Shown piece by piece: positions 1-64,000 of a DNA stretch of 64,000 nt. Position 1 is the stretch's first letter, and every line of letters starts with the position of its first letter. The DNA is taken from the NCBI GenBank assembly GCA_022824225.1, contig JAJEAH010000034.1, positions 44,260-108,259 on the forward strand, in the 5' to 3' direction. The notes beneath the pieces are model-generated. The model made no database searches, was not told where the DNA came from, and worked only from the letters and a program-made list of their open reading frames with translations. This DNA is from Chloroflexota bacterium (GTDB lineage Bacteria; Chloroflexota; UBA11872; VXOZ01). Both the position numbers and the translations under genes were made by a program.

Positions 1-168
1 GATCACCTCGTCCAGAACATCCGGCAGAACTGTGATTCGCCGCACGTCCGCGCCCAAATCTGACAGTTGCTGCGAGAGCCAAAACGAATTTGTGTCTTGA
101 ATGCGGCCGAGCACCAGTTCCGTGCCAATGGCGACGATCTGCGCTGTCGGGACTTTGGGGCCACTCAC
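1..168 (-). CDS. cinA: CinA N-terminal (MoCF/COG1058) domain, partial
   Basis: The gene runs off the left edge; 56 codons are visible on the minus strand. It starts at GTG (168), preceded by a strong GAAAGGAG ribosome site (179-186) that overlaps the stop of the upstream gene. The translated N-terminus carries IVAIGTELVLGRIQDTNS and then QQLSDLGADVRR, the hallmark opening of CinA/MoaB-like competence/damage-inducible proteins. Full CinA proteins add a C-terminal nicotinamide-nucleotide amidohydrolase domain; whether this one does cannot be seen. Its position as third gene after secG and a peptide-binding protein suggests cotranscription. Confidence 0.85.
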   Translation of the reverse strand, partial: MSGPKVPTAQIVAIGTELVLGRIQDTNSFWLSQQLSDLGADVRRITVLPDVLDEVI

Positions 169-184
169 GTCAAGCGCGCTCCTT

Positions 185-1867
185 TCAAGAAAAGAACGGT
201 ATGCGCAGGCCCTCAAAGGGGCCGCGTACGCTGAGGACGTTCTTCTTCGTTTTGATATACCAACTGCCTATTTCTGCCAAGCGCTGGTCGGCGGTGGGCA
301 AGACTGCGGGAGCCGTGACCCCCCGCACCGTCGTTCTCACAGCGAACCCATAGCGTGGGCTGAGCAACATCAAGCTGGGCACTTCTTCCGCGAATGCACG
401 CTGGAAGTCGGCATACATACGCTTGCGTTCTTCCTGGTCCAACGTATTTCGCGCGTTTTGGAGCGCTTCATCCACCCGCGGGTCGATGAATCCGGAGAAA
501 TTCCAGCCGCTCTCAATCTGGCTGGAGTGCCACTCCAGGTACGGGTCCGGGTCCAGGCCGTTCAAGATCCAGGTATAGAGCGCGATGTCGAATTCATGGG
601 TGAGCAGAGAGTCATTGAGCAACCTAGAGGGACCCGCTGTCTGTACCGCCACTTCGATGCCGACCAGCCGCAGTTGCGCCACGATGGCTTCCGCCAATTC
701 TAGATGGCCGGGTATATCCGCGGTCAGCAATTGCAGCAAGAGGCGATCCTCTCCTCTTGAACGCACGCCATCGGGTCCGATGACCCAGCCTGCTTCATCT
801 AGCAAGACTCTGCTGGTAGCCGGATCGTACGCATATTTCCGCACATCCGGCGCATGCGCCCAGGAAACGGGGAGAATCGGCCCTTCCAAGGGGTCTGCCA
901 TCCCGCCCTGAACTTCCGCGGCGAGGTACTCGCGGTCGATGGCATGGGCGATAGCTTGGCGCAATTTGCGGTCGAAGAACGGCGTACGGCGCAGATTGAA
1001 ATACAAGACCGTGTAGCCCGCCAGGGGGGCACTATACGCCTCGACGTCCGCGATTGAATCCACGCGGCTGCGTTCCGTGACAGGAAGATAGCTCACGCCC
1101 TCGACTTCGCCACGTTCCAACGCCGTGATCGCGGCTCTTGCGTTGGGATAGAATTTGAACTTCAGAAACCGAATGTGGGGACGTCCGCCGTAATAGTCCT
1201 CACTTGCCTGCAGAAGCGCATACTCTTCAGTGAACTCCACAATCCGGTAAGGGCCGGTGCCAACCGGCGCCAGATTGTAAGGCGTGATAGACAGTTGGCC
1301 CGGGCTAATGCCTTGAAGCAAGTGACGCGGCAAAATACCGATCGTCGCATATTCGAGCAGCGGCAAATACACGTCGTTCAGCACGGAGACGCGAAGGCTG
1401 CGCTCGCCTTCTCGCTCCACTCTAACGTTCGTCCACTCTTGTTGGCGGCGTGGGTAATTCGCTAGCAATTCGTACGTGAAGAGCACGTCGTCTACGGTGA
1501 GCGGCGTGCCATCATGCCAGCGCACGTCATCCCGCAGATGGAACACAAAGGAACGGCTCTGAGGGTCAGTCTCCCAGCGGGTCGCAAGGTCGGGCACTAT
1601 GGCGCCGTCGGACGCATAGCGCGTCAGGCCGTTGAAGATGAGCCCGGATAGCGTGCGTGACGTATCGTCTTCGGCAAGGATGGACACAAGGGTCGGGGGT
1701 GGACCCAGCGTGCCCTCGATGTAGGTGCCGCCATAGTCAGGTACGTCCACGACATTGGCGGCATACGCGAAATAGGCAAGCAGCGCCGCCGCCAGCAGTG
1801 AGCCGATGCTGCCGACAAAGACTATGCCGGCAATGCGGGAGGGAGCGGGCACCAACCGGTCTATCAT
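185..1867 (-). CDS. ABC transporter substrate-binding protein, family 5 (peptide/oligopeptide type)
   Basis: 560 residues, the usual size for DppA/OppA-type binding proteins that capture peptides or nickel/oligosaccharides outside the membrane. An N-terminal hydrophobic segment (about residues 12-35) acts as signal or anchor; no lipobox cysteine is evident. The family-5 signature follows: GGTYIEGTLGPPPTLVSIL, LIFNGLTRY, LATRWETD, then FHLRDDVRWHDGTPLTVDDV, and late in the protein ALYTWILNGLDPDPYLEWH. The gene starts 19 bases after secG stops and is followed at once by cinA. No cognate permease or ATPase genes lie in the window, so either they are outside it or this is an orphan binding protein. 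Substrate cannot be told from sequence. Confidence 0.9.
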   Translation of the reverse strand: MIDRLVPAPSRIAGIVFVGSIGSLLAAALLAYFAYAANVVDVPDYGGTYIEGTLGPPPTLVSILAEDDTSRTLSGLIFNGLTRYASDGAIVPDLATRWETDPQSRSFVFHLRDDVRWHDGTPLTVDDVLFTYELLANYPRRQQEWTNVRVEREGERSLRVSVLNDVYLPLLEYATIGILPRHLLQGISPGQLSITPYNLAPVGTGPYRIVEFTEEYALLQASEDYYGGRPHIRFLKFKFYPNARAAITALERGEVEGVSYLPVTERSRVDSIADVEAYSAPLAGYTVLYFNLRRTPFFDRKLRQAIAHAIDREYLAAEVQGGMADPLEGPILPVSWAHAPDVRKYAYDPATSRVLLDEAGWVIGPDGVRSRGEDRLLLQLLTADIPGHLELAEAIVAQLRLVGIEVAVQTAGPSRLLNDSLLTHEFDIALYTWILNGLDPDPYLEWHSSQIESGWNFSGFIDPRVDEALQNARNTLDQEERKRMYADFQRAFAEEVPSLMLLSPRYGFAVRTTVRGVTAPAVLPTADQRLAEIGSWYIKTKKNVLSVRGPFEGLRIPFFS

Positions 1868-1886
1868 TCTTCATCCCTACCGTACG

Positions 1887-2102
1887 CTAGATGCGCACGA
1901 TGACCACGGAGACTACGATGAAGAGTACGGCAAGACCGATCGTCACATTGAACAGCAACCGGTCCACGCCGCGCCGCGTATTGTGGATGCTGTCCGATCC
2001 CCCGAAGGCCGAGCCCAGGGCCGCGCCTCGGGCCTGCAACAATACGGCCGCGATGAGGGCAACGGAAAGAATGATCTGAATAATCTGGAGATACTGCTGC
2101 AC
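1887..2102 (-). CDS. secG: Preprotein translocase subunit SecG
   Basis: 71 residues, the typical size of SecG, the small non-essential partner of the SecYE channel. There are two hydrophobic segments (about residues 6-24 and 50-70) joined by a loop with GAALGSAFGGSDS and the conserved arginine pair of the RRG-VDRLL motif. The start is GTG at 2102, with AGGAGT at 2111-2116 at good spacing. It is the first gene of a minus-strand group with the peptide-binding protein and cinA. Confidence 0.88.
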   Translation of the reverse strand: MQQYLQIIQIILSVALIAAVLLQARGAALGSAFGGSDSIHNTRRGVDRLLFNVTIGLAVLFIVVSVVIVRI

Positions 2103-2887
2103 GGTGGCGCACTCCTATAGCTGCGAGACCGCAATTTCGACTTCCGCATGCCGGTGAGGACGCATGCCCAAACCGACGAAAACTCAATCCACTGGCCTGA
2201 ACAGACGCTTGGGGCATCGCCTACGCAGCAAACACCCAGGACCGGTTACATTATACCAACTCCGGTGACGCACGGAGTCCACGCGCCGCACGAGACGGTG
2301 CGACGCGCAGCCAATCTGCCTGGTAGAAGACCGCCGCCATTGTCAGGGGATTTGTTGACAGCATGCCTGGCTGGAGGAAGGTGTTTCAGCGCCGCACATT
2401 GCTGTCATTTCGGGCGGCGCACAGCAGAGTGAGGAGTATTGGGCGCCGAGCATTTCGGGCCGGTTGAGGCGCGGGCGCTAGATTCCTCGCTTCGCTCGGA
2501 ATGACATTCGGTCCGCCCCCTTCACGCTTCCTCTTCACTCCCCCTGTCTCCCCGTCTTTGACTTTCACAACATACAAATGACCCAGTGCCCCGCTGGCCG
2601 TGGCACCGTGCTGCCCTCGCCCTGATGCTGTACTGGCTTCGGCCTGACACTGCGCTCTGCTCGGCCTGACACTGCGCCCCGCCCGGCGTGACATGAACGG
2701 TAAACACCGCCTCGTGTGTGTAGAATACCCTCAACGGATTACTCAAAACGAGGGCCGATGGCGTACAATTCAATTCAATAGGCTGGTGGGGTTTCATTCG
2801 ACCCCTTTCGCTGAATTCTTGCCCATGCAGCGTTCGCCCAATCACGCGCAGCGAGCGCTAGCCAAGACCGAGGAGAAATCGCCCCCA
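2103..2887. other. Intergenic region between secG and dnaX, with dispersed repeats
   Basis: 785 bases between divergent genes. No ORF here has convincing features. It holds a copy of the dispersed repeat (2440-2600, listed separately) and a short tandem pattern around 2630-2695 in which the words CGGCCTGACACTGCGC and CGGCGTGACATG recur. A -10-like TAGAAT lies at about 2720, without a good -35. Confidence 0.6.
2440..2600 (-). repeat. Dispersed repeat, inverted copy of 24629-24790
   Basis: Read on the minus strand, this stretch starts with TCATTTGTATGTTGTG, has a purine-rich middle, and continues with CATTCCGAGCGAAGCGAGG, AATCTAG and CGCCTCAACCGGCCC. The same blocks in the same order occur on the plus strand near 24629-24790. 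The middle part differs, so the copies are diverged. No coding capacity is apparent. Confidence 0.75.
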
Positions 2888-4612
2888 ATGTCCCGGGTGG
2901 TGTTGTACAACAAGTGGCGGCCGCAGACGTTTGGCGACGTGGTCGGCCAAGAACCCACGGTGCGCACGCTGCAGAACTCCCTGGCGTCCGGGCAGATCGC
3001 CCATGCCTACATCTTTGCCGGCCCGCGCGGCTCCGGCAAGACCTCACTGGCGCGCATCTTGGCCAAGGCGCTCAACTGCCTGCAGGGCGTGCAGCCCGAG
3101 CCGTGCGCCAGGTGCGAGGCGTGCACGGACATCGTGGAGGGGCGCTTTCTGGACCTGGTGGAGTTGGACGCCGCTTCCAATCGGGGCATCGAGGATATTC
3201 GCGACCTGCGGGAGCGCGTGAATTTCGCGCCGGTGAGCGGCCGCTACAAGTTCTACCTCATCGACGAGGTGCACCAGCTCACGCCGGAAGCCTCCAATGC
3301 GCTCTTGAAGACTCTGGAAGAGCCGCCGGAACACGCCGTGTTCGTGTTGGCTACCACCGAAATCCACCGCGTGCTGCCTACGATTCTCTCTCGTTGCCAG
3401 CGGTTCGACTTTCGCCGCATTCCCGTAGGGGCGTTGGTGGCGCGCTTGCAGCACATCGCCGACGCCGAAAAAGTCAGCGTGGAAACGGAAGCCCTCAACA
3501 TCCTGGCGCGCATGGCCGGCGGCAGCGCCCGCGATGCCGTGAGCCTCTTCGACCAGGCGACCATCTACGCCGACGATGGCGTGAGCGCGGAACAGGTGCG
3601 GGAGATGCTGGGCCTGGCCCACACCGCGGCTGTGGCCGAATTCGTGGATACCCTCGCCCGGCGCGCCGCCGGCGAAGGCCTGCGCGCGCTGGCCCAGGCA
3701 GCGGACCAGGGCCTGGACATGCGGCAGTTCGCCCGGGAGACCATCCGTTACCTGCGCGCCACGCTGCTCCACAAGAGCGGCATGGACGCCGCCGAACTGC
3801 TGGAGATGAGCGAGGAAGAAGCCACGCTCATGGCCGGTCTGGCGGACCGCATCTCGCTTTCCGAAATCGTGCAGGCCATCCGGCTCTTCTCCGAAGCGGA
3901 ACAATCCCTCCGCTTGGGCGTCTTTCCGCAACTTCCCGTAGAACTGGCGCTGGTGGAGTTTTGCACCACCGATCGCGCCCAAAGCAGCGCCGCGCCCGCC
4001 GCGCCACAGGCGCGGCCTGCCTCACCGGCCACCAGCCGGCCGGTTACAAAACGGGATTCCCCGCCGCCGCGTCCAGCCGAACAGACCGGCCCGGCGGAAG
4101 CGGATGGCAGCACGAGCACAACGGCAAAGGCTGAACCAGACGCTCCCGCTCCGGCTGCCCCCGCGCCGGAATCCCCAGCGCAAGCCGCCGCGCAAACAGA
4201 ATCCCCGGCACCGCCGACAGACGCGCCGGAATCGCCTGTCCAGGAGATTCAGGAGCGCTGGCAGGCCGTTTTGGAATCATTCCGGCGGCCAAACGTGCAC
4301 CTGCGCGGCGTGCTGCGCGATTGCACCCCCAAAGAAGTCCATGAAAAGGTGCTAACCTTGGAATTCACCCATGCCTGGCACCGCGACCAGGTGCGCCAGC
4401 CGGACAACCTCTTCTTGGTGGAAAAAGCCGTTGCGCAGACCATCGGCCGCCACTACAGCATCGAATGTACGCTGGCCCCGCGCGAGTCGGCGGGGGACCT
4501 CTATGAAAAAGACCCGGCCCGGGATCCGGTGGTGCGCAAGGCGCAGCAACTCTTCCCGGGCACGGTCACGTATGAAAACTCCGAAAAGGAAAACCCGCCT
4601 TCCGCCGAATGA
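2888..4612 (+). CDS. dnaX: DNA polymerase III subunits gamma/tau
   Basis: 574 residues from ATG 2888, preceded by AGGAG at 2871-2875; the upstream in-frame extension has no family similarity. DnaX is the clamp-loader motor of the replisome. The N-terminus is canonical: VVLYNKWRPQTFGDVVGQE, Walker A GPRGSGKT (45-52), a zinc module with Cys64, Cys73, Cys76 and Cys79, Walker B LIDEVHQL, and sensor region LSRCQRFDFRRI. Domain III continues to about residue 365. A Pro/Ala/Glu-rich linker (about 370-465) follows, then a folded C-terminal tau-type domain starting near VQEIQERWQAVLESF. No programmed-frameshift slippery A-run was noticed. The gene stands alone on the plus strand. Confidence 0.96.
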   Translation: MSRVVLYNKWRPQTFGDVVGQEPTVRTLQNSLASGQIAHAYIFAGPRGSGKTSLARILAKALNCLQGVQPEPCARCEACTDIVEGRFLDLVELDAASNRGIEDIRDLRERVNFAPVSGRYKFYLIDEVHQLTPEASNALLKTLEEPPEHAVFVLATTEIHRVLPTILSRCQRFDFRRIPVGALVARLQHIADAEKVSVETEALNILARMAGGSARDAVSLFDQATIYADDGVSAEQVREMLGLAHTAAVAEFVDTLARRAAGEGLRALAQAADQGLDMRQFARETIRYLRATLLHKSGMDAAELLEMSEEEATLMAGLADRISLSEIVQAIRLFSEAEQSLRLGVFPQLPVELALVEFCTTDRAQSSAAPAAPQARPASPATSRPVTKRDSPPPRPAEQTGPAEADGSTSTTAKAEPDAPAPAAPAPESPAQAAAQTESPAPPTDAPESPVQEIQERWQAVLESFRRPNVHLRGVLRDCTPKEVHEKVLTLEFTHAWHRDQVRQPDNLFLVEKAVAQTIGRHYSIECTLAPRESAGDLYEKDPARDPVVRKAQQLFPGTVTYENSEKENPPSAE

Positions 4613-4819
4613 CCGCAGGCCTGCGCTTGTTCTCTTGGCAGAAAGTCCGCACACACCGGGCCGCACGGGCAACGCAATGGCAAACTTGCGGCCCGGAGCA
4701 GGCAGCGCGCCCGAGGCAGTGGTACATTAGACGTGAAACGTGGGCCGGAGCGGCAGGCGCGCGACCACTTGGCGATGAGTGACCGCGCAGTAGTCCAACG
4801 CGAAGGGGAGAGGTGAACC

Positions 4820-6121
4820 ATGGGCCTGGAGATTTTCGAGCGGGGCACGCTCCCCCGCTGGGTACGAATGCGGCAAACGCTCTACACCGACACCATCGAG
4901 GACGTGGCGGCGGCCGTGGCGCAGGAATTCGCGCGGCCTGAGATTCGTGAGACCATCCAACCGGGCGCGCGTGTCGCCCTCACCGGCGGCAGCCGCGGCA
5001 TCGACCGCATTGCCCAGGTGCTCAAAGCGGCCGCGCACGAGATCAAACAGCTTGGCGCGCAACCGTTCATCGTGCCGGCCATGGGCAGCCACGGCGGCGC
5101 AACCGCCGCGGGCCAGCTTGAGATTCTCGCTCACTACGGCGTCACCGAGGAAGCTATGGGCTGCCCCATTCGCTCCAGCATGGACACCGTGCTCCTCGGC
5201 CACGTGGAAGACAACGTGCCGGTGTGGTTCGACAAAACCGCCGCCACGGAAGCCGATATCACCATACCCGTCAATCGCGTCAAGCCCCATACGGACTTTC
5301 ACGGGCATATCGAGTCCGGGCTCATGAAAATGATCGCCATCGGACTGGGCAAGCAGAAGGGCGCGGACACCTTCCACGCCCGCAGTTTTGCGGAGTTCCC
5401 CACGCTCATCCCGGCAGTGGGCCAGTTTACGCTCCAGCACATGCCAATTCCCTTCGGCCTGGCCCTGGTGGAAGACGGCCACTCCCGCCTTTCATTGATC
5501 CAGGCGGTGCCGGCTGACCGCATTCTGGCAGAAGAACAAGAGCTGCTTGAAATCGCGCGTGAGCGCATGGCGCGGCTGCCTGGTGAGGAAATCGACGTGC
5601 TCATCGTCGACCAACTCGGCAAGGACATCAGCGGCATTGGCGCGGATACCAACGTCATCAACCGCTACTGGCAAGGCCCTCTGCCCCAAACGCCGCTCAT
5701 CAAGCGTATCGTCATGCGCGATCTCACCCAAGATACGGAAGGCAATGCCTGCGGCGTCGGGCTTGGCGACGTGGTCTTGCAGCAAATCGTGGATAAACTG
5801 GACCCCGTGCAGACGTACATGAACGTTATCACCGCCAAAGGGCCGGAAGGGGCGCGCATTCCACTCACGGTGGCCAACGACCGCGAAGCGCTCTTCGTGG
5901 CCCTGGCGTGCTGCCACCAGATCGAGAACGAGACGTCCCGCATCGTGCGCATCCAGGATACGAAGCACCTGGAAGACCTCTGGGTCTCCGAGCCGCTCGT
6001 AGCGGAGTTGGAAGCCACCGGCCGCGTGCACCGCATGGGCGAAATGGAAGAGATTACGTTCGACGCGCGGGGCATGTTCACGCAGGCGATCCGAAACGGC
6101 GCGGCAGTGGCGGCCTCCTGA
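4820..6121 (+). CDS. LarA-like / DUF2088 lactate-racemase-domain protein
   Basis: 433 residues; ATG at 4820 follows GAGAGGTG at good spacing. The N-terminal half resembles the DUF2088 (lactate racemase N-terminal) family: VALTGGSRGIDRIAQVL, then FIVPAMGSHGGATAAGQ, ADITIPVNRVKPHTDFHG and GLMKMIAIGLGKQKGAD. Classical LarA is a nickel-pincer-nucleotide racemase of lactate or other 2-hydroxy acids, and needs LarB, LarC and LarE to make its cofactor; none of these is in the window. The glycine/histidine-rich MGSHGG and the lysines of VKPH and KQKG are candidate cofactor or substrate contacts. Function is therefore racemase-like at best; the true substrate is unknown. Confidence 0.7.
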   Translation: MGLEIFERGTLPRWVRMRQTLYTDTIEDVAAAVAQEFARPEIRETIQPGARVALTGGSRGIDRIAQVLKAAAHEIKQLGAQPFIVPAMGSHGGATAAGQLEILAHYGVTEEAMGCPIRSSMDTVLLGHVEDNVPVWFDKTAATEADITIPVNRVKPHTDFHGHIESGLMKMIAIGLGKQKGADTFHARSFAEFPTLIPAVGQFTLQHMPIPFGLALVEDGHSRLSLIQAVPADRILAEEQELLEIARERMARLPGEEIDVLIVDQLGKDISGIGADTNVINRYWQGPLPQTPLIKRIVMRDLTQDTEGNACGVGLGDVVLQQIVDKLDPVQTYMNVITAKGPEGARIPLTVANDREALFVALACCHQIENETSRIVRIQDTKHLEDLWVSEPLVAELEATGRVHRMGEMEEITFDARGMFTQAIRNGAAVAAS

Positions 6122-6278
6122 GCGCGAGGGTGAAATGATCCTATGGAGCTGGGATTTTGCTGTGCTGCGGTAACGGATCCGGCGGCGCTGTCCGGAGCGT
6201 ATTTCAAGTCGGATTGCCAAAGTCCGGCGCGCTCGTGAAGACGTACGAGCGAACAGTTCACGAAGGGCATCGAACACA

Positions 6279-6533
6279 GTGGCAGTCGAGACCCCAAATA
6301 CGCACAAATCTCCCAGGAATAAACTCAGCCGGAAGGCTGAAGAGCTCTATACGCGCTATGGCAAGCCGCTTGAAGCCGATCATTCCGGTGAATTCATCGC
6401 GATCTCAACGGAAGGGAAGGTTGTGCGCGCTCCCGCGCTGCAGCAGGTCCTTGACCTGTCTTTGGAACAACTCGGTATAGGCAGCTATGTCTTCAGAATC
6501 GGCGCCGACCGCAGCGTCATCAAGTGGCTATGA
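6279..6533 (+). CDS. Small protein paired with retropepsin-like protease
   Basis: 84 residues from GTG 6279. Charged N-terminus (KLSRKAEELYTRYGKPLE) followed by a compact region with GEFIAISTEGKVV, LEQLGIGSYVFRIG and RSVIKWL at the end. Small proteins with this layout (KPLE, then an AISPDG-like strand, then VFKIG and a basic end) are commonly found just upstream of clan AA aspartic proteases, as here: the next gene starts 12 bases after this stop. The arrangement resembles a two-gene toxin-antitoxin-like module, but no function is established. Reality of the gene is supported by the tight spacing and family resemblance. Confidence 0.6.
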   Translation: MAVETPNTHKSPRNKLSRKAEELYTRYGKPLEADHSGEFIAISTEGKVVRAPALQQVLDLSLEQLGIGSYVFRIGADRSVIKWL

Positions 6534-6545
6534 CGGGACGGTATC

Positions 6546-6899
6546 ATGGTGCGTGTCGAGAGTGATCGCTTTCCATACCTTCCTGTTCGTCTCTCGCTGC
6601 ACGGACGGAAAACCGAATTTGAGGCCCTTCTCGACACCGGCTTCGATGGTGGACTGGCAGCATCCGAAAGTGCCGTTGCTAACGTGCAGGCTGCCGAGTG
6701 GAATCTCACGGTTTGCCTAGCCGATGGGACCTTGGTGAACGTTCCAGCATTTCTGGGAACGGTGCAAGTCGGTAAGCTACCGCCGGTGAACACGACAGTA
6801 ATCACTCTAGGCGATGAGCCGATCATAGGTCGCGCAGTGGCCGACCAGCACAGCACTACACTTGACCACAGCCAGCGCATAGTTGTCGGTGACAAGTAG
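6546..6899 (+). CDS. Clan AA (retropepsin-like) aspartic protease
   Basis: 117 residues, the normal size for a single-domain retropepsin-like protein that would dimerise to form its active site. The catalytic motif LLDTGFDGG sits near residues 27-35 (DTG with the following G/A-rich turn), followed by TVCLADGTLVNVPAFLG and later VITLGDEPIIGRA, matching the second half of the fold. There is no signal peptide, so it probably acts in the cytoplasm. It follows a small partner gene by 12 bases. Natural substrates of these bacterial proteins are unknown. Confidence 0.75.
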   Translation: MVRVESDRFPYLPVRLSLHGRKTEFEALLDTGFDGGLAASESAVANVQAAEWNLTVCLADGTLVNVPAFLGTVQVGKLPPVNTTVITLGDEPIIGRAVADQHSTTLDHSQRIVVGDK

Positions 6900-6934
6900 A
6901 TGTAAACTTGAACTCCTTGCTGGGCTACATCTCA

Positions 6935-7043
6935 TGTCATTCCGAGCGCAGCGTCGGCCAGGGTTCGCTGACTTCGTCAAAGACGCGGAATCTAGAGTGC
7001 TCCCGACACTAGATTCTTCGTCGCTGCACTCCTCAGAATGACA
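6935..7043. repeat. Palindromic TGTCATTCCGAG...AGAATGACA element
   Basis: The ends are inverted: TGTCATTCCGAGCGCAGCG on the left, CTCAGAATGACA on the right, with GGAATCTAG and CTAGATTC as inner inverted words about 20 bases apart. The same words occur at 2480-2510, 24597-24740 and 55374-55450. It lies in the 272-base gap between the protease and the SDR gene, which otherwise holds nothing I recognise. Confidence 0.75.
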
Positions 7044-7171
7044 CTTCGGCTGCTCTCCTCAGTATGGCATTTCGCGTAGCAGCCGTTTATGTTGACACTC
7101 ATACCTGTGCAGCCCAAGTCAATACCTACTGATCGCATAGTTGTCGAACCATAAACAAGAAGGAACTCCTC

Positions 7172-7927
7172 ATGCTCGAAGCATTCGATCTCACCGGCCG
7201 GGTCATCATCGTCACCGGGGCGAGCCGTGGCATCGGCCGCACCACGGCAGAAGTGCTCGCGGCGGCGGGCGCCAATGTCGTTGCCGCGGCGCGCACCGAG
7301 TCGGCGCTTGATTCCTTAGTAAAGGACATTGCCGGGGCCGGCGGCACGGCGCTGGCGGTGCGCGCCGACGTCAACGTACCCGAGGATACGGAAATGCTGG
7401 CGCAGCGGACAATCGACGCCTTTGGCGCGGTGGACGTGCTCGTGAACAACGCCGGTGAGTCCGGCAGGCATGGGGCCATGCAAGAGACCTCAGCGGCGGA
7501 CTGGGACGACCTGATGGCAAACAACCTGCGCAGTTCGTTTCTCTGCGCCAAAGCCGTGTTTCCCATCATGGAACGGCAGCAGCGCGGCAATGTCGTCAAC
7601 ATGGCGAGCATCAGCGGCCAGAACGGCGGCCAGAGCGCGCGGGTGCACTACGCCGCGTCCAAAGGCGGCATGATCGCGTTCACCAAAGCGCTTGCCCGCC
7701 AGATGGCGCCCTGGGGGCGCGCCAACAACATCGCCCCCGGTCAGATCGATACCGGCATGAGCCGCATCCCGGAAGACCGCTTGCGCGCCGTGCTGGACCG
7801 GACGCCCCTGCAGCGCCTTGGCAAGTCGGAGGACATTGCCTACGGCGTGCTCTACCTCGCCAGCGACGCGTCAGGCTTCATCACCGGCCACACACTCGAC
7901 ATCAACGGCGGCATCATCATGGATTAG
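7172..7927 (+). CDS. SDR-family NAD(P)-dependent oxidoreductase
   Basis: 251 residues, classical short-chain dehydrogenase size. The cofactor motif TGASRGIG lies at residues 15-22, NNAG at 92-95, a catalytic serine in MASISG (about 146-148), and the YxxxK pair at Tyr160/Lys164. The C-terminus ends with the usual DINGG motif. R/S after the glycine loop and AARTES after strand 2 suggest NADP(H) preference (inference). ATG 7172 follows AAGAAGGAAC. It precedes a P450 gene by under 100 bases on the same strand, so the two may act on the same substrate, but the substrate is not predictable. Confidence 0.92.
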   Translation: MLEAFDLTGRVIIVTGASRGIGRTTAEVLAAAGANVVAAARTESALDSLVKDIAGAGGTALAVRADVNVPEDTEMLAQRTIDAFGAVDVLVNNAGESGRHGAMQETSAADWDDLMANNLRSSFLCAKAVFPIMERQQRGNVVNMASISGQNGGQSARVHYAASKGGMIAFTKALARQMAPWGRANNIAPGQIDTGMSRIPEDRLRAVLDRTPLQRLGKSEDIAYGVLYLASDASGFITGHTLDINGGIIMD

Positions 7928-8023
7928 GCGCGCGGCATGACGACCGCGCTTACGTCAGGTTCGCGAGCCTGCCCGGACAAACAGTGCCGGGCTGTCCGCC
8001 GCGCAGGAGAAAATACCGTACCG

Positions 8024-9439
8024 ATGGCCATACGCTCGAGCGCTTCCGCTCAATCCAAGCCGCCCGGGCCGCGCGACTACCTGGGCTTAGGCACGCTGCG
8101 CGCCTTCCGCCGCGACGCACTCGGCACGCTGCTGGACCTACGGCATACCTATGGAGACATAGTCTACGCAACGCTGTTCTTCGCCCCAACCTACTTCCTC
8201 TTCCACCCGGACCACGTCGGGCACGTTCTTCAGAAGAATCATCGCAACTACAAGCGCAGCCGCAATAGCGATGCGCTGAAACCAACGCTTGGCAACGGCC
8301 TCTTGACGAATGACGGCGCGTCTTGGCTCAAACAACGCCGCCTCATGCAACCGGCATTTCATCGCAGCCGGGTCGCCCGCTTTGGCGAGACCATGACGCA
8401 CGAATCGCACAAGCTGGTGGCGGGGTGGCGCGACCACGCGTCTCAGGGAACGCCCATAAACGTGAGCAGCGAAATGATGCGGTTGACTCTCAATATCGTG
8501 AGCCGGACCATGTTCGGCGCCACCGTGGGGCAAGACGCAGCGCCGCTTGAATCGGCGGTCACGTTGGTGCAAGAGCAAGCCAGCCGCCGCATCTTCTCCC
8601 CCGTCACCATGCCGGAGTGGGCGCCCTTGCCGGTGGTGCGGCGCACCAAGGCCGCGCGACGCACTATCGAACGGGTCGTAACGCGGATCATCGACGATAG
8701 ACGCCGTTCGGACGCCGCCGACCACGACGACTTACTGTCCATGCTCATGCACGCCAAAGACGCCGATACCGGTGAGTCCATGGACGACGCCCAACTGCGC
8801 GATGAGGTACGCACCATCTTTCTAGCCGGCCACGAGACGACGTCTAACGCGCTCACGTGGACGTGGTACCTGCTCGCCCGCAACCCAACGGCTGCGGCAA
8901 GGTTGCAGGCGGAACTCGACGGTGTATTGGGCGGGCGCATGCCCACCGTTGCCGACCTACCCCAACTCACCTATACGAAGATGGTGGTGGAGGAAGCCAT
9001 GCGTCTGTTGCCGCCGGTCTGGGGCTTGTCTCGCGAAGCTATCGGCGACGACGAAATTGGCGGGTATCGCATACCGGCGGGCAGCACCGTAGCCGTTAGC
9101 CAATACATCACACACCGGCATCCCGCGCTTTGGGAGGACCCCGAGGCCTTCGCTCCGGAGCGCTTCACGCCGGAACGCGCGCGCCGGCGCAACCGCTTCG
9201 CCTATTTTCCTTTTGGCGGCGGGCCGCGTGTCTGTATCGGCAGCACGTTCGCCATGTTCGAAGCCCAACTGGTGCTCGCCACCATCGCGCAGCAATACTC
9301 GCTGGAACTCGTGCCCGATCACCCGGTGGCGCTGGAGCCCCTCATTACGCTCCGCCCAAAATACGGAATGATGATGATCCCCCACTCGCGCGTGCCGGGC
9401 GTTGGACGCTCTGCCGGCCGCGCCCAACGCCCGGCGTAA
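8024..9439 (+). CDS. Cytochrome P450 (copy 1)
   Basis: 471 residues from ATG 8024, chosen because AGGAG lies at 8005-8009 and because the paralogue at 10195 then aligns from its own first residues (KPPGPRDYLGL versus KPPGPRDFLGL). An upstream in-frame ATG at 7937 would add 29 unlike residues. P450 hallmarks: oxygen-binding I-helix FLAGHETTSNALTW, K-helix ExxR in EEAMRLLPP, and heme loop FPFGGGPRVCIG with the thiolate ligand at Cys404. No membrane anchor is apparent, so it is probably soluble and needs separate ferredoxin/reductase partners, none of which are in the window. The overall look is of the CYP110/fatty-acid-hydroxylase-like bacterial group; substrate unknown. Confidence 0.95.
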   Translation: MAIRSSASAQSKPPGPRDYLGLGTLRAFRRDALGTLLDLRHTYGDIVYATLFFAPTYFLFHPDHVGHVLQKNHRNYKRSRNSDALKPTLGNGLLTNDGASWLKQRRLMQPAFHRSRVARFGETMTHESHKLVAGWRDHASQGTPINVSSEMMRLTLNIVSRTMFGATVGQDAAPLESAVTLVQEQASRRIFSPVTMPEWAPLPVVRRTKAARRTIERVVTRIIDDRRRSDAADHDDLLSMLMHAKDADTGESMDDAQLRDEVRTIFLAGHETTSNALTWTWYLLARNPTAAARLQAELDGVLGGRMPTVADLPQLTYTKMVVEEAMRLLPPVWGLSREAIGDDEIGGYRIPAGSTVAVSQYITHRHPALWEDPEAFAPERFTPERARRRNRFAYFPFGGGPRVCIGSTFAMFEAQLVLATIAQQYSLELVPDHPVALEPLITLRPKYGMMMIPHSRVPGVGRSAGRAQRPA

Positions 9440-9454
9440 CCGCGCCAGACCCGT

Positions 9455-10105
9455 ATGGCAGCGTTAGAATCGTTCCTCCTCGTATTCGCCGCATCGTTCT
9501 CCATCGGCCTTTCCGGCGCCATGTCGCCCGGCCCGCTGACGGTCTTCGTCATGGGACAGAGCGCCCGGCACGGCATTAAGGCCGGCCCGCTGGCGTCGCT
9601 GGGTCACGGCCTGCTGGAAGTGGCGCTTGTGATTCTCTTGTGGCTCGGCCTGGCCCGGGTGTTTCAGTGGGAACCGGCCCTCGGCGCCATTGGCGTGATC
9701 GGCGGCCTGGTGATGATCTGGATGGGCTGGCAAATCGTAAACGGGGTGCGGCGCACGGGCGCGAGTCTGGACACGTCGATAACCGAGCGCGGCACGAACA
9801 ACCCCCTGGTCGGTGGGGCCGTGCTCAGCCTCGCGAACCCCTATTGGTCGTTCTGGTGGGCCACCGTAGGCATTTCCACCATGACAACCCTGGCGCTGCC
9901 CCGGGGCGTAGTCGGCCTTGCCGCCTTCACGAGCGGCCACGTGGCCAGCGACTTCTTCTGGTTCACGTTGGTTGCCATCGTTTTCGCCACCGGAAGACGC
10001 TTCATCACAGACCGCGTGTACCAACTCACGCTCTACCTCTTTGGCATCCTGCTGGCGCTCTTCGGCCTGTATTTCATCTGGCAAGGCGTGACCATACTCC
10101 TCTAG
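9455..10105 (+). CDS. LysE-family translocator
   Basis: 216 residues with about six hydrophobic segments. The N-terminus has the family signature SGAMSPGPLTVFVMGQSARHG, followed by GHGLLEVALVILLW; LysE/RhtB proteins export basic or neutral amino acids and related small metabolites. ANPYWSFWWATVG in the middle matches the conserved second repeat. It begins 15 bases after the first P450 stop and sits between two P450 paralogues, so it may belong to the same transcript and export a product (inference). Confidence 0.9.
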   Translation: MAALESFLLVFAASFSIGLSGAMSPGPLTVFVMGQSARHGIKAGPLASLGHGLLEVALVILLWLGLARVFQWEPALGAIGVIGGLVMIWMGWQIVNGVRRTGASLDTSITERGTNNPLVGGAVLSLANPYWSFWWATVGISTMTTLALPRGVVGLAAFTSGHVASDFFWFTLVAIVFATGRRFITDRVYQLTLYLFGILLALFGLYFIWQGVTILL

Positions 10106-10194
10106 GCCCGTCTTGTTCACGAGTCGGCAAGCGCATGTGCTACACTGCCTGCGGTGGCGACCCCAACCGCGGCACGAATGGGAGGAATTAGAGC

Positions 10195-11568
10195 ATGGCA
10201 GCAAATGCGACGGATAGCCGGCTACGCAAGCCGCCCGGCCCACGCGACTTCCTGGGCTTGCGCACCATAGACGCAATGAAGCGCAATCCTCTGGAACTCA
10301 TGCTCGACCTGCATAAGACCCATGGGGAGATCGTCCACCACACGCTGCTCAACGCGCCGGTCTACTTCTTCACCCATCCCGACCACGTCGGACACATCCT
10401 CCAGGATAACCACCGCAACTACCAGCGCGGCCGTGACTACCGAAGGCTGCGGCGGCTGCTCGGCAACGGCTTGGTAACCAATGACGGTGATTCCTGGCTC
10501 AAGCAACGCCGCCTCATGCAGCCGGCTTTCCACCGCCGCCGCATCGCCGGCTTTGGCGAGACCATGGTCCAGGAGACGCAGAAGATGCTGGCGCAATGGG
10601 AAGCGCCGGCATCCAGCGGGAAGCCGCTGGACGTCAGCAGCGAAATGATGCGCGTGACGCTCAATATCGTGGGCCGGGTGATGTTCGGCGCGGCGGTCCA
10701 GGACGACGCCGCGCGGCTCGAGCCCCTCGTCACGATGGCGCAACGGGAGGTCCGCAACCGCCTCTACGCGCTGGTTGACGTGCCGGAGTGGATACCCTTG
10801 CCGGGCAATCGCCGCTCCAAAAACGCCCGGGAGACCATCGACGAGGTGGTAACGCGCATCATCGCGGCGCGCCGCCAATCGGACGCATCCCAAGAGGACG
10901 ATTTGCTCGCCATGCTGTTGGAGGCCAGGGACCCGGAAACCGGCGAGCCAATGGACGACGATCAACTGCGGGACGAGGTGCGCACCATCTTCCTCGCCGG
11001 TCACGAAACGACGGCCAACGCGCTCACGTGGACCTGGTACCTGCTCGCCCAAAATCCCGCCGCCGCCGAGAAACTGCGGGCAGAACTCGACTGGGTCCTG
11101 GATGGACGGCTGCCCACCGTTGCCGACGTGCCCCAACTGCCCTACACGAAGATGGTCGTCGAGGAGTCCATGCGCCTGCTGCCGCCGGTCTGGAGCTTGT
11201 CGCGGGAGGCCATCGCTGATGACGAAATCGGCGGATACCGCATACCCGCGGGCGGCTCCGTCGTCATGAGCCAGTACCTAACGCATCGCCATCCCGACTT
11301 CTGGGATGAGCCCGAGTCCTTCATCCCAGAGCGGTTTTCGCCGGAGCAAGCGAAGGCGCGCCACCGCTTCGCCTACTTTCCTTTTGGCGGCGGGCCGCGC
11401 CTCTGCATCGGCAACAATTTCGCCATGTTGGAAGCGCAACTGTTGCTCGCCGCGTTCGCCCAACGGTATGAGCTCGACCTCGTTCCCGAGCATCCGGTGG
11501 AACTGGAACCCCTTATCACGTTGCGGCCCAAGCACGGCGTCATGATGACGCTGCGTCCACGCGCGTAG
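10195..11568 (+). CDS. Cytochrome P450 (copy 2)
   Basis: 457 residues, clearly paralogous to the P450 at 8024 along its whole length. Motifs: I-helix FLAGHETTANALTW, K-helix EESMRLLPP, heme loop FPFGGGPRLCIG with Cys404 at the identical residue number. GGAGG at about 10180-10185 precedes ATG 10195. Both proteins share GNGLVTNDG-type text and HPDHVGHILQDNHRNY, implying a duplication after which a LysE gene lies between the copies. Likely soluble, needing external redox partners. Differences lie mainly in the B-C and F-G regions, which would set substrate range. Confidence 0.95.
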   Translation: MAANATDSRLRKPPGPRDFLGLRTIDAMKRNPLELMLDLHKTHGEIVHHTLLNAPVYFFTHPDHVGHILQDNHRNYQRGRDYRRLRRLLGNGLVTNDGDSWLKQRRLMQPAFHRRRIAGFGETMVQETQKMLAQWEAPASSGKPLDVSSEMMRVTLNIVGRVMFGAAVQDDAARLEPLVTMAQREVRNRLYALVDVPEWIPLPGNRRSKNARETIDEVVTRIIAARRQSDASQEDDLLAMLLEARDPETGEPMDDDQLRDEVRTIFLAGHETTANALTWTWYLLAQNPAAAEKLRAELDWVLDGRLPTVADVPQLPYTKMVVEESMRLLPPVWSLSREAIADDEIGGYRIPAGGSVVMSQYLTHRHPDFWDEPESFIPERFSPEQAKARHRFAYFPFGGGPRLCIGNNFAMLEAQLLLAAFAQRYELDLVPEHPVELEPLITLRPKHGVMMTLRPRA

Positions 11569-11833
11569 TCCCTGTACGTCTCGAGCTTGAAGATGATCGA
11601 GCGGGACGGCGCTTCACCAACGTGACGTGACCCCGTTCGTTCTGAGCCTGTCGAAGAATGAAATGGGTCTCTACTCGAGCGGCTCGACCACCGCGTTGCC
11701 AGCCTCGCCAAGCGTCTTAGCCCCTCCCCCGCAGCTTACGCCGGTCGTATCGCTGCGATATAATTGAAGGGCAACGCTCCCGCCGCGTCGAGCGTTGCGG
11801 GAACAGCTTTGCACGCTTGCCTTGAGCCGCCCT
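11569..11833. other. Intergenic region with a repeat word and the tRNA promoter
   Basis: 265 bases. GTTCGTTCTGAGCCTGTCG followed by AAGAATG at 11632-11660 is a single copy of the same word that forms the tandem array at 53614. A consensus -10 box is listed separately. Confidence 0.5.
11759..11764 (+). promoter_or_regulatory. Consensus -10 box upstream of tRNA-Arg
   Basis: TATAAT, 70 bases before the tRNA. The -35 region (TTACGC, 17 bases upstream) is weak. Confidence 0.45.
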
Positions 11834-11906
11834 GCCCCCGTAGCTCAGTGGACAGAGCAACTGCCTTCTAAGTAGTTGGTCGGGTGTTCGAATCACCCCG
11901 GGGGCG
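11834..11906 (+). tRNA. tRNA-Arg (anticodon UCU)
   Basis: A full cloverleaf folds by eye: acceptor GCCCCCG/CGGGGGC, D-arm GCTC...GAGC, anticodon stem ACTGC/GTAGT (one G-U) with loop CTTCTAA (anticodon TCT), variable TGGTC, T-arm GGGTG-TTCGAAT-CACCC, discriminator G. CCA is not encoded (the next bases are CCG). It reads AGA codons, which are rare in this GC-rich window. Confidence 0.95.
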
Positions 11907-12366
11907 CCGTCGCTTCCCCACCACGCTCACGGGCAGATGCAACCTCGCGGGCTGAGAACTCCGCCGCGCACACCTAGCCGGACACACGGCCGTCTTGCCG
12001 TGAATGGAAACACCGGCTACGGCAGCCAAGTGTGCGGGATTTCTGCCGGCGCCAAACGTCGGTTCGGCGAGACAGAAAGGCCCACAGGGACACGCGAGCG
12101 GGGACACTGTGGCGGGTTTGACGATGAGACCCGCCGCCGGGCCGCCCCGCCCGACCGTTCACCTATCGTCAAAGCTCGCATCCCGCCCGGAACGCCGATG
12201 CCCTATACCGGACGGATTTGTGCGTATAGGCGGGCTGTCGCGGCTGCCCATCGACTGAGATCAGAGCCTGCGCCGCACGCCGATGCCATACACCGCGTTG
12301 TACGCGCGCAGAAGGGCAAGCGGTTTCTCTTGGCGAACCGGCTTCCGCGCGTGCCTTTGCTCTCTT
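11907..12366. other. Gap between tRNA-Arg and dinB
   Basis: 460 bases. ORFs in several frames are compositional shadows without family features; I see no gene or clear RNA here. Confidence 0.5.
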
Positions 12367-13545
12367 TCACTGAGGCGAGACACAGGGGTGGGCGACCAGC
12401 GAGCCGCGCACTACCGCCGCCTTCCCAAACTTATGTCGAATAGCGTCTACGGCTTGGTCGCGCCGGCTGAGCCGGTCTTCCGGCTCGGTCCACAGCGGCA
12501 GTTGGCCGCTCTTTGCCGGGACCAAGTCGTGCACACCCGCCCCCACCAGACGATAGCCCTGCGAATTGAGCCGGATCTTCAGGAGAAGCGACTTCGCGGC
12601 GGTGTAGATGACGTCAGTTGCGTCGGTTGGTCGGGCCAGGGTCGTCTGCCGGGTGAGCGTGGTAAAGTCGGCGGCGCGCAACTTGAGCGACACGGTGCGC
12701 CCGCGGCGGCCTTTGGCGCGCAAGCGCCTGCCGACATCCTCGGCCAGGGCCAGAAGCGCGCGGCACAGCGTCGCGGCGTCGTACACCGTGCGGGGAAACG
12801 TGGACTCATTGCTCACGCTTTTCACGGACCGGCCCGGCGTTACCCGCCGGGCGTCGCGGCCGTTCGCCAGATGATGGGCATAGAGTCCCCAGGCGCCAAA
12901 CGCGCGATGCAGGGCCTCACGAGAGTAGGCGGCTAGCTGACCAATGGTGCCAATGCCGTAGGCGCGCAAGCGCGCCTCGGTCTGCGGCCCCACGCCCCAC
13001 AGATCGCCGATTGGCAACGGCGCCAAGAATTGCCGTTCGCCGCCCTGGGGTACCACCACCAGCCCATCCGGCTTGCCGGTGTTCGTTGCCATCTTCGCCA
13101 CGAGTTTGGAATTCGCGATGCCGATGGAGATTGCCAGCCCACACTCGTCCCTGACGCGCGCACGGATTTCGTGCGCCACCGCCACCGGCCCGCCCTTCCA
13201 CCGCTCCAGGCCCGTGGCATCCAGAAACGCCTCGTCAATGGAAATGGCCTCCACCGTGGGTGAATACGCACGCAAGATACGCATGACCCGCGCTGATTCA
13301 GCCTGGTACTTCCTGAAATTGCCCCGCACGAATACGCCGTGGGGGCACAAACGCCGCGCCCGCGCACCGGGCATCGCGGCATGGACGCCGAACTGCCGGG
13401 CCTCATAGGACGCGGCGGTGACCACGCCGCGCCCCCCGGCGCCGCCGACCATCACCGGCTTGCCGCGCAGTTCGGGATTGTCCCGCTGCTCAACGGCGGC
13501 GAAGAAGGCGTCCAGATCGGCGTGGATGATCCATCGTGGGGCCAT
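12367..13545 (-). CDS. dinB: DNA polymerase IV (Y-family, translesion)
   Basis: 392 residues. The N-terminus has the Y-family motif IIHADLDAFFAAVEQRDNPEL with the first catalytic aspartates, then KPVMVGG and AASYEARQFGV. The second catalytic acidic cluster is in SIDEAFLDATGLE. The thumb helix-hairpin-helix (PIGDLWGVGPQTEARLRAYG) and little-finger region (SVSNESTFPRTV) follow. DinB copies damaged DNA with low fidelity. It starts at ATG 13545. No SOS (LexA) box was recognised upstream. The C-terminus lacks an obvious clamp-binding QLxLF peptide, though QLPLWTEPEDR at about residue 355 could serve. Confidence 0.95.
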   Translation of the reverse strand: MAPRWIIHADLDAFFAAVEQRDNPELRGKPVMVGGAGGRGVVTAASYEARQFGVHAAMPGARARRLCPHGVFVRGNFRKYQAESARVMRILRAYSPTVEAISIDEAFLDATGLERWKGGPVAVAHEIRARVRDECGLAISIGIANSKLVAKMATNTGKPDGLVVVPQGGERQFLAPLPIGDLWGVGPQTEARLRAYGIGTIGQLAAYSREALHRAFGAWGLYAHHLANGRDARRVTPGRSVKSVSNESTFPRTVYDAATLCRALLALAEDVGRRLRAKGRRGRTVSLKLRAADFTTLTRQTTLARPTDATDVIYTAAKSLLLKIRLNSQGYRLVGAGVHDLVPAKSGQLPLWTEPEDRLSRRDQAVDAIRHKFGKAAVVRGSLVAHPCVSPQ

Positions 13546-14123
13546 TGCGTATTACGTCGTCTCTGTCTCGGTGTGTGCCAGCCGCTTGCCACCCGTTTCC
13601 AGTGAGCGGCTTCACGTAGTAGTATTCCGCGCACATTGCTTAACGCAACAGGGGCACAGTGCAGTAGTCCCAACTCCCGCTCTACCCCTGCCAGTAGGGG
13701 CACGACATGTCGTGCCCCTACTGGCGCGTGACAGGACCGGTAACGCAGGTCTGCAACCTGCGTCTGCTGTGGGGCCCCGTTCATGCCCGCCATCTCTCCG
13801 ACGCGGCAGCGTTGGCCCGTGCTTCCTGCGTTCCTTACCCCGGCGGGGGACAAGCCCCCGCGCTACCTCAGTGCGACAGCATCAGGCACTTGCACCCGCG
13901 CTACTGTGGGACGGCAGCGTTGGCCCCTCAATCCTGCATTCCCTACTCCGGCGGGGGACAAGCCCCCGCGCTACTGTGGGACGACAGCGTTGAGCCCCTC
14001 CGCAGCCCCAAATGCCTTCCTGACTGAAAACGGTTACACTGGGATTCGCTGCCCGCGGTGAGGCCACTGCTACCAGCGGGAACACGGTGCGAATCGCTGA
14101 ACACAGGAGCAGACGCAGCAAAA
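13546..14123. repeat. Repeat-filled intergenic region
   Basis: 578 bases between dinB and the NHL gene. It contains a 36-base perfect palindrome (13690-13725), a GCAGGTCTGCAACCTGC word (about 13744-13760), and an imperfect 108-base tandem duplication (13797-13870, 13905-13978, with a partial third copy from 13985). Each unit carries GGCAGCGTTGGCCC followed by a hairpin word, GCGGGGG-ACAAG-CCCCCGC. No gene is supported. Confidence 0.75.
13690..13725. repeat. 36-bp perfect palindrome (REP-like, copy 1)
   Basis: The half-site is GCCAGTAGGGGCACGACA followed by its exact reverse complement. The central 26 bases, TAGGGGCACGACA and its complement, are identical to the palindrome at 18469-18506. Confidence 0.9.
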
Positions 14124-15080
14124 ATGGTTACCTTGGGCGAAGGAAAGCACACATACGCCACAACCGGAGCAAACTGGGGCGATCTGCCGGCAGGCGCGGT
14201 CTACAAGGAAGCTACGTCAGTAGCCGTTGACTCCCAGGACAACGTGTACGTCTTCAACCGGGGCACGCACCCCATGGTGGTGTATGACTCCGCGGGCAGC
14301 CTGCTCCGCACGTGGGGTCACGGCGTTTTCGATACGCCCCACGGCGTAGCCGTGGGACCGGACGACGCCGTCTATTGCATCGACAGCGGCGACCATACCG
14401 TGCGCAAGTTTACGCCGGAGGGCGAATTGCTCATGACGCTGGGCACGGCCGGGGAAGCGCCGCCGCCAATGAGCGGCGAGCCGTTCAACCGCCCGACCAC
14501 CGTAGCGTTTGCCCCGAACTCGGATGGCTTCTACGTGGCCGACGGCTACAGCAACGCGCACGTGCACAAGTTCTCGGGCGCTGGCGAACTGCTGCACTCC
14601 TGGGGCGCGTCCGGCACCCAGCCGGGACACTTCAGCATCGTGCACGATATTGCGGTGGATGCCAACGGGCGCGTGTACATTGCCGACCGGGAGAACCACC
14701 GCGTGCAGATCTTCGGGGCGGACGGCGCGTACATAGACCAGTGGGTGAATCTCTCCAAGGCCGCGTGCGTGGCTGTGGACCCGCGCGGTGAAGACCTCGT
14801 TTACGTTGGCGAGTATTTCGGCGGCATTGATTCGAATGCGATGGGCAGGGACCTCGGCCCGCGTGTGTCCATCCTGGATACTGCCGGCAACGTGCTGGCC
14901 CGCCTGGGCAGGGAATCGTACGGCGACGCGCCGGGCCGTTTCTACTCGCCCCACAGCCTCGCCGTCGACTCGAATGGCGACATCTACGTCGCCGAGGTCT
15001 CATGGAGCGAGTACGGCAGCAAGCTCGAGCCGCCGCGCGAACTGCGGTCGCTGCAGAAGCTCATCCACCAGCCGGCGTGA
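14124..15080 (+). CDS. NHL-repeat six-bladed beta-propeller protein
   Basis: 318 residues from ATG 14124, preceded by AGGAG at 14105-14109; an upstream ATG at 14058 lacks a ribosome site. Repeated blade motifs of the form SVAVDSQDNVYVFNRG, GVAVGPDDAVYCIDSG, DIAVDANGRVYIADREN and SLAVDSNGDIYVAEV mark an NHL propeller related to the lyase part of peptidyl-alpha-hydroxyglycine amidating enzyme. No signal peptide is seen. Such proteins are annotated as SMP-30/gluconolactonase-like or NHL proteins and often sit in sugar or peptide catabolic loci; here it converges with a carbohydrate-binding protein. Catalytic activity is unproven. Confidence 0.85.
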   Translation: MVTLGEGKHTYATTGANWGDLPAGAVYKEATSVAVDSQDNVYVFNRGTHPMVVYDSAGSLLRTWGHGVFDTPHGVAVGPDDAVYCIDSGDHTVRKFTPEGELLMTLGTAGEAPPPMSGEPFNRPTTVAFAPNSDGFYVADGYSNAHVHKFSGAGELLHSWGASGTQPGHFSIVHDIAVDANGRVYIADRENHRVQIFGADGAYIDQWVNLSKAACVAVDPRGEDLVYVGEYFGGIDSNAMGRDLGPRVSILDTAGNVLARLGRESYGDAPGRFYSPHSLAVDSNGDIYVAEVSWSEYGSKLEPPRELRSLQKLIHQPA

Positions 15081-15135
15081 CGCGCGTTTGGCGCGGGAGA
15101 GCAGCCGCGAGATCGACTGCAATGCGGTTAAACAA

Positions 15136-15168
15136 GGAGCGGACAGACCAGCATAGTCTGCCCGCTCC
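15136..15168. terminator. Hairpin between convergent genes
   Basis: GGAGCGGACAGAC pairs with GTCTGCCCGCTCC (13 positions, one mismatch) around a 7-base loop. It lies between the NHL gene (+) and the binding protein (-) and may serve both. There is no long T-run. Confidence 0.55.
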
Positions 15169-15224
15169 CATGTATTCGACTACACCGCATGCCGGTCTAG
15201 CCGTTGCGAATGCGAAATCGCAAT

Positions 15225-16655
15225 CTAGCCGCTGCCGGCTTGATCGATGAGTGCATTCAACTGGTCTTGAATCTGCTTCAAGCCCTCGGCAACGCCGATC
15301 TCATTGTCAAAGATCGGGTTCATGCTGGGATTAATGCCCTCACGGATCATCTGCTGCCAGGTCACGACGTCGTGGGTCGGGAGCGCGATTGTCGCACGCA
15401 GCGAGTCCTCGAGCTGAGCCCGCGACGGCGGCGGACCGGACTTCTCAGTGCTCGTGTAATACTCCAGCGCGGAGTCCAGCCTGGCCGGGACCTCGTTGAA
15501 GAGTTCCACGATGCGGTCCTGCACCGGCTTGGTGAGCGAGTGGGCCAGCCACTGCCACGCGGCGTCCGGTACCTCGGTCTGCGGGTTCATCACGGTACCG
15601 CGGAAGTTACTGTTGTTGCCCGTCTGCCCGGTGGTGGGCGCTTTCGGCAGGAAAGTAACGTCCCAATCGAGATCGGGCTGGTCCTTGTACCGGTTGAAAT
15701 ACCAGTCGCCTGCTGAAAAGATCGAAACCAAACCCGACACCATCAGCGCGGATGGATGGAGGCCGCCTTCTCGCATGGCCGTGTATTCTTCTCGGGTAGG
15801 CGCAACCCTGTGCTTCTGCACCATGTCCACGCAGAACTGCACCGCGTCGATAGCCTCGGGGGAGGCAATCACACACCGCGAACGGTCCTCGTTCAACACG
15901 CTGCCGCCGTTCATCTGAATCCAATTGCCCCAGCCGGTCTCAATACCGTGCAGGTGGCCTTGGCCGAAACGGGTGATATTCTCACCGTCGCGCATGGTGA
16001 GCTTTTCGCCGTACTCCTGCATCGCGTTCCAGTCCCAGCCGTCGCCAAGCTCGGCCGGCGGCGTGAGGCCGGCGGCCACCACGTGCTCCACGTTGTACTG
16101 CGTGTTGCTCGTGCTATAGTTCCACGGCGTGCCGGACGCATGACCGTCGGTGGAGTACCAATCGACAAATGACGGCAGCGCCGCCCCAAGGTCTTCCGTG
16201 GCCTGCTGGTCGGTGGCAAAGTACTGCGAAAGGTCGCCAACCACACGACCGCCCGTAATCCACGACTTGATATTCACACCATTCATCAGGAAGATGTCGG
16301 GGCCGGTCTGGGCCGCGATGGCGGCAAGGACCGAGTCCCAGTAGCCGGACGGCTGCTCAACCGTAAGCGCGACTTCTTCCTGCATCTCATTGTACTCTGC
16401 GACGAGGGTCTCAAAGCCCGGTACGTACGTGGTACCCCACTGCCAGAGGAGCACGGGCACCTCACCCTCGGCCATGGCTTCACTGGCTTCTCCCTCGGCA
16501 GGGGCTTCAGCTTCCGCCATCTCCCCGCCATCGTCCGATGAGCCGGCCTGCATGCCGCACGCCGCCAACAGCGTTCCGGCGCCGGCGAGAGCGGCGCCAC
16601 CGAGGAATGTCCGGCGGCTCACACCATACGCTCGAATCAGTTTCTCGTCAGCCAT
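15225..16655 (-). CDS. ABC extracellular solute-binding protein, family 1 (Tat lipoprotein), SBP1
   Basis: 476 residues from ATG 16655, where AAGGAGGT lies at 16662-16671; a longer frame reaching 16718 lacks this. The signal is a Tat lipoprotein type: SRRTFLGGAA with arginines 14-15, hydrophobic AGAGTLLAAC, lipidated Cys33, then an acidic Glu/Ala linker. The mature part has carbohydrate-binding-protein features: VPVLLWQWGTTYVPGFETLV, SGYWDSVLAAIAAQTGPDIF, WDWNAMQEYGEKL. It presumably captures a sugar for an ABC importer, but no permease is encoded nearby. It lies downstream of two Gfo/Idh dehydrogenases yet has its own predicted promoter. Confidence 0.92.
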   Translation of the reverse strand: MADEKLIRAYGVSRRTFLGGAALAGAGTLLAACGMQAGSSDDGGEMAEAEAPAEGEASEAMAEGEVPVLLWQWGTTYVPGFETLVAEYNEMQEEVALTVEQPSGYWDSVLAAIAAQTGPDIFLMNGVNIKSWITGGRVVGDLSQYFATDQQATEDLGAALPSFVDWYSTDGHASGTPWNYSTSNTQYNVEHVVAAGLTPPAELGDGWDWNAMQEYGEKLTMRDGENITRFGQGHLHGIETGWGNWIQMNGGSVLNEDRSRCVIASPEAIDAVQFCVDMVQKHRVAPTREEYTAMREGGLHPSALMVSGLVSIFSAGDWYFNRYKDQPDLDWDVTFLPKAPTTGQTGNNSNFRGTVMNPQTEVPDAAWQWLAHSLTKPVQDRIVELFNEVPARLDSALEYYTSTEKSGPPPSRAQLEDSLRATIALPTHDVVTWQQMIREGINPSMNPIFDNEIGVAEGLKQIQDQLNALIDQAGSG

Positions 16656-16692
16656 CTCCAAGACCTCCTTGGTGAGATAGCACCACCATATA

Positions 16693-16711
16693 GACCGCAC
16701 ACACTGCGGTC
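16693..16711. promoter_or_regulatory. Palindrome at predicted transcript start of SBP1
   Basis: GACCGCA-CACAC-TGCGGTC, a 7-bp inverted repeat, lies just downstream of the predicted -10 box (minus strand). It could be an operator or a 5' stem-loop in the mRNA. Confidence 0.5.
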
Positions 16712-16720
16712 GCTGCATGC

Positions 16721-16749
16721 AGGATAACTAGACCTTCCTATAACGTCAA
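16721..16749 (-). promoter_or_regulatory. Promoter of SBP1
   Basis: On the minus strand: TTGACG (16744-16749), a 17-base spacer, TATCCT (16721-16726). The spacing is ideal; transcription would start near 16713, about 58 bases before the start codon. Confidence 0.65.
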
Positions 16750-17076
16750 GCCAAAGCAACTGTCGGAGTTCATTGCGTAGCAGTTGTGCGCAACAGAACC
16801 GTGTAGGCGGATTTGACGGCGCCGCATCTCACATTCGACCACCGGCGGCGACGGCACTCAATTCCCAATCTCCCCGCTTCAACACCGGCCGATGCGGCCA
16901 CACCCTCGCAAACACGCCGATTCTCCGCCAAACCCATGACCGCAAACATCGTTGCTCCATGCGCGACGGGACATGGCCAGGGAAACGTACGGCGGGAATG
17001 CGTGCCAGGCGCGTCGCTCCATGCGCGGCGGGACATGGCACTTCCGCTTGCTGAGCAGCCCTTTCGCGTGAGCCGT
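16750..17076. other. Gap with a direct repeat
   Basis: 327 bases without a supported gene. A 26-base direct repeat (GCTCCATGCGCG-CGGGACATGGC, one central mismatch) occurs near 16951-16976 and 17015-17040. Confidence 0.5.
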
Positions 17077-18207
17077 TTACTCAGGTTTCTCCAACGCCGC
17101 GGCTACGCCGTATTGCACGGTCACACTTCTGCCCTCCCGCGCCGACCGGTAGGCAGCATCGATGACTTGCAGCACGTGCAGCGCGTCCAGGAGCGTGACC
17201 GAAGGCGGACGGTCAGTCTCGATATCCGCCACGAAGCGGCGCATGATATCGAAGAACCAGCGATGCCCGCCGTACACCGGCATAGTCGTCGGGGCGTAGG
17301 CGATTTCCTTGCGCGGCGCGCCGGCCCACGCCGCAACGTCACTGACGACAGCCAAACGATCGCCGCCCACCGGCGTCCAGTCGGCCCAACCGTGCTCGCC
17401 GCGATACACGAAGCACGAATCGTAGCCGGCGGCCAGGCTCGGTTGGGCGTAGGCGGCGTGCAAGCTGCCGAGCGCGCCGTTCTCGTACTCGAACGCCACC
17501 AGGGCAACATCTTCGAGCGGCTCGTCTATGTACCCCAAGGGACGTCCGGTGAGCGCCTGCACGGTCTTGATCTCGCACTGCATGAGATGCCGCATGAGTT
17601 CAAGGTAGTGTCCGCCCAGCATGTGCAGCACGCCGCCGCCTTCGTTCTCGGCAGTGAACATGAAGTGCGTTGGCTCGCGGCTGCCGGGCCGCACTTGGGT
17701 CGTGACCAGGCGGCTCTCAAGCGAAAGCGGCGCGCCAAAGACGCCCTGGTCTATCAACTGCTTGAGGTCTTGCATGGCGGGATGAAAACGCCACGGATAG
17801 CCGGCAAGCGCCTTGACACCGTTCCGTTGGACCGCGGCCACGAGCGGCGCCAGGTCCGCCGCGGTGCGGGCGAATTGCTTTTCCACGAAGAAGTGTTTGC
17901 CGGCTTCCGCCAGCATGATGCCGACTTCGGGAATCTCGTTCGCGGGCAGTACAACGCACGCGAGGTCGAAGTCCTCCTTGTCCAGGAGTTCGGCCACACT
18001 TGCGTAGACATTCGCGCCGGGGTCAAAGTCCCGGGCGGCGTCGCGCAGTTGCGCGTCGCTGTCCTCGCAATACGCGACTATTTGGGCACCCGGAATCTGC
18101 TTGAAGGTGTGCACGTAGCCCGGTGCAGGCCGCGCCGGGTCAAGACTGCCAACGTGCGGGTGCCGCAGTCCAATCATGGCAACACGGAGGGGCTTTTCAG
18201 GTGTCAT
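17077..18207 (-). CDS. Gfo/Idh/MocA-family oxidoreductase (Gfo1)
   Basis: 376 residues with the two-domain layout of Gfo/Idh/MocA dehydrogenases, which oxidise sugars, inositols or related polyols with NAD(P). The N-terminus (LRVAMIGLRHPHVGS) is a variant of the Rossmann loop lacking the strict GxGxxG. The usual EKP is EKQ (FFVEKQFARTAADL). The substrate half has GYPWRFHPAMQDLKQLID, then GGVLHMLGGHYLEL with the histidine typical of the catalytic region. AGGAGGAGAG stands upstream of ATG 18207. With Gfo2 and two sugar-binding proteins it makes a carbohydrate-use locus. Substrate unknown. Confidence 0.88.
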   Translation of the reverse strand: MTPEKPLRVAMIGLRHPHVGSLDPARPAPGYVHTFKQIPGAQIVAYCEDSDAQLRDAARDFDPGANVYASVAELLDKEDFDLACVVLPANEIPEVGIMLAEAGKHFFVEKQFARTAADLAPLVAAVQRNGVKALAGYPWRFHPAMQDLKQLIDQGVFGAPLSLESRLVTTQVRPGSREPTHFMFTAENEGGGVLHMLGGHYLELMRHLMQCEIKTVQALTGRPLGYIDEPLEDVALVAFEYENGALGSLHAAYAQPSLAAGYDSCFVYRGEHGWADWTPVGGDRLAVVSDVAAWAGAPRKEIAYAPTTMPVYGGHRWFFDIMRRFVADIETDRPPSVTLLDALHVLQVIDAAYRSAREGRSVTVQYGVAAALEKPE

Positions 18208-18538
18208 AGTTCTCTCTCCTCCTAAGCGGTGGCCTTGTGGGGAATCACGCGCATTGTCTGCGGCAAGAGCGAGTGGCCCAACTGTTCTATGGCGATGAGT
18301 AGAGACAACGGGAGCGTAGGCTCACACGTCCCGTACGCGCAACCTGCGCTCTCCCCGGCTATGGCGAATATTCGCGCAGTGCCGATAGTCCGTCAAGACA
18401 AAGCTGTGCGACCACTAGCAATCGGGAGCCAAACCGGCCTGTGCCGCTTCCCTCTGAGGCATTCTTGGCAGGGGTAGGGGCACGACATGTCGTGCCCCTA
18501 CCCCTGGCGCAAGACTTCGAGCCTAGACGCTCTATCTG
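18208..18538. other. Gap between Gfo1 and Gfo2
   Basis: 331 bases. It holds the ribosome site of Gfo1 and the 38-bp palindrome at 18469-18506, and nothing else I recognise. Confidence 0.55.
18469..18506. repeat. 38-bp perfect palindrome (REP-like, copy 2)
   Basis: The half-site is CAGGGGTAGGGGCACGACA followed by its exact complement; the inner 26 bases equal those of the palindrome at 13690. It lies between two genes transcribed in the same direction. Confidence 0.9.
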
Positions 18539-19585
18539 CTACGTTCGCGTGATGAGTCTGGCCTCTTTGTCCTCAAACGGCAAGTCAATACGAGACGAGC
18601 CCCGGCGGTATGACTCCCGCATGGCCAGGGCGATTTCCAGGGCGGCGTAGCCGTCTTCACCGTTGCAGTCCGGCTCCTTGTCTGTCTCCAGGCACGCGAT
18701 CATGTCGGCCACTGCCGCCGCCGTGGCGCTTGGCAGGCGCTGGGGGCGGGGAAACGCTTCCCGGAGCGGCCGGTCCGTCTTGCCGCTGCCGGCGCGCCGC
18801 CACAGTTCGAATTCCACACCGGCATCGAGTGCCCGGATGCGCCCGCGCTCACCCAGTATGTCCCACTCCTGCACGGCGCCGCCCGTGGCGGTCATGCGCA
18901 AGTAGCCGCGCACGCCGTTGCGAAACGCCACGTAGGCATTTCCGCCATACGAATCCTCGTCGTCGGTGAGCGCCTTAGGACTACCGATTTCCCCCACGAG
19001 CCAGTCAACAGGCGCGTCGTCGGCGTAGTAGCGCAGCAGATCCACCCAATGGCTGCCGTCGTGAGAGAGGTTGGAAGCGCAATAGCCGGTGATCTGGAGC
19101 ACGCCGCCGATCGCGCCCTCGTCCAGTAGCTCCTTGGCCTTGCGATAGTAGGGGTGCCAGCGGCGCAAGCAGCCCACGCCCAGCTTGACGCCGTGGCGGC
19201 GGCAGGCGTCCAGCATGGAATCGGCTTCTCCGAGCGTCCACGCCAACGGCTTTTCGGCAAAGATGACTTTCACCCCCGCTTCCGCGCAGGCGATGACGAC
19301 TTCAGGGCGCTCCCCGGTGCGGGTGCACACGCTCACGATGTCCAGGCTCTCTTCTTCGAGCAGCGCAGTGTGGCTTTCGTACATTTGTTCCACACCCCAA
19401 CGCTGGCGATACGCCTCGCGCTTGGCGGGATCGACGTCGGCGCCGGCAACAATCCGCGCCCGCGGCTCTTCCATCCAGGCCGCAGTGTGAGAATTGGGCA
19501 GGATAACGCTGGCGTTGCCCTGCACTTCGTCGTCGATGGAGCTGCCCATGCGGCCGCAGCCAATGACCCCAACCCGATACGTCAT
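18539..19585 (-). CDS. Gfo/Idh/MocA-family oxidoreductase (Gfo2)
   Basis: 348 residues. It has a canonical Rossmann start (YRVGVIGCGRMGSSIDDE) and an intact EKP motif (VIFAEKPLAWTLGEAD). The C-terminal half contains GCLRRWHPYYRKAKELLDE and NLSHDGSHWVDLLRYY, giving the conserved acidic/histidine pair expected in the active site. It is the most typical of the three family members in this window. It lies between SBP2 and Gfo1 on the same strand, separated from Gfo1 by a palindromic repeat. Probably oxidises a sugar or sugar acid taken up by the linked binding proteins (inference). Confidence 0.92.
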   Translation of the reverse strand: MTYRVGVIGCGRMGSSIDDEVQGNASVILPNSHTAAWMEEPRARIVAGADVDPAKREAYRQRWGVEQMYESHTALLEEESLDIVSVCTRTGERPEVVIACAEAGVKVIFAEKPLAWTLGEADSMLDACRRHGVKLGVGCLRRWHPYYRKAKELLDEGAIGGVLQITGYCASNLSHDGSHWVDLLRYYADDAPVDWLVGEIGSPKALTDDEDSYGGNAYVAFRNGVRGYLRMTATGGAVQEWDILGERGRIRALDAGVEFELWRRAGSGKTDRPLREAFPRPQRLPSATAAAVADMIACLETDKEPDCNGEDGYAALEIALAMRESYRRGSSRIDLPFEDKEARLITRT

Positions 19586-19959
19586 TGCACGCCTACTCTC
19601 TTGTGATTTGCGCTCGCGCCGCCAGAGAGATACCTGTCGTCCTCAAGCGAGCTTGCCGCCGCTTGCCGCGGGCGCCCCCTCGCGGCGTTACTCCCGCGCA
19701 TGCACGTAACTGTCGCTGACCCCGACGGTCTGGCGCAGCCGACACGTCCATCCGATCATTGTTGCGTCCTACCGCATCGTCTGGCATGTGGCTTGGCATT
19801 AATAGCAAGAAGCCAGATAGACAGTCTATCTGGCTTCTCGTCTTTCGTCCATGAAGCAGGCCGGAAGCGCGCGTTAGGCAACTCGATGGCCTTCAGGCGC
19901 GGCCCCAAACTCGATCGCGAGCGGCACGTGCGCCGCGCGCGTCCCAGTTACCGCTTCTC
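19586..19959. other. Gap between Gfo2 and SBP2
   Basis: 374 bases; apart from the strong hairpin at 19808-19838 no feature is recognised. Confidence 0.5.
19808..19838 (-). terminator. Strong hairpin downstream of SBP2
   Basis: A perfect 14-bp stem (AGAAGCCAGATAGA with its complement) and a 3-base loop lie 120 bases past the SBP2 stop. On the minus strand it is followed by TTGCTATTAAT, so termination there is plausible though the T-run is short. Confidence 0.65.
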
Positions 19960-21351
19960 TTACCCGCCCATGCGCGCGATGTCAGCCTCAAGCTGCACTT
20001 GCGCGATATTCTGGACGATCTTCATGCCTTCCTCAGCGGTCAACTCGCCGCGCCATACCGGGTGGAAGCCCTCGGCAAAGAGCTGTGCCTGGAAGCCGCC
20101 ATAGCCGGAGGGCAGGCCGGGATAGCGGCCGCCGTACGGCAATTCTGCGGCAAACGTTGCGTAATCCGGGTCGTCGGCGATGAGGCCCTGGTAGCCTTCG
20201 TGGTCCAGAACGGACTTGCTCACCGGCAAGTTCGTGCCGCCGGAAGCCCTGATTACGAAGACCTGGGCATCAGCCGAAACGGCGTACTGCGCGAAGCGCA
20301 GCGCTGCATCGAGCTGGTCGGCATTTTCTTGATGGAAGACGGCGATGTTCTGCCCGCCGTTCGGCGCGTGGCGCTTGGTCTGAATCGGCGTGTGGATAAC
20401 CTTGAAGTTATCGCCCCGCTGCCGGAGAGTCGGCAGGCGGTAGGGGCCTTGAGATTCGAACACGGTCTTGCCGTCGTGGAAGAGTTCGCCGCCCCACTCG
20501 TCCTTATACGGCGCGAGTTGGTAGGCGTTCATCCAGTCGCTGATCATCTGCGTGGCCCAGATCGCCTCGTCGGAATCGAAGTTCCAGCGGGTCTGTTCCT
20601 CGTTCAGCCAGGTAAAGCCGGCGCTACCGGCGACCTGGTCCCAGCGGCTGATGCTGCGCGGATGGTAGTCCCAACCCCAAACTTCAGGCGGGTTGGCGGC
20701 AGTCTGCGCCATCTCGAGCATGTCTTCCCACGTCCAACCCTCTTCAGGATCGCTGACACCGGCCGTCGAAAGCAGGTCCGGGTTCCAGATCATGATGCTG
20801 TTGTTCGTGTTGATGGGAAGGCCCGTCAGCTTGCCCTGCCAGGTGGTGCTGAGGGTCATGCCCTCGAAGTAGTCGGCGCGCTGCTCGGCCCAACTGGGGA
20901 AGCGCTTGAGCTCTTCCTCGTGGTCCACGGTTACGCCGGCGGCAAAGAAATTAGTGCTGTCCGGCCACGCGTGCCAATGCACCGCGGGGGGCACGCCGCC
21001 CGCAGAGGCGGTCTTGGCTTCGTCCGCGCCCTTGCCGGGCACGATCTCCACGAGGATGTTGTCCTCGTTTTCGGCGTTGTACTTCACGACCAGGTCCGAC
21101 AGGCCCTGCACCTGGGGGTGCAGTCCGGCGGAGCCAAAGCCAATGTACGACCAGAACGAAATAATGGTGCGACCGTCGGCCATACTCATCGACTCTTCGG
21201 CCGCCGGAGCTTCCGCATCCTCTGCCGGTGCGTCCGCCGGGGCGGCGGCAGGCGCCATGCCCTGACCGCACGCAGCCAGAATAACGGAACCCAGTCCGGC
21301 TACCGCGCTGCCATACAACAGCTTTCTACGGCTAATTCGCTGCACGTGCAT
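19960..21351 (-). CDS. ABC extracellular solute-binding protein, family 1 (Tat lipoprotein), SBP2
   Basis: 463 residues. Tat lipoprotein signal: SRRKLLYGSA with arginines 8-9, hydrophobic stretch, lipidated Cys28, then a Pro/Ala/Glu linker. The mature protein shows family-1 features: TIISFWSYIGFGSAG, LVVKYNAENEDNILVEIVPG, WEDMLEMAQTAANPPEVWGW. AAGGAGGAG abuts ATG 21351, so the GTG two codons later (21345) may be the true start. A TTGACA promoter and a hairpin leader lie upstream. No permease genes adjoin; the downstream neighbours are Gfo2, Gfo1 and SBP1. Confidence 0.92.
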   Translation of the reverse strand: MHVQRISRRKLLYGSAVAGLGSVILAACGQGMAPAAAPADAPAEDAEAPAAEESMSMADGRTIISFWSYIGFGSAGLHPQVQGLSDLVVKYNAENEDNILVEIVPGKGADEAKTASAGGVPPAVHWHAWPDSTNFFAAGVTVDHEEELKRFPSWAEQRADYFEGMTLSTTWQGKLTGLPINTNNSIMIWNPDLLSTAGVSDPEEGWTWEDMLEMAQTAANPPEVWGWDYHPRSISRWDQVAGSAGFTWLNEEQTRWNFDSDEAIWATQMISDWMNAYQLAPYKDEWGGELFHDGKTVFESQGPYRLPTLRQRGDNFKVIHTPIQTKRHAPNGGQNIAVFHQENADQLDAALRFAQYAVSADAQVFVIRASGGTNLPVSKSVLDHEGYQGLIADDPDYATFAAELPYGGRYPGLPSGYGGFQAQLFAEGFHPVWRGELTAEEGMKIVQNIAQVQLEADIARMGG

Positions 21352-21370
21352 CTCCTCCTTCGCACGTTAC

Positions 21371-21426
21371 ACAAAAAATCCGGAGCAGCGAAATACTACA
21401 GCACGTCGTGCTTGTCGCACTGCTCC
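21371..21426 (-). promoter_or_regulatory. Hairpin plus T-run in the 5' leader of SBP2 (attenuator-like)
   Basis: Minus strand: GGAGCAG (21420-21426) pairs with CTGCTCC (21382-21388). This encloses the palindrome AGCACG-A-CGTGCT (21400-21412) and is followed by GGATTTTTT (21373-21381), then the ribosome site. The predicted transcript begins almost at the first base of this structure. Confidence 0.55.
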
Positions 21427-21434
21427 AGACAACA

Positions 21435-21464
21435 AATGTATCCCAACACCCTATACGGTGTCAA
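21435..21464 (-). promoter_or_regulatory. Promoter of SBP2
   Basis: Minus strand: TTGACA (21459-21464), 18-base spacer, TACATT (21435-21440). Start of transcription is expected near 21428. Confidence 0.7.
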
Positions 21465-21693
21465 GAATTCGGCGTGACTCTCTCATTTTTCCCGATGGCC
21501 CCAGCGTTCGACCGCTTGCCCCCGGCAGCACTGGCAGCGTAGCGGGGAGGTCGGGAACGCCAAGGCCTTCCCGCCAATGCAGCCTAGCCCCCAAGGGCGT
21601 CCGGCAAAATCAACACCGTGAGACTGAACGTCGTTGGCGTTGCCCATGCCGCCGCAGCCGCCGACCCGGATTGCACGCGTGGCTCCAGGTACG
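21465..21693. other. Upstream part of the SBP2-rpsU gap
   Basis: 229 bases between the SBP2 promoter and the rpsU stop. No gene or clear terminator was recognised. Confidence 0.45.
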
Positions 21694-21912
21694 TTAGGCG
21701 CCCATCGTTCTACGAACTTTCGCCTCGCGTCGACGCTGACGACGGATCGCCCGCTGCAATGCCAACCGCTCTTTTTCCGCTTTGGAGCGATAGAACCGCC
21801 GCAAGCGGACTTCCCGCATCACGCCGGAGCGATTAACAGACGAGCGGAATCGCTGCATGAGGCTTTCAAAGCTCTCACCATCGCGCAAGGTCACTGCTGA
21901 CAAATCAACCAC
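21694..21912 (-). CDS. rpsU: 30S ribosomal protein bS21
   Basis: Up to 72 residues, mostly basic, matching bS21: GESFESLMQRFRSSVNRSG, then VMREVRLRRFYRSKAEKE and an arginine/lysine-rich tail. bS21 sits by the 16S 3' end and helps initiation. The GTG at 21912 is only about 2 bases from the GGAGT ribosome site (21915-21919); the TTG at 21903 or GTG at 21894 would have better spacing, so the true N-terminus is probably 3-6 residues shorter. Confidence 0.88.
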   Translation of the reverse strand: MVDLSAVTLRDGESFESLMQRFRSSVNRSGVMREVRLRRFYRSKAEKERLALQRAIRRQRRREAKVRRTMGA

Positions 21913-21959
21913 ACTCCTGTTTGTTCTCTAATACTTCACCCGCAAGCCCAACGCTTGCC

Positions 21960-21981
21960 GCCTAGGGATTTCAACCTAGGC
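21960..21981. repeat. Short inverted repeat upstream of rpsU
   Basis: GCCTAGG-GATTTCAA-CCTAGGC: a 7-bp stem with an 8-base loop. It lies about 50 bases upstream of rpsU and downstream of gmd. Confidence 0.5.
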
Positions 21982-22063
21982 TACCTACCGTACCATACTT
22001 CAACCTGCGCAACAATCCAATTGCTGCCATTTCACACTTGTTACGGCCGAACCGCTCTTCCGT

Positions 22064-23032
22064 TCATTCACATTTGGCGCTTTCCTGCGCCAGGTCGCTA
22101 TCCACCATCATGCGGACAAGACCGGCGAAATCGACGCTTGGCTGCCACTCGAGTTTCTCCCGGGCCTTGCTGCTGTCGGCAATCAAGAGGTTGACCTCCG
22201 CCGGTCGCAAGAAGCGTGGGTCGGTACCGACGAAGTCCTGCCAGTCTAGACCCACGTGGGCAAACGCCACCGCGCATAGCTCTTCCACCGCATGGGTTTC
22301 GCCGGTGCCGATCACGTAGTCGTCGGGCTCGTCTTGCTGCAGCATGAGGTGCATCGCCCGCACGTAGTCCCCGGCGAATCCCCAATCACGCTTGGGCGAC
22401 AGATCGCCCATCAGCACGTTTTCCTGTTTGCCCAGCTTGATGCGGGCGACGGCATTCGTGACTTTGCGCGTCACGAATTCCAGACCCCGGCGCGGTGATT
22501 CATGGTTGAAGAGAATGCCCGAGCAGGCGAACATCTCGTAGCTCTCGCGGTAGTTCACCGTGGTGTAGTGACCGTAGGCCTTGGCGACTCCGTACGGGCT
22601 GCGGGGATGGAAAGGCGTGGTCTCGCTTTGGGGCACTTCCCGCACCTTGCCGAACATCTCGCTGCTGGACGCCTGGTAGAAGCGAATGTCCCGGTTCACC
22701 AAGCGAATGGCTTCCAATAAGCGGGTAACGCCAAGGCCGGTGATTTCGCTGGTCAGCACCGGCTGCCGCCAGGAAACCGGCACGAAGCTGATCGCCCCCA
22801 GGTTATACACCTCATCCGGCTGCGTGCTCTCCACGGCGGCGATGAGCGAACTCTGGTCCAACAAGTCGCCTTCCACGAGTTCCAGTTTGGGAATGAGTCG
22901 TTGCACGGCCTCGGCCTTGGGGTTGTTCTGGCCGCGAATGAGCCCGTGCACGCGGTAGCCCAGACCAATAAGATGCTCGGCCAGATAGGCGCCGTCTTGA
23001 CCGGTTATACCCGTAATCAGAGCTGTCTTCAC
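22064..23032 (-). CDS. gmd: GDP-mannose 4,6-dehydratase
   Basis: 322 residues from GTG 23032 (GAGGAAG upstream). Extended SDR fold: cofactor motif [18 protein letters not shown], then [31 protein letters not shown], and the catalytic YxxxK in [27 protein letters not shown] and [13 protein letters not shown] are diagnostic for GMD. It turns GDP-mannose into GDP-4-keto-6-deoxymannose, the first step to GDP-fucose, rhamnose or similar sugars for surface glycans. No fucose synthase (wcaG) or RMD is adjacent, so the next step must be encoded elsewhere. Confidence 0.95.
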
Positions 23033-23558
23033 ACCGCTTCCTCGATTTCACGCGTAGTGTCAGACTTCGCGGCGCCGGTCGCCGCGCCGGAGGCCGTCGA
23101 CCCCCACCGCCGGTTACGCGCCCGCGCCGCAGGCCCCGTCGATCCTATTGCAACCTAGTGCACGGCGCTGCCGCGCGAGTGAGCCCGCGAATGCGGTGCG
23201 CCCACGTGCCCCCCACGCCAAGGGCGCGTGCGTAGGCACTTCGCGTACACGGATGGGGAGTTACGGGGCAGGTGACCCGGCGGAGCGGCCGCTTGCCGTA
23301 CTGGCGCCGACCCGTCTCTTCTCATGCTATCATAGCCGGAGAGAAACTCGCTGAGCACGGCCCGCGGCCCTGTATTTGCCGCCGATCGCGCTTGAAGTAG
23401 TCGGCGCACTGCTCCGGCGTGGCGCTGGATAAACCGCTACTTTCGGCTGAGCAAACCGCCGGGCCTGGCGGCCAATGTGTGCGCCTGCCGAATTCAGTCG
23501 CGCGTCCAGACTCAGAGTTGACCCGGCTTCCGCGCGCCGGCCCACTGAGGAGATCCGC
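23033..23558. other. Gap between gmd and a small gene
   Basis: 526 bases, very GC-rich. A -10-like TATCAT occurs at 23328-23333 without a fitting -35. No gene is supported. Confidence 0.45.
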
Positions 23559-23813
23559 ATGTCCGCTGCACAACAGCCGTTGACGTACAAGACTGAGACC
23601 GCGAAAGGCGCGCGCACTCTCGGCTTTCCCCCTGAGATCGTTGCCCAGGGCCGCGGCGTGCCCCGTACGATCCGCTGCTATGCCGTGACAGACGAAGTGC
23701 GCATGGTGCGCGTTGACGAACGGCGGGCTGACGGTCTGCGGTTTATCGTGCTCGACGAGTATCATCAACCGCTCAACGACGCGCCGGTCCAGTGGGAGAT
23801 CATCTGGCGCTAG
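23559..23813 (+). CDS. Small conserved-looking hypothetical protein
   Basis: 84 residues from ATG 23559, chosen for the GAGGAG site 5-10 bases upstream; the frame extends further without features. The sequence (TLGFPPEIVAQGRGVPRTI, then LRFIVLDEYHQPLNDAPVQW) is balanced in composition and looks like a folded domain of strands and turns. No signal peptide, membrane segment or known motif is recognised. Its neighbours (gmd and a PchB-like enzyme) give no functional hint. Confidence 0.55.
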   Translation: MSAAQQPLTYKTETAKGARTLGFPPEIVAQGRGVPRTIRCYAVTDEVRMVRVDERRADGLRFIVLDEYHQPLNDAPVQWEIIWR

Positions 23814-24008
23814 GGCCGGCGGCGGGCCGGCAACCGTGGCTTCGCCGCCCGTAAGGTCCCCGCGTTCTCCCAGTCCGCTCGCTGCTATTGGTGAGAGACG
23901 CGAACTTTCCCCCGCTTGGCAGGGGGGCCGCGACTGCATACGCCGCCGCCAAGCGGGCAGCGGGCCATTTAGGCCGCTCCGCATAGCAACTTCAGAGAGG
24001 AAAAGCCG

Positions 24009-24338
24009 GTGAAGACGCCCGAAGAGTGCCAGGACATGCAGGACATTCGCGCGGCAATCGACAGCATCGACCGTGAAGTCATTGCCTTGCTGGGCCGGCG
24101 CTTCGCGTATGTGCGGGCCGCGTCGAAGTTCAAGACGAGCGCAACCGCGGTGCGGGCGCCGGAGCGCTTTCGGGCAATGCTCGAACAGCGCCGAGCCTGG
24201 GCCCAAGCGGCGGGACTCGACCCCGATGTCATCGCAAACGTGTACCGCGACCTGGTGAACTACTTCATCGCGGAGGAAATGCGGCAGTGGGAATCCAATG
24301 AACATCGGCAGAGCGCCCCAAGCAGCGCCCACGAATAG
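24009..24338 (+). CDS. PchB-like isochorismate-pyruvate lyase / AroQ-type chorismate mutase
   Basis: 109 residues from GTG 24009 with GAGAGGAAAA upstream. It is collinear with the PchB family (about 101 residues), opening MKTPEECQDMQDIRAAID. The residues I recall as the PchB active site are at the same numbers: Arg14, Arg31 and Lys42 (YVRAASKFK). The fourth, Gln90 in PchB, is Glu90 here (IAEEMRQW). PchB splits isochorismate to salicylate and pyruvate; AroQ mutases turn chorismate into prephenate with the same fold. No isochorismate synthase or siderophore genes are in the window, while DAHP and EPSP synthase are, so chorismate mutase activity is a real alternative. Confidence 0.85.
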   Translation: MKTPEECQDMQDIRAAIDSIDREVIALLGRRFAYVRAASKFKTSATAVRAPERFRAMLEQRRAWAQAAGLDPDVIANVYRDLVNYFIAEEMRQWESNEHRQSAPSSAHE

Positions 24339-24929
24339 GTCCGCCGGAGATCGCCGCGGGACGCGCTCACAACCAGGCCCGCCCGGAAATCGCCACGAGA
24401 CACGTCCACAGTAGAGTCCGCCCGGAACTCCCCGCCGCGTGCGCCCACAGCCATCTATACCTTTGGGGCGGCACGGGAGCCGTCCGCAAACCGGTCTGCC
24501 ATCGAGGCGCGCCAGCCTGGCAACCATTCTGAACTGGCTGAAAGTGAAGAAGTGGCCCGAGAGGCGTGTCGATCGTCATTCCGAGTCCAGAGCTGTGTCA
24601 TTCCGAGCGCAGCGCTGTGTCATTTGTATGTTGTGGAAGGTAGGCATATTGATGACAGTGAGGAGGCGGCGCGGGGGGCATGTCGTTTGTCATTCCGGGC
24701 GCGGCAATGTGTCATTCCGAGCGCAGCGAGGAATCTAGTGCCCACGCCTCAACCGGCCCAAATCGGCCCACCATCCCAGATTCCGCGCCCATAGCGATAC
24801 GCCGCTGCCCCTATTCGGCACGGCACGCGCGCACGCACGGTGTATAACCCGCCGAATCTCCCAAGAGCCAACAAGAGCGCCTTACGGCCTACGTCCCACG
24901 CGCGCTCGTTCGCATGCCGTCCAAGAATC
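24339..24929. repeat. Repeat-rich gap
   Basis: 591 bases. It begins with three degenerate direct repeats of about 38-39 bases (units near 24337, 24375 and 24413, each with TCCGCCCGGA followed about 20 bases later by CCACAG). It then carries the dispersed TCATTCCGAG repeat (24590-24790). No gene is supported. Confidence 0.65.
24629..24790 (+). repeat. Dispersed repeat, copy of 2440-2600 in opposite orientation
   Basis: The blocks TCATTTGTATGTTGTG, TGTCATTCCGAGCGCAGCG, AGGAATCTAGTG and CGCCTCAACCGGCCC appear in the same order as on the minus strand near 2440-2600. An extra TCATTCCGGGCGCGGCAATG block is inserted here. Confidence 0.75.
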
Positions 24930-25484
24930 ATGGAAAACCAAGCGCCTGGCACAACGCTCTATCAACGCGTTGCCGCGCTCCTTACCGCGCGGCATGAGAC
25001 CCTTGCGTGCATCGACGTCGGTTTGGGCGGGCAGGTTTCCGCCGCCCTCACCGCCGTTCCGGGAAGCTCCGCGTTCTACCTGGGCGCGTATATCCTCACT
25101 GCGGAACGGTCAGCGTGGCCCAAGACCGTGGCGTCCCGCGCCTTGCGCCAGGGCGAACGCACACACTTACAGGCGCAACTGTGCGCTCTCGCCACAATTG
25201 CCCAGGAGGATTTCGGCGCCGTCTGGGGACTTGCCATAGCGGGCACGTCCGCAACCGGCCATGTTGCCAAGGATTCTGCCGATAGCATACCGCCCGCTAC
25301 GACAGTGCGGCATACAAATCCCGCGTCTATAGGGATTGCCCTGCGTTCACCGTCCGATACGGTCACCCACGCTCAGACTGAACTTCCCGCCGCCGGCGCG
25401 GAGCCCGGCACGGGCGGGCTGGTACAATACGTCTTACGGCAACTGGCTGCGGGGCTGGCACAAGAGCATGAGGACCCGACATGA
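24930..25484 (+). CDS. Stand-alone CinA C-terminal-like protein with degenerate active site
   Basis: 184 residues from ATG 24930. It aligns in outline with the CinA C-terminal (PncC, nicotinamide-nucleotide amidohydrolase) domain: LTARHETLACIDVGLGG, then LTAVPGSSAFYLGAYIL and FGAVWGLAIAGTSATG. The family's catalytic ESCTGG appears as DVGLGG, so the nucleophilic serine is missing and deamidase activity is unlikely. There is no clear ribosome site. Its last codons overlap the next gene by 4 bases (ATGA), implying translational coupling. It may have become a binding or regulatory protein, or be decaying. Family assignment is by motif spacing only. Confidence 0.6.
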   Translation: MENQAPGTTLYQRVAALLTARHETLACIDVGLGGQVSAALTAVPGSSAFYLGAYILTAERSAWPKTVASRALRQGERTHLQAQLCALATIAQEDFGAVWGLAIAGTSATGHVAKDSADSIPPATTVRHTNPASIGIALRSPSDTVTHAQTELPAAGAEPGTGGLVQYVLRQLAAGLAQEHEDPT

Positions 25485-25753
25485 TGCGCGTCACCCAGGA
25501 TCGTGCAGCGCTCCTGCTGCAAGTCGAAACCTATGACCTGGAGGGCATCGAGCACTACAAGCTGATGCTCGTCTGGCGCGAAGACCGGCACACGATTCAC
25601 GAAATGCACCTGGACGCCGCGGCCGTCTACGCCAACCCCCAAGCCGGCGACCGTGTCTTGATCACTTGCCTGATGGACACGCCCCTGCGGGTAAAGCCCA
25701 TTGCCGAACACCCGGTCGCGGGCTCCCAAGACGACGCGCCAGCGCAGACCTAG
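25481..25753 (+). CDS. Hypothetical protein coupled to the CinA-C-like gene
   Basis: 90 residues starting inside the stop of the preceding gene (ATGA overlap at 25481-25484). Mixed strand/helix composition: RVTQDRAALLLQVETYDLE, YKLMLVWREDRHTIHEMHLD, AGDRVLITCLMDTPLRV. No signal peptide, membrane segment or known motif. The overlap suggests production with, and perhaps binding to, the CinA-C-like protein. I do not recognise the family. Confidence 0.6.
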   Translation: MMRVTQDRAALLLQVETYDLEGIEHYKLMLVWREDRHTIHEMHLDAAAVYANPQAGDRVLITCLMDTPLRVKPIAEHPVAGSQDDAPAQT

Positions 25754-25846
25754 GCGAGTTCGTTACCATGGCGGAAGAGATTCGGCACGTGGGCCGATAA
25801 GCGTTCTAAGCCCAAATGCCGACACGCCACCGACCAAGGAGCCGCC

Positions 25847-26977
25847 ATGCCAACAATTGAGAACATAGACGTATTCACGTTTACGCTCCCCTTCAAGGGT
25901 CTCTTTCGTACCTCGCGGGGGACAGTTGGGAGCGCCGCCGCCGGCCGCCCCATCGTGCTGACGAAACTCACCGCCAGCGACGGCACGGTGGGGTGGGGCG
26001 AGGGGTCACCCTCTCACACCTGGTCGCCGGAGACCCGCGAATCCGTGGTGAGCGTCCTGGAGGACCATTTCATTCCCTCCGTGATTGGCTTACGGCTCGC
26101 AGACTTCGACGGGCTTCACGCGGCGATGGATGGCGCGATTGCCCCTCTCTGGGGCCTGAGCATGCCGATAGCCCGCGCCGCGATCGACGTGGCTGCCCAC
26201 GATGCGCTCGCTCGGCACTATGGCGTTTCCCTTGCCGACCTCTTTGGGCAAAGGCGCGCGGACCGCGTGCGCCTAAGCTGGACGGTGACCGGCAGCACGC
26301 CGGAGGAAGTGGCAGACAGCTTGCGAGAAGCCGAAGAGCGCGGCTACCGAAGCTGCAACGTGAAGGTTGGCGGTTCTATGGAATGGGACCTGCAACTGTG
26401 TGCGCTCGTGCAGAGCGCCTTTCCCGACGGCTTTCTGTGGGCCGACGCCAATGGCGGCTTTCCGCCCTATGAGGCGCATCAGCGGATGCATGCCTTGGTT
26501 GACGCGGGCGTGGACTTGCTCGAACAACCGGTGGCGCCGGATAGGCCGGACGTATCCGCGCAAATCGCCGCAACGTCACCGATCCCCATCGCGCTGGACG
26601 AGTCCATCTCCGGCCCGGCGCCGCTGCTGACGATGATCAAGCAGAACGCGCTGACTGCCTATACCTTCAAGGTGACGCGCACCGGCGGCCTCTGGCCGAA
26701 CCGCATCTGCGCGTCAATGGCCGATGCCGCCGGGTTCATGCTGGTGTGCAGCGGGCTCACTGAGTGCAGCGTGGCGTTTGCCGCCAGCGTGCACCTGGCC
26801 GCGGCCTGGGGCATCCAACACCCGTGCGCCCTGAACGGCCCCCAGTTCCTGACCGACGACATCGCGGCATCCGCCCTCGCACGCGAGGGCGACGCCGTGC
26901 TCGTCGGCAATGGCCCCGGCCTGGGTATCGAGGTTGACGAAGACAAAGTCCGGCATCTCGCCGCACAGGAGGAATGA
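25847..26977 (+). CDS. Mandelate racemase/muconate lactonizing enzyme family protein (enolase superfamily)
   Basis: 376 residues, typical size. The N-terminal capping domain (IENIDVFTFTLPFKGLF) is followed by a barrel with the expected ligands: catalytic-lysine strand SCNVKVGG (the first lysine of the usual KxK is Asn), metal ligands in WADANGG, LLEQPV and IALDESI, and the opposite-face lysine in TFKVTRTGG. These enzymes abstract the alpha-proton of a carboxylate: dehydration, racemisation or cycloisomerisation of sugar acids, dipeptides or muconates. The stop overlaps an in-frame ATG of the following Gfo/Idh gene, so they form an operon, probably for sugar-acid catabolism. Confidence 0.9.
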   Translation: MPTIENIDVFTFTLPFKGLFRTSRGTVGSAAAGRPIVLTKLTASDGTVGWGEGSPSHTWSPETRESVVSVLEDHFIPSVIGLRLADFDGLHAAMDGAIAPLWGLSMPIARAAIDVAAHDALARHYGVSLADLFGQRRADRVRLSWTVTGSTPEEVADSLREAEERGYRSCNVKVGGSMEWDLQLCALVQSAFPDGFLWADANGGFPPYEAHQRMHALVDAGVDLLEQPVAPDRPDVSAQIAATSPIPIALDESISGPAPLLTMIKQNALTAYTFKVTRTGGLWPNRICASMADAAGFMLVCSGLTECSVAFAASVHLAAAWGIQHPCALNGPQFLTDDIAASALAREGDAVLVGNGPGLGIEVDEDKVRHLAAQEE

Positions 26978-26982
26978 CCGCC

Positions 26983-27996
26983 ATGGCAAATGCCGCGCCG
27001 CTACGCACCATACACGTGGGGGTCGGCCGCCGCGGCCGCTGGCCGCTGGAAGTGCTCACGGCTGACCCGCGCTTCCAACCGGCCGCCCTCGTCGACGTTG
27101 CGCCCGATCTGCTCGCGGAAGCGCGAGCGGTCACGGGACTGCCTGAATCCGCGTCGTTCGGGCAACTGGATGAAGCTCTGGCGACGGCAGCGGCCGATGC
27201 CGTCATCATTTGCACGCCGACTATGTACCATGCGCCACTGGCGCGACTGGCGATCCAGGCCGGAGCGCACGTGCTCGTGGAGAAGGGCATGACGACCAAC
27301 TGGCAGGATGCCGTAGACCTGGTTGACCGGGCGGAGCGCGCCGGCGTGCGCCTGTGCGTATCGCAAAACTACCGCTATCGGCCCGAAATCGTCACGCTGC
27401 ACGCCGCTCTCGCCAGCGGCGAATACGGCGCGCCGCACCTCATCGACCTCGTGCACCATCGCTTCCGGCCCACACCCCGCACGCTGGACTACCACAATGC
27501 CATGGTGTGGGACATGAGCGTGCACCATCTGGATAATCTCGTCTATTGCTTCGGGCCCGTTGCCGAGGTGACGGCCCGCAGCTTCTCCACGCCCTGGTCG
27601 CAGTATTCCCACGACGCGGGCATCTCCGGCATAATCCAGTTCGCCGCAGGGCCCGTGGCTACGTACGCCATGTCTCATATCGCCAGCTTCAACGACTACC
27701 GATTCGTGGTGCAGAGCGCGGCGGGTGTCCTGGCGTGGGACGGCAGTGACTGGCAGTGGCAGGCCACGCCGACGGCGGACTTTGGCCGCGCGGACCCGCC
27801 CCGGCCCGTGCCCCACGCGCCGGCGCCCGCGCGGAGCGAGCAGGGCGTCATCGACGGCTTCTACGAGTTCATCGCGAACGGCCTTGAGCCCGGCATTAGC
27901 GGGAGAAACAACCTGGAAATCCTGCGGGCCTGCGAAATGCTCTGCCGCGCCAACCAGGAGCAGCGCACCGTGCGGCGCGATGAAGTGCGCGCATAG
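26983..27996 (+). CDS. Gfo/Idh/MocA-family oxidoreductase (Gfo3)
   Basis: 337 residues from ATG 26983, which lies 9 bases from AGGAGG; the ATG at 26974 overlaps the upstream stop but is too close to that site. Rossmann start TIHVGVGRRGRWPLEVL, DVAPDLLAEA after strand 2, and VLVEKGMTTNWQDAVDL where EKG replaces EKP. The substrate half has SQNYRYRPEIVTLHAAL and MVWDMSVHHLDNLVYCF, with the paired histidines of the family. It is translationally close to an enolase-superfamily gene, suggesting consecutive steps of one sugar-acid pathway; the substrate is unknown. Confidence 0.9.
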   Translation: MANAAPLRTIHVGVGRRGRWPLEVLTADPRFQPAALVDVAPDLLAEARAVTGLPESASFGQLDEALATAAADAVIICTPTMYHAPLARLAIQAGAHVLVEKGMTTNWQDAVDLVDRAERAGVRLCVSQNYRYRPEIVTLHAALASGEYGAPHLIDLVHHRFRPTPRTLDYHNAMVWDMSVHHLDNLVYCFGPVAEVTARSFSTPWSQYSHDAGISGIIQFAAGPVATYAMSHIASFNDYRFVVQSAAGVLAWDGSDWQWQATPTADFGRADPPRPVPHAPAPARSEQGVIDGFYEFIANGLEPGISGRNNLEILRACEMLCRANQEQRTVRRDEVRA

Positions 27997-28140
27997 GCGC
28001 ATTGACCTTTTGGCTGCACGAGGCCCTTTGGGGGAGAATACAAGCCTGCCGCGTTGCATGGTTCACAGAGAATTCACACTTTGGGGCTAGCATAGCGGCG
28101 AGGCATTCGCCGTATATGGGGAGGAGTGTCAGCACGGTTC

Positions 28141-28770
28141 ATGAAGGCTCATTTGCTGGTGTGTCTCGCCGGCCTTGCCATGTTTGCTTCCTGCGCGTCC
28201 CAAACTGAGATTCAGTCCGAAGTGACCACCACACCTGCGGCACAACCAACGGAAGCGACTTCTCCCACAGCGCGGCCGTCGCCTACGGCGCAGCCGTCGC
28301 CTACGCAACACGCTGTACCAACGCCGTCCGCCGAAAGTCTCATCATGCTGCAAGACCCCCTCGACGAGCCGGAGTTCTACTGTGTGGACGTAGCTGGCTT
28401 TGGGAGCAGTCTCAACCTGGACGCCCCGCTCCAAGCCCATACGTGCAAGCCCGGCGCGGACGATGAGCTTTTCACCTACAATCATCCCGGTCCGGGCCAG
28501 TTCTCCATGGACGCCTACGACGTCTGTTTGGAAGCGGGTGAGGGCGTGCTCTACGTGAGAGCCTGTTCGGATTCGCCAAAGCAGCGGTTTGCGCTGAGCA
28601 GCGATGGCACACTGCGCCTGCAAGACTCCGATCTCTGCGTGGCTGTGCAATCCGGTGAAGGTCAGCCCGCGGGCGGCAGATCGCACGTGCGCCGGGACCT
28701 CTTGTTACAGAGCTGCTCAGACGTTGAGGAGAACCTGTCCCGCTGGGTACTGCCGGGTCCTCGCCCCTGA
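28141..28770 (+). CDS. Secreted lipoprotein with ricin-like (beta-trefoil-like) domain
   Basis: 209 residues from ATG 28141. Short lipoprotein signal ending FASC with Cys18, then a Pro/Thr-rich linker with PSPTAQPSPT repeats (about residues 25-65). The rest is cysteine-containing (YCVDVAGFGSS, HTCKPGADDELF, VCLEAGEGVLYVRAC, LCVAVQSGEGQ, LLLQSC), in the spaced pattern of ricin-type lectin repeats where each subdomain has C, a QxF/W-like position and a closing C. Likely a surface carbohydrate-binding lipoprotein; binding is inferred from pattern only. GGAGGAG is at 28118-28124. Confidence 0.65.
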   Translation: MKAHLLVCLAGLAMFASCASQTEIQSEVTTTPAAQPTEATSPTARPSPTAQPSPTQHAVPTPSAESLIMLQDPLDEPEFYCVDVAGFGSSLNLDAPLQAHTCKPGADDELFTYNHPGPGQFSMDAYDVCLEAGEGVLYVRACSDSPKQRFALSSDGTLRLQDSDLCVAVQSGEGQPAGGRSHVRRDLLLQSCSDVEENLSRWVLPGPRP

Positions 28771-28896
28771 CTAAGGGCTTTCTGAGAGGCGCTGTGCTTC
28801 AATCAAGAAATCTCTAGACATCTGAAGCCCGGGCCGCAGTTGCCACACTTTGCCAACAGGTGAGAATAATGCTGGTCGAGTAGCTTAAGGCCAAAC

Positions 28897-28933
28897 GAAA
28901 GAGGCGCTTACGGAAACCGTAAGCGCCTCTTTC
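28897..28933. terminator. Strong bidirectional intrinsic terminator
   Basis: A perfect 17-bp stem (GAAAGAGGCGCTTACGG and its complement) with an AAA loop. The stem ends are A/T-runs, so it can terminate both the lipoprotein gene (+) and the minus-strand SNase-like gene that ends at 28961. Confidence 0.85.
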
Positions 28934-28960
28934 ATTTGCTTCATTTAGGATGAGACAAGA

Positions 28961-29266
28961 TTACTCTGGCGGCATGTTCCAAAGCGTGGCGAGCCCTTGC
29001 TCTACGAGCTCCTTCACGACCGAAGTGCCACCAATAGACATGTCAGCAATAATCGGATTTGAATACTGATAGTTCGGGTCACGCACACCAACCGGGGTGC
29101 CCCTAGGCAGCAATTCTCTAAGCTTGTCCCTGCAAACCTGCTCTCTACCATCCCGCGGCGTAATTGGCAGATATATACGCTTGACAACCTGGTTAGCGTT
29201 GTATTCGCCCACATCTACCATGTTGAAATCTGCCACCTCGCAGACAATGTATTGAATTGCTACCAC
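28961..29266 (-). CDS. SNase-like protein, degenerate
   Basis: 101 residues. The C-terminal half follows the staphylococcal-nuclease-like pattern: LRELLPRGTPVGVRD, a short strand IIADMSIGG, then VVKELVEQGLATLWNMPP. The N-terminal part lacks the DGDT and GIDTPE catalytic motifs, so nuclease activity is improbable. There is no signal peptide. Base composition is clearly lower in GC than the flanks, and it lies 10 bases after a small membrane-protein gene on the same strand. Could be a recently acquired or truncated gene; family assignment is tentative. Confidence 0.5.
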   Translation of the reverse strand: MVAIQYIVCEVADFNMVDVGEYNANQVVKRIYLPITPRDGREQVCRDKLRELLPRGTPVGVRDPNYQYSNPIIADMSIGGTSVVKELVEQGLATLWNMPPE

Positions 29267-29276
29267 TGCCCCATTC

Positions 29277-29477
29277 CTAGCCTGTACGTAGAAGAATGGT
29301 TACAAGAATACCAATTATGGTAACGCATAGCGCGAGAATCGCATGAAGTTCCCACCGCATTATTGCCAAGACCCTGTCGGTAGCTTCTATCTTGCCGTTG
29401 GCAATAGCCAGTCCTTCTTTTGTTGCTAAGTACTCGCAAGTACGCTCAATGCGCGCGATCCTCTCGTCCAAAGTCAT
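29277..29477 (-). CDS. Small coiled-coil membrane protein
   Basis: 66 residues. The N-terminal half is a charged amphipathic helix (MTLDERIARIERTCEYLATK) likely to coil; the C-terminal half is a single transmembrane segment (LHAILALCVTIIGILVTILL). Small proteins with this plan occur in phage (holin-like) and integrative elements, but no other phage gene is near. GAGAGGA is upstream. It is in the same lower-GC pocket as the SNase-like gene and ends 10 bases before that gene's start. Confidence 0.6.
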   Translation of the reverse strand: MTLDERIARIERTCEYLATKEGLAIANGKIEATDRVLAIMRWELHAILALCVTIIGILVTILLRTG

Positions 29478-29733
29478 CGCTGCCTTCGTCCTCTCTTTCC
29501 TCCTTCTCAGTAATCTTTCGGACCTATCAGCGCATCGTTAAGCATAGTTGTCAGCATCATTTCTCGTTTCCAGCCTATTACTTTCTATGTTCTGGGTCAA
29601 CAACCATGCCTATACCCGCCGCAACGTCGTCACGACCGCCGCTCAATCGAATAAGGGCAAGGCAAGCGGAATCCCGACGATAGCACACAGGACTCTAGAT
29701 TTGTAGGAATCCTTGCTCCCTCACGTCCCCCGT

Positions 29734-29763
29734 TTGACAGATCAGACGATCTCCTGTTACTAT
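29734..29763 (+). promoter_or_regulatory. Promoter of the aromatic (DAHP synthase) operon
   Basis: TTGACA (29734-29739), then TACTAT (29758-29763) after 18 bases. This is the best consensus promoter in the window. Transcription would start near 29770, leaving a leader of about 327 nt. Confidence 0.75.
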
Positions 29764-29835
29764 CCTCATCGTACTTTGCAAGAAGAGGGAATACGGGTGT
29801 CAGTCCTAGCTCGCAATTACTATTATCTGTTTATG

Positions 29836-29951
29836 AAGCCGGAGGGTCCGGCTTAAGCAGATGTGTGTTGTCCGAATGGACAACGAACGCGAAAGCAGAC
29901 AACCCCCTCCGGCGCTAGCAGAAAGTGAAAAAGCTTTCTGCTTTTTCTTTT
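29836..29951 (+). promoter_or_regulatory. Structured attenuator-like leader of the DAHP synthase operon
   Basis: Three stacked hairpins: P1 AAGCCGGA/TCCGGCTT (29836-29854), P2 GTTGTCC/GGACAAC (29867-29884), and the terminator at 29917. There are exclusive alternatives. GCCGGAGGG (29838-29846) pairs perfectly with CCCTCCGGC (29905-29913), opening P1; GTTGTC (29867-29872) can also pair with GACAAC (29898-29903), opening P2. No T-box or other known riboswitch motif is recognised. Confidence 0.65.
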
Positions 29952-29959
29952 ATAGATAG
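29861..29959 (+). CDS. Possible leader peptide, 32 residues
   Basis: ATG 29861 opens a 32-codon frame that passes through hairpin P2 and the terminator and stops at 29957-29959. It ends KAFCFFFYR, so it has four Phe codons and one Tyr codon just before the stop, as expected of an aromatic-amino-acid leader. However, most of these Phe codons are the terminator's U-run, so their number is not independent evidence. GGAGGG (29841-29846) lies 15 bases upstream, is buried in P1, and is far for a ribosome site. Confidence 0.3.
   Translation: MCVVRMDNERESRQPPPALAESEKAFCFFFYR
29917..29951 (+). terminator. Intrinsic terminator in the DAHP synthase leader
   Basis: A 9-bp stem AGCAGAAAG/CTTTCTGCT (29917-29925 with 29934-29942) is followed by TTTTTCTTTT. 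It lies about 145 bases before the start codon and no gene ends upstream of it on this strand, so it most likely acts as an attenuator. Confidence 0.75.
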
Positions 29960-30096
29960 GAGCGAATGCCACCGACAAACCGATTGAGCGAGCATCTACG
30001 CCAGCCGAGTTGGCGCAACTATTGGACAACCGACACAGCCTAGCGCACGAGAGGCACAACGGGCAAGCCAAAGAAAGGTTCAGAAGGTAAAGGAAC

Positions 30097-31146
30097 ATGA
30101 TAGTCATTATGCGTTCGGACGCAACTCCGGAACAGATCGCTGCCGTACGCCAGCGTATTGATGACAGCGGCGTGGAATCCACCGTTAGCCAAGGCGTGAA
30201 CAAGACCGTCATCGGCCTCATCGGCAAACGGCCTCCCGGCATAATGGAGCGCGTGCAAGTGCTGCCGGGCGTCGAAATGGTGATTCCCGTGGATAAGGCG
30301 TACAAGTTTGCTGCCCGCGGGGAGGGCGGCGGTAACACGGAAATCCGGGTCGGTAACGTGACCATCGGCAGCAATGACGTCGCGGTGATGGCAGGACCGT
30401 GCAGCGTAGAAAGCGAAGAGCAGATTGTCGCCACCGCGGAGGCCGTGAAAGAAGCGGGCGGGCACATTCTCCGGGGCGGCGCGTTCAAGCCGCGCACGTC
30501 GCCCTACAGCTTCCAGGGCATGGGAGGCGAGGGGCTCAAGTTGCTGCGCACCGCCGCGGACGCTACAGGCCTGCCCCTTATCACGGAAGTCATGGATCCC
30601 CGCCGGGTCTCGCTGGTTGCCGAATACGTCGATGTCCTGCAGATTGGCGCCCGGAACATGCAGAACTTCACGCTCTTGCGGGAGGTAGGGCACACCGACA
30701 AGCCGGTCATGCTCAAACGCGGCATGGCAGCGAGCATTGAGGACCTGCTGATGTCCGCGGAGTACATCATGGCCGCCGGCAACATGCGCGTGATTCTCTG
30801 CGAGCGGGGCATCCGCACGTTCGAGACAGCTACCCGCAACACGCTCGACCTGAGCGCCATCCCCGTAATCAAGGCAGAATCGCACCTGCCGGTCGTCATC
30901 GATCCCAGCCACGCCACGGGTAGCTGGGAGTTGGTGCGGCCCATGGCGCTGGCTGCCGTCGCTGCCGGGGCGGACGGTGTGATGATCGAAGTGCATCCCA
31001 ATCCGGAAGCCGCGCTCTCCGACGGCCCCCAGAGCGTGACGCCGGCGCGCTTTAGCGAAATCATGGACGCCATGCGCAGGGTAGCAGTTGCGGTGGACCG
31101 GGATATGCCGCCGGCAACCGCCGAATTGCAGGCGGCCACCACGTAG
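30097..31146 (+). CDS. aroF: 3-deoxy-7-phosphoheptulonate (DAHP) synthase, type I-beta with regulatory N-domain
   Basis: 349 residues. The enzyme joins phosphoenolpyruvate and erythrose 4-phosphate, the entry to the shikimate pathway. Residues 1 to about 75 form the ferredoxin-like regulatory domain ([17 protein letters not shown]...) known from the Thermotoga-type enzyme, where Tyr or Phe inhibits. The barrel has the signature [17 protein letters not shown], metal-binding Cys in [44 protein letters not shown] and [17 protein letters not shown]. It follows a long leader with an internal terminator, so regulation is probably both allosteric and by attenuation. AhpD-like and aroA genes follow. 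Confidence 0.95.
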
Positions 31147-31181
31147 ACGCAGTCCCTTCACTTGCAGAAAGCGCTCTACTT

Positions 31182-31730
31182 GTGGACGCTTGGGTGCACA
31201 TGATTGCGGAGGATGAGGCGGAGGGCCAGTTGCGCGCTGCCTACCAGGAACTGCTGGGCAAACGTTCGCGCGGCACGGTGCCAGACTTTCTCCGCCTGCA
31301 TAGTTTGGCGCCCCAGGCCGTCGTGCCCCTGGCGCAATTGCATCGCGCCATAGCCTACGGGCCCGGCGAACTGACTCGCGTGCAGCGCGAACTGATCGCG
31401 ACGGTCGTTTCCGCCATCAACGGCTGTGCGCTCTGTCTGGAGTTGCATAGCCGCCTACTCTTGCACCGCACCCGGGACGAAGAGCTCGTGACGCAGGTCG
31501 CGAGCGACTTTCGCAGCGCGCCGCTGCCGGCCGCCGAGCGCGCGCTGCTGGACTACGCCGCCCTACTCACCACCGCGCCCAGGGACGTTACCCAAGCCAA
31601 TATCGGTCGGCTGCGCCGGCTCGGCTTCTGCGACGCCGCTATCGTCGAAGCCGCGTCGCAGACGGCCCTCTTCAACTATCTCAACCGCATGATCCTGGGT
31701 CTCGGACTAGGAGAATCCACCGCGCCGTGA
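31182..31730 (+). CDS. AhpD-like / carboxymuconolactone-decarboxylase-family protein
   Basis: 182 residues; start GTG 31182 (ATG 31200 is an alternative). All-helical AhpD fold with the peroxidatic motif in AINGCALCLELHSRLL: the CxxC pair followed by His three residues later, as in 'peroxidase-related' AhpD proteins that pass electrons in alkyl-hydroperoxide defence. It sits between DAHP synthase and EPSP synthase; its stop overlaps the aroA start (GTGA), so it is part of the operon although it has no known shikimate role. It could protect the oxidation-sensitive metal Cys of DAHP synthase (speculative). Confidence 0.85.
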   Translation: MDAWVHMIAEDEAEGQLRAAYQELLGKRSRGTVPDFLRLHSLAPQAVVPLAQLHRAIAYGPGELTRVQRELIATVVSAINGCALCLELHSRLLLHRTRDEELVTQVASDFRSAPLPAAERALLDYAALLTTAPRDVTQANIGRLRRLGFCDAAIVEAASQTALFNYLNRMILGLGLGESTAP

Positions 31731-33016
31731 AGCGAATTGAGCCTATCGCTCACCCCGTAAACGCCACTGTTACCTTACCGGGATCCAAGAGCTACACCAA
31801 TCGGGCGCTCATCCTTGCGGCCTTAGCCGACGGTACCTCAACGCTGCGGCATGCCCTCTTCAGCGATGACACGATCTACATGGCCCAGGCCCTCGGAGCG
31901 TTGGGCATCCCCGTGACCGCCGACGCATCGGCCAGTACGTTCGTGGTGGAGGGCATGGGCGGCGCAATTCCCGCCGCGCAGGCGGACCTCTTCGTGGGTA
32001 ACTCGGGAACGAGCGCCCGTTTTCTCACCGCCCTCGTAGCCCTGGGCCACGGCCTTTACTCGATTGACGGCGTGGCCCGCATGCGCGAGCGGCCCATAGC
32101 CCCCTTGCTCGCCAGCCTGCGGCAACTAGGCGCCGCAGTTACATCCCGCGGCACGCGCGACTGCTTGCCTCTAGAGATTGACGGCTGCGGCCTGCGCGGC
32201 GGCGCGGCGCAGATGGCCGGCGACCAGAGCAGCCAGTATTTTAGCGCTCTCCTCATGGCCGCGCCGTACATGCGGGACGGGCTCGACCTGAGCGTCAACG
32301 GCCGCCTGGTGCACGGGCAGTACGTCGTCATGACCATGAAGAGCATGGCGGATTTCGGTGTTGCGGCCGTGAGCGAGGAATACCAACGCTTCCGCGTGGC
32401 GCCAGGCCAGCGGTACCAAGCGCGCGCGTACGACGTGGAGCCCGACGCCTCCGCCGCGTCGTACTTCTTTGCCGCCGCGGCCCTGACCGGCGGGACGGTG
32501 CGTGTTGAGAACCTGGGGGCCGATTCCGCGCAAGGCGACTTGGACTTCGTTGACGTGTTGGCGGCAATGGGCTGCACGGTGGAGAAAGCCGCGGACTACG
32601 TGAGCGTAAGCGGCCCCCGCACGCTGCGCGGCGTGGAAGTGGACATGGGCGCGCTTTCCGATACCTTCATGACCCTGGCGGCGCTGGCGCCGTTCGCCGC
32701 AGGCCCCACCACCATCCGGGGCATCGCCCATACGCGCCTGCAAGAGACCGACCGGGTGAGCGCCACCGCGCGGGAACTACGCAAGCTGGGTGTTACGGTC
32801 GAGGAATTCGAGGACGGACTCCGCATCCAGCCCGGCGCGCTGCGGCCTGCCGTCATCGACCCTCACGACGACCACCGCATCGCCATGAGCTTTGCGTTAG
32901 TTGGCCTCCGCCAGCCGGGCGTCGCTATCGACAATCCCGGCTGCGTCGCCAAGACGTTTCCCGATTTCTTCGCGCGTCTGGCCGCGGCGACAGCTCCCGC
33001 CGCTTCTCCCGCATGA
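31727..33016 (+). CDS. aroA: 3-phosphoshikimate 1-carboxyvinyltransferase (EPSP synthase)
   Basis: 429 residues from GTG 31727, overlapping the preceding stop. The enzyme adds enolpyruvyl to shikimate 3-phosphate. Motifs: LPGSKSYTNRALILAALADG, GNSGTSARFLTALVAL (the PEP-binding loop, normally GNAGT), RERPIAPLLASLRQLG, DQSSQYFSALLMAAP, SDTFMTLAALAPFA, RLQETDRVSA, and the C-terminal DPHDDHRIAMSFAL. The loop has Ser in GNSGT rather than Ala, and YTNR rather than SNR, so class (glyphosate-sensitive I or tolerant II) cannot be fixed by eye. Last gene of the aromatic operon. Confidence 0.96.
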   Translation: MKRIEPIAHPVNATVTLPGSKSYTNRALILAALADGTSTLRHALFSDDTIYMAQALGALGIPVTADASASTFVVEGMGGAIPAAQADLFVGNSGTSARFLTALVALGHGLYSIDGVARMRERPIAPLLASLRQLGAAVTSRGTRDCLPLEIDGCGLRGGAAQMAGDQSSQYFSALLMAAPYMRDGLDLSVNGRLVHGQYVVMTMKSMADFGVAAVSEEYQRFRVAPGQRYQARAYDVEPDASAASYFFAAAALTGGTVRVENLGADSAQGDLDFVDVLAAMGCTVEKAADYVSVSGPRTLRGVEVDMGALSDTFMTLAALAPFAAGPTTIRGIAHTRLQETDRVSATARELRKLGVTVEEFEDGLRIQPGALRPAVIDPHDDHRIAMSFALVGLRQPGVAIDNPGCVAKTFPDFFARLAAATAPAASPA

Positions 33017-33213
33017 GCGCGCTTGCGACCATTGGCCGGCAGACTCCACCGAGACTTGCGGGTGCGCCGCAGTCATGGCGGGGACTTTGCCAAGCCGGCG
33101 CGAGCGGCGGCGCGGCTGGCGCCGGCGACTGTCGCGCCCGTTCTGCCGAGGACGTAGTCCATGTGGCCGCTCCTTGCTGCGCGGATGCAGCATGGCGGCG
33201 CGAGTAGCCGCTC

Positions 33214-33242
33214 TTGCAGAGGTTACGGGCACAGCGTACATT
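33214..33242 (+). promoter_or_regulatory. Promoter of the GT2 gene
   Basis: TTGCAG (33214-33219), 17-base spacer, TACATT (33237-33242); the gene starts 47 bases downstream. The rest of the 273-base gap holds nothing recognised. Confidence 0.55.
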
Positions 33243-33289
33243 AAAGAGGCCCCCGATCGGCCCTTGCCTTTGACACGTGAGAAAGACCT

Positions 33290-34036
33290 ATGCCCAGGCT
33301 CGAGAGCATCTCTATCTTCTTTCCCGCCTACAACGACGAGCACACCATCGGCGTCTTGGTGGAACAGTCATTAGTACTGCTGGCGGAGCTTGGGTTTGCA
33401 GACTATGAGGTGATTGCCGTCAACGATGGCAGCGCGGACGGCACCGCCGCCGTGCTCGCCAAGCTGGAGCAGGCGCAGCCGCGCTTTCGTGTGATTACGC
33501 ATCCCCAGAATCGCGGCTACGGCGGGGCGCTGCGCAGCGGCTTTAGCGCTGCCAGCAAGGACCTCGTCTTCTATACCGACGGGGATGCTCAGTACGACGT
33601 AGCGGAACTCCCCCTGCTCCTGGACCAGCTCGCGGATGACATCGATGTGGTTAACGGCTATAAGGTCGCCCGCAGTGACAACTGGGTGCGCGACTTGGTC
33701 GGCAAATTGTACCGCGGCGTCCTGCGCTTGCTGTTCAAGACCCCGATTCGGGATATCGACTGCGACTTTCGCCTCATCCGGCGCACCGCGCTGGAACCGG
33801 TCCAGCTCACGATGGATAGCGGCGCGATCTGTTTGGAGCTTGTCGCGCAACTCGCCGCGTCCGGCGCGCGTTTTACGGAAGTAGGGGTGAATCACTACCC
33901 CCGCCAGTACGGGCGCTCACAGTTCTTCCGTCCCCGGCACATCATCAAGACGCTGCTGGATGACGTCCGCTTCTGGTTTCAGATTCGCCAGGCGCGGCGG
34001 GCGTTCGTAGCGCGGGAAGGGCGGGACTCACCGTAG
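33290..34036 (+). CDS. Glycosyltransferase family 2 (polyprenyl-phosphate sugar transferase-like)
   Basis: 248 residues. GT-A fold: SIFFPAYNDEHTIGVLV, AVNDGSADGTAAVL, HPQNRGYGGALRSGFSAAS, and the metal-binding DGDAQYDVAELPLLL. Then DIDCDFRLIRRTALE, typical of the DPM1/GtrB-like subgroup that loads sugars on undecaprenyl or dolichyl phosphate; there is no C-terminal membrane domain. It precedes a GT-C membrane protein that would use such lipid-linked sugars, so the two may work together in glycan or protein glycosylation. Confidence 0.9.
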   Translation: MPRLESISIFFPAYNDEHTIGVLVEQSLVLLAELGFADYEVIAVNDGSADGTAAVLAKLEQAQPRFRVITHPQNRGYGGALRSGFSAASKDLVFYTDGDAQYDVAELPLLLDQLADDIDVVNGYKVARSDNWVRDLVGKLYRGVLRLLFKTPIRDIDCDFRLIRRTALEPVQLTMDSGAICLELVAQLAASGARFTEVGVNHYPRQYGRSQFFRPRHIIKTLLDDVRFWFQIRQARRAFVAREGRDSP

Positions 34037-34172
34037 CGCCGCCAACCATTGGTCTGCCTCTTCTTCTCTCCGGTGATAGTTCGAAAAAACGCAGGAAGCC
34101 AACTGGCCGCGCGTGACCGGGCACAGGGGGAGTGGTTGCTACGCCGCGCGGCTGCCTGCTACTATCCCTTGT

Positions 34173-36449
34173 ATGAGGCGCTTTCACCCCACGCATCCGA
34201 CTCCGCTTTCAGGCTTCCATTCGTCACTGGAAGACGCGCCGAAGCACACTTCTCGCCTGGTAGGTGTGCTCTTCCTGTTCTTCTTCTTCTTGTACTCACT
34301 CACGGCCGGCGGGCACGAGTACAGCCCGGACGGCCGCTTTGCTTTTAATATGGGCCAGAGCCTCATTCTGGACCCGGAGCACGTTTACCTGCGGCAGGAA
34401 TACGAAGGTTTGGCCTGGTGGGGATTGGGGCTGCCGCTGCTCTTCCAACCGGCTTTGCTCCTTGGCGCACTCGTCGACCAAGTTACCCCTCAGAAAGACC
34501 AGTTTTCACATGAAGGCCGCGTCTACACACAGGCCGCATATCCCGTGCTGGCCCCCGCAGGTACGCCGAACACCATCCATACGCTGCACATCGAACTGCC
34601 TGACGTGCACGCCAAAGGCCTGGTCATCTTTTCGTACCTGGCGACCTCTGTCGACATCGAAGACGGCGAGCGGGTGGCCGCAATTACGCTGAATACTGCC
34701 CCCTTCGGCCGGCTCACGGGTGAGATGCTGGCCGGGCGGGAAACGGCGGAATGGGCCTACGACCGGCCGGACGTGCGAGGCAACGTGGCCCACAGCAAGG
34801 CCAGCGTCGCCGCCAGCCGGATTGGCGTGCCCGGCTCCAATATCTACGTCTCGGAATTGAACTTTCCCCAATACGTGGGCGTGAAGAGCGTTACCATCCA
34901 ATATCTTGCCACCCGAGGCAACCTGTACATCGCCTCGCTCAATCTCATCGACCCCGATACCGACGAGCCCACCTTGATCGGCGCATACGGTAGGGTCTGG
35001 TCGGAGAGAGAGAACAGCGGCTTCTTCAGGCGCTTGCTCGCCCTGTTTACCAATGCCTGGGTTACAGCTCTGAGTGCGGTATTGCTCTTTCTCATTACAC
35101 GCCGTTTGGGCTACCACGGGTACGTGGCCCTCGCATTGACCATGCTCTACGGCTTTGCCACCATCGCCTGGCCCTACGCCAAGCAGGACTTCGCCGAACC
35201 GGGGGTCACGCTCGCGCTGCTCGGCACCGTCTACTTCCTGATGCGGGGACTGCAGGACGACCGTCTTGCCTGGCTCTCCGTAGGGGGGATCATCATCTTG
35301 TGCGGCATTGCCGTCAAGTATGTCACGGCTATGAATCTCGTTGCGTTGGCCCCCCTGCCTGGGCTCATTACGCTGCAAACCATGCCGCGTTTGGTCCGGT
35401 CGTTGGGTTGGGCAGTGCTCCGCACGGCCGTTTTTCTCGGCCCCCTGGCCGTCTTGGGCGCGACGGGCCTGATTGGCATGTACTTCGTTCTGGACGTACG
35501 GCCTGTCGTGCTATCGAACTTCGCGGACCGGTTTGCCGCCTGGCTCGACCTCCCCATCTGGATCGGACTCTACGGAAACTTGCTCAGTCCGGGGAAGAGT
35601 GTATTCCTCTACGCGCCGCCGCTTATACTTGCGCTCTTTGGCAGCCTGCTGTTCATTGGCCGTCACAAGTGGTGGGCGTTGCCTTTCATTTGCATTCCGT
35701 TGCTCTACTTGCTCATCTACAGCGCAAAAGGCGTCTGGTATGGGGGCAGTAGCTGGGGGCCGCGCTACCTGGTGCCGGCCGTGCCGTTCCTGTTGGTTAT
35801 GGCCGCGCCTATTCTGGAGCGGGCATTCTTCGACAACGGCGTGCGCGAACTGCGCGCCACGGTCGCCCTGGGGGCAATGGGATTCTGCGTCCAGCTTTTG
35901 GCAGTTGCCAAACACTTCGACTGGTATTTCGGCTTCTTACGCTCGCAGATATTGCCGCAGATACCGGAAAGCGGCGCATTCCTCGCCGGGCGTGTGGGGC
36001 AGGCCTATTACGCGCACCCTACAAACGCCGCCTGGGACCAGGAAAATGTCCTCTACCTCTTTTCGGCCCCGTTTTCGCCGCTCTTTGCCCACGTTTGGAT
36101 GTTGGCGGCAGACTTTGCCGACCTCTTCCTGGCAACGCGCCCCGACGTGCTGCTCACAATTCTCGATCGGCCGCCTTGGACGGTCTTGGGCGTAGCGGTC
36201 TGGCCGCAGAACCCGGAATACCTGCTAGGCCTTGACTTCTGGTCCATGGTCGTGTGGCGGGAGTTCACGAACCATACGCTCCTTCTGGGTGCGGTCCTCC
36301 TCGTGATCGTTGCCCTGCAGGCCGGGACACTCTTTTGCTGGTCGTGGCTAAGCCGGAACTTCGAATTGCCCCAGCGGCTCTATTGGGGCGGCAGTCTCGG
36401 CTTGGCGGCGTTCTTCATCCTCTTCAACGTGGCGCACTTCCTACAGTAG
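34173..36449 (+). CDS. Multi-pass GT-C-like membrane glycosyltransferase
   Basis: 758 residues from ATG 34173 (an upstream GTG at 34113 is possible; neither has a strong ribosome site). First membrane segment LFLFFFFLYSLTAG, then a large exterior loop (about residues 60-280) including HEYSPDGRFAFNMGQSL, where the acidic pair may match the GT-C first-loop motif. About ten hydrophobic segments fill the C-terminal two thirds (FLITRRLGYHGYVALALTM; YVTAMNLVALAPLPGLI; LLSPGKSVFLYAPPLILAL). GGSSWGPRYLVPAVPFLL resembles the ArnT/PMT family region. Likely moves a sugar from a lipid carrier outside the membrane. The donor is unknown. Confidence 0.75.
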   Translation: MRRFHPTHPTPLSGFHSSLEDAPKHTSRLVGVLFLFFFFLYSLTAGGHEYSPDGRFAFNMGQSLILDPEHVYLRQEYEGLAWWGLGLPLLFQPALLLGALVDQVTPQKDQFSHEGRVYTQAAYPVLAPAGTPNTIHTLHIELPDVHAKGLVIFSYLATSVDIEDGERVAAITLNTAPFGRLTGEMLAGRETAEWAYDRPDVRGNVAHSKASVAASRIGVPGSNIYVSELNFPQYVGVKSVTIQYLATRGNLYIASLNLIDPDTDEPTLIGAYGRVWSERENSGFFRRLLALFTNAWVTALSAVLLFLITRRLGYHGYVALALTMLYGFATIAWPYAKQDFAEPGVTLALLGTVYFLMRGLQDDRLAWLSVGGIIILCGIAVKYVTAMNLVALAPLPGLITLQTMPRLVRSLGWAVLRTAVFLGPLAVLGATGLIGMYFVLDVRPVVLSNFADRFAAWLDLPIWIGLYGNLLSPGKSVFLYAPPLILALFGSLLFIGRHKWWALPFICIPLLYLLIYSAKGVWYGGSSWGPRYLVPAVPFLLVMAAPILERAFFDNGVRELRATVALGAMGFCVQLLAVAKHFDWYFGFLRSQILPQIPESGAFLAGRVGQAYYAHPTNAAWDQENVLYLFSAPFSPLFAHVWMLAADFADLFLATRPDVLLTILDRPPWTVLGVAVWPQNPEYLLGLDFWSMVVWREFTNHTLLLGAVLLVIVALQAGTLFCWSWLSRNFELPQRLYWGGSLGLAAFFILFNVAHFLQ

Positions 36450-36645
36450 CCACGGTCGCGCCCACGTTGCGGCGCAGGGCTGAAACGCCACCCGGTCCCG
36501 GAACGCATGCGGCGCAGGACGACTCTGCGGTTGCCCTCCGTCCGGTTGGCCCCGCCCTACCAAGACGCCGCTAATATGGCTGCCGTTCGACGGAAGCTAC
36601 GCATCTTGCGGCTGCCCACCTACCAACCCCGGGCAGAACGCAAGA

Positions 36646-36674
36646 GCGGCGCGACCTCTTGGAGGTCGCGCCGC
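36646..36674. terminator. GC-rich hairpin between convergent genes
   Basis: A perfect 13-bp stem (GCGGCGCGACCTC with its complement) with a TTG loop, between the GT-C gene (+) and YjbQ (-). It lacks a T-run. Confidence 0.5.
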
Positions 36675-36721
36675 GCAAATGGCAAAATGGCGATCGAACT
36701 GCTATGCGTGGGGAGCGCTAG

Positions 36722-37123
36722 TCACGCGCAGGGGATTACCTGCACCGCGACCGACCGTCGTGGCCTGGGACCATCCAACTCCACGAAGAAGACGCTCTGC
36801 CACGTGCCCAGCACCAGCCGGCCCTCATGCACGGGGATCATCACGTTGCAGCCAACGATGCCGGCCGTCAGGTGCGACCGCGCATTGTTGTCCACACAAT
36901 CGTGGCGAAAGGGCGCTTGGGGCAGCAGATCGCGCACGACTGCCTCGAAGTCCTGCTTGAGGCCATGCTCGTTCTCGTTCACGATCAGACATGACGTCGT
37001 GTGCAAGCAGAAAACACTGCATACACCCTCTTCTATGCCGGCTTCCGCAACGGCGTTGTGAAGGTCGCTGGTTATGTCCAGCAACTCGGTGGCTTGCGCG
37101 GAGGCTAGGGTGATGGTCTTCAT
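36722..37123 (-). CDS. YjbQ/UPF0047 family (secondary thiamine-phosphate synthase)
   Basis: 133 residues from ATG 37123; the frame extends upstream without similarity. The family signature is clear: CLHTTSCLIVNENE, DNNARSHLTAGIVGCNVMIP, and LVLGTWQSVFFVELDGPRPR, with the His of HTTS, the His of SHL and the Glu positions that form the metal/active site. YjbQ proteins show weak thiamine-phosphate synthase activity in vitro; the cellular role is uncertain. Monocistronic here, facing the membrane glycosyltransferase. Confidence 0.93.
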   Translation of the reverse strand: MKTITLASAQATELLDITSDLHNAVAEAGIEEGVCSVFCLHTTSCLIVNENEHGLKQDFEAVVRDLLPQAPFRHDCVDNNARSHLTAGIVGCNVMIPVHEGRLVLGTWQSVFFVELDGPRPRRSVAVQVIPCA

Positions 37124-37343
37124 AGTTCTAGACTCACAATACCACACGACTTTGCCGCCGGACAAAGACGCGGGATAAGAACTTCCTGAGCGGTCCGTAC
37201 GCGCCACCCCGCCGCGGTTGCCCGGTGTCACCGGCCTGCACGTTCACGGCCCTCACGCAGGCTCATTTTCTCCGCCGCCTGGCGCATTAGGTTCGCACTT
37301 CACCGCCTGTCGCGCCGCAGCCGCGCCCGTCCCGCACTACCGC

Positions 37344-40300
37344 CTACGTCGCCGCAACCTGCGCGCTACTTCTTTCACTTCCCCCGTCGCCCGTCCCCGA
37401 CCGCCTGGTCGTGTATGCCAGCGCACAGACGGCAGCCATGAGCCAAAACCAACTTGCCAAGTCCGGCAGGAAGTAATAGTTATCCAGCATGCCGTGGGTG
37501 ACGGCGGCAACTTGGCTGCCGGCCAGTCCGACTCCCAGGGCGCGAGTCTGCCGATCTTCCGACTCGTACACGATGCGGTGAGTGAAGAGGAAGAAACACG
37601 CGAGAAAACTCATGATGAAGATCGGCCCGGCGATGCCTAAGCGCAGCCAAAAGTCGAGCGCCAGGTTGTGGGGATGCGCAAGATTCGGCTCGCGCCACGC
37701 CGCGGGATCCATGTACTGCGGATGGACGTATAGGTAGTTATCCAGGCCCACGCCCGTCAGCGGATTGTCGGCGAGCATGCGCACGGCGGCCTGCCCCTGC
37801 AAGAGACGCATGTGGGTGGAGGTGCCCGGCTCCACGCTTACGAGAGACTGCACCCGCTCCGGGCCCAACGTGACGCCGCCCGCCACCAGCGCCGCCGCCA
37901 GCGCCAATATGCCGGCCAGCGCGAGCAGGCGTTGCCGCCCCCGGGGCAAGAGCACCCACACAATGAAGAGCAGCAGGACGAAGGCGGCAAGCCAGCCCGC
38001 GCGGGAGAAACTGCCCAGCAGCGTGAGACCGAGGACTGCCGCCAGCGGCCAGGCGTACCGCCCGGGCCACAGCCTGTAAATGCCGGCGGCAATCACGAAT
38101 GGCAGCGCACGTTCCACCACCATAGCCAGGTGGTTCGGCGACGGATAGAAACCCGACAGCCGCCAGACGCCTTCCGCCCGCACTACGGAGTCCGGATCGA
38201 AAACCGGCGCCGCAAGCGCGGCCCCGGACGCCACCACCGCTCCCGCGACGAATGCCCGCACCAGCCGCCACGCCTGTTGCCGGTTCTCGATAAGCCAGCT
38301 TGCCGCTAGGAACAGCAGCACGGGCACAACGATCGACTGCCGCAACTCCCGCAGGCTGAAGACGCCGTACTGCGCAAAGAGGAGCGAGACTGCGCCCAGC
38401 CCAACCAGGGCCATTGCCCACCAGAAGAAAATCCGCCGGGGAAATAGCAGGCGCTGCTGCACGTAGGTGTGGGCTATCAGCGACCCCGCGAGCAGCACCG
38501 CCAGCGATTCATGGATCGGCAGCATGAGCCGGCCGCCGGCAGGCGCAAGCACACCGAACGGCAGCGAGAGCGCCAACACGTAGAGGAGCGCACGGGGCCA
38601 GACGAGCGCGGCGGCGGCAAGCGCCGCGACGAGGGCAACTTGGACAGCCGTAACCGGCGCGGCCCAGAGCAGCACTGCCAAGACTGCGAGCACTCCGAAT
38701 TGCACGCGTTCAGCCCGCCACGGGCCAATCGCGTTCCAGCCGGCAGTCCGCCGGAGGAGCACGTGCGGCCAACGCCGCTGCCGCAACCAGCCGACGATAT
38801 TCCAGCCCAGCGCGGCGGCAAACCCCAGATACAGCGCGCCCAAAGTAACGTAGGGCCAGAGGGGCCGCTCCCGCACAACCACGATCGCGTCGATGTCTAC
38901 GCCCGGTGCGCTAGCTAGCGGATTCTTTCTGCCGGTGACTTCGATCTCAACCACGTGTTCCCGGTCGGGAAGCCGGTCGGCCAGCAATATTTCCTCTTGC
39001 CAGTGGTGTTCGGGCGCGTAGAGGTCCAGGGTAGCCTGGCCTCCCGCGTCTTTGGGCAGGCGGTGGGCCAGGGACTGGGAGCCATTGATGCGCACCAAAG
39101 CGATACCGGTGTTCGGACCTTTGCGCACGACGAGCGAGACTGCCGTGCCGCGGAAGCGAAAGCGCAAGCGCGCGCCCGCCAGCGGGCTGCCCCGCGCTTC
39201 GCCAAGCGAGTACTGTTCATCGCTTATGTCTAGCCACTGCTGCTCCCACTGTAACGCCGGATGGTCGGACTGGTGATAGCCGGGACCCAAAACCGGCGGT
39301 GCGCCGGCCAGGCCGCTTACAGCCGCAAGCACCGGCCTTGGCGCCAGGTCCGCGTCCACGACGGCAAAGTACTGGGTCGGGTCGTCGGGATTGGCGTTGG
39401 GCCAGTAGAAGTGCCAGAGGTTGATGAGCGGCAGCCAGGGCCATTCGGACTGGGCGCGCCGCATGCCCGCAACCGTATACTGCGCTTGGGTGGCCTCCGA
39501 CACGTTCCCCCACGGCGAGGGCACGCCCTGCCAGTTTTCCGGCAGCGCCACCCAGCCGTACTCCCCGGCCCACACCGGTTTGGCCGCGTCGCCGTTGCGC
39601 ACCATCACTTCGCGAAAGAGGACCGCGCGGGCAAAGTTGGTGCGGTGGGGCGCCACGTAGCGGTCATCCGGGGCATGCCACAAGCCGTATGACGCGGTGC
39701 TCGCCACGTCGAAGTACGCCCCCGCGCCATGCTCGTACATGGCCTGCAGAAAGATCAACTCGCTCAGATTGCGTGGGCCGGTCTCGATCGTCGGGGCAAG
39801 CACGGCGGCGACAACAATTGCTTCGGGGTTCGCCTCCCGGATTCGCTGAGACGCGACTCTCAGCATCTCCGTGTACGCCGCCGGATCGGGATCGTGCGGC
39901 CACCACTCCCCAAAGAGGTTGGGCTCGTTCCAGATTTGGAAGACGTGCACGTCTTCCCGGTAGCGCTGGGCGAAGGCGTAGGCGAAGTCGCCAAAGTCCT
40001 CGAGCCGCGCCGGCGGCCCCTGCTGGCGGCCGTCCTCCGGCGGCACGCCGTCGGCATACGCCCATGGCGGCGGACGCTCCAGGCGGGCAATGATGGTGAG
40101 GTTGTGCTGTTTGGCCAGCGCCACCAGCCGGTCGTATTTCCGCCACGTGCTCTCTCGCAGCAGGTCGTTCCAATACCTGCCCTTCAGCGGCCGCTCGATG
40201 TCTTCCCAGGGAAAGACCTGCCGGATGTAGCGAAAGCCCGCTTCTTCCAGCAGCGCCATGCCGCGCTCGATCTTCTCCCAGTCCTGCTCCTGATCGAAGC

Positions 40301-40538
40301 GCGTATTGATGCCGTAGGCATGGACCGCGGCGTGGCGAATTGGATAGACCGCCTCTCGCCCATAGGCAACGCCGGTCTCGAACCAGAAGCGATAGCCCAC
40401 CAGCGCCAGGGTTGCCACGCACAGGATGGCTGCGAACGCAAGGAAGAAGATGAGCCGCTTCACTGGCGGAACTTCCGCAAGGGCGCGCCGGAGCGCAGGA
40501 GGCGCGGCAGTCCTGTGTCGCATCTCATGGGACGCCAA
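37344..40538 (-). CDS. Fusion: glycoside-hydrolase-like domain plus O-antigen-ligase-like membrane domain
   Basis: 1064 residues. After a membrane segment (about 27-48) comes a TIM-barrel glycosidase-like domain (about 70-420) of the GH39/GH5-like clan: acid/base Glu205 in QIWNEPN, candidate nucleophile Glu326 in PVWAGEYGW, plus RYIRQVFPWEDIERPLKG near the start. A beta-sandwich-like domain follows (about 425-555), then roughly twelve membrane segments with Wzy/WaaL features (FSRAGWLAAFVLLLFIV; TGVGLDNYLYVHPQYMDP; AHPHNLALDFWLRLG). WaaL-type enzymes transfer glycans from lipid carriers to acceptors. A tethered exterior glycosidase could trim or choose the glycan. The reading frame is open throughout, with no sign of two genes. 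Confidence 0.85.
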   Translation of the reverse strand: MASHEMRHRTAAPPALRRALAEVPPVKRLIFFLAFAAILCVATLALVGYRFWFETGVAYGREAVYPIRHAAVHAYGINTRFDQEQDWEKIERGMALLEEAGFRYIRQVFPWEDIERPLKGRYWNDLLRESTWRKYDRLVALAKQHNLTIIARLERPPPWAYADGVPPEDGRQQGPPARLEDFGDFAYAFAQRYREDVHVFQIWNEPNLFGEWWPHDPDPAAYTEMLRVASQRIREANPEAIVVAAVLAPTIETGPRNLSELIFLQAMYEHGAGAYFDVASTASYGLWHAPDDRYVAPHRTNFARAVLFREVMVRNGDAAKPVWAGEYGWVALPENWQGVPSPWGNVSEATQAQYTVAGMRRAQSEWPWLPLINLWHFYWPNANPDDPTQYFAVVDADLAPRPVLAAVSGLAGAPPVLGPGYHQSDHPALQWEQQWLDISDEQYSLGEARGSPLAGARLRFRFRGTAVSLVVRKGPNTGIALVRINGSQSLAHRLPKDAGGQATLDLYAPEHHWQEEILLADRLPDREHVVEIEVTGRKNPLASAPGVDIDAIVVVRERPLWPYVTLGALYLGFAAALGWNIVGWLRQRRWPHVLLRRTAGWNAIGPWRAERVQFGVLAVLAVLLWAAPVTAVQVALVAALAAAALVWPRALLYVLALSLPFGVLAPAGGRLMLPIHESLAVLLAGSLIAHTYVQQRLLFPRRIFFWWAMALVGLGAVSLLFAQYGVFSLRELRQSIVVPVLLFLAASWLIENRQQAWRLVRAFVAGAVVASGAALAAPVFDPDSVVRAEGVWRLSGFYPSPNHLAMVVERALPFVIAAGIYRLWPGRYAWPLAAVLGLTLLGSFSRAGWLAAFVLLLFIVWVLLPRGRQRLLALAGILALAAALVAGGVTLGPERVQSLVSVEPGTSTHMRLLQGQAAVRMLADNPLTGVGLDNYLYVHPQYMDPAAWREPNLAHPHNLALDFWLRLGIAGPIFIMSFLACFFLFTHRIVYESEDRQTRALGVGLAGSQVAAVTHGMLDNYYFLPDLASWFWLMAAVCALAYTTRRSGTGDGGSERSSAQVAAT

Positions 40539-40614
40539 CTAGCAGCGGAAATTCGCACAATCGTCACACGCGGGGGCGGCGCGGCCGACGGCTGGTTCAA
40601 CCGCGGCGCCGCCT

Positions 40615-41571
40615 TTAATCGTCGAGGACTTCACGCTTGTACCACTCCACAAAGCGCCGCACACCCTCAGCGAACGGCACCTGCGGCGCAAAGCCGAGCA
40701 ATCGTTCCGCCCGGCTAATGTCGGCAAAGGTGCGGGGCACGTCGCCCGCCTGGGGCGGCAATACGATGCGCTCCGCCGTCACGCCCAATTCGCTTTCGAT
40801 AGTGGCGACCATGTCCCGCAGGAGCACCGGATGGTTGCCGCCGAGGTTGATGATCTTGAACGGGAACACGGTGTGCAAGGCGGCCTCAACTCCGTCGATG
40901 ATGTCGTCGATGTACGTGTAATCGCGTCCGCTCGAACCGTCGCCATAGAATGGCACCGGTTCATTGCGCAACAAGAGCCGGACAAACGTGTATACCGCCA
41001 AATCGGGCCGTTGCCGGGGCCCGTGCACATTGAAGAAGCGCAGACACGTCACCGGCAGGCCGTAGGTGTGGGCGTACACGTGGCCGTAGAGTTCCGCGGC
41101 GCGTTTGCCGGCGGCGTACGGTGAAATGGTTGTGCCAATGGGATCGTCTTCAGCAAAGGGCACCTTGGCGTTGAGGCCGTACACGGAGGAAGACGACCCC
41201 AGGATGAACTGCTCCACGCCGTTCTCCCGCGCTTGTTCCAAAACGTTGATGGTTCCTTCTCCGAGCACGCGGGCATAGGCCGCCGGCTCCCGCAGCGCAA
41301 GCCGGGCATTGGCCCGGGCGGCAAGGTGGATCACCCGCTCCGGCTTGGCGGCCTGGAACGCCCGCTGCAGGGCGGCGGCATCCAAGATGTCGGCCTCGTG
41401 GAGCTGCAAGCGGGCATGGTCGCGCACCGCGGCGAGATTCCGGCGTTTCCGTCGCGGCTCATAGAAGGGGTCGAAGTTGTCCACAACAGCGACGTCGTGG
41501 TCTGCCCGCAAGAGCCGCTCCACCAAATGCGAGCCGATGAAGCCCGCCCCGCCGGTTACGAGGATTCTCAT
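40615..41571 (-). CDS. NAD-dependent sugar epimerase/dehydratase (GalE/UDP-sugar 4-epimerase-like)
   Basis: 318 residues. Extended SDR fold: MRILVTGGAGFIGSHLVERL, then DNFDPFYEPRRKRRNL as in UDP-glucuronate/UDP-glucose 4-epimerases, VIHLAARANARLAL, catalytic GSSSSVYG, and YxxxK in ISPYAAGKRAAELYG. RFFNVHGPRQRPDLAVYTF and GRDYTYIDDIIDGVEAAL complete the sugar-nucleotide site. It lies 76 bases upstream of the ligase/glycosidase fusion on the same strand, so probably supplies a sugar nucleotide for that glycan. The exact sugar cannot be told. Confidence 0.92.
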   Translation of the reverse strand: MRILVTGGAGFIGSHLVERLLRADHDVAVVDNFDPFYEPRRKRRNLAAVRDHARLQLHEADILDAAALQRAFQAAKPERVIHLAARANARLALREPAAYARVLGEGTINVLEQARENGVEQFILGSSSSVYGLNAKVPFAEDDPIGTTISPYAAGKRAAELYGHVYAHTYGLPVTCLRFFNVHGPRQRPDLAVYTFVRLLLRNEPVPFYGDGSSGRDYTYIDDIIDGVEAALHTVFPFKIINLGGNHPVLLRDMVATIESELGVTAERIVLPPQAGDVPRTFADISRAERLLGFAPQVPFAEGVRRFVEWYKREVLDD

Positions 41572-41976
41572 TGTGTCTGGCTAGTCTTCCAGTTGACTCG
41601 ATGACGTGGGGTCATTATAGCGAGGTTCGCCGCGAGAAGTCTTAGACGAATGCAGGTTCACGTGGCCGGGATGTGGGCATGCCGCCGGTCGGGAATCCGC
41701 TCGCGGCCTATTCGCGGACGTGGCAACTCATTAGTTAATGGCTAGGGAGACTTTGCGGCGGCGACGCGAAACGGCAGCGCCCGTGAGTGTGAAGGGGCAA
41801 ACGCGGGTAGTCGCTAGCCGCAAGCCCCAACACCCACGAGCGTCGGGGCCGCTCCCAGGCGCTATCCGGTCGCGGCGGGAATTTGGCAGCATGGCCCTCA
41901 TTGACGGCGGGCTCTTGAACCTGATTTCAGGCCGCGCCGGCGCCGTCAACGCGCGAGACGCCAGCCGCCCGGAACG
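41572..41976. other. Gap between mnmA and the epimerase gene
   Basis: 405 bases; no ORF, hairpin or repeat stands out. Confidence 0.5.
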
Positions 41977-43119
41977 TCACACCACCGCCGCCAGGTCGGC
42001 CTGCGCCGGGCTCCGGGCACGTTCGATGCGTCCGCCGCCGATCACCTCGTCGCCCTGGTAGAAGACCGCCGCCTGGCCGGGCGCCACCGCGCGGATTGGC
42101 TCGTCAAACACCACCCTGGCGCCGCCGTCCGGCGCCGCTTCCACCGTTGCCTCCACCTCCGCCATGCGATAGCGCGTGCGCACGGCCACCTGCACCGCCG
42201 CGCGTGGGGCCTCATCCGCCACCCAGTGGACGTCCACAGCCTCCAGTGCATCCGCATAGAGGTCTTCCTGCTCGCCCACGTACACGGTGTTGGCATCGGG
42301 GTCCAGCGCGATTACGTAGAGCGGACGCGGCCACGTCAGTCCCAGACCCCGCCGCTGTCCCACGGTGTAGTTGATTGTGCCGCTATGCTCGCCCAGCACC
42401 CGGCCGTCCTTGTAGCAGATGGGCCCGGAGCGGGCGATGCCCGGCTCCCACGATTCCAGGAAGTCACGGTAATTGTCGCTGGTCACGAAGCAAATCTCAT
42501 AGCTGTCCGGCTTGTCCGCTACGTGCAGCCCGTAGCGCCGCGCCAGGTCGCGGGTCTCCGCCTTGGACTGCGCGCCCATGGGGAACAACGTCCGCGCCAG
42601 TTGATGCTGGCCCAGCATGTAGAGCACATACGACTGGTCCTTCTGCGCGTCCCGGGCCCGCAGCAAGCGATAGCGACCGGCAGTCGCATCCTGCGCGATG
42701 CGGGCGTAGTGGCCCGTGGCGAGGTAGTCGGCTTCGAGGTCCTGGGCGCGCTCCAGAAACGCGGCGAACTTAACGAACTGGTTGCAGTCCACACACGGAT
42801 TCGGCGTACGCCCGCCGGCGTAGGCGGCGACGAACCGCGCCATCACTTCCCGCGCAAAGACCTCGCGGAAATTGAGAGAGTAGTGGGGAATGCCGATGCG
42901 GTCGGCCACCCGACGGGCGTCGTGCGTCGCGCTCAGCGAACAGCAGGCGTGCAGGCGGGTATCCACCATGCCCTTTTGCCAGACGTTGAGCGTGATACCA
43001 ATCACCTCGTGCCCCTGGTCGGCGAGCATGGCGGCCACCACAGACGAATCGACGCCGCCGGACATCGCAACGACGATGCGCAGCGGCTGCTTGGTCTTGG
43101 GAGCTAACGTGCGTGCCAT
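41977..43119 (-). CDS. mnmA: tRNA-specific 2-thiouridylase
   Basis: 380 residues from ATG 43119; the upstream frame extension is unrelated. PP-loop ATPase motif AMSGGVDSS (residues 18-26), then HACCSLSATHDARRVADRIG. The catalytic Cys109 in TPNPCVDCN, the second catalytic Cys in SYEICFV, and the C-terminal EHSGTINYTVGQRRGLGL domain are all present. It thiolates U34 of tRNA Glu, Gln and Lys using sulfur passed from a desulfurase. The Cys pair at 59-60 (ACC) is an extra feature. Divergent from the thioesterase gene. Confidence 0.96.
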   Translation of the reverse strand: MARTLAPKTKQPLRIVVAMSGGVDSSVVAAMLADQGHEVIGITLNVWQKGMVDTRLHACCSLSATHDARRVADRIGIPHYSLNFREVFAREVMARFVAAYAGGRTPNPCVDCNQFVKFAAFLERAQDLEADYLATGHYARIAQDATAGRYRLLRARDAQKDQSYVLYMLGQHQLARTLFPMGAQSKAETRDLARRYGLHVADKPDSYEICFVTSDNYRDFLESWEPGIARSGPICYKDGRVLGEHSGTINYTVGQRRGLGLTWPRPLYVIALDPDANTVYVGEQEDLYADALEAVDVHWVADEAPRAAVQVAVRTRYRMAEVEATVEAAPDGGARVVFDEPIRAVAPGQAAVFYQGDEVIGGGRIERARSPAQADLAAVV

Positions 43120-43177
43120 TTCACTATCAAGTGTAGCACATCCGGTCCCGGCGGCCGGCGAGCGGCGGCGCCATTCG

Positions 43178-43206
43178 TTGGAGGGCCGGAGCGCATGCGC
43201 TATACT
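43178..43206 (+). promoter_or_regulatory. Promoter of the thioesterase gene
   Basis: TTGGAG (43178-43183), exactly 17 bases, TATACT (43201-43206); the start codon is 51 bases on. Confidence 0.6.
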
Positions 43207-43256
43207 GAAGGCACCGGAGGCGGAAAGAAGCTCTACACACAGACGGCGCCCAGCGC

Positions 43257-43694
43257 ATGACACTCGATGTCCCGATTCGCGTCCGCTATGCTGAGACTGA
43301 CGCCATGGGCGTGGCCTACCACGGGCACTACTTCACGTGGTTCGAGGTCGCCAGAGTGGAACTCATGCGCGCGCTGGGTCTCCGCTACCGCGACCTGGAA
43401 GCGGAGGGCATCTACCTGCCGGTGGTGGAGTGCCGCGCGCGATTCTTGTCCGCCGCCCGCTACGACGCGCCGCTGCAGGTGCGCGCAGCGCTGATGGCCG
43501 CGAGCCGCGCTAGAATCGTATTCGGCTACAAAGTACGGGAGCCGGAAGCGTCGCCGGCGTTGCTGGCGCTCGGCCAGACTACACACGCGTTCACGACCCG
43601 CGCGGGCCGCGCGACCCGCCTGCCCGAATCCCATCCCCTCTGGCAGGGAATGCGGCAGGTCAACGTGATTCCCGATTTCGTTCCCTTTAGCTGA
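43257..43694 (+). CDS. YbgC/4HBT-family acyl-CoA thioesterase
   Basis: 145 residues, single hotdog domain. Signature RYAETDAMGVAYHGHYFTWF with catalytic Asp15 and the following GVxYHxxY pattern, then YDAPLQVRAAL and ARIVFGYKV. These enzymes hydrolyse acyl-CoA or acyl-ACP thioesters in the cytoplasm; some associate with the Tol-Pal system in proteobacteria, which does not apply here. Its own promoter is at 43178. A small membrane-protein gene follows after 19 bases. Confidence 0.92.
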   Translation: MTLDVPIRVRYAETDAMGVAYHGHYFTWFEVARVELMRALGLRYRDLEAEGIYLPVVECRARFLSAARYDAPLQVRAALMAASRARIVFGYKVREPEASPALLALGQTTHAFTTRAGRATRLPESHPLWQGMRQVNVIPDFVPFS

Positions 43695-43713
43695 CCAGGA
43701 GCAGACGCCCGCC

Positions 43714-43881
43714 ATGACCCCTCGTTCGCAGCGGCAGTCCGGTTCCCCAATACTGCGGCTTGTCCTCTACGCCCTGGTGGTCTTCATGCTCGTGGTGGGA
43801 TTCCTCTACGCCTACGAACTCCTCGGCGGACCCGTAGACGCATTGGTGGAACTGCTTGGCGACGTCATCGGCCTGTTCTAA
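43714..43881 (+). CDS. Small single-pass membrane protein, 55 residues
   Basis: ATG 43714 follows an AGGAG site (43697-43701) by about 12 bases. The peptide has a basic start (MTPRSQRQSGSPILR), one transmembrane helix (LVLYALVVFMLVVGFLYAY) and a short acidic amphipathic tail (LLGGPVDALVELLGDVIGLF). It lies 19 bases after the thioesterase stop and is probably cotranscribed with it. No family is recognised. Confidence 0.6.
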   Translation: MTPRSQRQSGSPILRLVLYALVVFMLVVGFLYAYELLGGPVDALVELLGDVIGLF

Positions 43882-44116
43882 CGCCAAGAAACGTGCCGCC
43901 AGTCTCCCGCAATCACGTCTCGCTTTACGTGCTGGGGCAGTCCTTTGCCTGCGGCCAACCGCATTGCGGAACACGGGCGCGTGCCGCGGGAGGGAGTCTT
44001 AGAATCAGATTCCCTCACGCCCCCCTTACGAGTGGCGCGTTCCGCCGACGCTCACGATGACGCATCCACCAGCCAACCTACGGGCGGCTAGGCGGCGCGT
44101 TAAACGCCACAGACGA
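43882..44116. other. Gap between the small membrane protein and SBP3
   Basis: 235 bases between convergent genes; no terminator hairpin or gene is recognised. Confidence 0.4.
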
Positions 44117-45523
44117 CTATTCCTCCGGCACGGGAGTCGGCGGGGGTTTGGGCGTGAGGTAATCCTCGATGGCGGCCGCGGCGTTCTGCGCGGCTTCTTC
44201 CACCGAGACTTGGCCCCGGGCCAGGGGCAGCGTCAGCCGGCTGAAGAGCTGCCAGCTCAGTTGCGTGGCCGTCGCGAGGTGGGACGGCACACTGTGCAGC
44301 AAAAGGTCCAGCAGCACGTCGCGAGCCACCGGATCCAACAAGAGCGACATGTGCTTGCCGGAGGGATTGGCCACGTAGCCCTGGGCTTCCGCCACCGCGG
44401 GCACCAGGCGCGTCTGCCCGACGTGGTGCCCCAGGTGCAGCATAGCGGTATAGCCGTGATCCCCGTTCTGGCTGCCGGCAGGCATGACCAGCGCCTCCTG
44501 CAGGCCAAGGGGCGTGCCGCCGCGATCTCCTGTGGGGATCACTGCCGGCATGCGGTCCGCCCGCAAGCGACCGAAGAATGGGTTGAAGATCATGGCCGTC
44601 TGCAAGCGCTCACCGTTGATGGTGCCCCGCAGCGCGTTAGAATCAAGGTCGGGACCGTGGGGCATGGCCTCATGCCTGCGGCCGATGTCCAGCCAGAAGG
44701 TCAAGCCCCGCAATGCCGGCCGCTCCGTAATCTTGATCGTGCCGGTGTCCAGGTCTACGGCATCGCCGCCTTCCTGCAATACAAACGGCAGCCAGCCGGG
44801 GATACTCCACTCAGAATAGCCCCAAGAGTCAATGGAGCGGTCGCCGTCTATGTCGCGTGTCAGTGACTTGGCCGTAAAGACGAAGTCCTCGTGATTCCAC
44901 GTGCGAGTTGGGGGCGTAACCTTGAATTCCTCGAACTTCTCGCTGTTGTACATCACCATGGCGGGCAGCACGGAGACCGGGATGCCCATGAGTTGGCGCC
45001 GGTAGCGCACTAGTTGCACCGCGCTGGCCGCGAACGACTCCAGGCGGTCGCTCTCTTCGGTTTGGGCATAGCGGTCCAAAGGCGCCACGATTTGATGAGT
45101 GAAGGTGCGGGGAAAGTCCAACGCCGAGTGCATCCAGGCAATGTCCAGCGGCACACCGGCGGCATCACGCGCCACCACGAATTCCGTGAAGCTATCCCGC
45201 CAAGACTTGTTGCTCTGGCGGGCGATGTCCACAGCTTCAAGCGTGGCGCGGGGACTGGGACCGGGCACTTGCTCCTGGTTCCACGCGGAAATCGCGTTCG
45301 TCGCTTCCGTACGCAGGCCCGCCAGTCGTCCCATGTACGCGAACGTGAGGGTTACCTGCTCAGCCGACGGGGAGTCGCCGCCGGATTCCGGCGCATCCCG
45401 GAATGGAACCTTGCCCTCAAGTTCGGGCCGGTCGGGTGCGCGGCTCGGTCCGCCGCCGCACGCCGCCGCCATCGCGCCACTCCCAAGGGCAGCCAACGCC
45501 CCTAAGTACTGCCGTCTCGTCAT
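44117..45523 (-). CDS. Extracellular solute-binding protein, Tat-type lipoprotein, SBP3
   Basis: 468 residues from ATG 45523, with GGAGAAAAC upstream; the frame opens 14 codons earlier without a site. Signal TRRQYLGALAALGSGAMAAAC with arginines 3-4 and lipidated Cys22. The mature region has weak family-1 features: VTLTFAYMGRLAGLRTEA, the long ARQSNKSWRDSFTEFVVARD, and MVMYNSEKFEEFKVTPPTRT with TWNHEDFVFTAKSLTRD. The C-terminus is a Pro-rich tail. It follows SBP4 by 44 bases and shares its layout, so the two are a tandem pair of diverged paralogues. No permease adjoins. Confidence 0.82.
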   Translation of the reverse strand: MTRRQYLGALAALGSGAMAAACGGGPSRAPDRPELEGKVPFRDAPESGGDSPSAEQVTLTFAYMGRLAGLRTEATNAISAWNQEQVPGPSPRATLEAVDIARQSNKSWRDSFTEFVVARDAAGVPLDIAWMHSALDFPRTFTHQIVAPLDRYAQTEESDRLESFAASAVQLVRYRRQLMGIPVSVLPAMVMYNSEKFEEFKVTPPTRTWNHEDFVFTAKSLTRDIDGDRSIDSWGYSEWSIPGWLPFVLQEGGDAVDLDTGTIKITERPALRGLTFWLDIGRRHEAMPHGPDLDSNALRGTINGERLQTAMIFNPFFGRLRADRMPAVIPTGDRGGTPLGLQEALVMPAGSQNGDHGYTAMLHLGHHVGQTRLVPAVAEAQGYVANPSGKHMSLLLDPVARDVLLDLLLHSVPSHLATATQLSWQLFSRLTLPLARGQVSVEEAAQNAAAAIEDYLTPKPPPTPVPEE

Positions 45524-45567
45524 CTTGTTTTCTCCACTAGCGCGCGCCGGCAAACCATGCATCACCG

Positions 45568-46890
45568 CTAGCCGGGCGGATCGCCCAGCCAGCCGTGCAC
45601 CACCGTCGCGCCTCGTTCGAGCGCGCTCGCAGGGGGCAAGACGCCGTGCAGTGCGGGCAACGCCATTTGTTCCGTTAGAGATCTCCCTAATCCACTATAC
45701 AGCGAAAGGGTGGTTCCGACACTGTACGAAAGGCTGCGCAAGACCACGTCGGCGCGGTCCAGCCCCAGCGCCAGGTCGGGTTGCATGCGATTGGGACGCC
45801 GTATGAACTCGATGGCGTTGTTGCGGGGCGGCACGAGCAGTTGCGAGCCCAACTGCGCCGCCATGGGCTTGACCACGTCATAGGCAGCGTCCAGGTCCGC
45901 GCTCTGGGCGGCAATGCCAACCATGTCGGTAACCAACATGGGCACGGCCTGCGCCGGCCCGTTGGGCGTGCCCACGAACGCAAAGGGCAGCGACGACGGC
46001 TCCCCGTTTTGCCAACTGATGAGCTCGAGACGCAGCGGCTCCGGCGCGGCGCCGGTGCGCCGCCGCAGGACAGATTCCAGTGTAACCTGGGGGCCGCTCT
46101 CCAGCGCGCCATAGCGGTGGGCGAGGTCCAGCCAGAACTGCAATCCACGCAATGCCGCCGAGCTATCCAGCGACGTGGCGCCGCTGCCCAAGTCCACCAC
46201 CCGCGCTCCGGCGCCAACCATGAAGAGCAGCCAGGCCGGGACCGAGCGCGCGCCAAAACCGTAGACAGGGCTTCCGCCTTCTATGTGCGTCAGCGCCGCG
46301 GCCATGGCGGCGAATTCCTCCCACGTCCAACTAGACGTTGGCGGCGGCGCTTCCAACGCGGCAAGCACTTCCGTATTGAAACGCACGGAGAGTACGCCCA
46401 ACGCCGACGGCAGCGCCATCTGCTGGCCCCAAAATCGCAGGGCAGCCAACGACTCGGGATGGTAGCCGCTCAGCGTGTTCTCGGAGTCATTGTCTAAGAA
46501 TGGATTGAGAGGACGCAGCAAGTCCCCGCGCATGAGTTCGGGCAGGTCGTCCTGCAAGCTGAACCACACCACGTCCGGGGCTTCACCCGCCGCAATCCGC
46601 TGGCGCACGCTGGTAACGAACGACCGCTGCGGCGTAGGCGCGATGGGGATTTCGGTAATGGTCGGCATGCCGCGATGTGCGCCGGGCGCAAAGCCGTAGC
46701 GCACGGCGGGCATAGCCTTTTCCAACACGGCGCTAACCCGTTCGCCGGCGCGCACCGCAACCGTGACCGTAACGTCACGGGGCTCCGGCGTAGGCGCTTC
46801 CGGCGCGTTCCGCGAGCCGCATGCCACCAAGAGAGCGCCGGCCAAGGCGCCGGTACCGGCGCGTACCAATTCTCGTCGCGTCATCGTCAC
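45568..46890 (-). CDS. Extracellular solute-binding protein, Tat-type lipoprotein, SBP4
   Basis: 440 residues (start GTG 46890 or ATG 46884). Signal TRRELVRAGTGALAGALLVAC with arginines 5-6 and lipidated Cys24. Family-1 features: RQRIAAGEAPDVVWFSLQDD, FWGQQMALPSALGVLSVRFN, SSWTWEEFAAMAAALTHIEG and YGFGARSVPAWLLFMVGAG. It is the first gene of a two-gene unit with SBP3 and has a TTGACA promoter at 46922-46950. Substrate is probably a carbohydrate, but the binding pocket is not readable by eye. No transport permease or ATPase adjoins. Confidence 0.85.
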   Translation of the reverse strand: MTMTRRELVRAGTGALAGALLVACGSRNAPEAPTPEPRDVTVTVAVRAGERVSAVLEKAMPAVRYGFAPGAHRGMPTITEIPIAPTPQRSFVTSVRQRIAAGEAPDVVWFSLQDDLPELMRGDLLRPLNPFLDNDSENTLSGYHPESLAALRFWGQQMALPSALGVLSVRFNTEVLAALEAPPPTSSWTWEEFAAMAAALTHIEGGSPVYGFGARSVPAWLLFMVGAGARVVDLGSGATSLDSSAALRGLQFWLDLAHRYGALESGPQVTLESVLRRRTGAAPEPLRLELISWQNGEPSSLPFAFVGTPNGPAQAVPMLVTDMVGIAAQSADLDAAYDVVKPMAAQLGSQLLVPPRNNAIEFIRRPNRMQPDLALGLDRADVVLRSLSYSVGTTLSLYSGLGRSLTEQMALPALHGVLPPASALERGATVVHGWLGDPPG

Positions 46891-46921
46891 CCCCCGCCAC
46901 GAAGGGATTTCTCTCTTCTAC

Positions 46922-46950
46922 ATTCTGGCACTGTGCTACAAAAATGTCAA
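46922..46950 (-). promoter_or_regulatory. Promoter of the SBP4-SBP3 unit
   Basis: Minus strand: TTGACA (46945-46950), 17 bases, CAGAAT (46922-46927). The start codon is about 32 bases downstream. Confidence 0.6.
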
Positions 46951-47010
46951 TCGCTTGGCGCAATTTCTTCGGCGACATCCGCGCCATAGGCGACATCCGC
47001 GCCAATGGCT

Positions 47011-47682
47011 TCATTCACGCCAGGCGTACTTTGCCAGCGCCCACAACGCCCGCGGCCCATCGGACCACATGTTCAACTTGCGTTCGCTCTGTTTGCGCGG
47101 CGCGTACGAAATGGGCACTTCGACGATGCGGTAGCCGCGTTTGAGTATCTTTGCCGTGACCTCGGGCTCGATTTCGAAGCCGTTGGATTCGATGGTGAAC
47201 CGGTCTACCACCTCTTTGGCCATCATCTTGTAGCACGTTTCCATGTCGTGCAGGGGCACCCGAAAGAGCACCCGCGTCATGAGAGAAAGGAAAAGGTTGC
47301 CCAGCCGCCTGAAGAGCTCTTGACCGTGCAGCGAGCGCACACCGTAGACGACTTTAGTCTCGCCTCGGACAATCGGCGCGAGCAGCGCCGCAAAGTCGGC
47401 GGGATCGTATTCCAGATCGGCATCCTGAATTACCACCACGTCGCCGGTGGCCGCCGCCAGGGCCGTGCGTATCGCCGCGCCCTTGCCTCTATTCTCCGGA
47501 TGGAAGAGGACGTGAAAACGCCCGTCTTCGCGCAGCGCGCGCAACTCCTCGGTGGTGCCGTCGGCAGACCCGTCGTCGACGACCACGATCTGCATGTCCA
47601 TAGGCACAGCCGCGACTCGTTCGAGCACCGCGCGTACGGTCTCCCGCTCATTGTAGACCGGGACGAGGACGGATAGCTTCAT
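47011..47682 (-). CDS. Glycosyltransferase family 2 (DPM1-like)
   Basis: 223 residues from ATG 47682; the longer frame upstream is unrelated. KLSVLVPVYNERETVRAVLE, VVDDGSADGTTEELRAL, HPENRGKGAAIRTALAAATG, metal-binding IQDADLEYDPADF, then DMETCYKMMAKEV and the end motif PISYAPRKQSERKL. This set is typical of polyprenyl-phosphate mannosyl/glucosyltransferases and their relatives. It would load a sugar onto a lipid carrier for surface glycans. Divergent from the CocE gene. Confidence 0.92.
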   Translation of the reverse strand: MKLSVLVPVYNERETVRAVLERVAAVPMDMQIVVVDDGSADGTTEELRALREDGRFHVLFHPENRGKGAAIRTALAAATGDVVVIQDADLEYDPADFAALLAPIVRGETKVVYGVRSLHGQELFRRLGNLFLSLMTRVLFRVPLHDMETCYKMMAKEVVDRFTIESNGFEIEPEVTAKILKRGYRIVEVPISYAPRKQSERKLNMWSDGPRALWALAKYAWRE

Positions 47683-47971
47683 GGGGGCCCGGCCCTCGGC
47701 GCCGGCGGCACGTCGGAGCGGAGAGTCGCGCGGCGCAACACGGGTGGGAGAGTAGTGTGGAGAATGGCAGCCATTGGCGGATTCGCGAGCTGCGGCGCAG
47801 GCCCGGTTGGGTTGGTTCGACGGCGCTCCTACTATATCATTGGGTCTGAAGCCGCGTAAATAGGTTTCGCCGGAGCCGCCGCGAGAAAACGCCGCGCCCC
47901 ACAGGCGATGTATGTGCGCCCACGGCCGGACGTCCGCAACGCCGGCGAGCCGGGCGCTAAGGAGTCCACTC

Positions 47972-49684
47972 ATGACCGCACCGCCATCTGCCGTTTCTTT
48001 CGAACACAACGTCGCCGTGCCCATGCGCGACGGGGTTATCCTCCGGGCCGACGTGTACCGGCCGCGCGGGGAGGGGCCGTTCCCGATCATTCTGACCCGC
48101 ACGCCCTACAACAAGGGGAATCTGGACGGCACTCCCTCAGCCGCGTATGAGGCGCTGGCTGCCCAGGGATACTACGTCGTGTCGCAGGACGTGCGCGGCC
48201 GCTACGCCTCAGACGGTGAGTTCACGCCGCTCTTTGCCGCCGGCTACCCCGACATCGAGGACGGCTACGATACGGTGGAGTGGTGCGCCCAGTTGCCAGA
48301 CTCCACCGGTGAGGTCGGCATCTTCGGCAATTCCTACCCGGGTTTCACGTCATACTGCGCCGCGTTCAGCCAAGCGCCGAGCTTGCGCTGCGTCTTTGCC
48401 GAGGGCATGACCCAACGGCTCACGGACTTCGAACCCATCTTCCGCCCCGGCCGCCGCCTGGCCTGGTCCATGGTAACCATCGGCCCCGGCCTGCGCGAGA
48501 AGCGCGGCCTGCCGGGCCCCCACGACCGCGCGGAGGCCGACGCGCTCTGGGAACGGGAGCGCCACAAGTGGCTCTGGTATCTGCCGCGCAAGGACATACC
48601 CGACGAGAAGTATGGCGGGGCCGACCAAGCCGGCTACTACCGCATTCTCATGACCCAGGGCGGGGTCGATACGTTTCAGTGGCAAAACCGATACCAGGAC
48701 ATTCAGGTGCCGGTTTTTCACCGCACGGGCTGGTACGACCGCTTCGTGCGCGCTATCGACGGCTATACCCTCATGGCGAAAAAAGCGGCCACGCCGGCAG
48801 CCCGCGCCGGCCAGCGCGTCATGATCGGGCCCTGGGGACATACGAACGCGCTGCACCAGTATGAGGGCGACGTGGACTTTGGGCCGGAGGGCCTCTTGGA
48901 CCATTCTGAGCTGCTCTTGCGCTGGTTCGACCACTGGCTCAAGGGCAAAGACACCGGCATCATGGATGAAGGGCCGGTGCGCCTCTTCATCCTGGGCGAC
49001 AATACCTGGCGCGACGAGAACGAATGGCCGCTGGCGCGTAGCCAATACACCGACTATCACCTGCACAGCGGCGGCAACGCCCGGACGCCCCACGGCGACG
49101 GTTCGCTCTCACGAGCGCCCAGCGGCGACGAGACGCCCGACCACTACCTCTACGATCCCCGCGACCCGGTGCCTTCCTGCCAACTCATGCACGATCAGGA
49201 CGGCGTATTCGACCAACGGGCGCTGGATTCGCGTCAAGACGTGCTGGTCTATCAGTCCGAGCCGCTGACCGCGCCGCTGGAGGTAACCGGTGAGCCGGTG
49301 CTGCACCTCTACGCCGCTTCCAGCGCCGTTGACACTGACTTTACAGCCAAGCTGGTGGACGTGCACCCCGACGGCCTGGCGCAGAATCTGTGCTACGGCA
49401 TCGTGCGCGCGCGCTACCGCAACGGCTACGAGTCCCCGCAACTGCTCACACCGGGAGAGGTCTGCGAGTACACTATCGCCCTCAACCCCATCGCCAACGT
49501 GTTCCAGCCCGGCCATCGCGTGCGTTTGGACATTTCCAGCAGCGACTTCCCGAACTGGGACCGCAACTTGAACTCCGGCAGCGACGGATACGAGGACGCC
49601 GCCATTGTCACCGCCCGCCAGACCGTGCTCCACGACGGCGGCCACCCCACGCGCGTCACGCTGCCCGTGATACCACGGGACTGA
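47972..49684 (+). CDS. CocE/NonD family hydrolase (X-Pro dipeptidyl-peptidase S15-like)
   Basis: 570 residues from ATG 47972 (AAGGAG just upstream). Alpha/beta hydrolase with N-terminal NVAVPMRDGVILRADVYRP, YYVVSQDVRGRYASDGEF and nucleophile Ser121 in FGNSYPGF (the GxSYxG motif). The C-terminal jelly-roll domain (EPVLHLYAASSAVDTDF; FQPGHRVRLDISSSDFPNWD) is standard for the family. Members hydrolyse esters such as cocaine, beta-lactam acyl side chains or X-Pro peptides; no signal peptide, so cytoplasmic. Substrate unknown. Confidence 0.93.
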   Translation: MTAPPSAVSFEHNVAVPMRDGVILRADVYRPRGEGPFPIILTRTPYNKGNLDGTPSAAYEALAAQGYYVVSQDVRGRYASDGEFTPLFAAGYPDIEDGYDTVEWCAQLPDSTGEVGIFGNSYPGFTSYCAAFSQAPSLRCVFAEGMTQRLTDFEPIFRPGRRLAWSMVTIGPGLREKRGLPGPHDRAEADALWERERHKWLWYLPRKDIPDEKYGGADQAGYYRILMTQGGVDTFQWQNRYQDIQVPVFHRTGWYDRFVRAIDGYTLMAKKAATPAARAGQRVMIGPWGHTNALHQYEGDVDFGPEGLLDHSELLLRWFDHWLKGKDTGIMDEGPVRLFILGDNTWRDENEWPLARSQYTDYHLHSGGNARTPHGDGSLSRAPSGDETPDHYLYDPRDPVPSCQLMHDQDGVFDQRALDSRQDVLVYQSEPLTAPLEVTGEPVLHLYAASSAVDTDFTAKLVDVHPDGLAQNLCYGIVRARYRNGYESPQLLTPGEVCEYTIALNPIANVFQPGHRVRLDISSSDFPNWDRNLNSGSDGYEDAAIVTARQTVLHDGGHPTRVTLPVIPRD

Positions 49685-49833
49685 CCGCGCAGTGCGGACT
49701 TTGGCAGCGGACTTTGGGGGGCACAAGGCTCTGAGCCTGCGCTACCGCAGAACTGACGCCTACTCAGTTGCGCCGTAGGGCGTGAGTACTAACAGAGTCT
49801 CGGCTCAGCGGCGCTAGTCCTGCGTTTGCCACA

Positions 49834-50247
49834 TCATGCTGGCTCGCTTCGCTCGACGCCACCAAACTTGTCAAAGTCGCTGTCCCAACTGTAGATTTCC
49901 GCTATCCCGCGCGCCTCCATGTATGCCACGGTGTATGCATCGGCGAAGGACACCCGGTGTTGCACAAGCAGGTCCAACGCCGCCAGACAGAGGCGCTTCT
50001 CCGCAAACTGAATTCCCGGAAGAGAGATGATGTCACCGACCATCGCGCGGACCTCTTCTCTCGACATGCCGTAGGTACGCTGTAGAGTGAAGACGGTTCC
50101 GAATACCACCAGCGCCGAGGTGATGACTTTCTCTTCACCTTGCTCTATCTTTACCAAGAGCCGCCGCGCGGCCTGCGCCATTTCCGTGTCGCCACCTGTG
50201 TAGTAACGCAGGAGGACATTCGTGTCGAGGAACCGCAACGCCTTCAT
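49834..50247 (-). CDS. PIN-domain ribonuclease toxin (VapC-like)
   Basis: 137 residues. PIN acidic residues are visible: Asp8 in RFLDTNVLLRY, a glutamate-containing helix, Asp in VSFADAYTVAYM, and Asp in YSWDSDFDKF. VapC toxins cut RNA, often tRNA, when freed from their antitoxin. The start is separated by one base from the stop of the AbrB-type antitoxin gene, the usual operon arrangement. The active-site set looks complete. Confidence 0.9.
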   Translation of the reverse strand: MKALRFLDTNVLLRYYTGGDTEMAQAARRLLVKIEQGEEKVITSALVVFGTVFTLQRTYGMSREEVRAMVGDIISLPGIQFAEKRLCLAALDLLVQHRVSFADAYTVAYMEARGIAEIYSWDSDFDKFGGVERSEPA

Positions 50248-50248
50248 G

Positions 50249-50506
50249 TCAACGGTCCGGTCCTACTTGACTAGCTACGCCCTCCTCGAAAGCCGTGCGC
50301 TCTTCACCCCAGGTCAGGCTCTTTCCCACACTCTTGACAGCGCCAAAGTGGCGATCAACACGAGAACGGACCGGGAGAAGGCGAACTCCCTCCGGTGTTG
50401 CCTCGAACCGCACAAAGTCCCTCGGCCTAATGCCCAATTGCTGGCGAATTTCCGCAGGAACGGTGACCTGGCCTTTCTGTGTAACCCGAGACTCATAGAT
50501 TGGCAT
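50249..50506 (-). CDS. AbrB/MazE-type antitoxin (VapB-like)
   Basis: 85 residues. N-terminal SpoVT-AbrB DNA-binding domain: ESRVTQKGQVTVPAEIRQQL, then GIRPRDFVRFEATPEGVRLL. The C-terminal tail (SLTWGEERTAFEEGVA) would wrap the toxin. Such antitoxins bind their own promoter, so autoregulation is expected; an AT-rich promoter region lies just upstream at 50507-50570. Confidence 0.9.
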   Translation of the reverse strand: MPIYESRVTQKGQVTVPAEIRQQLGIRPRDFVRFEATPEGVRLLPVRSRVDRHFGAVKSVGKSLTWGEERTAFEEGVASQVGPDR

Positions 50507-50797
50507 GGTAGTACCTCAAACTTCCTTCATACCCTCTAGTCTTACACTACTATTCTACAGGTATTGCGGCTCGTCATCGGCCAATTTGCGGGGCGCTTGT
50601 ATCTCTCATCCCTGGGTCAACCTCGCGTCTTGGGCCTCTTCACGACGTTAGTAAGACTCGCATGCTTGAGGGGGAAGACTAGTCCTCGAACATCCGCTCC
50701 TGCCGAAACCTCTTGCATCCGCTACAATTGACCTTACTAGCCCATTGCGCGCCGCCAGTCGGCGGTCTTCGACACGCATCTCAAGCAAGGACGTACC

Positions 50798-53449
50798 GTG
50801 CGCACCTATGAAATCCGCCAGAGATTCCTCGACTACTTTGCGGAGAAGAACCACCTGGTCATGCCTGGCTCTTCGCTCGTTCCCCAAGGGGACCCCAGCG
50901 TCTTGCTGACGAGCGCCGGCATGCAGCAATTCAAGGACTACTATCTGGCGCTGGCCGACCCGCCGCGTCCCCGCATTGCCACCGTGCAGAAGTGCCTGCG
51001 CACCGATGACATCGAAGAAGTGGGCGATCCGTCGCACTTGACCTTCTTCGAGATGCTGGGCAACTTTGCCTTTGGCGACTACTTCAAGGCGGAAGCCGTT
51101 GCATTCGCCTGGGAACTGGTGACCGAGCGCTTTCCCTTTGCCAAAGAGCAAATCTGGGCAACCGTGTTCGGCGGCGAAGGCGGCCTGCCTCCCGATGAAG
51201 AGGCGGAGCGCGCGTGGCTGGCCGTCGGCGTGCCGCCGGAGCGCATCGTGCGTTACTCCGGCTGGGTGGAAAACTGGTGGGGCCCTACGGGTGATTCCGG
51301 TCCCTGCGGGCCGTGTTCGGAAATCCACCTGGAACTCGCGCCGAACACCGACGGCCACGACTGCATCGGCCCGGCCTGCGCCTGCGGGCGCTTCTTGGAG
51401 ATCTGGAATCTGGTTTTCAACCAGTATTATTCACGGGTGAGCGGCAGTGAATTGCGCGCCGACGCCCTTACGCCGCTGGAACGGGTCGGCGTAGACACCG
51501 GCGCCGGGCTGGAACGTTGGGCGGTAGCGCTCCAAGGCGTTGACACGCCCTATGACACCGACCTCTTCAAGCCCGTGGTGGCACAGGCCGCGTCGCTGCT
51601 GGGGTGCGAATACGGAGCCAAACCCGACCGCGACGCGGCGCTACGCATCGTTTGCGAGCACACCCGCGCCGCCGTTTTCCTCATTGCGGACGGCGTCCTG
51701 CCCGGCAATGCCGAGCGCAGCTACGTGACGCGGCGCCTGATCCGACGCGCCATGCGCCATGCTTACCTGCTGGGCAGACGCGAACCCATGCTGGCCGCGC
51801 TGGGCAAAACCGTCATTGCCCACATGGCGGCGACGTATCCTGACCTGCAGGCGCGGGAAGACTTCATCCTGCGCATGATCACCCAAGAAGAAGAACGCTT
51901 CCTGCGCAACGTCAACCAAGGACTGCCCATCCTCACCGGCATGCTGGACGGCGTAAGCCAGGCCGGCGGGGAGATCCTTGCCGGTGCGGACGCCTTCCTG
52001 CTGCACGACTCGTACGGCTTTCCCATCGAACTCACGCGTGAAGTCGCCGACGGACGCGGCATTGGCGTGGACGAAGGCGGCTACCGCGCGGCGCTGGGCG
52101 AGCAGCAAGAGCGCAGCCGCCAGAGCGCGCAATTCGAGATCGTGCAGAATCTGCCAACCGACTTCGAGGGCGTCGCCTTCACCGGCTACGAAACCACCAC
52201 GGACACCGGCGTCGTCATCGGCATCCAGCAAGGCGACGAGCGCGTAGGCGTCCTGGAGTCAGGACAGCAGGGGCTTATCGTTCTGGACCGCACGCCCTTC
52301 TATGCGGAGGGCGGCGGCCAGGTGGGAGACACCGGCCGCATCCAAAGCGCGGACGGCGTTTTTCGTGTGGACAACACCTATTCTCCGCAGAACGGACTAA
52401 TCATCCATGAAGGCAGCGTGCTGGAAGGATTAATCGCCGCCGACGCGCCGGTGACGGCAACCGTGGCTACCGAGCGCCGCGCAAACGCGGCCCGCAACCA
52501 TACGGCCACGCACCTCCTGCACGCCGGCCTGCGCGGCGTGCTCGGCGAACACGTCCAGCAGTCGGGTTCGCTGGTGGCGCCTGACCACCTGCGCTTCGAC
52601 TTTGCCCATCCCGACGCGCTCACCCGCGCCGAACTCGATGAGGTTGAGCGGCGTGTGAATGCCCACGTCCAGGCTAACCACGAGCTGGAGGTCGCGCATC
52701 TGGAGACTTCGGAAGCGGTGGCGGCTGGGGCATTGGCCCTCTTTGGCGAGAAATATGGCGAGACAGTGCGCGTAATCGCCATCGGCGACGTCAGCAAGGA
52801 ACTCTGCGGCGGCACCCATGTCTCGGCCACCGGCGCCATCGGCCTCTTCGCCATCCGGAGCGAATCCAGCATCGGCGCCGGCCTGCGCCGCATCGAGGCG
52901 CTTACCGGACTTGCCGCCGTGCGCCACGTGCAAAACCAACACGCGCTCCTGTTGGAGCTCTCCCGCACGCTAGAGACGCCCCCCCAGGAACTCGCCGCTC
53001 GCACGGCAGCCCTGCGGGAAGAGGTTAGCGAGCAGCGGCGGCAGATCTCGCAATTGGAACGCGGGCAGGCCGGACAGCAAGTGGAGCAGCTTATCGCCGC
53101 CGCCGAGGACGTGCAAGGCAGCACGCTGGTCGTGGGACAGGTGGACGTGCCCAACGTGGAGACCTTCCGCGAGCTTGGCGATAGAGTGAAGGACCGTCTG
53201 GGCGGCCGCGGCGCGCTGCTCCTTGGCGCGGTGCTGAACGACCGTCCGCAGTTCCTCATCATGGCCACCAAGGACGCCACGAAACGCGGCGTCCACGCCG
53301 GCAATCTGGTGCGAGAGGTCGGCAAGGCCGCGGGCGGCGGTGGCGGCGGCGGTCCCGAAACGGCCCAAGCCGGCGGCCGGGACCCTGCCAAACTGCAAGA
53401 TGCGCTGGCAGCCGGAACCGAACTGCTGCGAGACGTCCTCTCCGGCTAG
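50798..53449 (+). CDS. alaS: Alanine-tRNA ligase
   Basis: 883 residues from GTG 50798, normal size. Catalytic class-II core: RFLDYFAEKNHLVMPGSSLV, FFEMLGNFAFGDYFK, and GPTGDSGPCGPCSEIH. Editing domain with HTATHLLHAGL (HxxxH) and CGGTHVSATGAIG completing the zinc site. The C-Ala domain ends with a Gly-rich GGGGGGGPE stretch and DPAKLQDAL. It stands alone with a possible -10 TACAAT at 50723-50728 but only a poor -35. The start lies 290 bases from the divergent antitoxin gene. Confidence 0.97.
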   Translation: MRTYEIRQRFLDYFAEKNHLVMPGSSLVPQGDPSVLLTSAGMQQFKDYYLALADPPRPRIATVQKCLRTDDIEEVGDPSHLTFFEMLGNFAFGDYFKAEAVAFAWELVTERFPFAKEQIWATVFGGEGGLPPDEEAERAWLAVGVPPERIVRYSGWVENWWGPTGDSGPCGPCSEIHLELAPNTDGHDCIGPACACGRFLEIWNLVFNQYYSRVSGSELRADALTPLERVGVDTGAGLERWAVALQGVDTPYDTDLFKPVVAQAASLLGCEYGAKPDRDAALRIVCEHTRAAVFLIADGVLPGNAERSYVTRRLIRRAMRHAYLLGRREPMLAALGKTVIAHMAATYPDLQAREDFILRMITQEEERFLRNVNQGLPILTGMLDGVSQAGGEILAGADAFLLHDSYGFPIELTREVADGRGIGVDEGGYRAALGEQQERSRQSAQFEIVQNLPTDFEGVAFTGYETTTDTGVVIGIQQGDERVGVLESGQQGLIVLDRTPFYAEGGGQVGDTGRIQSADGVFRVDNTYSPQNGLIIHEGSVLEGLIAADAPVTATVATERRANAARNHTATHLLHAGLRGVLGEHVQQSGSLVAPDHLRFDFAHPDALTRAELDEVERRVNAHVQANHELEVAHLETSEAVAAGALALFGEKYGETVRVIAIGDVSKELCGGTHVSATGAIGLFAIRSESSIGAGLRRIEALTGLAAVRHVQNQHALLLELSRTLETPPQELAARTAALREEVSEQRRQISQLERGQAGQQVEQLIAAAEDVQGSTLVVGQVDVPNVETFRELGDRVKDRLGGRGALLLGAVLNDRPQFLIMATKDATKRGVHAGNLVREVGKAAGGGGGGGPETAQAGGRDPAKLQDALAAGTELLRDVLSG

Positions 53450-53921
53450 CTCCAGGCCGCAGCCGCCTTGCCGCCCGCGGGCAAGGCGGTCACGCCGCGT
53501 CGCGAATCTGGAGTGCCTCCTCAGTCCCTACTGTCGAGGTCGGCGCAGCAGCGCGGCGTTTTCCAAATTCGGTCAAGGGCCAGACACCTTCCCCCGCCCC
53601 CACCCGGCAGGTCCCGTTCGCGCTGAGCTTGTCGAAGCGCCAAGCACCCCAGCCCGGCACGTTCCGTTCGCGCTGAGCCTGTCGAAGCGCCATGCGCCCC
53701 CACCCGGCAGGTTCCGTTCGCGCTGCGCCCGCCGAAGCGCCACGCGCCTCCGCCTGGCGCGTACCGTTCGCGCTGAACCCGTCGAAGCGCCATGCGCCTC
53801 CATGCAGCACGGAGGCCCCGTTCCCCGGCTCCGGCAGTTCCTGGTTTCTTGTCAAAGCATCCGCAATTCAGGCATGGTAGAGAATAGCTTTCCAGTGACT
53901 TTCAAATCAAGGAGTATTCGC
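53450..53921. repeat. Gap with a 50-bp tandem repeat array
   Basis: 472 bases between alaS and the DegT gene. Its centre (53594-53812) is a tandem array described separately; the rest holds only the ribosome site of the next gene. Confidence 0.7.
53594..53812 (+). repeat. 50-bp tandem repeats, four copies
   Basis: CCGTTCGCGCTGAGCCTGTC (with small changes) begins at 53614, 53664, 53714 and 53764, a strict 50-base period. Each is followed by GAAGCGCCATGCGCC and a CACCCGGCAGGTT-like joint. The second and third halves drift (GAGCTTGTC, GCGCCCGCC, GAACCCGTC). The same word occurs singly near 11632. Confidence 0.9.
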
Positions 53922-55142
53922 ATGGCACTTTCCGCAGAAGAACGCGCATTACTGAGTGGCGAAAGACGCAACCTGCCTTTCCTGCCCGCCCTTGGGGGAT
54001 GGTACAACGAGGAAGAGGTGGAAGCGTTGACCCAAGCCCTGCGCGAGAGTATGGAGTGGAGAGTCGGCTTTGGCGGCAGCGACATCCAGGAATTCGAGCA
54101 GCAGTTCGCCGAGTATTGCGATGTCAAGTACGCGTTTGCCGTGAACTCCTGCGGCACGGGTCTCGATGCCTCAATGCAGGTGCTGGACCTCGGGCCGGAA
54201 GACGAAGTTATCGTGCCGGCGATCACGTATATAGCTACGGCGCAGGCGGTGGTCGGCGTGGGGGCGAAGGTCGTGCTGGCCGAGTGCCACCCCGATACCT
54301 TCAATATCGATCCGAACGACGTGGAACGCCGCATGACGGCCAACACCCGCGCCATCTTGCCGGTGCACAACAACGGCCTCTCCGCCGACATGGACGCGCT
54401 GGCGGATATTGCCGCGCGGCACCCGCATCCCGTGCACGGCCCGCCTCCCGTGGTTGGCGATGCCGCCCGCGCAGCCGGCGGCGGCTACAAGGGCACGAAG
54501 GTCGGCAAGCAGGGCGCCATGACGATCTTCAGCTTCCAGACCACCAAGAACATGACCACGCTGGGCGAAGGCGGCATGGTCACCACCGATGACGACGACT
54601 ACGCGGCCTACATCAACAGCAGCCGCTCTTTTGGGTGGGGACTGCAAGGCTGGGGCACGAACTACCGCCTTACCAAGTTGCAGGCCGTCGCCGGCAAGAT
54701 CCAACTCGCCCGGTTGGACGAAATGAACGCCCTGCGCCGCGACCGCGCCTTGCTGCTCTCGGCATGCCTGGCCGACGCGCCCGGCGTCATCGTGCCGCAG
54801 ACGCCGGACGGCTACGAACACGTATGGTACGGCTATACGGTCCTGTTGACGCCCGAATGGGCGGGCGAACCCCGGGACGCGCTGCTGACCCACATGCAGG
54901 CCGAGTACGGCGTGGGCGGCGGCGTCATGAACGCCGCGCTGCCGGACTACGACTCCATCCTGAACAAAATGGGCCATACGCCTGAAGACGTTCCGGTCTC
55001 CACCGACCTGGGCCGCCGGTTGTTCTGCCCCTCGCTGCATCCCTTGATGACCGACGACGACGTGGGCTACGTCGCCGCCGCCATCAAAGCCGGCATGCAG
55101 GAAGTGGCGGAAACCGCGGGCGTAGCGGCCGCGGCCGGCTAG
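53922..55142 (+). CDS. DegT/DnrJ/EryC1/StrS-family PLP-dependent sugar aminotransferase
   Basis: 406 residues from ATG 53922 (AAGGAG upstream). Fold type I PLP enzyme: EFEQQFAEYCDVKYAFAVNS, EVIVPAITYIATAQAVV, FNIDPNDVERRMTANTRAIL, and the Schiff-base Lys209 in FQTTKNMTTLGEGGMVTT. The PLP-ring position usually read as H in PVHxxG is HNNG, and EDAAQA is GDAARA, which is unusual. NYRLTKLQAVAGKIQL is the family C-domain signature. Such enzymes aminate keto-sugar nucleotides for surface glycans or antibiotics. The Glu-to-Gly change in GDAARA should be checked against the family. Confidence 0.9.
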   Translation: MALSAEERALLSGERRNLPFLPALGGWYNEEEVEALTQALRESMEWRVGFGGSDIQEFEQQFAEYCDVKYAFAVNSCGTGLDASMQVLDLGPEDEVIVPAITYIATAQAVVGVGAKVVLAECHPDTFNIDPNDVERRMTANTRAILPVHNNGLSADMDALADIAARHPHPVHGPPPVVGDAARAAGGGYKGTKVGKQGAMTIFSFQTTKNMTTLGEGGMVTTDDDDYAAYINSSRSFGWGLQGWGTNYRLTKLQAVAGKIQLARLDEMNALRRDRALLLSACLADAPGVIVPQTPDGYEHVWYGYTVLLTPEWAGEPRDALLTHMQAEYGVGGGVMNAALPDYDSILNKMGHTPEDVPVSTDLGRRLFCPSLHPLMTDDDVGYVAAAIKAGMQEVAETAGVAAAAG

Positions 55143-55193
55143 CAACGCGCGCACAACTGACTTTAGCACACCAGCCGGCGCACTGCCGGACAC

Positions 55194-55239
55194 AGAACCG
55201 GGTGGAACGCACTTCGAAGCGCGCGTTCCACCCGGTTCT
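55194..55239 (+). terminator. Hairpin downstream of the DegT gene
   Basis: A 17-bp perfect stem (AGAACCGGGTGGAACGC with its complement), 12-base loop, about 50 bases after the stop; followed by CGCTTTACC, a weak T-run. Confidence 0.7.
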
Positions 55240-55373
55240 CGCTTTACCGGATCTTTGCTATTCCAACACTAGTCTGGAAGCGGTTTGGGCAGCGCGCCCT
55301 GCGAATAGTCTTGGACTTGGCCCGGATAGAGGCAAGACACGTGGTCGCTATTGAGTTTGAGCCTATGGTCAAC

Positions 55374-55450
55374 TGTCATTCTGAGGAGCGCAGCGACGAA
55401 GAATCTAGGGCGCGGGGAGCACTAGATTCCTCGCTCCGCTCGGAATGACA
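55374..55450. repeat. 77-bp palindromic TGTCATTC...GAATGACA element
   Basis: Two inverted halves: TGTCATTCTGAGGAGCGCAG then CGAAGAATCTAG on the left, CTAGATTCCTCGCTCCGCTC then GGAATGACA on the right, around a 13-base centre. The right half matches the words at 2479-2510. Confidence 0.85.
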
Positions 55451-55872
55451 TGTTTGCGCTCGGCATGACGTTGGCGCGTCCGGTGGGTCTTGCCCGCGCT
55501 CGGCATGACGCGGCGCGTCCGGTAGGTCTTGCCTGGATTCGGCATGACCCGAACGCTGCCTGCAACGACTACGAGCCCACATCCGCTGTTGCCGCGGCGC
55601 TCCGCAGTTGCGTCCGCCCGAATATTGCTCTACATTTGGGGAAAGGGAACACGCCCGCCCGGCGCGCAGAATCGAGGCACCGGGGCCTGCAAGTCGGTGC
55701 GCCCCACGGGACTCGCTCGCCGGGCCTGCAGAAACGTGTAGCACGTACCGGCATGAAGCCCATGGGGGCATATTCGCCCGCCTGGCGAGAAGAGCATGTG
55801 GTATTGCCAATATCCGGCAAGTTCCATTTCCTCTTCCTCGTTCGCAAGTGCTAGCAAGGACGGCATTGCTCG

Positions 55873-56631
55873 ATGTTGCTCGTTTTCAACGTCTGGCGCA
55901 GAGCGCTGGCCATGCACTACCACGAGTTCTTCACCATCATCCGGGGCAACATACTCTGGTCGTTGTTCTGCTTGCCCCTTCTGTTTCTCGTTACCAATGA
56001 GCTTCTGCCGCTCCTTTCTGAGACGGAAGACGCGGCCCAGGACATTCCGCCGTTCTTCCTGGGCGTCCGCGTAACCATCTTCTCTCTCGTGCTGCTATCA
56101 CTGGCCGGTCCGGCCACCGCCGCACTCTACGACTATGCCGCCAGGTCGCTGGAAGGTGAAGCCGTGGGCATGCAGTCCTACTTGCAGAGCTTTCGCACGC
56201 TCTACCTGCGCGGCTACCTGGTCGCGGCCCTCAACCTCCTAATTTTCGCGGCACTGGTGCTGAACACGTGGTTCTACCTGACCGCCGACCTCCCCCAACT
56301 CATGCGCGCCCTGAGCATCCTCTTCTTCTGGGGCATTGTGTTTTGGGTGGCAATTCAACCGTATCTCTTCTCGGTGATGATCCGGCTTGAGACGTCAGTG
56401 CTCCAGACATTCCGCAATGCCGTCTTGCTGGCGCTGGACAACCTTGGCGTTACCATTAGCCTCATGGGCGTGCAGTTGGTAATGGTCTTCTTCTTTGTGC
56501 CCCTCTTTGCCATCGCCTATCCGGTGTTGGCCGGGTCGCTCTTTGCCCATACCCACGTCGGTGTGCTGAACGAGCTGTTGGACCAGTATGAAGAGAAGCG
56601 CGGCGCCAATTCCGTGCAAAGCTCTGCGTAA
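55873..56631 (+). CDS. YesL-like (DUF624) integral membrane protein
   Basis: 252 residues with about five hydrophobic segments (ILWSLFCLPLLFLVTNELL; VTIFSLVLLSLAGPATAAL; ALNLLIFAALVLNTWFYL; LSILFFWGIVFWVAIQPYL; LVMVFFFVPLFAIAYPVL). The layout and the AGPATAALYDYAARSLEG motif match YesL-type proteins, which are found beside carbohydrate ABC importers. A CUT1-type ATPase gene follows 11 bases after the stop, so they form an operon. The role of YesL proteins is not defined; transport regulation is the usual guess. Confidence 0.7.
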   Translation: MLLVFNVWRRALAMHYHEFFTIIRGNILWSLFCLPLLFLVTNELLPLLSETEDAAQDIPPFFLGVRVTIFSLVLLSLAGPATAALYDYAARSLEGEAVGMQSYLQSFRTLYLRGYLVAALNLLIFAALVLNTWFYLTADLPQLMRALSILFFWGIVFWVAIQPYLFSVMIRLETSVLQTFRNAVLLALDNLGVTISLMGVQLVMVFFFVPLFAIAYPVLAGSLFAHTHVGVLNELLDQYEEKRGANSVQSSA

Positions 56632-56642
56632 GGAGGCAACTC

Positions 56643-57806
56643 ATGGCAAGCCTCAGCTTGGAAGGCGCGACAAAGACGTACAAGCGGCCTACTCCCAGTT
56701 CCTGGCGCAATATGTTCTCCCGGCTCCGAGGCGGTGAAGCCGGTGACGTCGCGGTCGCGGATACTGAAGAGGACTTGATCTACGCGCTGCAAGACCTCGA
56801 CCTCCAAATCGACGACGGCGAGTCCTTGAGCATCCTGGGACCGTCGGGTTGCGGCAAGACCACGGTACTGCGCATTCTGGCCGGGCTGGAGACCCTGGAA
56901 AGCGGCAAGGTGCTCTTTGACGGCGAAGATGTGACGACGGTCAGTCCCCAAGAGCGCAACGTGGCCATGGTCTTCCAAGACTACGCCCTGTATCCCCACT
57001 GGGAATCGGAAGACAACCTGGGCTTCTTCTTTCAGATGCACCAGCGCAAGCACGAAATTCCGGAGCGTGTCCGCATCACGGCGCGGGTCATGGGGCTGGG
57101 CTTTGAAACTCTGTTGAGCCAGAAGCCCCCGCGTCTCTCCGGCGGACAGCAGCAGCGGGTGGCCATCGCCAGGGCCATCATCCGCGATCCCCGCACGTTT
57201 CTCTTCGACGAGCCACTTTCGAACCTGGACGCCACCGTGCGCGCCCGCACGCGCGTAGAAATCCGGCGTCTCATCCAGCGCTTCGGCATCACGTCGGTCT
57301 ACGTTACCCACGACCAGGCCGAGGCGTTTACCATGGGGGACCGGGTCGCCGTAATGGACAAAGGGCGGATTCTGCAGATCGATTCACGCCGCCAACTTAT
57401 CGACCGGCCGTTGAATCGCTTTGTGGCCGACTTCATCACGGTGCCGCCCATGAACCTGCTGCCCGGCGTGGTGTACCGGGAGTACGTGGACATTCACGAC
57501 CGCAAGGTGACGCCGCCAGCCATCGTGCTGCAGCAGTATCAGACCGAGCGGGTCACAATCGGCATTCGACCAGCCGACGTAGTGCTGCGCCCGGATAGCG
57601 AGGAAGACACCATCCCCGCCAAGGTCGAAACTGTAGAACCTCTGATGAGCGAACGCGCGGTCCTGCTCACGGTGCGCGTGGGTCGCTACACCTACCGCGT
57701 CCAGCGTCCCCATACCGAGCACCATGAAGCCGATACGTTGGTCTTCATGGAAATACCGCCCCACAACCAGCACGTCTTCGACAGCCGCGGCCGGCGCGTA
57801 AACTAA
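56643..57806 (+). CDS. CUT1-type ABC transporter ATP-binding protein (MalK/UgpC-like)
   Basis: 387 residues. NBD with Walker A LGPSGCGKTT, Q-loop FQDYALYPHW, signature LSGGQQQRVAIARA, Walker B FLFDEPLSNLD and H-loop THDQAEAF, then a TOBE domain (VTIGIRPADVVLRPD). This type powers sugar uptake and is often shared between several permease/binding-protein sets. Unusual: between strand 1 (LEGATKTYKRPTPSSWR) and LQDLDLQIDDGE there is an insertion of about 35 residues rich in Arg/Glu, which normal MalK lacks. No permeases are in the window, so it is the only ATPase available here for the orphan binding proteins. Confidence 0.93.
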   Translation: MASLSLEGATKTYKRPTPSSWRNMFSRLRGGEAGDVAVADTEEDLIYALQDLDLQIDDGESLSILGPSGCGKTTVLRILAGLETLESGKVLFDGEDVTTVSPQERNVAMVFQDYALYPHWESEDNLGFFFQMHQRKHEIPERVRITARVMGLGFETLLSQKPPRLSGGQQQRVAIARAIIRDPRTFLFDEPLSNLDATVRARTRVEIRRLIQRFGITSVYVTHDQAEAFTMGDRVAVMDKGRILQIDSRRQLIDRPLNRFVADFITVPPMNLLPGVVYREYVDIHDRKVTPPAIVLQQYQTERVTIGIRPADVVLRPDSEEDTIPAKVETVEPLMSERAVLLTVRVGRYTYRVQRPHTEHHEADTLVFMEIPPHNQHVFDSRGRRVN

Positions 57807-58117
57807 AGTTCGCGGCGGTGACGCGACGAGACATGGCTGACGCTGGCGCGGCCCTTTCGCGCCGCCATGGACATGCCGTCCGAGTGCAGGGCGCCGGACG
57901 CCGATTGTCGCGACTGGTGGGCGTTTGCAGCACGCGCTGCATTGCGGGACTGCCTTACGCCCGGACTGCGTCTTCCGGCATTTGCCCCTATTTGAGCCGC
58001 TCACGTAGTGCCGGTTCGGCGCCACGCCCGCCTACCGGAGAGCGGTAGTGTCCGCGCGGCCAGTACCACAGGCGTCCCGCGCAATTCGTGAGACGCCCTA
58101 TGCCGTGCTCAGAACCC
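57807..58117. other. Gap between convergent genes
   Basis: 311 bases; no clear hairpin, repeat or ORF was recognised. Confidence 0.45.
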
Positions 58118-59104
58118 TCACGCATACGCGAGCAGCACGCCCAGGAATTCATCCTTGCGGTCGCGCAAACCCTCGTAAGCCCGCTGCCCCTCCGTATGCG
58201 GAACAACGTGCGTGATGAGGGGCTCCAGCGTGATGCGGCCCCTGGCCAGCAGCGACCACAGGAAAGGCACGTCTTGGGCGCGGGTGTCGGCGTCGATGGT
58301 GCCGGCGTGGGAGCCGATGAGCCGCACGCCCTTGCGGTGAATGTCGAAATACGGGTCAAACTCCATCTGCACCCGCGGACTACCCAGCAGTACCACACGC
58401 CCATGGTCGGCGGCGGCCTTGATGGCGGCGTCGATGGATGGCGCCAATCCCACGGCCTCCACCACCAGGTTCGCTCCCTTGGTTCCCAGCGCGGGCAGCC
58501 ACTCGGCGAGCGGTTTCGCGCTCAGGTCAAACACCAGATCGACGCCGCACGCCTCAGCCTGCGCCAACCGCGGGGCCGCGAGGTCCGCCCCCGCTACGCG
58601 ATCCGCCCCCGCTTGCGCACAGAGTTGCGCGCAGAGGTTGCCCACTAGTCCCATGCCAACCACGAGCACGTTTTCGCCAAAGTAGACCGGCGCTTGGCGC
58701 AGCGACGACATGGCAATTTGAATCATGGATAGAAACGGCACGTGTTGCTCCGGCACGTCCGCCGGCGGCAGCAGGAGCGACTCGCGCGGCACGTGGGCGT
58801 GGGTAGCGTGGCGCGTCCGGTGAAAGACGCGCGCGCCCACCGTCACGTCCGTTACGCCCTCTCCCACCGCCAGCGCTTCGCCGACCGCGGCGTAGCCCGG
58901 CAGAAACGGATACTTGGCATAGCCGAAGTCCGGCACGTCGAAGCCCCGGTGGGTGCGCGTGAACATGGCCAGTTCGGTGCCGGCGCTGATGAGCGAATAG
59001 GTGTTCTTGACCAACACTTCGCCGGGATCGGGCTCGTCCGGGATGGTTGCCGGTTCCGCAATACACCGGTCCTGGGCCGGAAAGACTAGACGCTGGATTT
59101 CCAT
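58118..59104 (-). CDS. Zinc-type MDR alcohol/sorbitol dehydrogenase-like protein
   Basis: 328 residues. Medium-chain dehydrogenase fold: EVLVKNTYSLISAGTELAMF, then FLPGYAAVGEALAVGEG. The cofactor loop NVLVVGMGLVGNLCAQL is intact. The classical catalytic zinc ligands (Cys in the first CxxGT-like spot and GHE) are replaced: ISAGTE stands where CGTD would be, and PGYAAVGE where GHE would be, so catalytic zinc is doubtful. It resembles the bacterial 'alcohol dehydrogenase catalytic domain, zinc-free' group including threonine/bacteriochlorophyll-type enzymes. Substrate unknown. Confidence 0.85.
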   Translation of the reverse strand: MEIQRLVFPAQDRCIAEPATIPDEPDPGEVLVKNTYSLISAGTELAMFTRTHRGFDVPDFGYAKYPFLPGYAAVGEALAVGEGVTDVTVGARVFHRTRHATHAHVPRESLLLPPADVPEQHVPFLSMIQIAMSSLRQAPVYFGENVLVVGMGLVGNLCAQLCAQAGADRVAGADLAAPRLAQAEACGVDLVFDLSAKPLAEWLPALGTKGANLVVEAVGLAPSIDAAIKAAADHGRVVLLGSPRVQMEFDPYFDIHRKGVRLIGSHAGTIDADTRAQDVPFLWSLLARGRITLEPLITHVVPHTEGQRAYEGLRDRKDEFLGVLLAYA

Positions 59105-59222
59105 CGCTATTCAAGCCTCCCATTCACGTGATTCGCGCGTTGTTGTCTGCGTTTGGGTCCAAGGAGAACAGTCCAAGTCTGGGTAGCTCTCGCCTCTACC
59201 GCCACGCAAAGCCCAGCAGCTT

Positions 59223-61028
59223 CTAGTGCACGGCGCTTTCCACGTACTCCAACGACTGGTGCCGGAAGTACGTGTCATAGAGTTCCGCGTAGTGGCCGCC
59301 CGATGCGAGCAGCGACCGGTGGGTACCTTCCTCCATGATGCGCCCGGAGTCCAGCACCAGGATGCGGTCCGCGTGCTGCACTGTGTAGAGGCGGTGCGCA
59401 ATCACGATGGACGTGCGGTCCCGCATGATGGCCTCGATGCCGTCCTGGATCTGCACTTCCGTAAAGGGGTCCACACTTGCCGTGGCTTCATCGAGAATGA
59501 AGACTGCGGGGTCGTGCAGCATGACCCTGGCGAGAGCCACCAATTGGCGCTGGCCCATTGAGAGGCTGCCGCCGCGCTCGCCCACGTCGGTCTCCAGGCC
59601 GTCGGGCAGGCCCGACAGCCACGTGCCACCGGCAATGTGCGCCACCGCGCGGCGCACGTCCTCATCAGAGGCATCCGGCTTGCCGTAGCGGATGTTCTCG
59701 CCCACCGTGCCGCTGAACAAGAACGGCGACTGGGGCACGATGCCGATCTGACGGCGGTAGCCCGCCAGATCGAACGAACGAATGTCCCGCCCATCCACCA
59801 GCAGGTCGCCCTCCTGGAACTCATAGAACCGCGCCAAGAGCCGTACGAGGCTAGTCTTGCCCGAACCGGTATGTCCCACCAGCGCGATGGATTCCCCCGG
59901 GCTAATGGAAAGGCTGAAGTCCGGCAGCACGACTTCGCCGGGTTGGTAGCTGAAGCCCACACCGCGAAACTCGAACCCGCCCCGCATGTCGTCTGCGGAT
60001 GCGTCGCCGGTCTGCACCACCCGCGGGTCGGCGTCGATGAGGCCGAAAACGCGCTCGCTGGCCGAAAGGCCGTTCTGAAACTGGCTCCAAAACGATGCGA
60101 TCTGCGTCAATGGAAACCAGAAGAACATGAGGGCCTGGATGAAGAGATACCAATCGCCCACGCTCATGGCGCCCGACGCCGTATTAAGGCCGCCGAAATA
60201 CACGATGACGGCTGAGCCGATGCCGGCCGTGGCGTTGAAAACGGGAAAGAACGTATTGAAGACAATGCCCTGCCGGAAGTTCACGCGGTAGGCTTGCTGG
60301 TTTATGCGGAGGAAATCGTCGTAGACCGCCCGCTCCTGGCGGAAGACTTTGGCAACGGCAATGCCGCTGATGGATTCCTCGATGTGCGCGTTTACGCGGG
60401 CCATGATGCGCCGGGAATGCAATGAGGTCTCGCGCGCAATCCGGCGAAACACCAAGGAAATGGACACCACCACAGGCGCCATTGCCAACGTGATGAGCGC
60501 CAACTGCAGATTGATGAAGAGCAATACCGCGCCCATCAGAATCACCAGCATGATCTGGCTGATGAGATTCATGGTGAGAGAGACGGTCTCGGCAAAGCCG
60601 TCGGTATCCGACGAGACGCGGCTCACCAACTTGCCGGTGGGCTGATCGTCGAAGAATGACAGATCGTGCCCCATGGTGGCGTTGAACGCGTCTTCCCGGA
60701 TTTTCAACGTGACGTTGCCGATGGCCACGGCCCCCACGAACTGGCGCACGAAATTCAGGGTCCAGGAGAAGCTGCTCAAGACCAGAATGGCAACGACCAG
60801 CAGCGCTACCGCTTGGATCCTGGGGTCCTCCACCACCCGGTCGATGCCCCGGGAGATCAGAAACGGCACTGCCGTATCCGTGAGCGCGGCTATGAAAATG
60901 GCGCCCGCCACCAACAGCATATACCGCCCCTGCGGGCGAAAATACGTGACTATCCGGCGCAGCAAGGCGCGGTCGCTGTACTCACGGTCATACGCGTCCG
61001 CATCCAGGCCGTCCATCACGAAGCCCAT
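59223..61028 (-). CDS. ABC exporter half-transporter (consensus-site NBD)
   Basis: 601 residues from ATG 61028 (AGAGGTCGG upstream). Six membrane segments, then an NBD with Walker A VGHTGSGKTS, Q-loop IVPQSPFLFSG, signature LSMGQRQLVALARV, Walker B FILDEATASVD with catalytic Glu, and H-loop AHRLYTV. The signature has Met instead of Gly (LSMGQ). With the adjacent gene (61328) it would make a heterodimer in which this Walker-B Glu and the partner's LSGGQ form the working site. Exports lipids, drugs or peptides; substrate unknown. Terminates close to the MDR dehydrogenase start. Confidence 0.93.
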   Translation of the reverse strand: MGFVMDGLDADAYDREYSDRALLRRIVTYFRPQGRYMLLVAGAIFIAALTDTAVPFLISRGIDRVVEDPRIQAVALLVVAILVLSSFSWTLNFVRQFVGAVAIGNVTLKIREDAFNATMGHDLSFFDDQPTGKLVSRVSSDTDGFAETVSLTMNLISQIMLVILMGAVLLFINLQLALITLAMAPVVVSISLVFRRIARETSLHSRRIMARVNAHIEESISGIAVAKVFRQERAVYDDFLRINQQAYRVNFRQGIVFNTFFPVFNATAGIGSAVIVYFGGLNTASGAMSVGDWYLFIQALMFFWFPLTQIASFWSQFQNGLSASERVFGLIDADPRVVQTGDASADDMRGGFEFRGVGFSYQPGEVVLPDFSLSISPGESIALVGHTGSGKTSLVRLLARFYEFQEGDLLVDGRDIRSFDLAGYRRQIGIVPQSPFLFSGTVGENIRYGKPDASDEDVRRAVAHIAGGTWLSGLPDGLETDVGERGGSLSMGQRQLVALARVMLHDPAVFILDEATASVDPFTEVQIQDGIEAIMRDRTSIVIAHRLYTVQHADRILVLDSGRIMEEGTHRSLLASGGHYAELYDTYFRHQSLEYVESAVH

Positions 61029-61327
61029 CAGACCGACCTCTTTGCCAATGTGGTATCTGTCACGTAACTGTTCTCCCGGCGCTTTGGCAGTGGCGGCCAC
61101 GCAAATGCCAGTGTGCCCTGCGTGCGTGAAACCTCTGTCGCGCACTTGCCAACGAATTCACTGCCCCAAGCTCGCCTCGGGCCGCAAGGATCGGCCTCAC
61201 CGCCAAAGTCACTCTCACAATTCCCAGTGTGTTGGCGTCGTGTTCTTGTCTGCAATTCGGAATCCGCTCAAGAGCTCGACTACACCCGACCGGAACGTTG
61301 CGCCGCCCACTCGTAAACCGATTATTC
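61029..61327. other. Gap between the two exporter halves
   Basis: 299 bases; long for an operon. No gene or strong hairpin was seen. Confidence 0.4.
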
Positions 61328-63127
61328 TCAGTCCCCGACCGTGGTCGCCGGCAGCGTGGCGGCATAGCGCTCATCCCGGTGAGCGAAGATTTCGCGATAT
61401 GCCTGGCTGCGCTCCATCAGCTCCTCATGAGTCCCTTGGTCTTCCAGCGCGCCGCCGCGCAAAACCAGGATTCTATCGGCCCAGCGAATTTGGGAGAGCC
61501 GGTGGGTGATCAAGAACGTGGTCCGGCCGTGCAGAATGTTGCGCAGCGCGCGCTGGATCTGGTCTTCTGTTGCGCTGTCGATGGCGCTGGTGGAGTCGTC
61601 GAGCACCAAGATGCGCGGATCGGCCAGAAAAGCGCGGGCTATGGCGATGCGCTGGCGTTGTCCGCCGGAAAGCGTCACGCCCCGCTCGCCCACCACCGTA
61701 TCGTAGCCGTCCTGGAAACTCATGATGAAGTCGTGGGCCTGGGCCTGTTTGGCGACGGCCTCGATTTCCTGGCGAGTAACCGGCCGGCGCACGCCAAAGG
61801 CGATATTCTCCGCCAGCGTGCGGGAAAAGAGGAAGATGTCCTGGTCGATGGTGGCAACCTGCGAACGCAGCGACTCCATGGACCAGTCCCGCACGTCCAC
61901 GCCGTCGATGAGCACGCGGCCGTCGGAGACTTCGTAGATTCGATTGATGAGGCGCGTGAGCGTCGACTTGCCGGAACCGGTCTGCCCCACGATGGCAACC
62001 GTTTCCCCCGGTTGCGCCCGAAAGCTGACGTTCTTTACTGCCGGGGCGTGCCGGTACGTGAAAGAAACACCCTCGAAGACCACATCCCCTTCGATGCGCT
62101 GAGCGGCGCCGGACCGGTTCTCATCGATCTCGGTTTCTGCGTTCAAAATGGCAAGAATCCGCTCGGAGCCCGCCACCCCTAGCCTGACCATGGCAAAGGC
62201 AAAGATGGAGACGAACGTGGGAAACCGCAGTATGCCAAGCAAGCCCATGAAGGCGATGACTTCACCGATGGTCAGAACGCCGTTGGCGTAGAGATACAGT
62301 GAGTGCGCCAGTCCGAGAGCCAGCGTGATCGAGAACATGAGCAGGGGCAGGTAGAGCGCCTGAATCTTGCCCTGTTTGACGAACAGGTCGCGGTAGTCGT
62401 TGGCGAGCGCGCGAAAGCGCTTGAATTCCTGACGCTCCTGGGCGTTGGACTTCACCACCTCGATGCCGGAAATCGCTTCAGTGAGCGAGGCATTGAGGAC
62501 CCCAAACTGCGCGCGCAGCGCGCCGGCCACCGGGCCCAGACGCCGCAGGTAGTTGCGCAGGGCAAAGATGAACAGCACGAGGAAGATCAGAGGAACCGGC
62601 AGCAGTTCCACCCGCAGGAACGCGACGGCCACCATGGGCACTACCATGAAGACGAGCCACTCGGATAGCAGGAGCAGGCCAGGGTTTACCATGAATTGGA
62701 TCTGCCGCACGTCATTGGTGGCGCGGGCCATGATGTCGCCCACTCTCTGCTGGCCGTGGAAAGTCTGACTCTTGCCCAGCAGATTGACGTAGAGCTCGTC
62801 CCGCACGTCCCGTTCCATTCGCAAGGCCAGGACTTCGGCCAGGTAGTTCGCCAGCAGTTGCAGTACGCCGCGAAACACGCTGATGCCGAGGATTGCCAGG
62901 GCAAACCCCAGCAATATGCTTAACTCGCCGTCGGCCTCCGCCACTGCATCGAAGGCGTTGCCCATGAGCCTGGGCACTTGCACTGCCGCAATCACCACGG
63001 CGGCGCGAAATATCGTGCCCACCACCACGTGTGCCGGATAGCGCATGGCATGGCTTGTCAGCCACCGCAGTACCGATGACCGGTCGTAATGGTGTTCGCC
63101 GTCCGGCGTAAACTCGCGCTTGTTCAC
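61328..63127 (-). CDS. ABC exporter half-transporter (degenerate-site NBD)
   Basis: 599 residues if started at GTG 63127, which has GGAG about 7 bases upstream; ATG 63163 is possible but lacks a site. Membrane segments include HVVVGTIFRAAVVIAAVQV and ILLGFALAILGISVFRGVL. NBD: Walker A VGQTGSGKSTLTRL, Q-loop TIDQDIFLFS, LSGGQRQRIAIARA, Walker B LVLDDSTSAID where the catalytic Glu is Asp, H-loop THRLSQI. That replacement is the mark of the degenerate subunit of heterodimeric exporters (TM287/288, BmrC/D-like). Partner is the gene at 59223. Confidence 0.92.
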   Translation of the reverse strand: MNKREFTPDGEHHYDRSSVLRWLTSHAMRYPAHVVVGTIFRAAVVIAAVQVPRLMGNAFDAVAEADGELSILLGFALAILGISVFRGVLQLLANYLAEVLALRMERDVRDELYVNLLGKSQTFHGQQRVGDIMARATNDVRQIQFMVNPGLLLLSEWLVFMVVPMVAVAFLRVELLPVPLIFLVLFIFALRNYLRRLGPVAGALRAQFGVLNASLTEAISGIEVVKSNAQERQEFKRFRALANDYRDLFVKQGKIQALYLPLLMFSITLALGLAHSLYLYANGVLTIGEVIAFMGLLGILRFPTFVSIFAFAMVRLGVAGSERILAILNAETEIDENRSGAAQRIEGDVVFEGVSFTYRHAPAVKNVSFRAQPGETVAIVGQTGSGKSTLTRLINRIYEVSDGRVLIDGVDVRDWSMESLRSQVATIDQDIFLFSRTLAENIAFGVRRPVTRQEIEAVAKQAQAHDFIMSFQDGYDTVVGERGVTLSGGQRQRIAIARAFLADPRILVLDDSTSAIDSATEDQIQRALRNILHGRTTFLITHRLSQIRWADRILVLRGGALEDQGTHEELMERSQAYREIFAHRDERYAATLPATTVGD

Positions 63128-63278
63128 TCGCGTCTCCGAGAATCGTGTGCGCCTGCCACCCATTTACTATAGCACTCAGTAGTTCCTGCCATGTTTGCCG
63201 AAGGCCGCATATACCACAGGACGCTGGCAAGAACGATCGCCTCCCTGCAAAACCGCTAAGCTGCCCGCTATAGGCACT

Positions 63279-63308
63279 TGTTCTTGCGGTCGGATTCTCG
63301 GTACATTA
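63279..63308 (+). promoter_or_regulatory. Promoter of the lipoprotein gene
   Basis: TTGTTC (63279-63284), 18-base spacer, TACATT (63303-63308); the start codon is 38 bases on. Confidence 0.5.
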
Positions 63309-63345
63309 GAAGGAAGAGCCTATAGAGAGCGCAAAATGGGGAGTC

Positions 63346-63930
63346 ATGTTCGTAGTGAATAGACTAGACGTGCGAGGCGTGCAACCGCGACTCTGGCGCT
63401 GCGCCGCGATCCTCGTTCTCGGCGCACTCTACCTGACCGGGTGCATCGCGCAGCCGCAGGGCGTCATCATCAATACCAAGCCCACGCCCACGCCCACGCC
63501 GTTCGTGGGCGACCCAAACAATCCAACCATCCTCGAGGTGACGGTGGCGGACAACACAGTGCCGCCCACCGGCGTGGGCGTCATTTGGATCAATCGCAGC
63601 GAGGGCTGGGCGCCGTACATTAGCCCGGGGGACGGCCGCCTGCCCCCTGATGAGTACGGCGTGCAGATTTATATCGACGATGAGCGGATTGGCGTCTTTT
63701 GGCCCGACGAATATGGAATAGTGGGCCCGCGGCCCCTGGCCATACCACAGAACGTATGGGGGTTCGAATTGGGCCAGCACTCGCTCAAGTTCGTGCAGCA
63801 AGGGCCGGCAGTATGGCGGGAATCCGCGCCGGTGGTGCTCGTGGTAACGGAGGACTTCAAGCCCACGCCCACCGTTCCGCCAACCCCGACGCCGCTGCCG
63901 TTGCCGACGCCGTCGCCCACGCCGTCGTAG
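63346..63930 (+). CDS. Proline-rich lipoprotein, function unknown
   Basis: 194 residues. Lipoprotein signal with a long n-region, hydrophobic AAILVLGALYLTG and lipidated Cys33. A PTPTPTPF linker follows, then a compact domain of about 110 residues (NPTILEVTVADNTVPP; SEGWAPYISPGDGR; VQIYIDDERIGVFW; VWGFELGQHSLKFVQQGP) that looks like an Ig-like or beta-sandwich fold. The C-terminus ends with Pro/Thr repeats. GGGGAG precedes ATG 63346. Its stop is 3 bases before the next gene. No family is recognised. Confidence 0.7.
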   Translation: MFVVNRLDVRGVQPRLWRCAAILVLGALYLTGCIAQPQGVIINTKPTPTPTPFVGDPNNPTILEVTVADNTVPPTGVGVIWINRSEGWAPYISPGDGRLPPDEYGVQIYIDDERIGVFWPDEYGIVGPRPLAIPQNVWGFELGQHSLKFVQQGPAVWRESAPVVLVVTEDFKPTPTVPPTPTPLPLPTPSPTPS

Positions 63931-63933
63931 GCT

Positions 63934-64000
63934 ATGTCCGGGTCTGCCGGCCGCGGCATCGGCATAGTGCTGCTGGCCGCGGGGGAGTCGCGGCGCATGA
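63934..64000 (+). CDS. MobA/MocA-like nucleotidyltransferase, partial
   Basis: Only 22 codons are visible before the window ends. The N-terminus GIGIVLLAAGESRRM is the nucleotide-binding start of the MobA-like NTP transferase family (molybdenum cofactor cytidylyl- or guanylyltransferases and relatives). It starts 3 bases after the lipoprotein stop, so the two may be coupled. Confidence 0.7.
   Translation, partial: MSGSAGRGIGIVLLAAGESRRM

What the first reader, a model, noticed from the sequence alone, without database searches (positions are those of the whole stretch)
29734..30096. Uncharacterised attenuator-like leader of the aromatic operon
Seen: TTGACA-18-TACTAT promoter, roughly 330-nt leader, hairpins P1 and P2, and a 9-bp stem followed by TTTTTCTTTT about 145 bases before the DAHP synthase start, with no gene upstream that would need a terminator there. 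P1's left arm (29838-29846) has a second perfect 9-bp partner at 29905-29913, and P2's left arm has a second partner at 29898-29903, so exclusive folds exist. Known: shikimate operons are controlled by attenuation, T-boxes or riboswitches in various bacteria. Inference: a ligand or ribosome shifts the folds and decides read-through. I recognise no known class.
Basis: partly seen in the sequence, partly recalled or inferred. Interest (0 to 1): 0.75.

Follow-up and report, generated by a model that had tools for sequence, protein, structure and literature searches.

The report
Bridge-helix attenuator of aromatic synthesis operon
In front of the first gene of aromatic amino-acid synthesis this Chloroflexota bacterium carries a tiny Tyr/Phe-rich reading frame, a terminator and a potential helix that ends almost flush with that terminator; a ribosome starved of Tyr or Phe would likely stall there and let the pathway be transcribed, by a layout that lacks the hairpin overlap of textbook attenuators.

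Summary
I examined 90 of 116 DAHP-synthase loci in Chloroflexota; 50 have a terminator by my scan, and 48 of these share one architecture (10 of 25 families, 26 genera): aromatic codons, then a GC-rich segment that can pair with a segment ending -1 to 4 nt from the terminator stem (dinucleotide shuffles 0.7%). In the window: 29838-29846 with 29905-29913, 3 nt from the terminator at 29917. Unlike the trp type, this starvation helix does not overlap the terminator, whose arms show no excess complementarity to the leader and which is predicted to fold in all eight ribosome states tested. I infer that the helix brings the stalled ribosome from about 60-95 nt to about 10-25 nt from the terminator and blocks its hairpin sterically. 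No Rfam match; the genome's trpE has a T-box. Leader-peptide control of DAHP synthase is known in Corynebacterium (aroR); the flush, non-overlapping layout is the new variant. The steric step is untested.

The parts
29734..29763 (+). sigma-70-like promoter TTGACA-18-TACTAT
   Evidence: TTGACA and a -10 box in all six genus members
29783..29789 (+). Shine-Dalgarno-like AAGAGGG, 7 nt before the GTG
   Evidence: sequence; a purine-rich AGG box at this place in all six
29797..29856 (+). leader reading frame, GTG start, VSVLARNYYYLFMKPEGPA stop (19 codons)
   Evidence: 6 of 6 genus members; 8 of 10 amino-acid-invariant codons from Tyr1 on are codon-invariant against 61 of 251 in DAHP synthase
29818..29832 (+). 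regulatory codons Tyr-Tyr-Tyr-Leu-Phe
29825..29862 (+). P1 and its outer stem (29825-29833 with 29854-29862; 29837-29843 with 29847-29853): predicted without a ribosome, ties up segment 2
29838..29846 (+). segment 2 (GCCGGAGGG), 5' strand of the bridge helix, inside the reading frame
29866..29885 (+). hairpin P2 (29866-29873 with 29878-29885), enclosed by the bridge helix; weak in G001
29905..29913 (+). segment 3 (CCCTCCGGC), 3' strand of the bridge helix, 3 nt before the terminator
29917..29951 (+). intrinsic terminator: stem 29917-29926 with 29933-29942, then TTTTCTTTT
   Evidence: the only match to its pattern in the genome
30097..31146 (+). DAHP synthase (NF006421, TIGR01361; ferredoxin-like domain PF18152), first gene behind the leader
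31182..31730 (+). peroxidase-related AhpD/CMD-domain protein, second gene
31727..33016 (+). aroA, EPSP synthase (TIGR01356), third gene

Best explanation
The leader 29763-30096 contains a 19-codon reading frame with Tyr-Tyr-Tyr-Leu-Phe, a terminator and a 9-bp helix that could form 3 nt before it, and it likely works as a ribosome-mediated attenuator that lets RNA polymerase through when charged tRNA-Tyr or tRNA-Phe is short. Shown from sequence: the frame, the terminator, both pairings of segment 2, and their conservation. Predicted by folding: with the 5' part of the leader free, P1 mostly holds segment 2 in this genus. A ribosome on the Tyr codons opens the outer P1 stem, and segment 2 (29838-29846) switches to segment 3 (29905-29913), forming the bridge helix; a ribosome that has reached the stop codon covers segment 2, and the bridge helix cannot form. 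Inferred: the bridge helix does not compete with the terminator for bases. It brings the stalled ribosome from 96 nt to about 20 nt (counted from the first Tyr codon) before the terminator stem and sets a duplex almost flush with its 5' base, so that helix and ribosome keep the hairpin from completing in the RNA exit channel of the polymerase, and aroF-ahpD-aroA are transcribed. With Tyr and Phe plentiful the terminator would fold freely and transcription would stop.
For: Leader frame in 6 of 6 genus members; codon constraint p = 3e-4. Fold sweep: bridge helix at 0.83 or more in 6 of 6 when the first free base is 10-24 nt after the start of Tyr1, 0 from +28. Phylum: 50 of 90 examined loci have a terminator by my scan; 49 of 50 have a helix ending -1 to 4 nt from it, 48 of 50 also the aromatic codons, against 20% and 0.7% in 1000 dinucleotide shuffles. 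Searched without any adjacency rule, the best helix ends -5 to 0 nt from the terminator's first base in 47 of 48; shuffled leaders give 30%, and 5% with a score of 20 or more, which 45 real ones reach. As a contrast, none of 28 correctly placed trpE- or ilvB-type loci with a terminator shows this. First aromatic codon to segment 2: median 19 nt, IQR 17-20. Bridge helix P > 0.5 in 48 of 48 with the ribosome edge 12 nt into the aromatic run, 44 of 48 if RNA behind the ribosome may pair, 0 of 48 with a ribosome at the stop codon and the RNA behind it left out. Terminator arms show no mean excess complementarity to the leader (10.85 against 11.76, 12.12 against 11.89) or to all upstream RNA. Through the helix the first aromatic codon lies 9-26 nt from the terminator in 48 of 48, linearly 61-96. 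In E. coli a ribosome at a stop codon closer than about 27-30 nt represses terminator tR2, and pyrBI behaves alike (PMC4824070, abstract and passages). In C. glutamicum the aroR leader peptide (Phe-Tyr-Phe) raises transcription of the aroF operon under Phe limitation (PMC11802643, passages).
Against: Equilibrium folding gives the terminator in all eight states in 48 of 48, so antitermination rests on an untested steric step. In 36 of 48 the bridge helix is predicted even with no ribosome; if the helix alone blocked the terminator, those leaders would be open by default. With RNA behind a ribosome at the stop codon allowed to pair, it forms in 20 of 48 (14 of them families f3 and f4), and 20 of 48 have the stop codon only 22-27 nt from the terminator (19 of them f3 and f4), where that ribosome might itself interfere; in this genus the distance is 55-60 nt. 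With only the footprint on codon 1 blocked, three of six genus members do not form the bridge helix (0.00-0.05). Inside the genus the arms are invariant and covariation is no better than shuffles (206 of 500 as good). Single exceptions to 'no overlap': L025 and L038 share one base, L073's best helix shares four; the terminator's 3' arm has excess complementarity in L005. Of 12 loci titled as Chloroflexota or its classes in the named scan only one passes, and 15 of 25 families examined have no passing locus. No RNA or reporter data.
Confidence: 0.7

Rival explanations
1. Classical four-segment attenuator: in this genus the bridge helix is extended by pairing of the Tyr-Leu-Phe codons (29826-29831, UCUGUU) with the terminator's 5' arm (29917-29922, AGCAGA), which would destroy the terminator in the ordinary way.
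For: The minimum-energy fold of 29818-29951 contains this extension, and it is favoured in the window's own leader when the first free base is between -6 and +8 of Tyr1 (0.65-0.78, terminator 0.18-0.31). UAU-CUG-UUU and AGCAGAAAG are invariant in all six genomes.
Against: A ribosome stalled on Tyr codons covers part or all of UCUGUU; from +10 on the terminator wins. In the other five genus members the extension is at most 0.10 probable. Across 48 leaders terminator arms are on average no more complementary to the leader than shuffles.
Confidence: 0.12
2. The bridge helix alone, without any ribosome beside it, blocks the terminator; the ribosome's only role is to cover segment 2 at the stop codon when aromatic amino acids are plentiful (default ON).
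For: In 36 of 48 leaders the helix is predicted without a ribosome; the geometry is flush. Blocking the RNA exit channel is a known way to stop a terminator hairpin, by phage protein P7 (PMC6624301, passages).
Against: In this genus the no-ribosome fold is mostly P1 plus terminator, i.e. OFF. The first aromatic codon keeps a narrow distance to segment 2 (IQR 17-20 nt), as if ribosome position mattered.
Confidence: 0.2
3. The terminator is constitutive and the upstream pairing is a neutral or stabilising RNA structure; the small frames are not regulatory.
For: The terminator is predicted to form in all states tested.
Against: Aromatic codons before segment 2 in 48 of 50 leaders against 0.7% in shuffles; a constitutive terminator in front of a biosynthetic operon would switch it off.
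Confidence: 0.04
4. A metabolite-binding riboswitch or a T-box controls the operon.
For: The same genome has a T-box before a trpE-type gene (L174, 103.5 bits), so T-boxes are in use in this lineage.
Against: No Rfam match in the window leader: none at gathering threshold, and only two chance-level matches (E 0.53 and 3.9, eukaryotic U6 and plasmid ctRNA) at the relaxed one. In 20 relatives' loci the only matches are two tRNAs and an SRP RNA piece away from the leader.
Confidence: 0.03

Closest known systems
aroR leader peptide of the aroF operon in Corynebacterium glutamicum (PMC11802643, passages; PMC4046766, passages; original paper Neshat 2014 seen only in a reference list)
   Same: Leader peptide with Phe-Tyr-Phe before a DAHP synthase gene; transcription is raised by ribosome stalling under Phe limitation.
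   Different: Actinobacterium; responds to Phe, not Tyr. Its RNA folds were not in the passages I saw, so I could not compare the helix-terminator geometry.
Ribosome-mediated attenuators of trp, his, pheA, ilv and leu operons (four-segment model; one passage of PMC1183508: regions II:III and III:IV are mutually exclusive)
   Same: Leader peptide with regulatory codons, segment 2 beginning about 17-20 nt after the first regulatory codon (E. coli trp spacing recalled, not from a call), intrinsic terminator before the first gene.
   Different: The starvation helix 2:3 shares no bases with the terminator in the window; it ends 3 nt before it (-1 to 4 nt in 48 leaders).
C. glutamicum ilvBNC attenuator (PMC11857589, passages)
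   Same: Leader peptide attenuator in which the bases of antiterminator and terminator hairpins are adjacent.
   Different: There the two hairpins overlap at a GCC trinucleotide and compete for it; here most leaders have no overlap and the terminator arms have no mean excess complementarity.
E. coli pyrBI attenuator and tR2 placed near a stop codon (PMC4824070, abstract and passages)
   Same: A ribosome close to the terminator keeps the hairpin from folding, with no antiterminator.
   Different: Here the ribosome would stall 61-96 nt upstream and be brought near by a helix; the cue is charged aromatic tRNA, not UTP (pyrBI cue recalled).
uORFC-13-1 motif of Acholeplasma aroF (PMC8632094, section 26 read)
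   Same: A small frame with at least one Phe codon before aroF, immediately upstream of an intrinsic terminator.
   Different: Reported only in Acholeplasma and environmental sequences, 24 representatives; I did not compare sequences with it, and no Rfam family matched here.
T-box leaders of trpE- and ilvB-type genes in the same genomes (Rfam RF00230)
   Same: Terminator-based sensing of amino acid supply.
   Different: Sense uncharged tRNA directly, no leader peptide; found in 10 of 18 such loci scanned (5 of 11 trpE-type, 5 of 7 ilvB-type), and at none of the window plus 40 DAHP-synthase loci scanned.

Membership tests
Ribosome-mediated transcription attenuator (general) | short frame with codons for the pathway's product, before the first gene | tested here: met
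   29797-29856, YYYLF; 6 of 6 genus members, 48 of 50 terminator-bearing leaders. Translation itself not shown.
Ribosome-mediated transcription attenuator (general) | intrinsic terminator between frame and first gene | tested here: met
   29917-29951
Ribosome-mediated transcription attenuator (general) | ribosome position switches alternative folds | tested here: met
   by prediction only: P1 to bridge helix in 6 of 6; helix on at the aromatic codons and off at the stop codon in 48 of 48 with 5' RNA left out, but 20 of 48 still on at the stop codon if it may pair
Ribosome-mediated transcription attenuator (general) | starvation for the amino acid raises read-through | not testable with these tools
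   needs reporter or RNA data
Classical four-segment attenuator (trp type) | antiterminator 2:3 overlaps terminator 3:4, the two being mutually exclusive | tested here: not met
   an extension into the terminator arm is favoured in the window's own leader for some ribosome positions
T-box | Rfam RF00230 match | tested here: not met
   the model does ring before a trpE-type gene of the same genome
Known riboswitch or Rfam cis-regulator | match to one of 4227 models at gathering score | tested here: not met
uORFC-13-1 | match to its published consensus | not tested
   consensus is in a figure, not held; no Rfam family matched
C. glutamicum aroR type | same leader geometry as aroR | not tested
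   aroR sequence and fold not fetched

The most novel reading that the evidence does not exclude
A class of attenuators spread over 26 genera of Chloroflexota in which no antiterminator competes with the terminator: a helix acts as a bridge that carries the stalled ribosome across some 45-80 nt to the foot of the terminator and blocks it by position alone, in several genera on leader frames that would start at the transcript's first bases.
Probability: 0.4. Interest if true: 0.8.

Novelty: new variant of a known kind. Interest (0 to 1): 0.6.

Why it matters
A 2010 survey knew leader-peptide attenuation only from Proteobacteria and Actinobacteria, plus its own Firmicutes hisS case (PMC2965389, passages); here it stands before the entry gene of the shikimate pathway in 10 of 25 Chloroflexota families examined, beside T-boxes at trpE and ilvB in the same lineages. 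Adjacency without overlap separates two things that the textbook model confounds: whether an antiterminator must unpair the terminator, or whether placing a helix and a ribosome at its foot is enough. The spacing makes that directly testable.

Tried and rejected
Riboswitch or T-box: no Rfam match. P2's alternative partner 29898-29903: perfect in the window only. Extension of the bridge helix into the terminator arm (UCUGUU:AGCAGA) as the general antiterminator: favoured only in the window's own leader, no mean excess elsewhere. A second small frame after the terminator (29966-30043): no start codon in G005 and G001. Covariation inside the genus: uninformative. The named genome scan brought mostly other phyla: of its 80 loci two passed the helix screen at score 18 or more; one is L136, which contains L034, the other (L128, Peptococcaceae) has no aromatic run of the required kind. 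Eleven of its 12 loci titled as Chloroflexota or its classes did not pass. trpE- and ilvB-type loci as a second home of the device: no best helix ended -5 to 0 nt from the terminator in 28 loci with a terminator, and 10 of 18 scanned have T-boxes. Pair-type counts are biased, because the arms were chosen as complementary; I rely on the shuffles.

Own errors mended on the way: minus-strand loci read in the wrong orientation; redone in 27; pair registers wrong for two columns; redone in 20 and 30; terminator helix one column off; redone in 71; L173, L202 and L226 misplaced because their contigs end early; set aside. On checking I found the C. glutamicum aroR precedent and lowered interest from 0.64 to 0.6.

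Literature: nine searches (listings capped) and one search showed no description of a Chloroflexota DAHP-synthase attenuator; subscription papers are not held. Lopatovskaya and others 2010, seen only in a reference list, could contain one.

Full report
OBSERVATION. The genes behind it are the DAHP synthase gene, an AhpD-like gene and aroA. Rfam has no match here at gathering score, and only two chance-level ones at a relaxed threshold.

GENUS. Five further genomes of the genus carry the gene and all five carry the frame: 6 of 6 with YYYLF, two variable residues and PEGPA-stop. From Tyr1 on, 8 of 10 codons with an invariant amino acid are invariant as codons, against 61 of 251 in the DAHP synthase gene (binomial p = 3e-4), so the RNA is constrained beyond the peptide. 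The bridge helix and the terminator stem are invariant in sequence, P1 nearly so; P2 changes, with one two-sided change, and overall covariation is no better than shuffles. A sweep of the first free base shows the switch in 6 of 6: with the 5' part free, segment 2 is mostly in P1; with a ribosome on the Tyr codons (first free base +10 to +24) it pairs with segment 3; with a ribosome past +28 it pairs with neither.

PHYLUM. L034, from a genome of the window's class (G019), lies within L136, titled 'Chloroflexi bacterium isolate jk18x22bins.70', so the window is Chloroflexota. I examined 90 of the 116 DAHP-synthase places that one search listed in 89 of 101 genomes. My scan found an intrinsic terminator in 50 and none in 40. 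Of the 50, 49 have a helix ending -1 to 4 nt from the terminator stem, and 48 also have at least three aromatic codons just before its 5' strand in a frame that closes nearby; 1000 dinucleotide shuffles give 20% and 0.7%. The 48 come from 10 families and 26 genera; by my count the 90 loci cover 25 families. In the window's class 34 of 41 loci pass; of the other seven, L014 and L020 look alike by eye with two wobble pairs, L046 has a mismatched terminator stem, and four are further copies without a terminator by the scan. In other classes 14 of 49 pass. The peptides differ in sequence (WYYYFSRPV, FYFFSTPV, RYTFAFMRPARLGVHAM, YYWFYRGIT, FYFYRNPA and so on), and so do the helices. In the named scan one of 12 Chloroflexota-titled loci passes.

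THE ODD FEATURE. In the classical design the starvation helix takes bases from the terminator. Here, a search with no adjacency rule puts the end of the best helix within -5 to 0 nt of the terminator's first base in 47 of 48 (25 of 26 genera). Two of these share one base with the stem; the exception, L073, shares four. Shuffled leaders give 30%, or 5% with a score of 20 or more, which 45 of the 48 real ones reach. The terminator's arms are on average no more complementary to the leader or to all upstream RNA than shuffled ones, with one outlier, L005. Folding gives the terminator in all eight states in 48 of 48. So the fold that marks starvation sits beside the terminator and mostly does not pair with it. 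Terminators at trpE- and ilvB-type loci of 20 of these genomes show no such neighbour in 28 of 28.

MECHANISM. Measured from the first aromatic codon, the terminator lies 61-96 nt away along the RNA and 9-26 nt away through the helix (median 17; 20 in the window); the stop codon lies 22-60 nt away (60 in the window). In E. coli a ribosome at a stop codon closer than about 27-30 nt represses terminator tR2, with maximal termination beyond, and pyrBI shows a steeper version of the same (PMC4824070, abstract and passages). Phage protein P7 shows that keeping the hairpin out of the RNA exit channel suffices for antitermination (PMC6624301, passages). I therefore infer that the helix is a bridge which brings the stalled ribosome to the terminator, and that ribosome and duplex block the hairpin. 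Read-through on starvation is assumed from the logic of a biosynthetic operon and from the aroR precedent; it is not shown here. I put the attenuator as such near 0.95 and the bridge step near 0.5; the 0.7 covers the whole statement.

AGAINST. Folding alone does not explain antitermination. In 36 of 48 leaders the bridge helix is predicted without a ribosome, and in 20 of 48 also around a ribosome at the stop codon; the latter and the short stop-to-terminator distances (20 of 48 at 27 nt or less) are mostly in families f3 and f4, where termination by plenty needs a further step such as ribosome release and a local hairpin. When only the footprint on codon 1 is blocked and the 5' RNA may pair, 44 of 48 form the helix, but three of six genus members do not. 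In the window's own leader a true overlap (UCUGUU with AGCAGA) is favoured for some ribosome positions.

KNOWN RELATIVES. In C. glutamicum the leader peptide AroR (Phe-Tyr-Phe) precedes the aroF operon, and stalling under Phe limitation raises transcription (PMC11802643, passages; prediction in PMC4046766, passages): leader-peptide control of DAHP synthase is thus known. The C. glutamicum ilvBNC attenuator has adjacent hairpins that share three bases (PMC11857589, passages). Acholeplasma aroF has a Phe-coding frame right before a terminator (uORFC-13-1, PMC8632094 section 26). A 2010 survey knew leader-peptide attenuation only from Proteobacteria, Actinobacteria and its own Firmicutes hisS case (PMC2965389, passages). 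T-boxes lie at 10 of the 18 trpE- or ilvB-type loci that I scanned, the window genome's trpE-type gene among them. I file the leader as a new variant of ribosome-mediated attenuation, not as a member of the four-segment type.

Noticed in passing
upstream of DAHP synthase in L008, L010-L013, L019, L022, L025, L039, L041, L043, L048, L050, L056, L057, L071-L073, L085: 19 of 48 leaders (11 of 26 genera) have a promoter-like TTG-type -35, a 17- or 18-nt spacer and a -10 box (xAxxxT) ending 5-10 nt, mostly 8-10, before an in-frame start codon of the leader frame, with no SD by my pattern (control rate 2%): the leader peptide would be translated from a leaderless transcript.
   Followed up: partly
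L174 804-1106 (own genome, before a trpE-type gene); also L178, L179, L181, L183, L205, L208, L212, L214, L219: T-box leaders at trpE- or ilvB-type genes in the window genome and relatives, while DAHP synthase has a leader frame. The window genome's ilvB-type locus L209 has no match.
   Followed up: partly
L046, about 75 nt before the gene: Aromatic leader and segments 2 and 3 look intact, but the terminator's 3' arm no longer matches its 5' arm: a natural variant worth reading out.
   Followed up: no
L029 and L044: The 15-bp bridge helix is itself followed by a run of T before the main terminator, as if two terminators stood in series.
   Followed up: no
29966-30043: Short frame with AGGAG just before it, after the terminator; AGGAGC is kept in all six genus members but the start codon is not. 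An inverted repeat GCCAx..xTGGC lies within.
   Followed up: partly
24009-24338 (+): Chorismate-mutase-family protein, above the cut-off for isochorismate lyase (NF005475), about 6 kb upstream of the operon.
   Followed up: no
31182-31730 (+): A peroxidase-related AhpD/CMD gene sits between the DAHP synthase gene and aroA and overlaps aroA by 4 nt; its role in a shikimate operon is unclear.
   Followed up: no
28126-28770 (+): Protein with a ricin-B-type lectin domain (PF00652); by eye its start looks like a lipoprotein signal.
   Followed up: no
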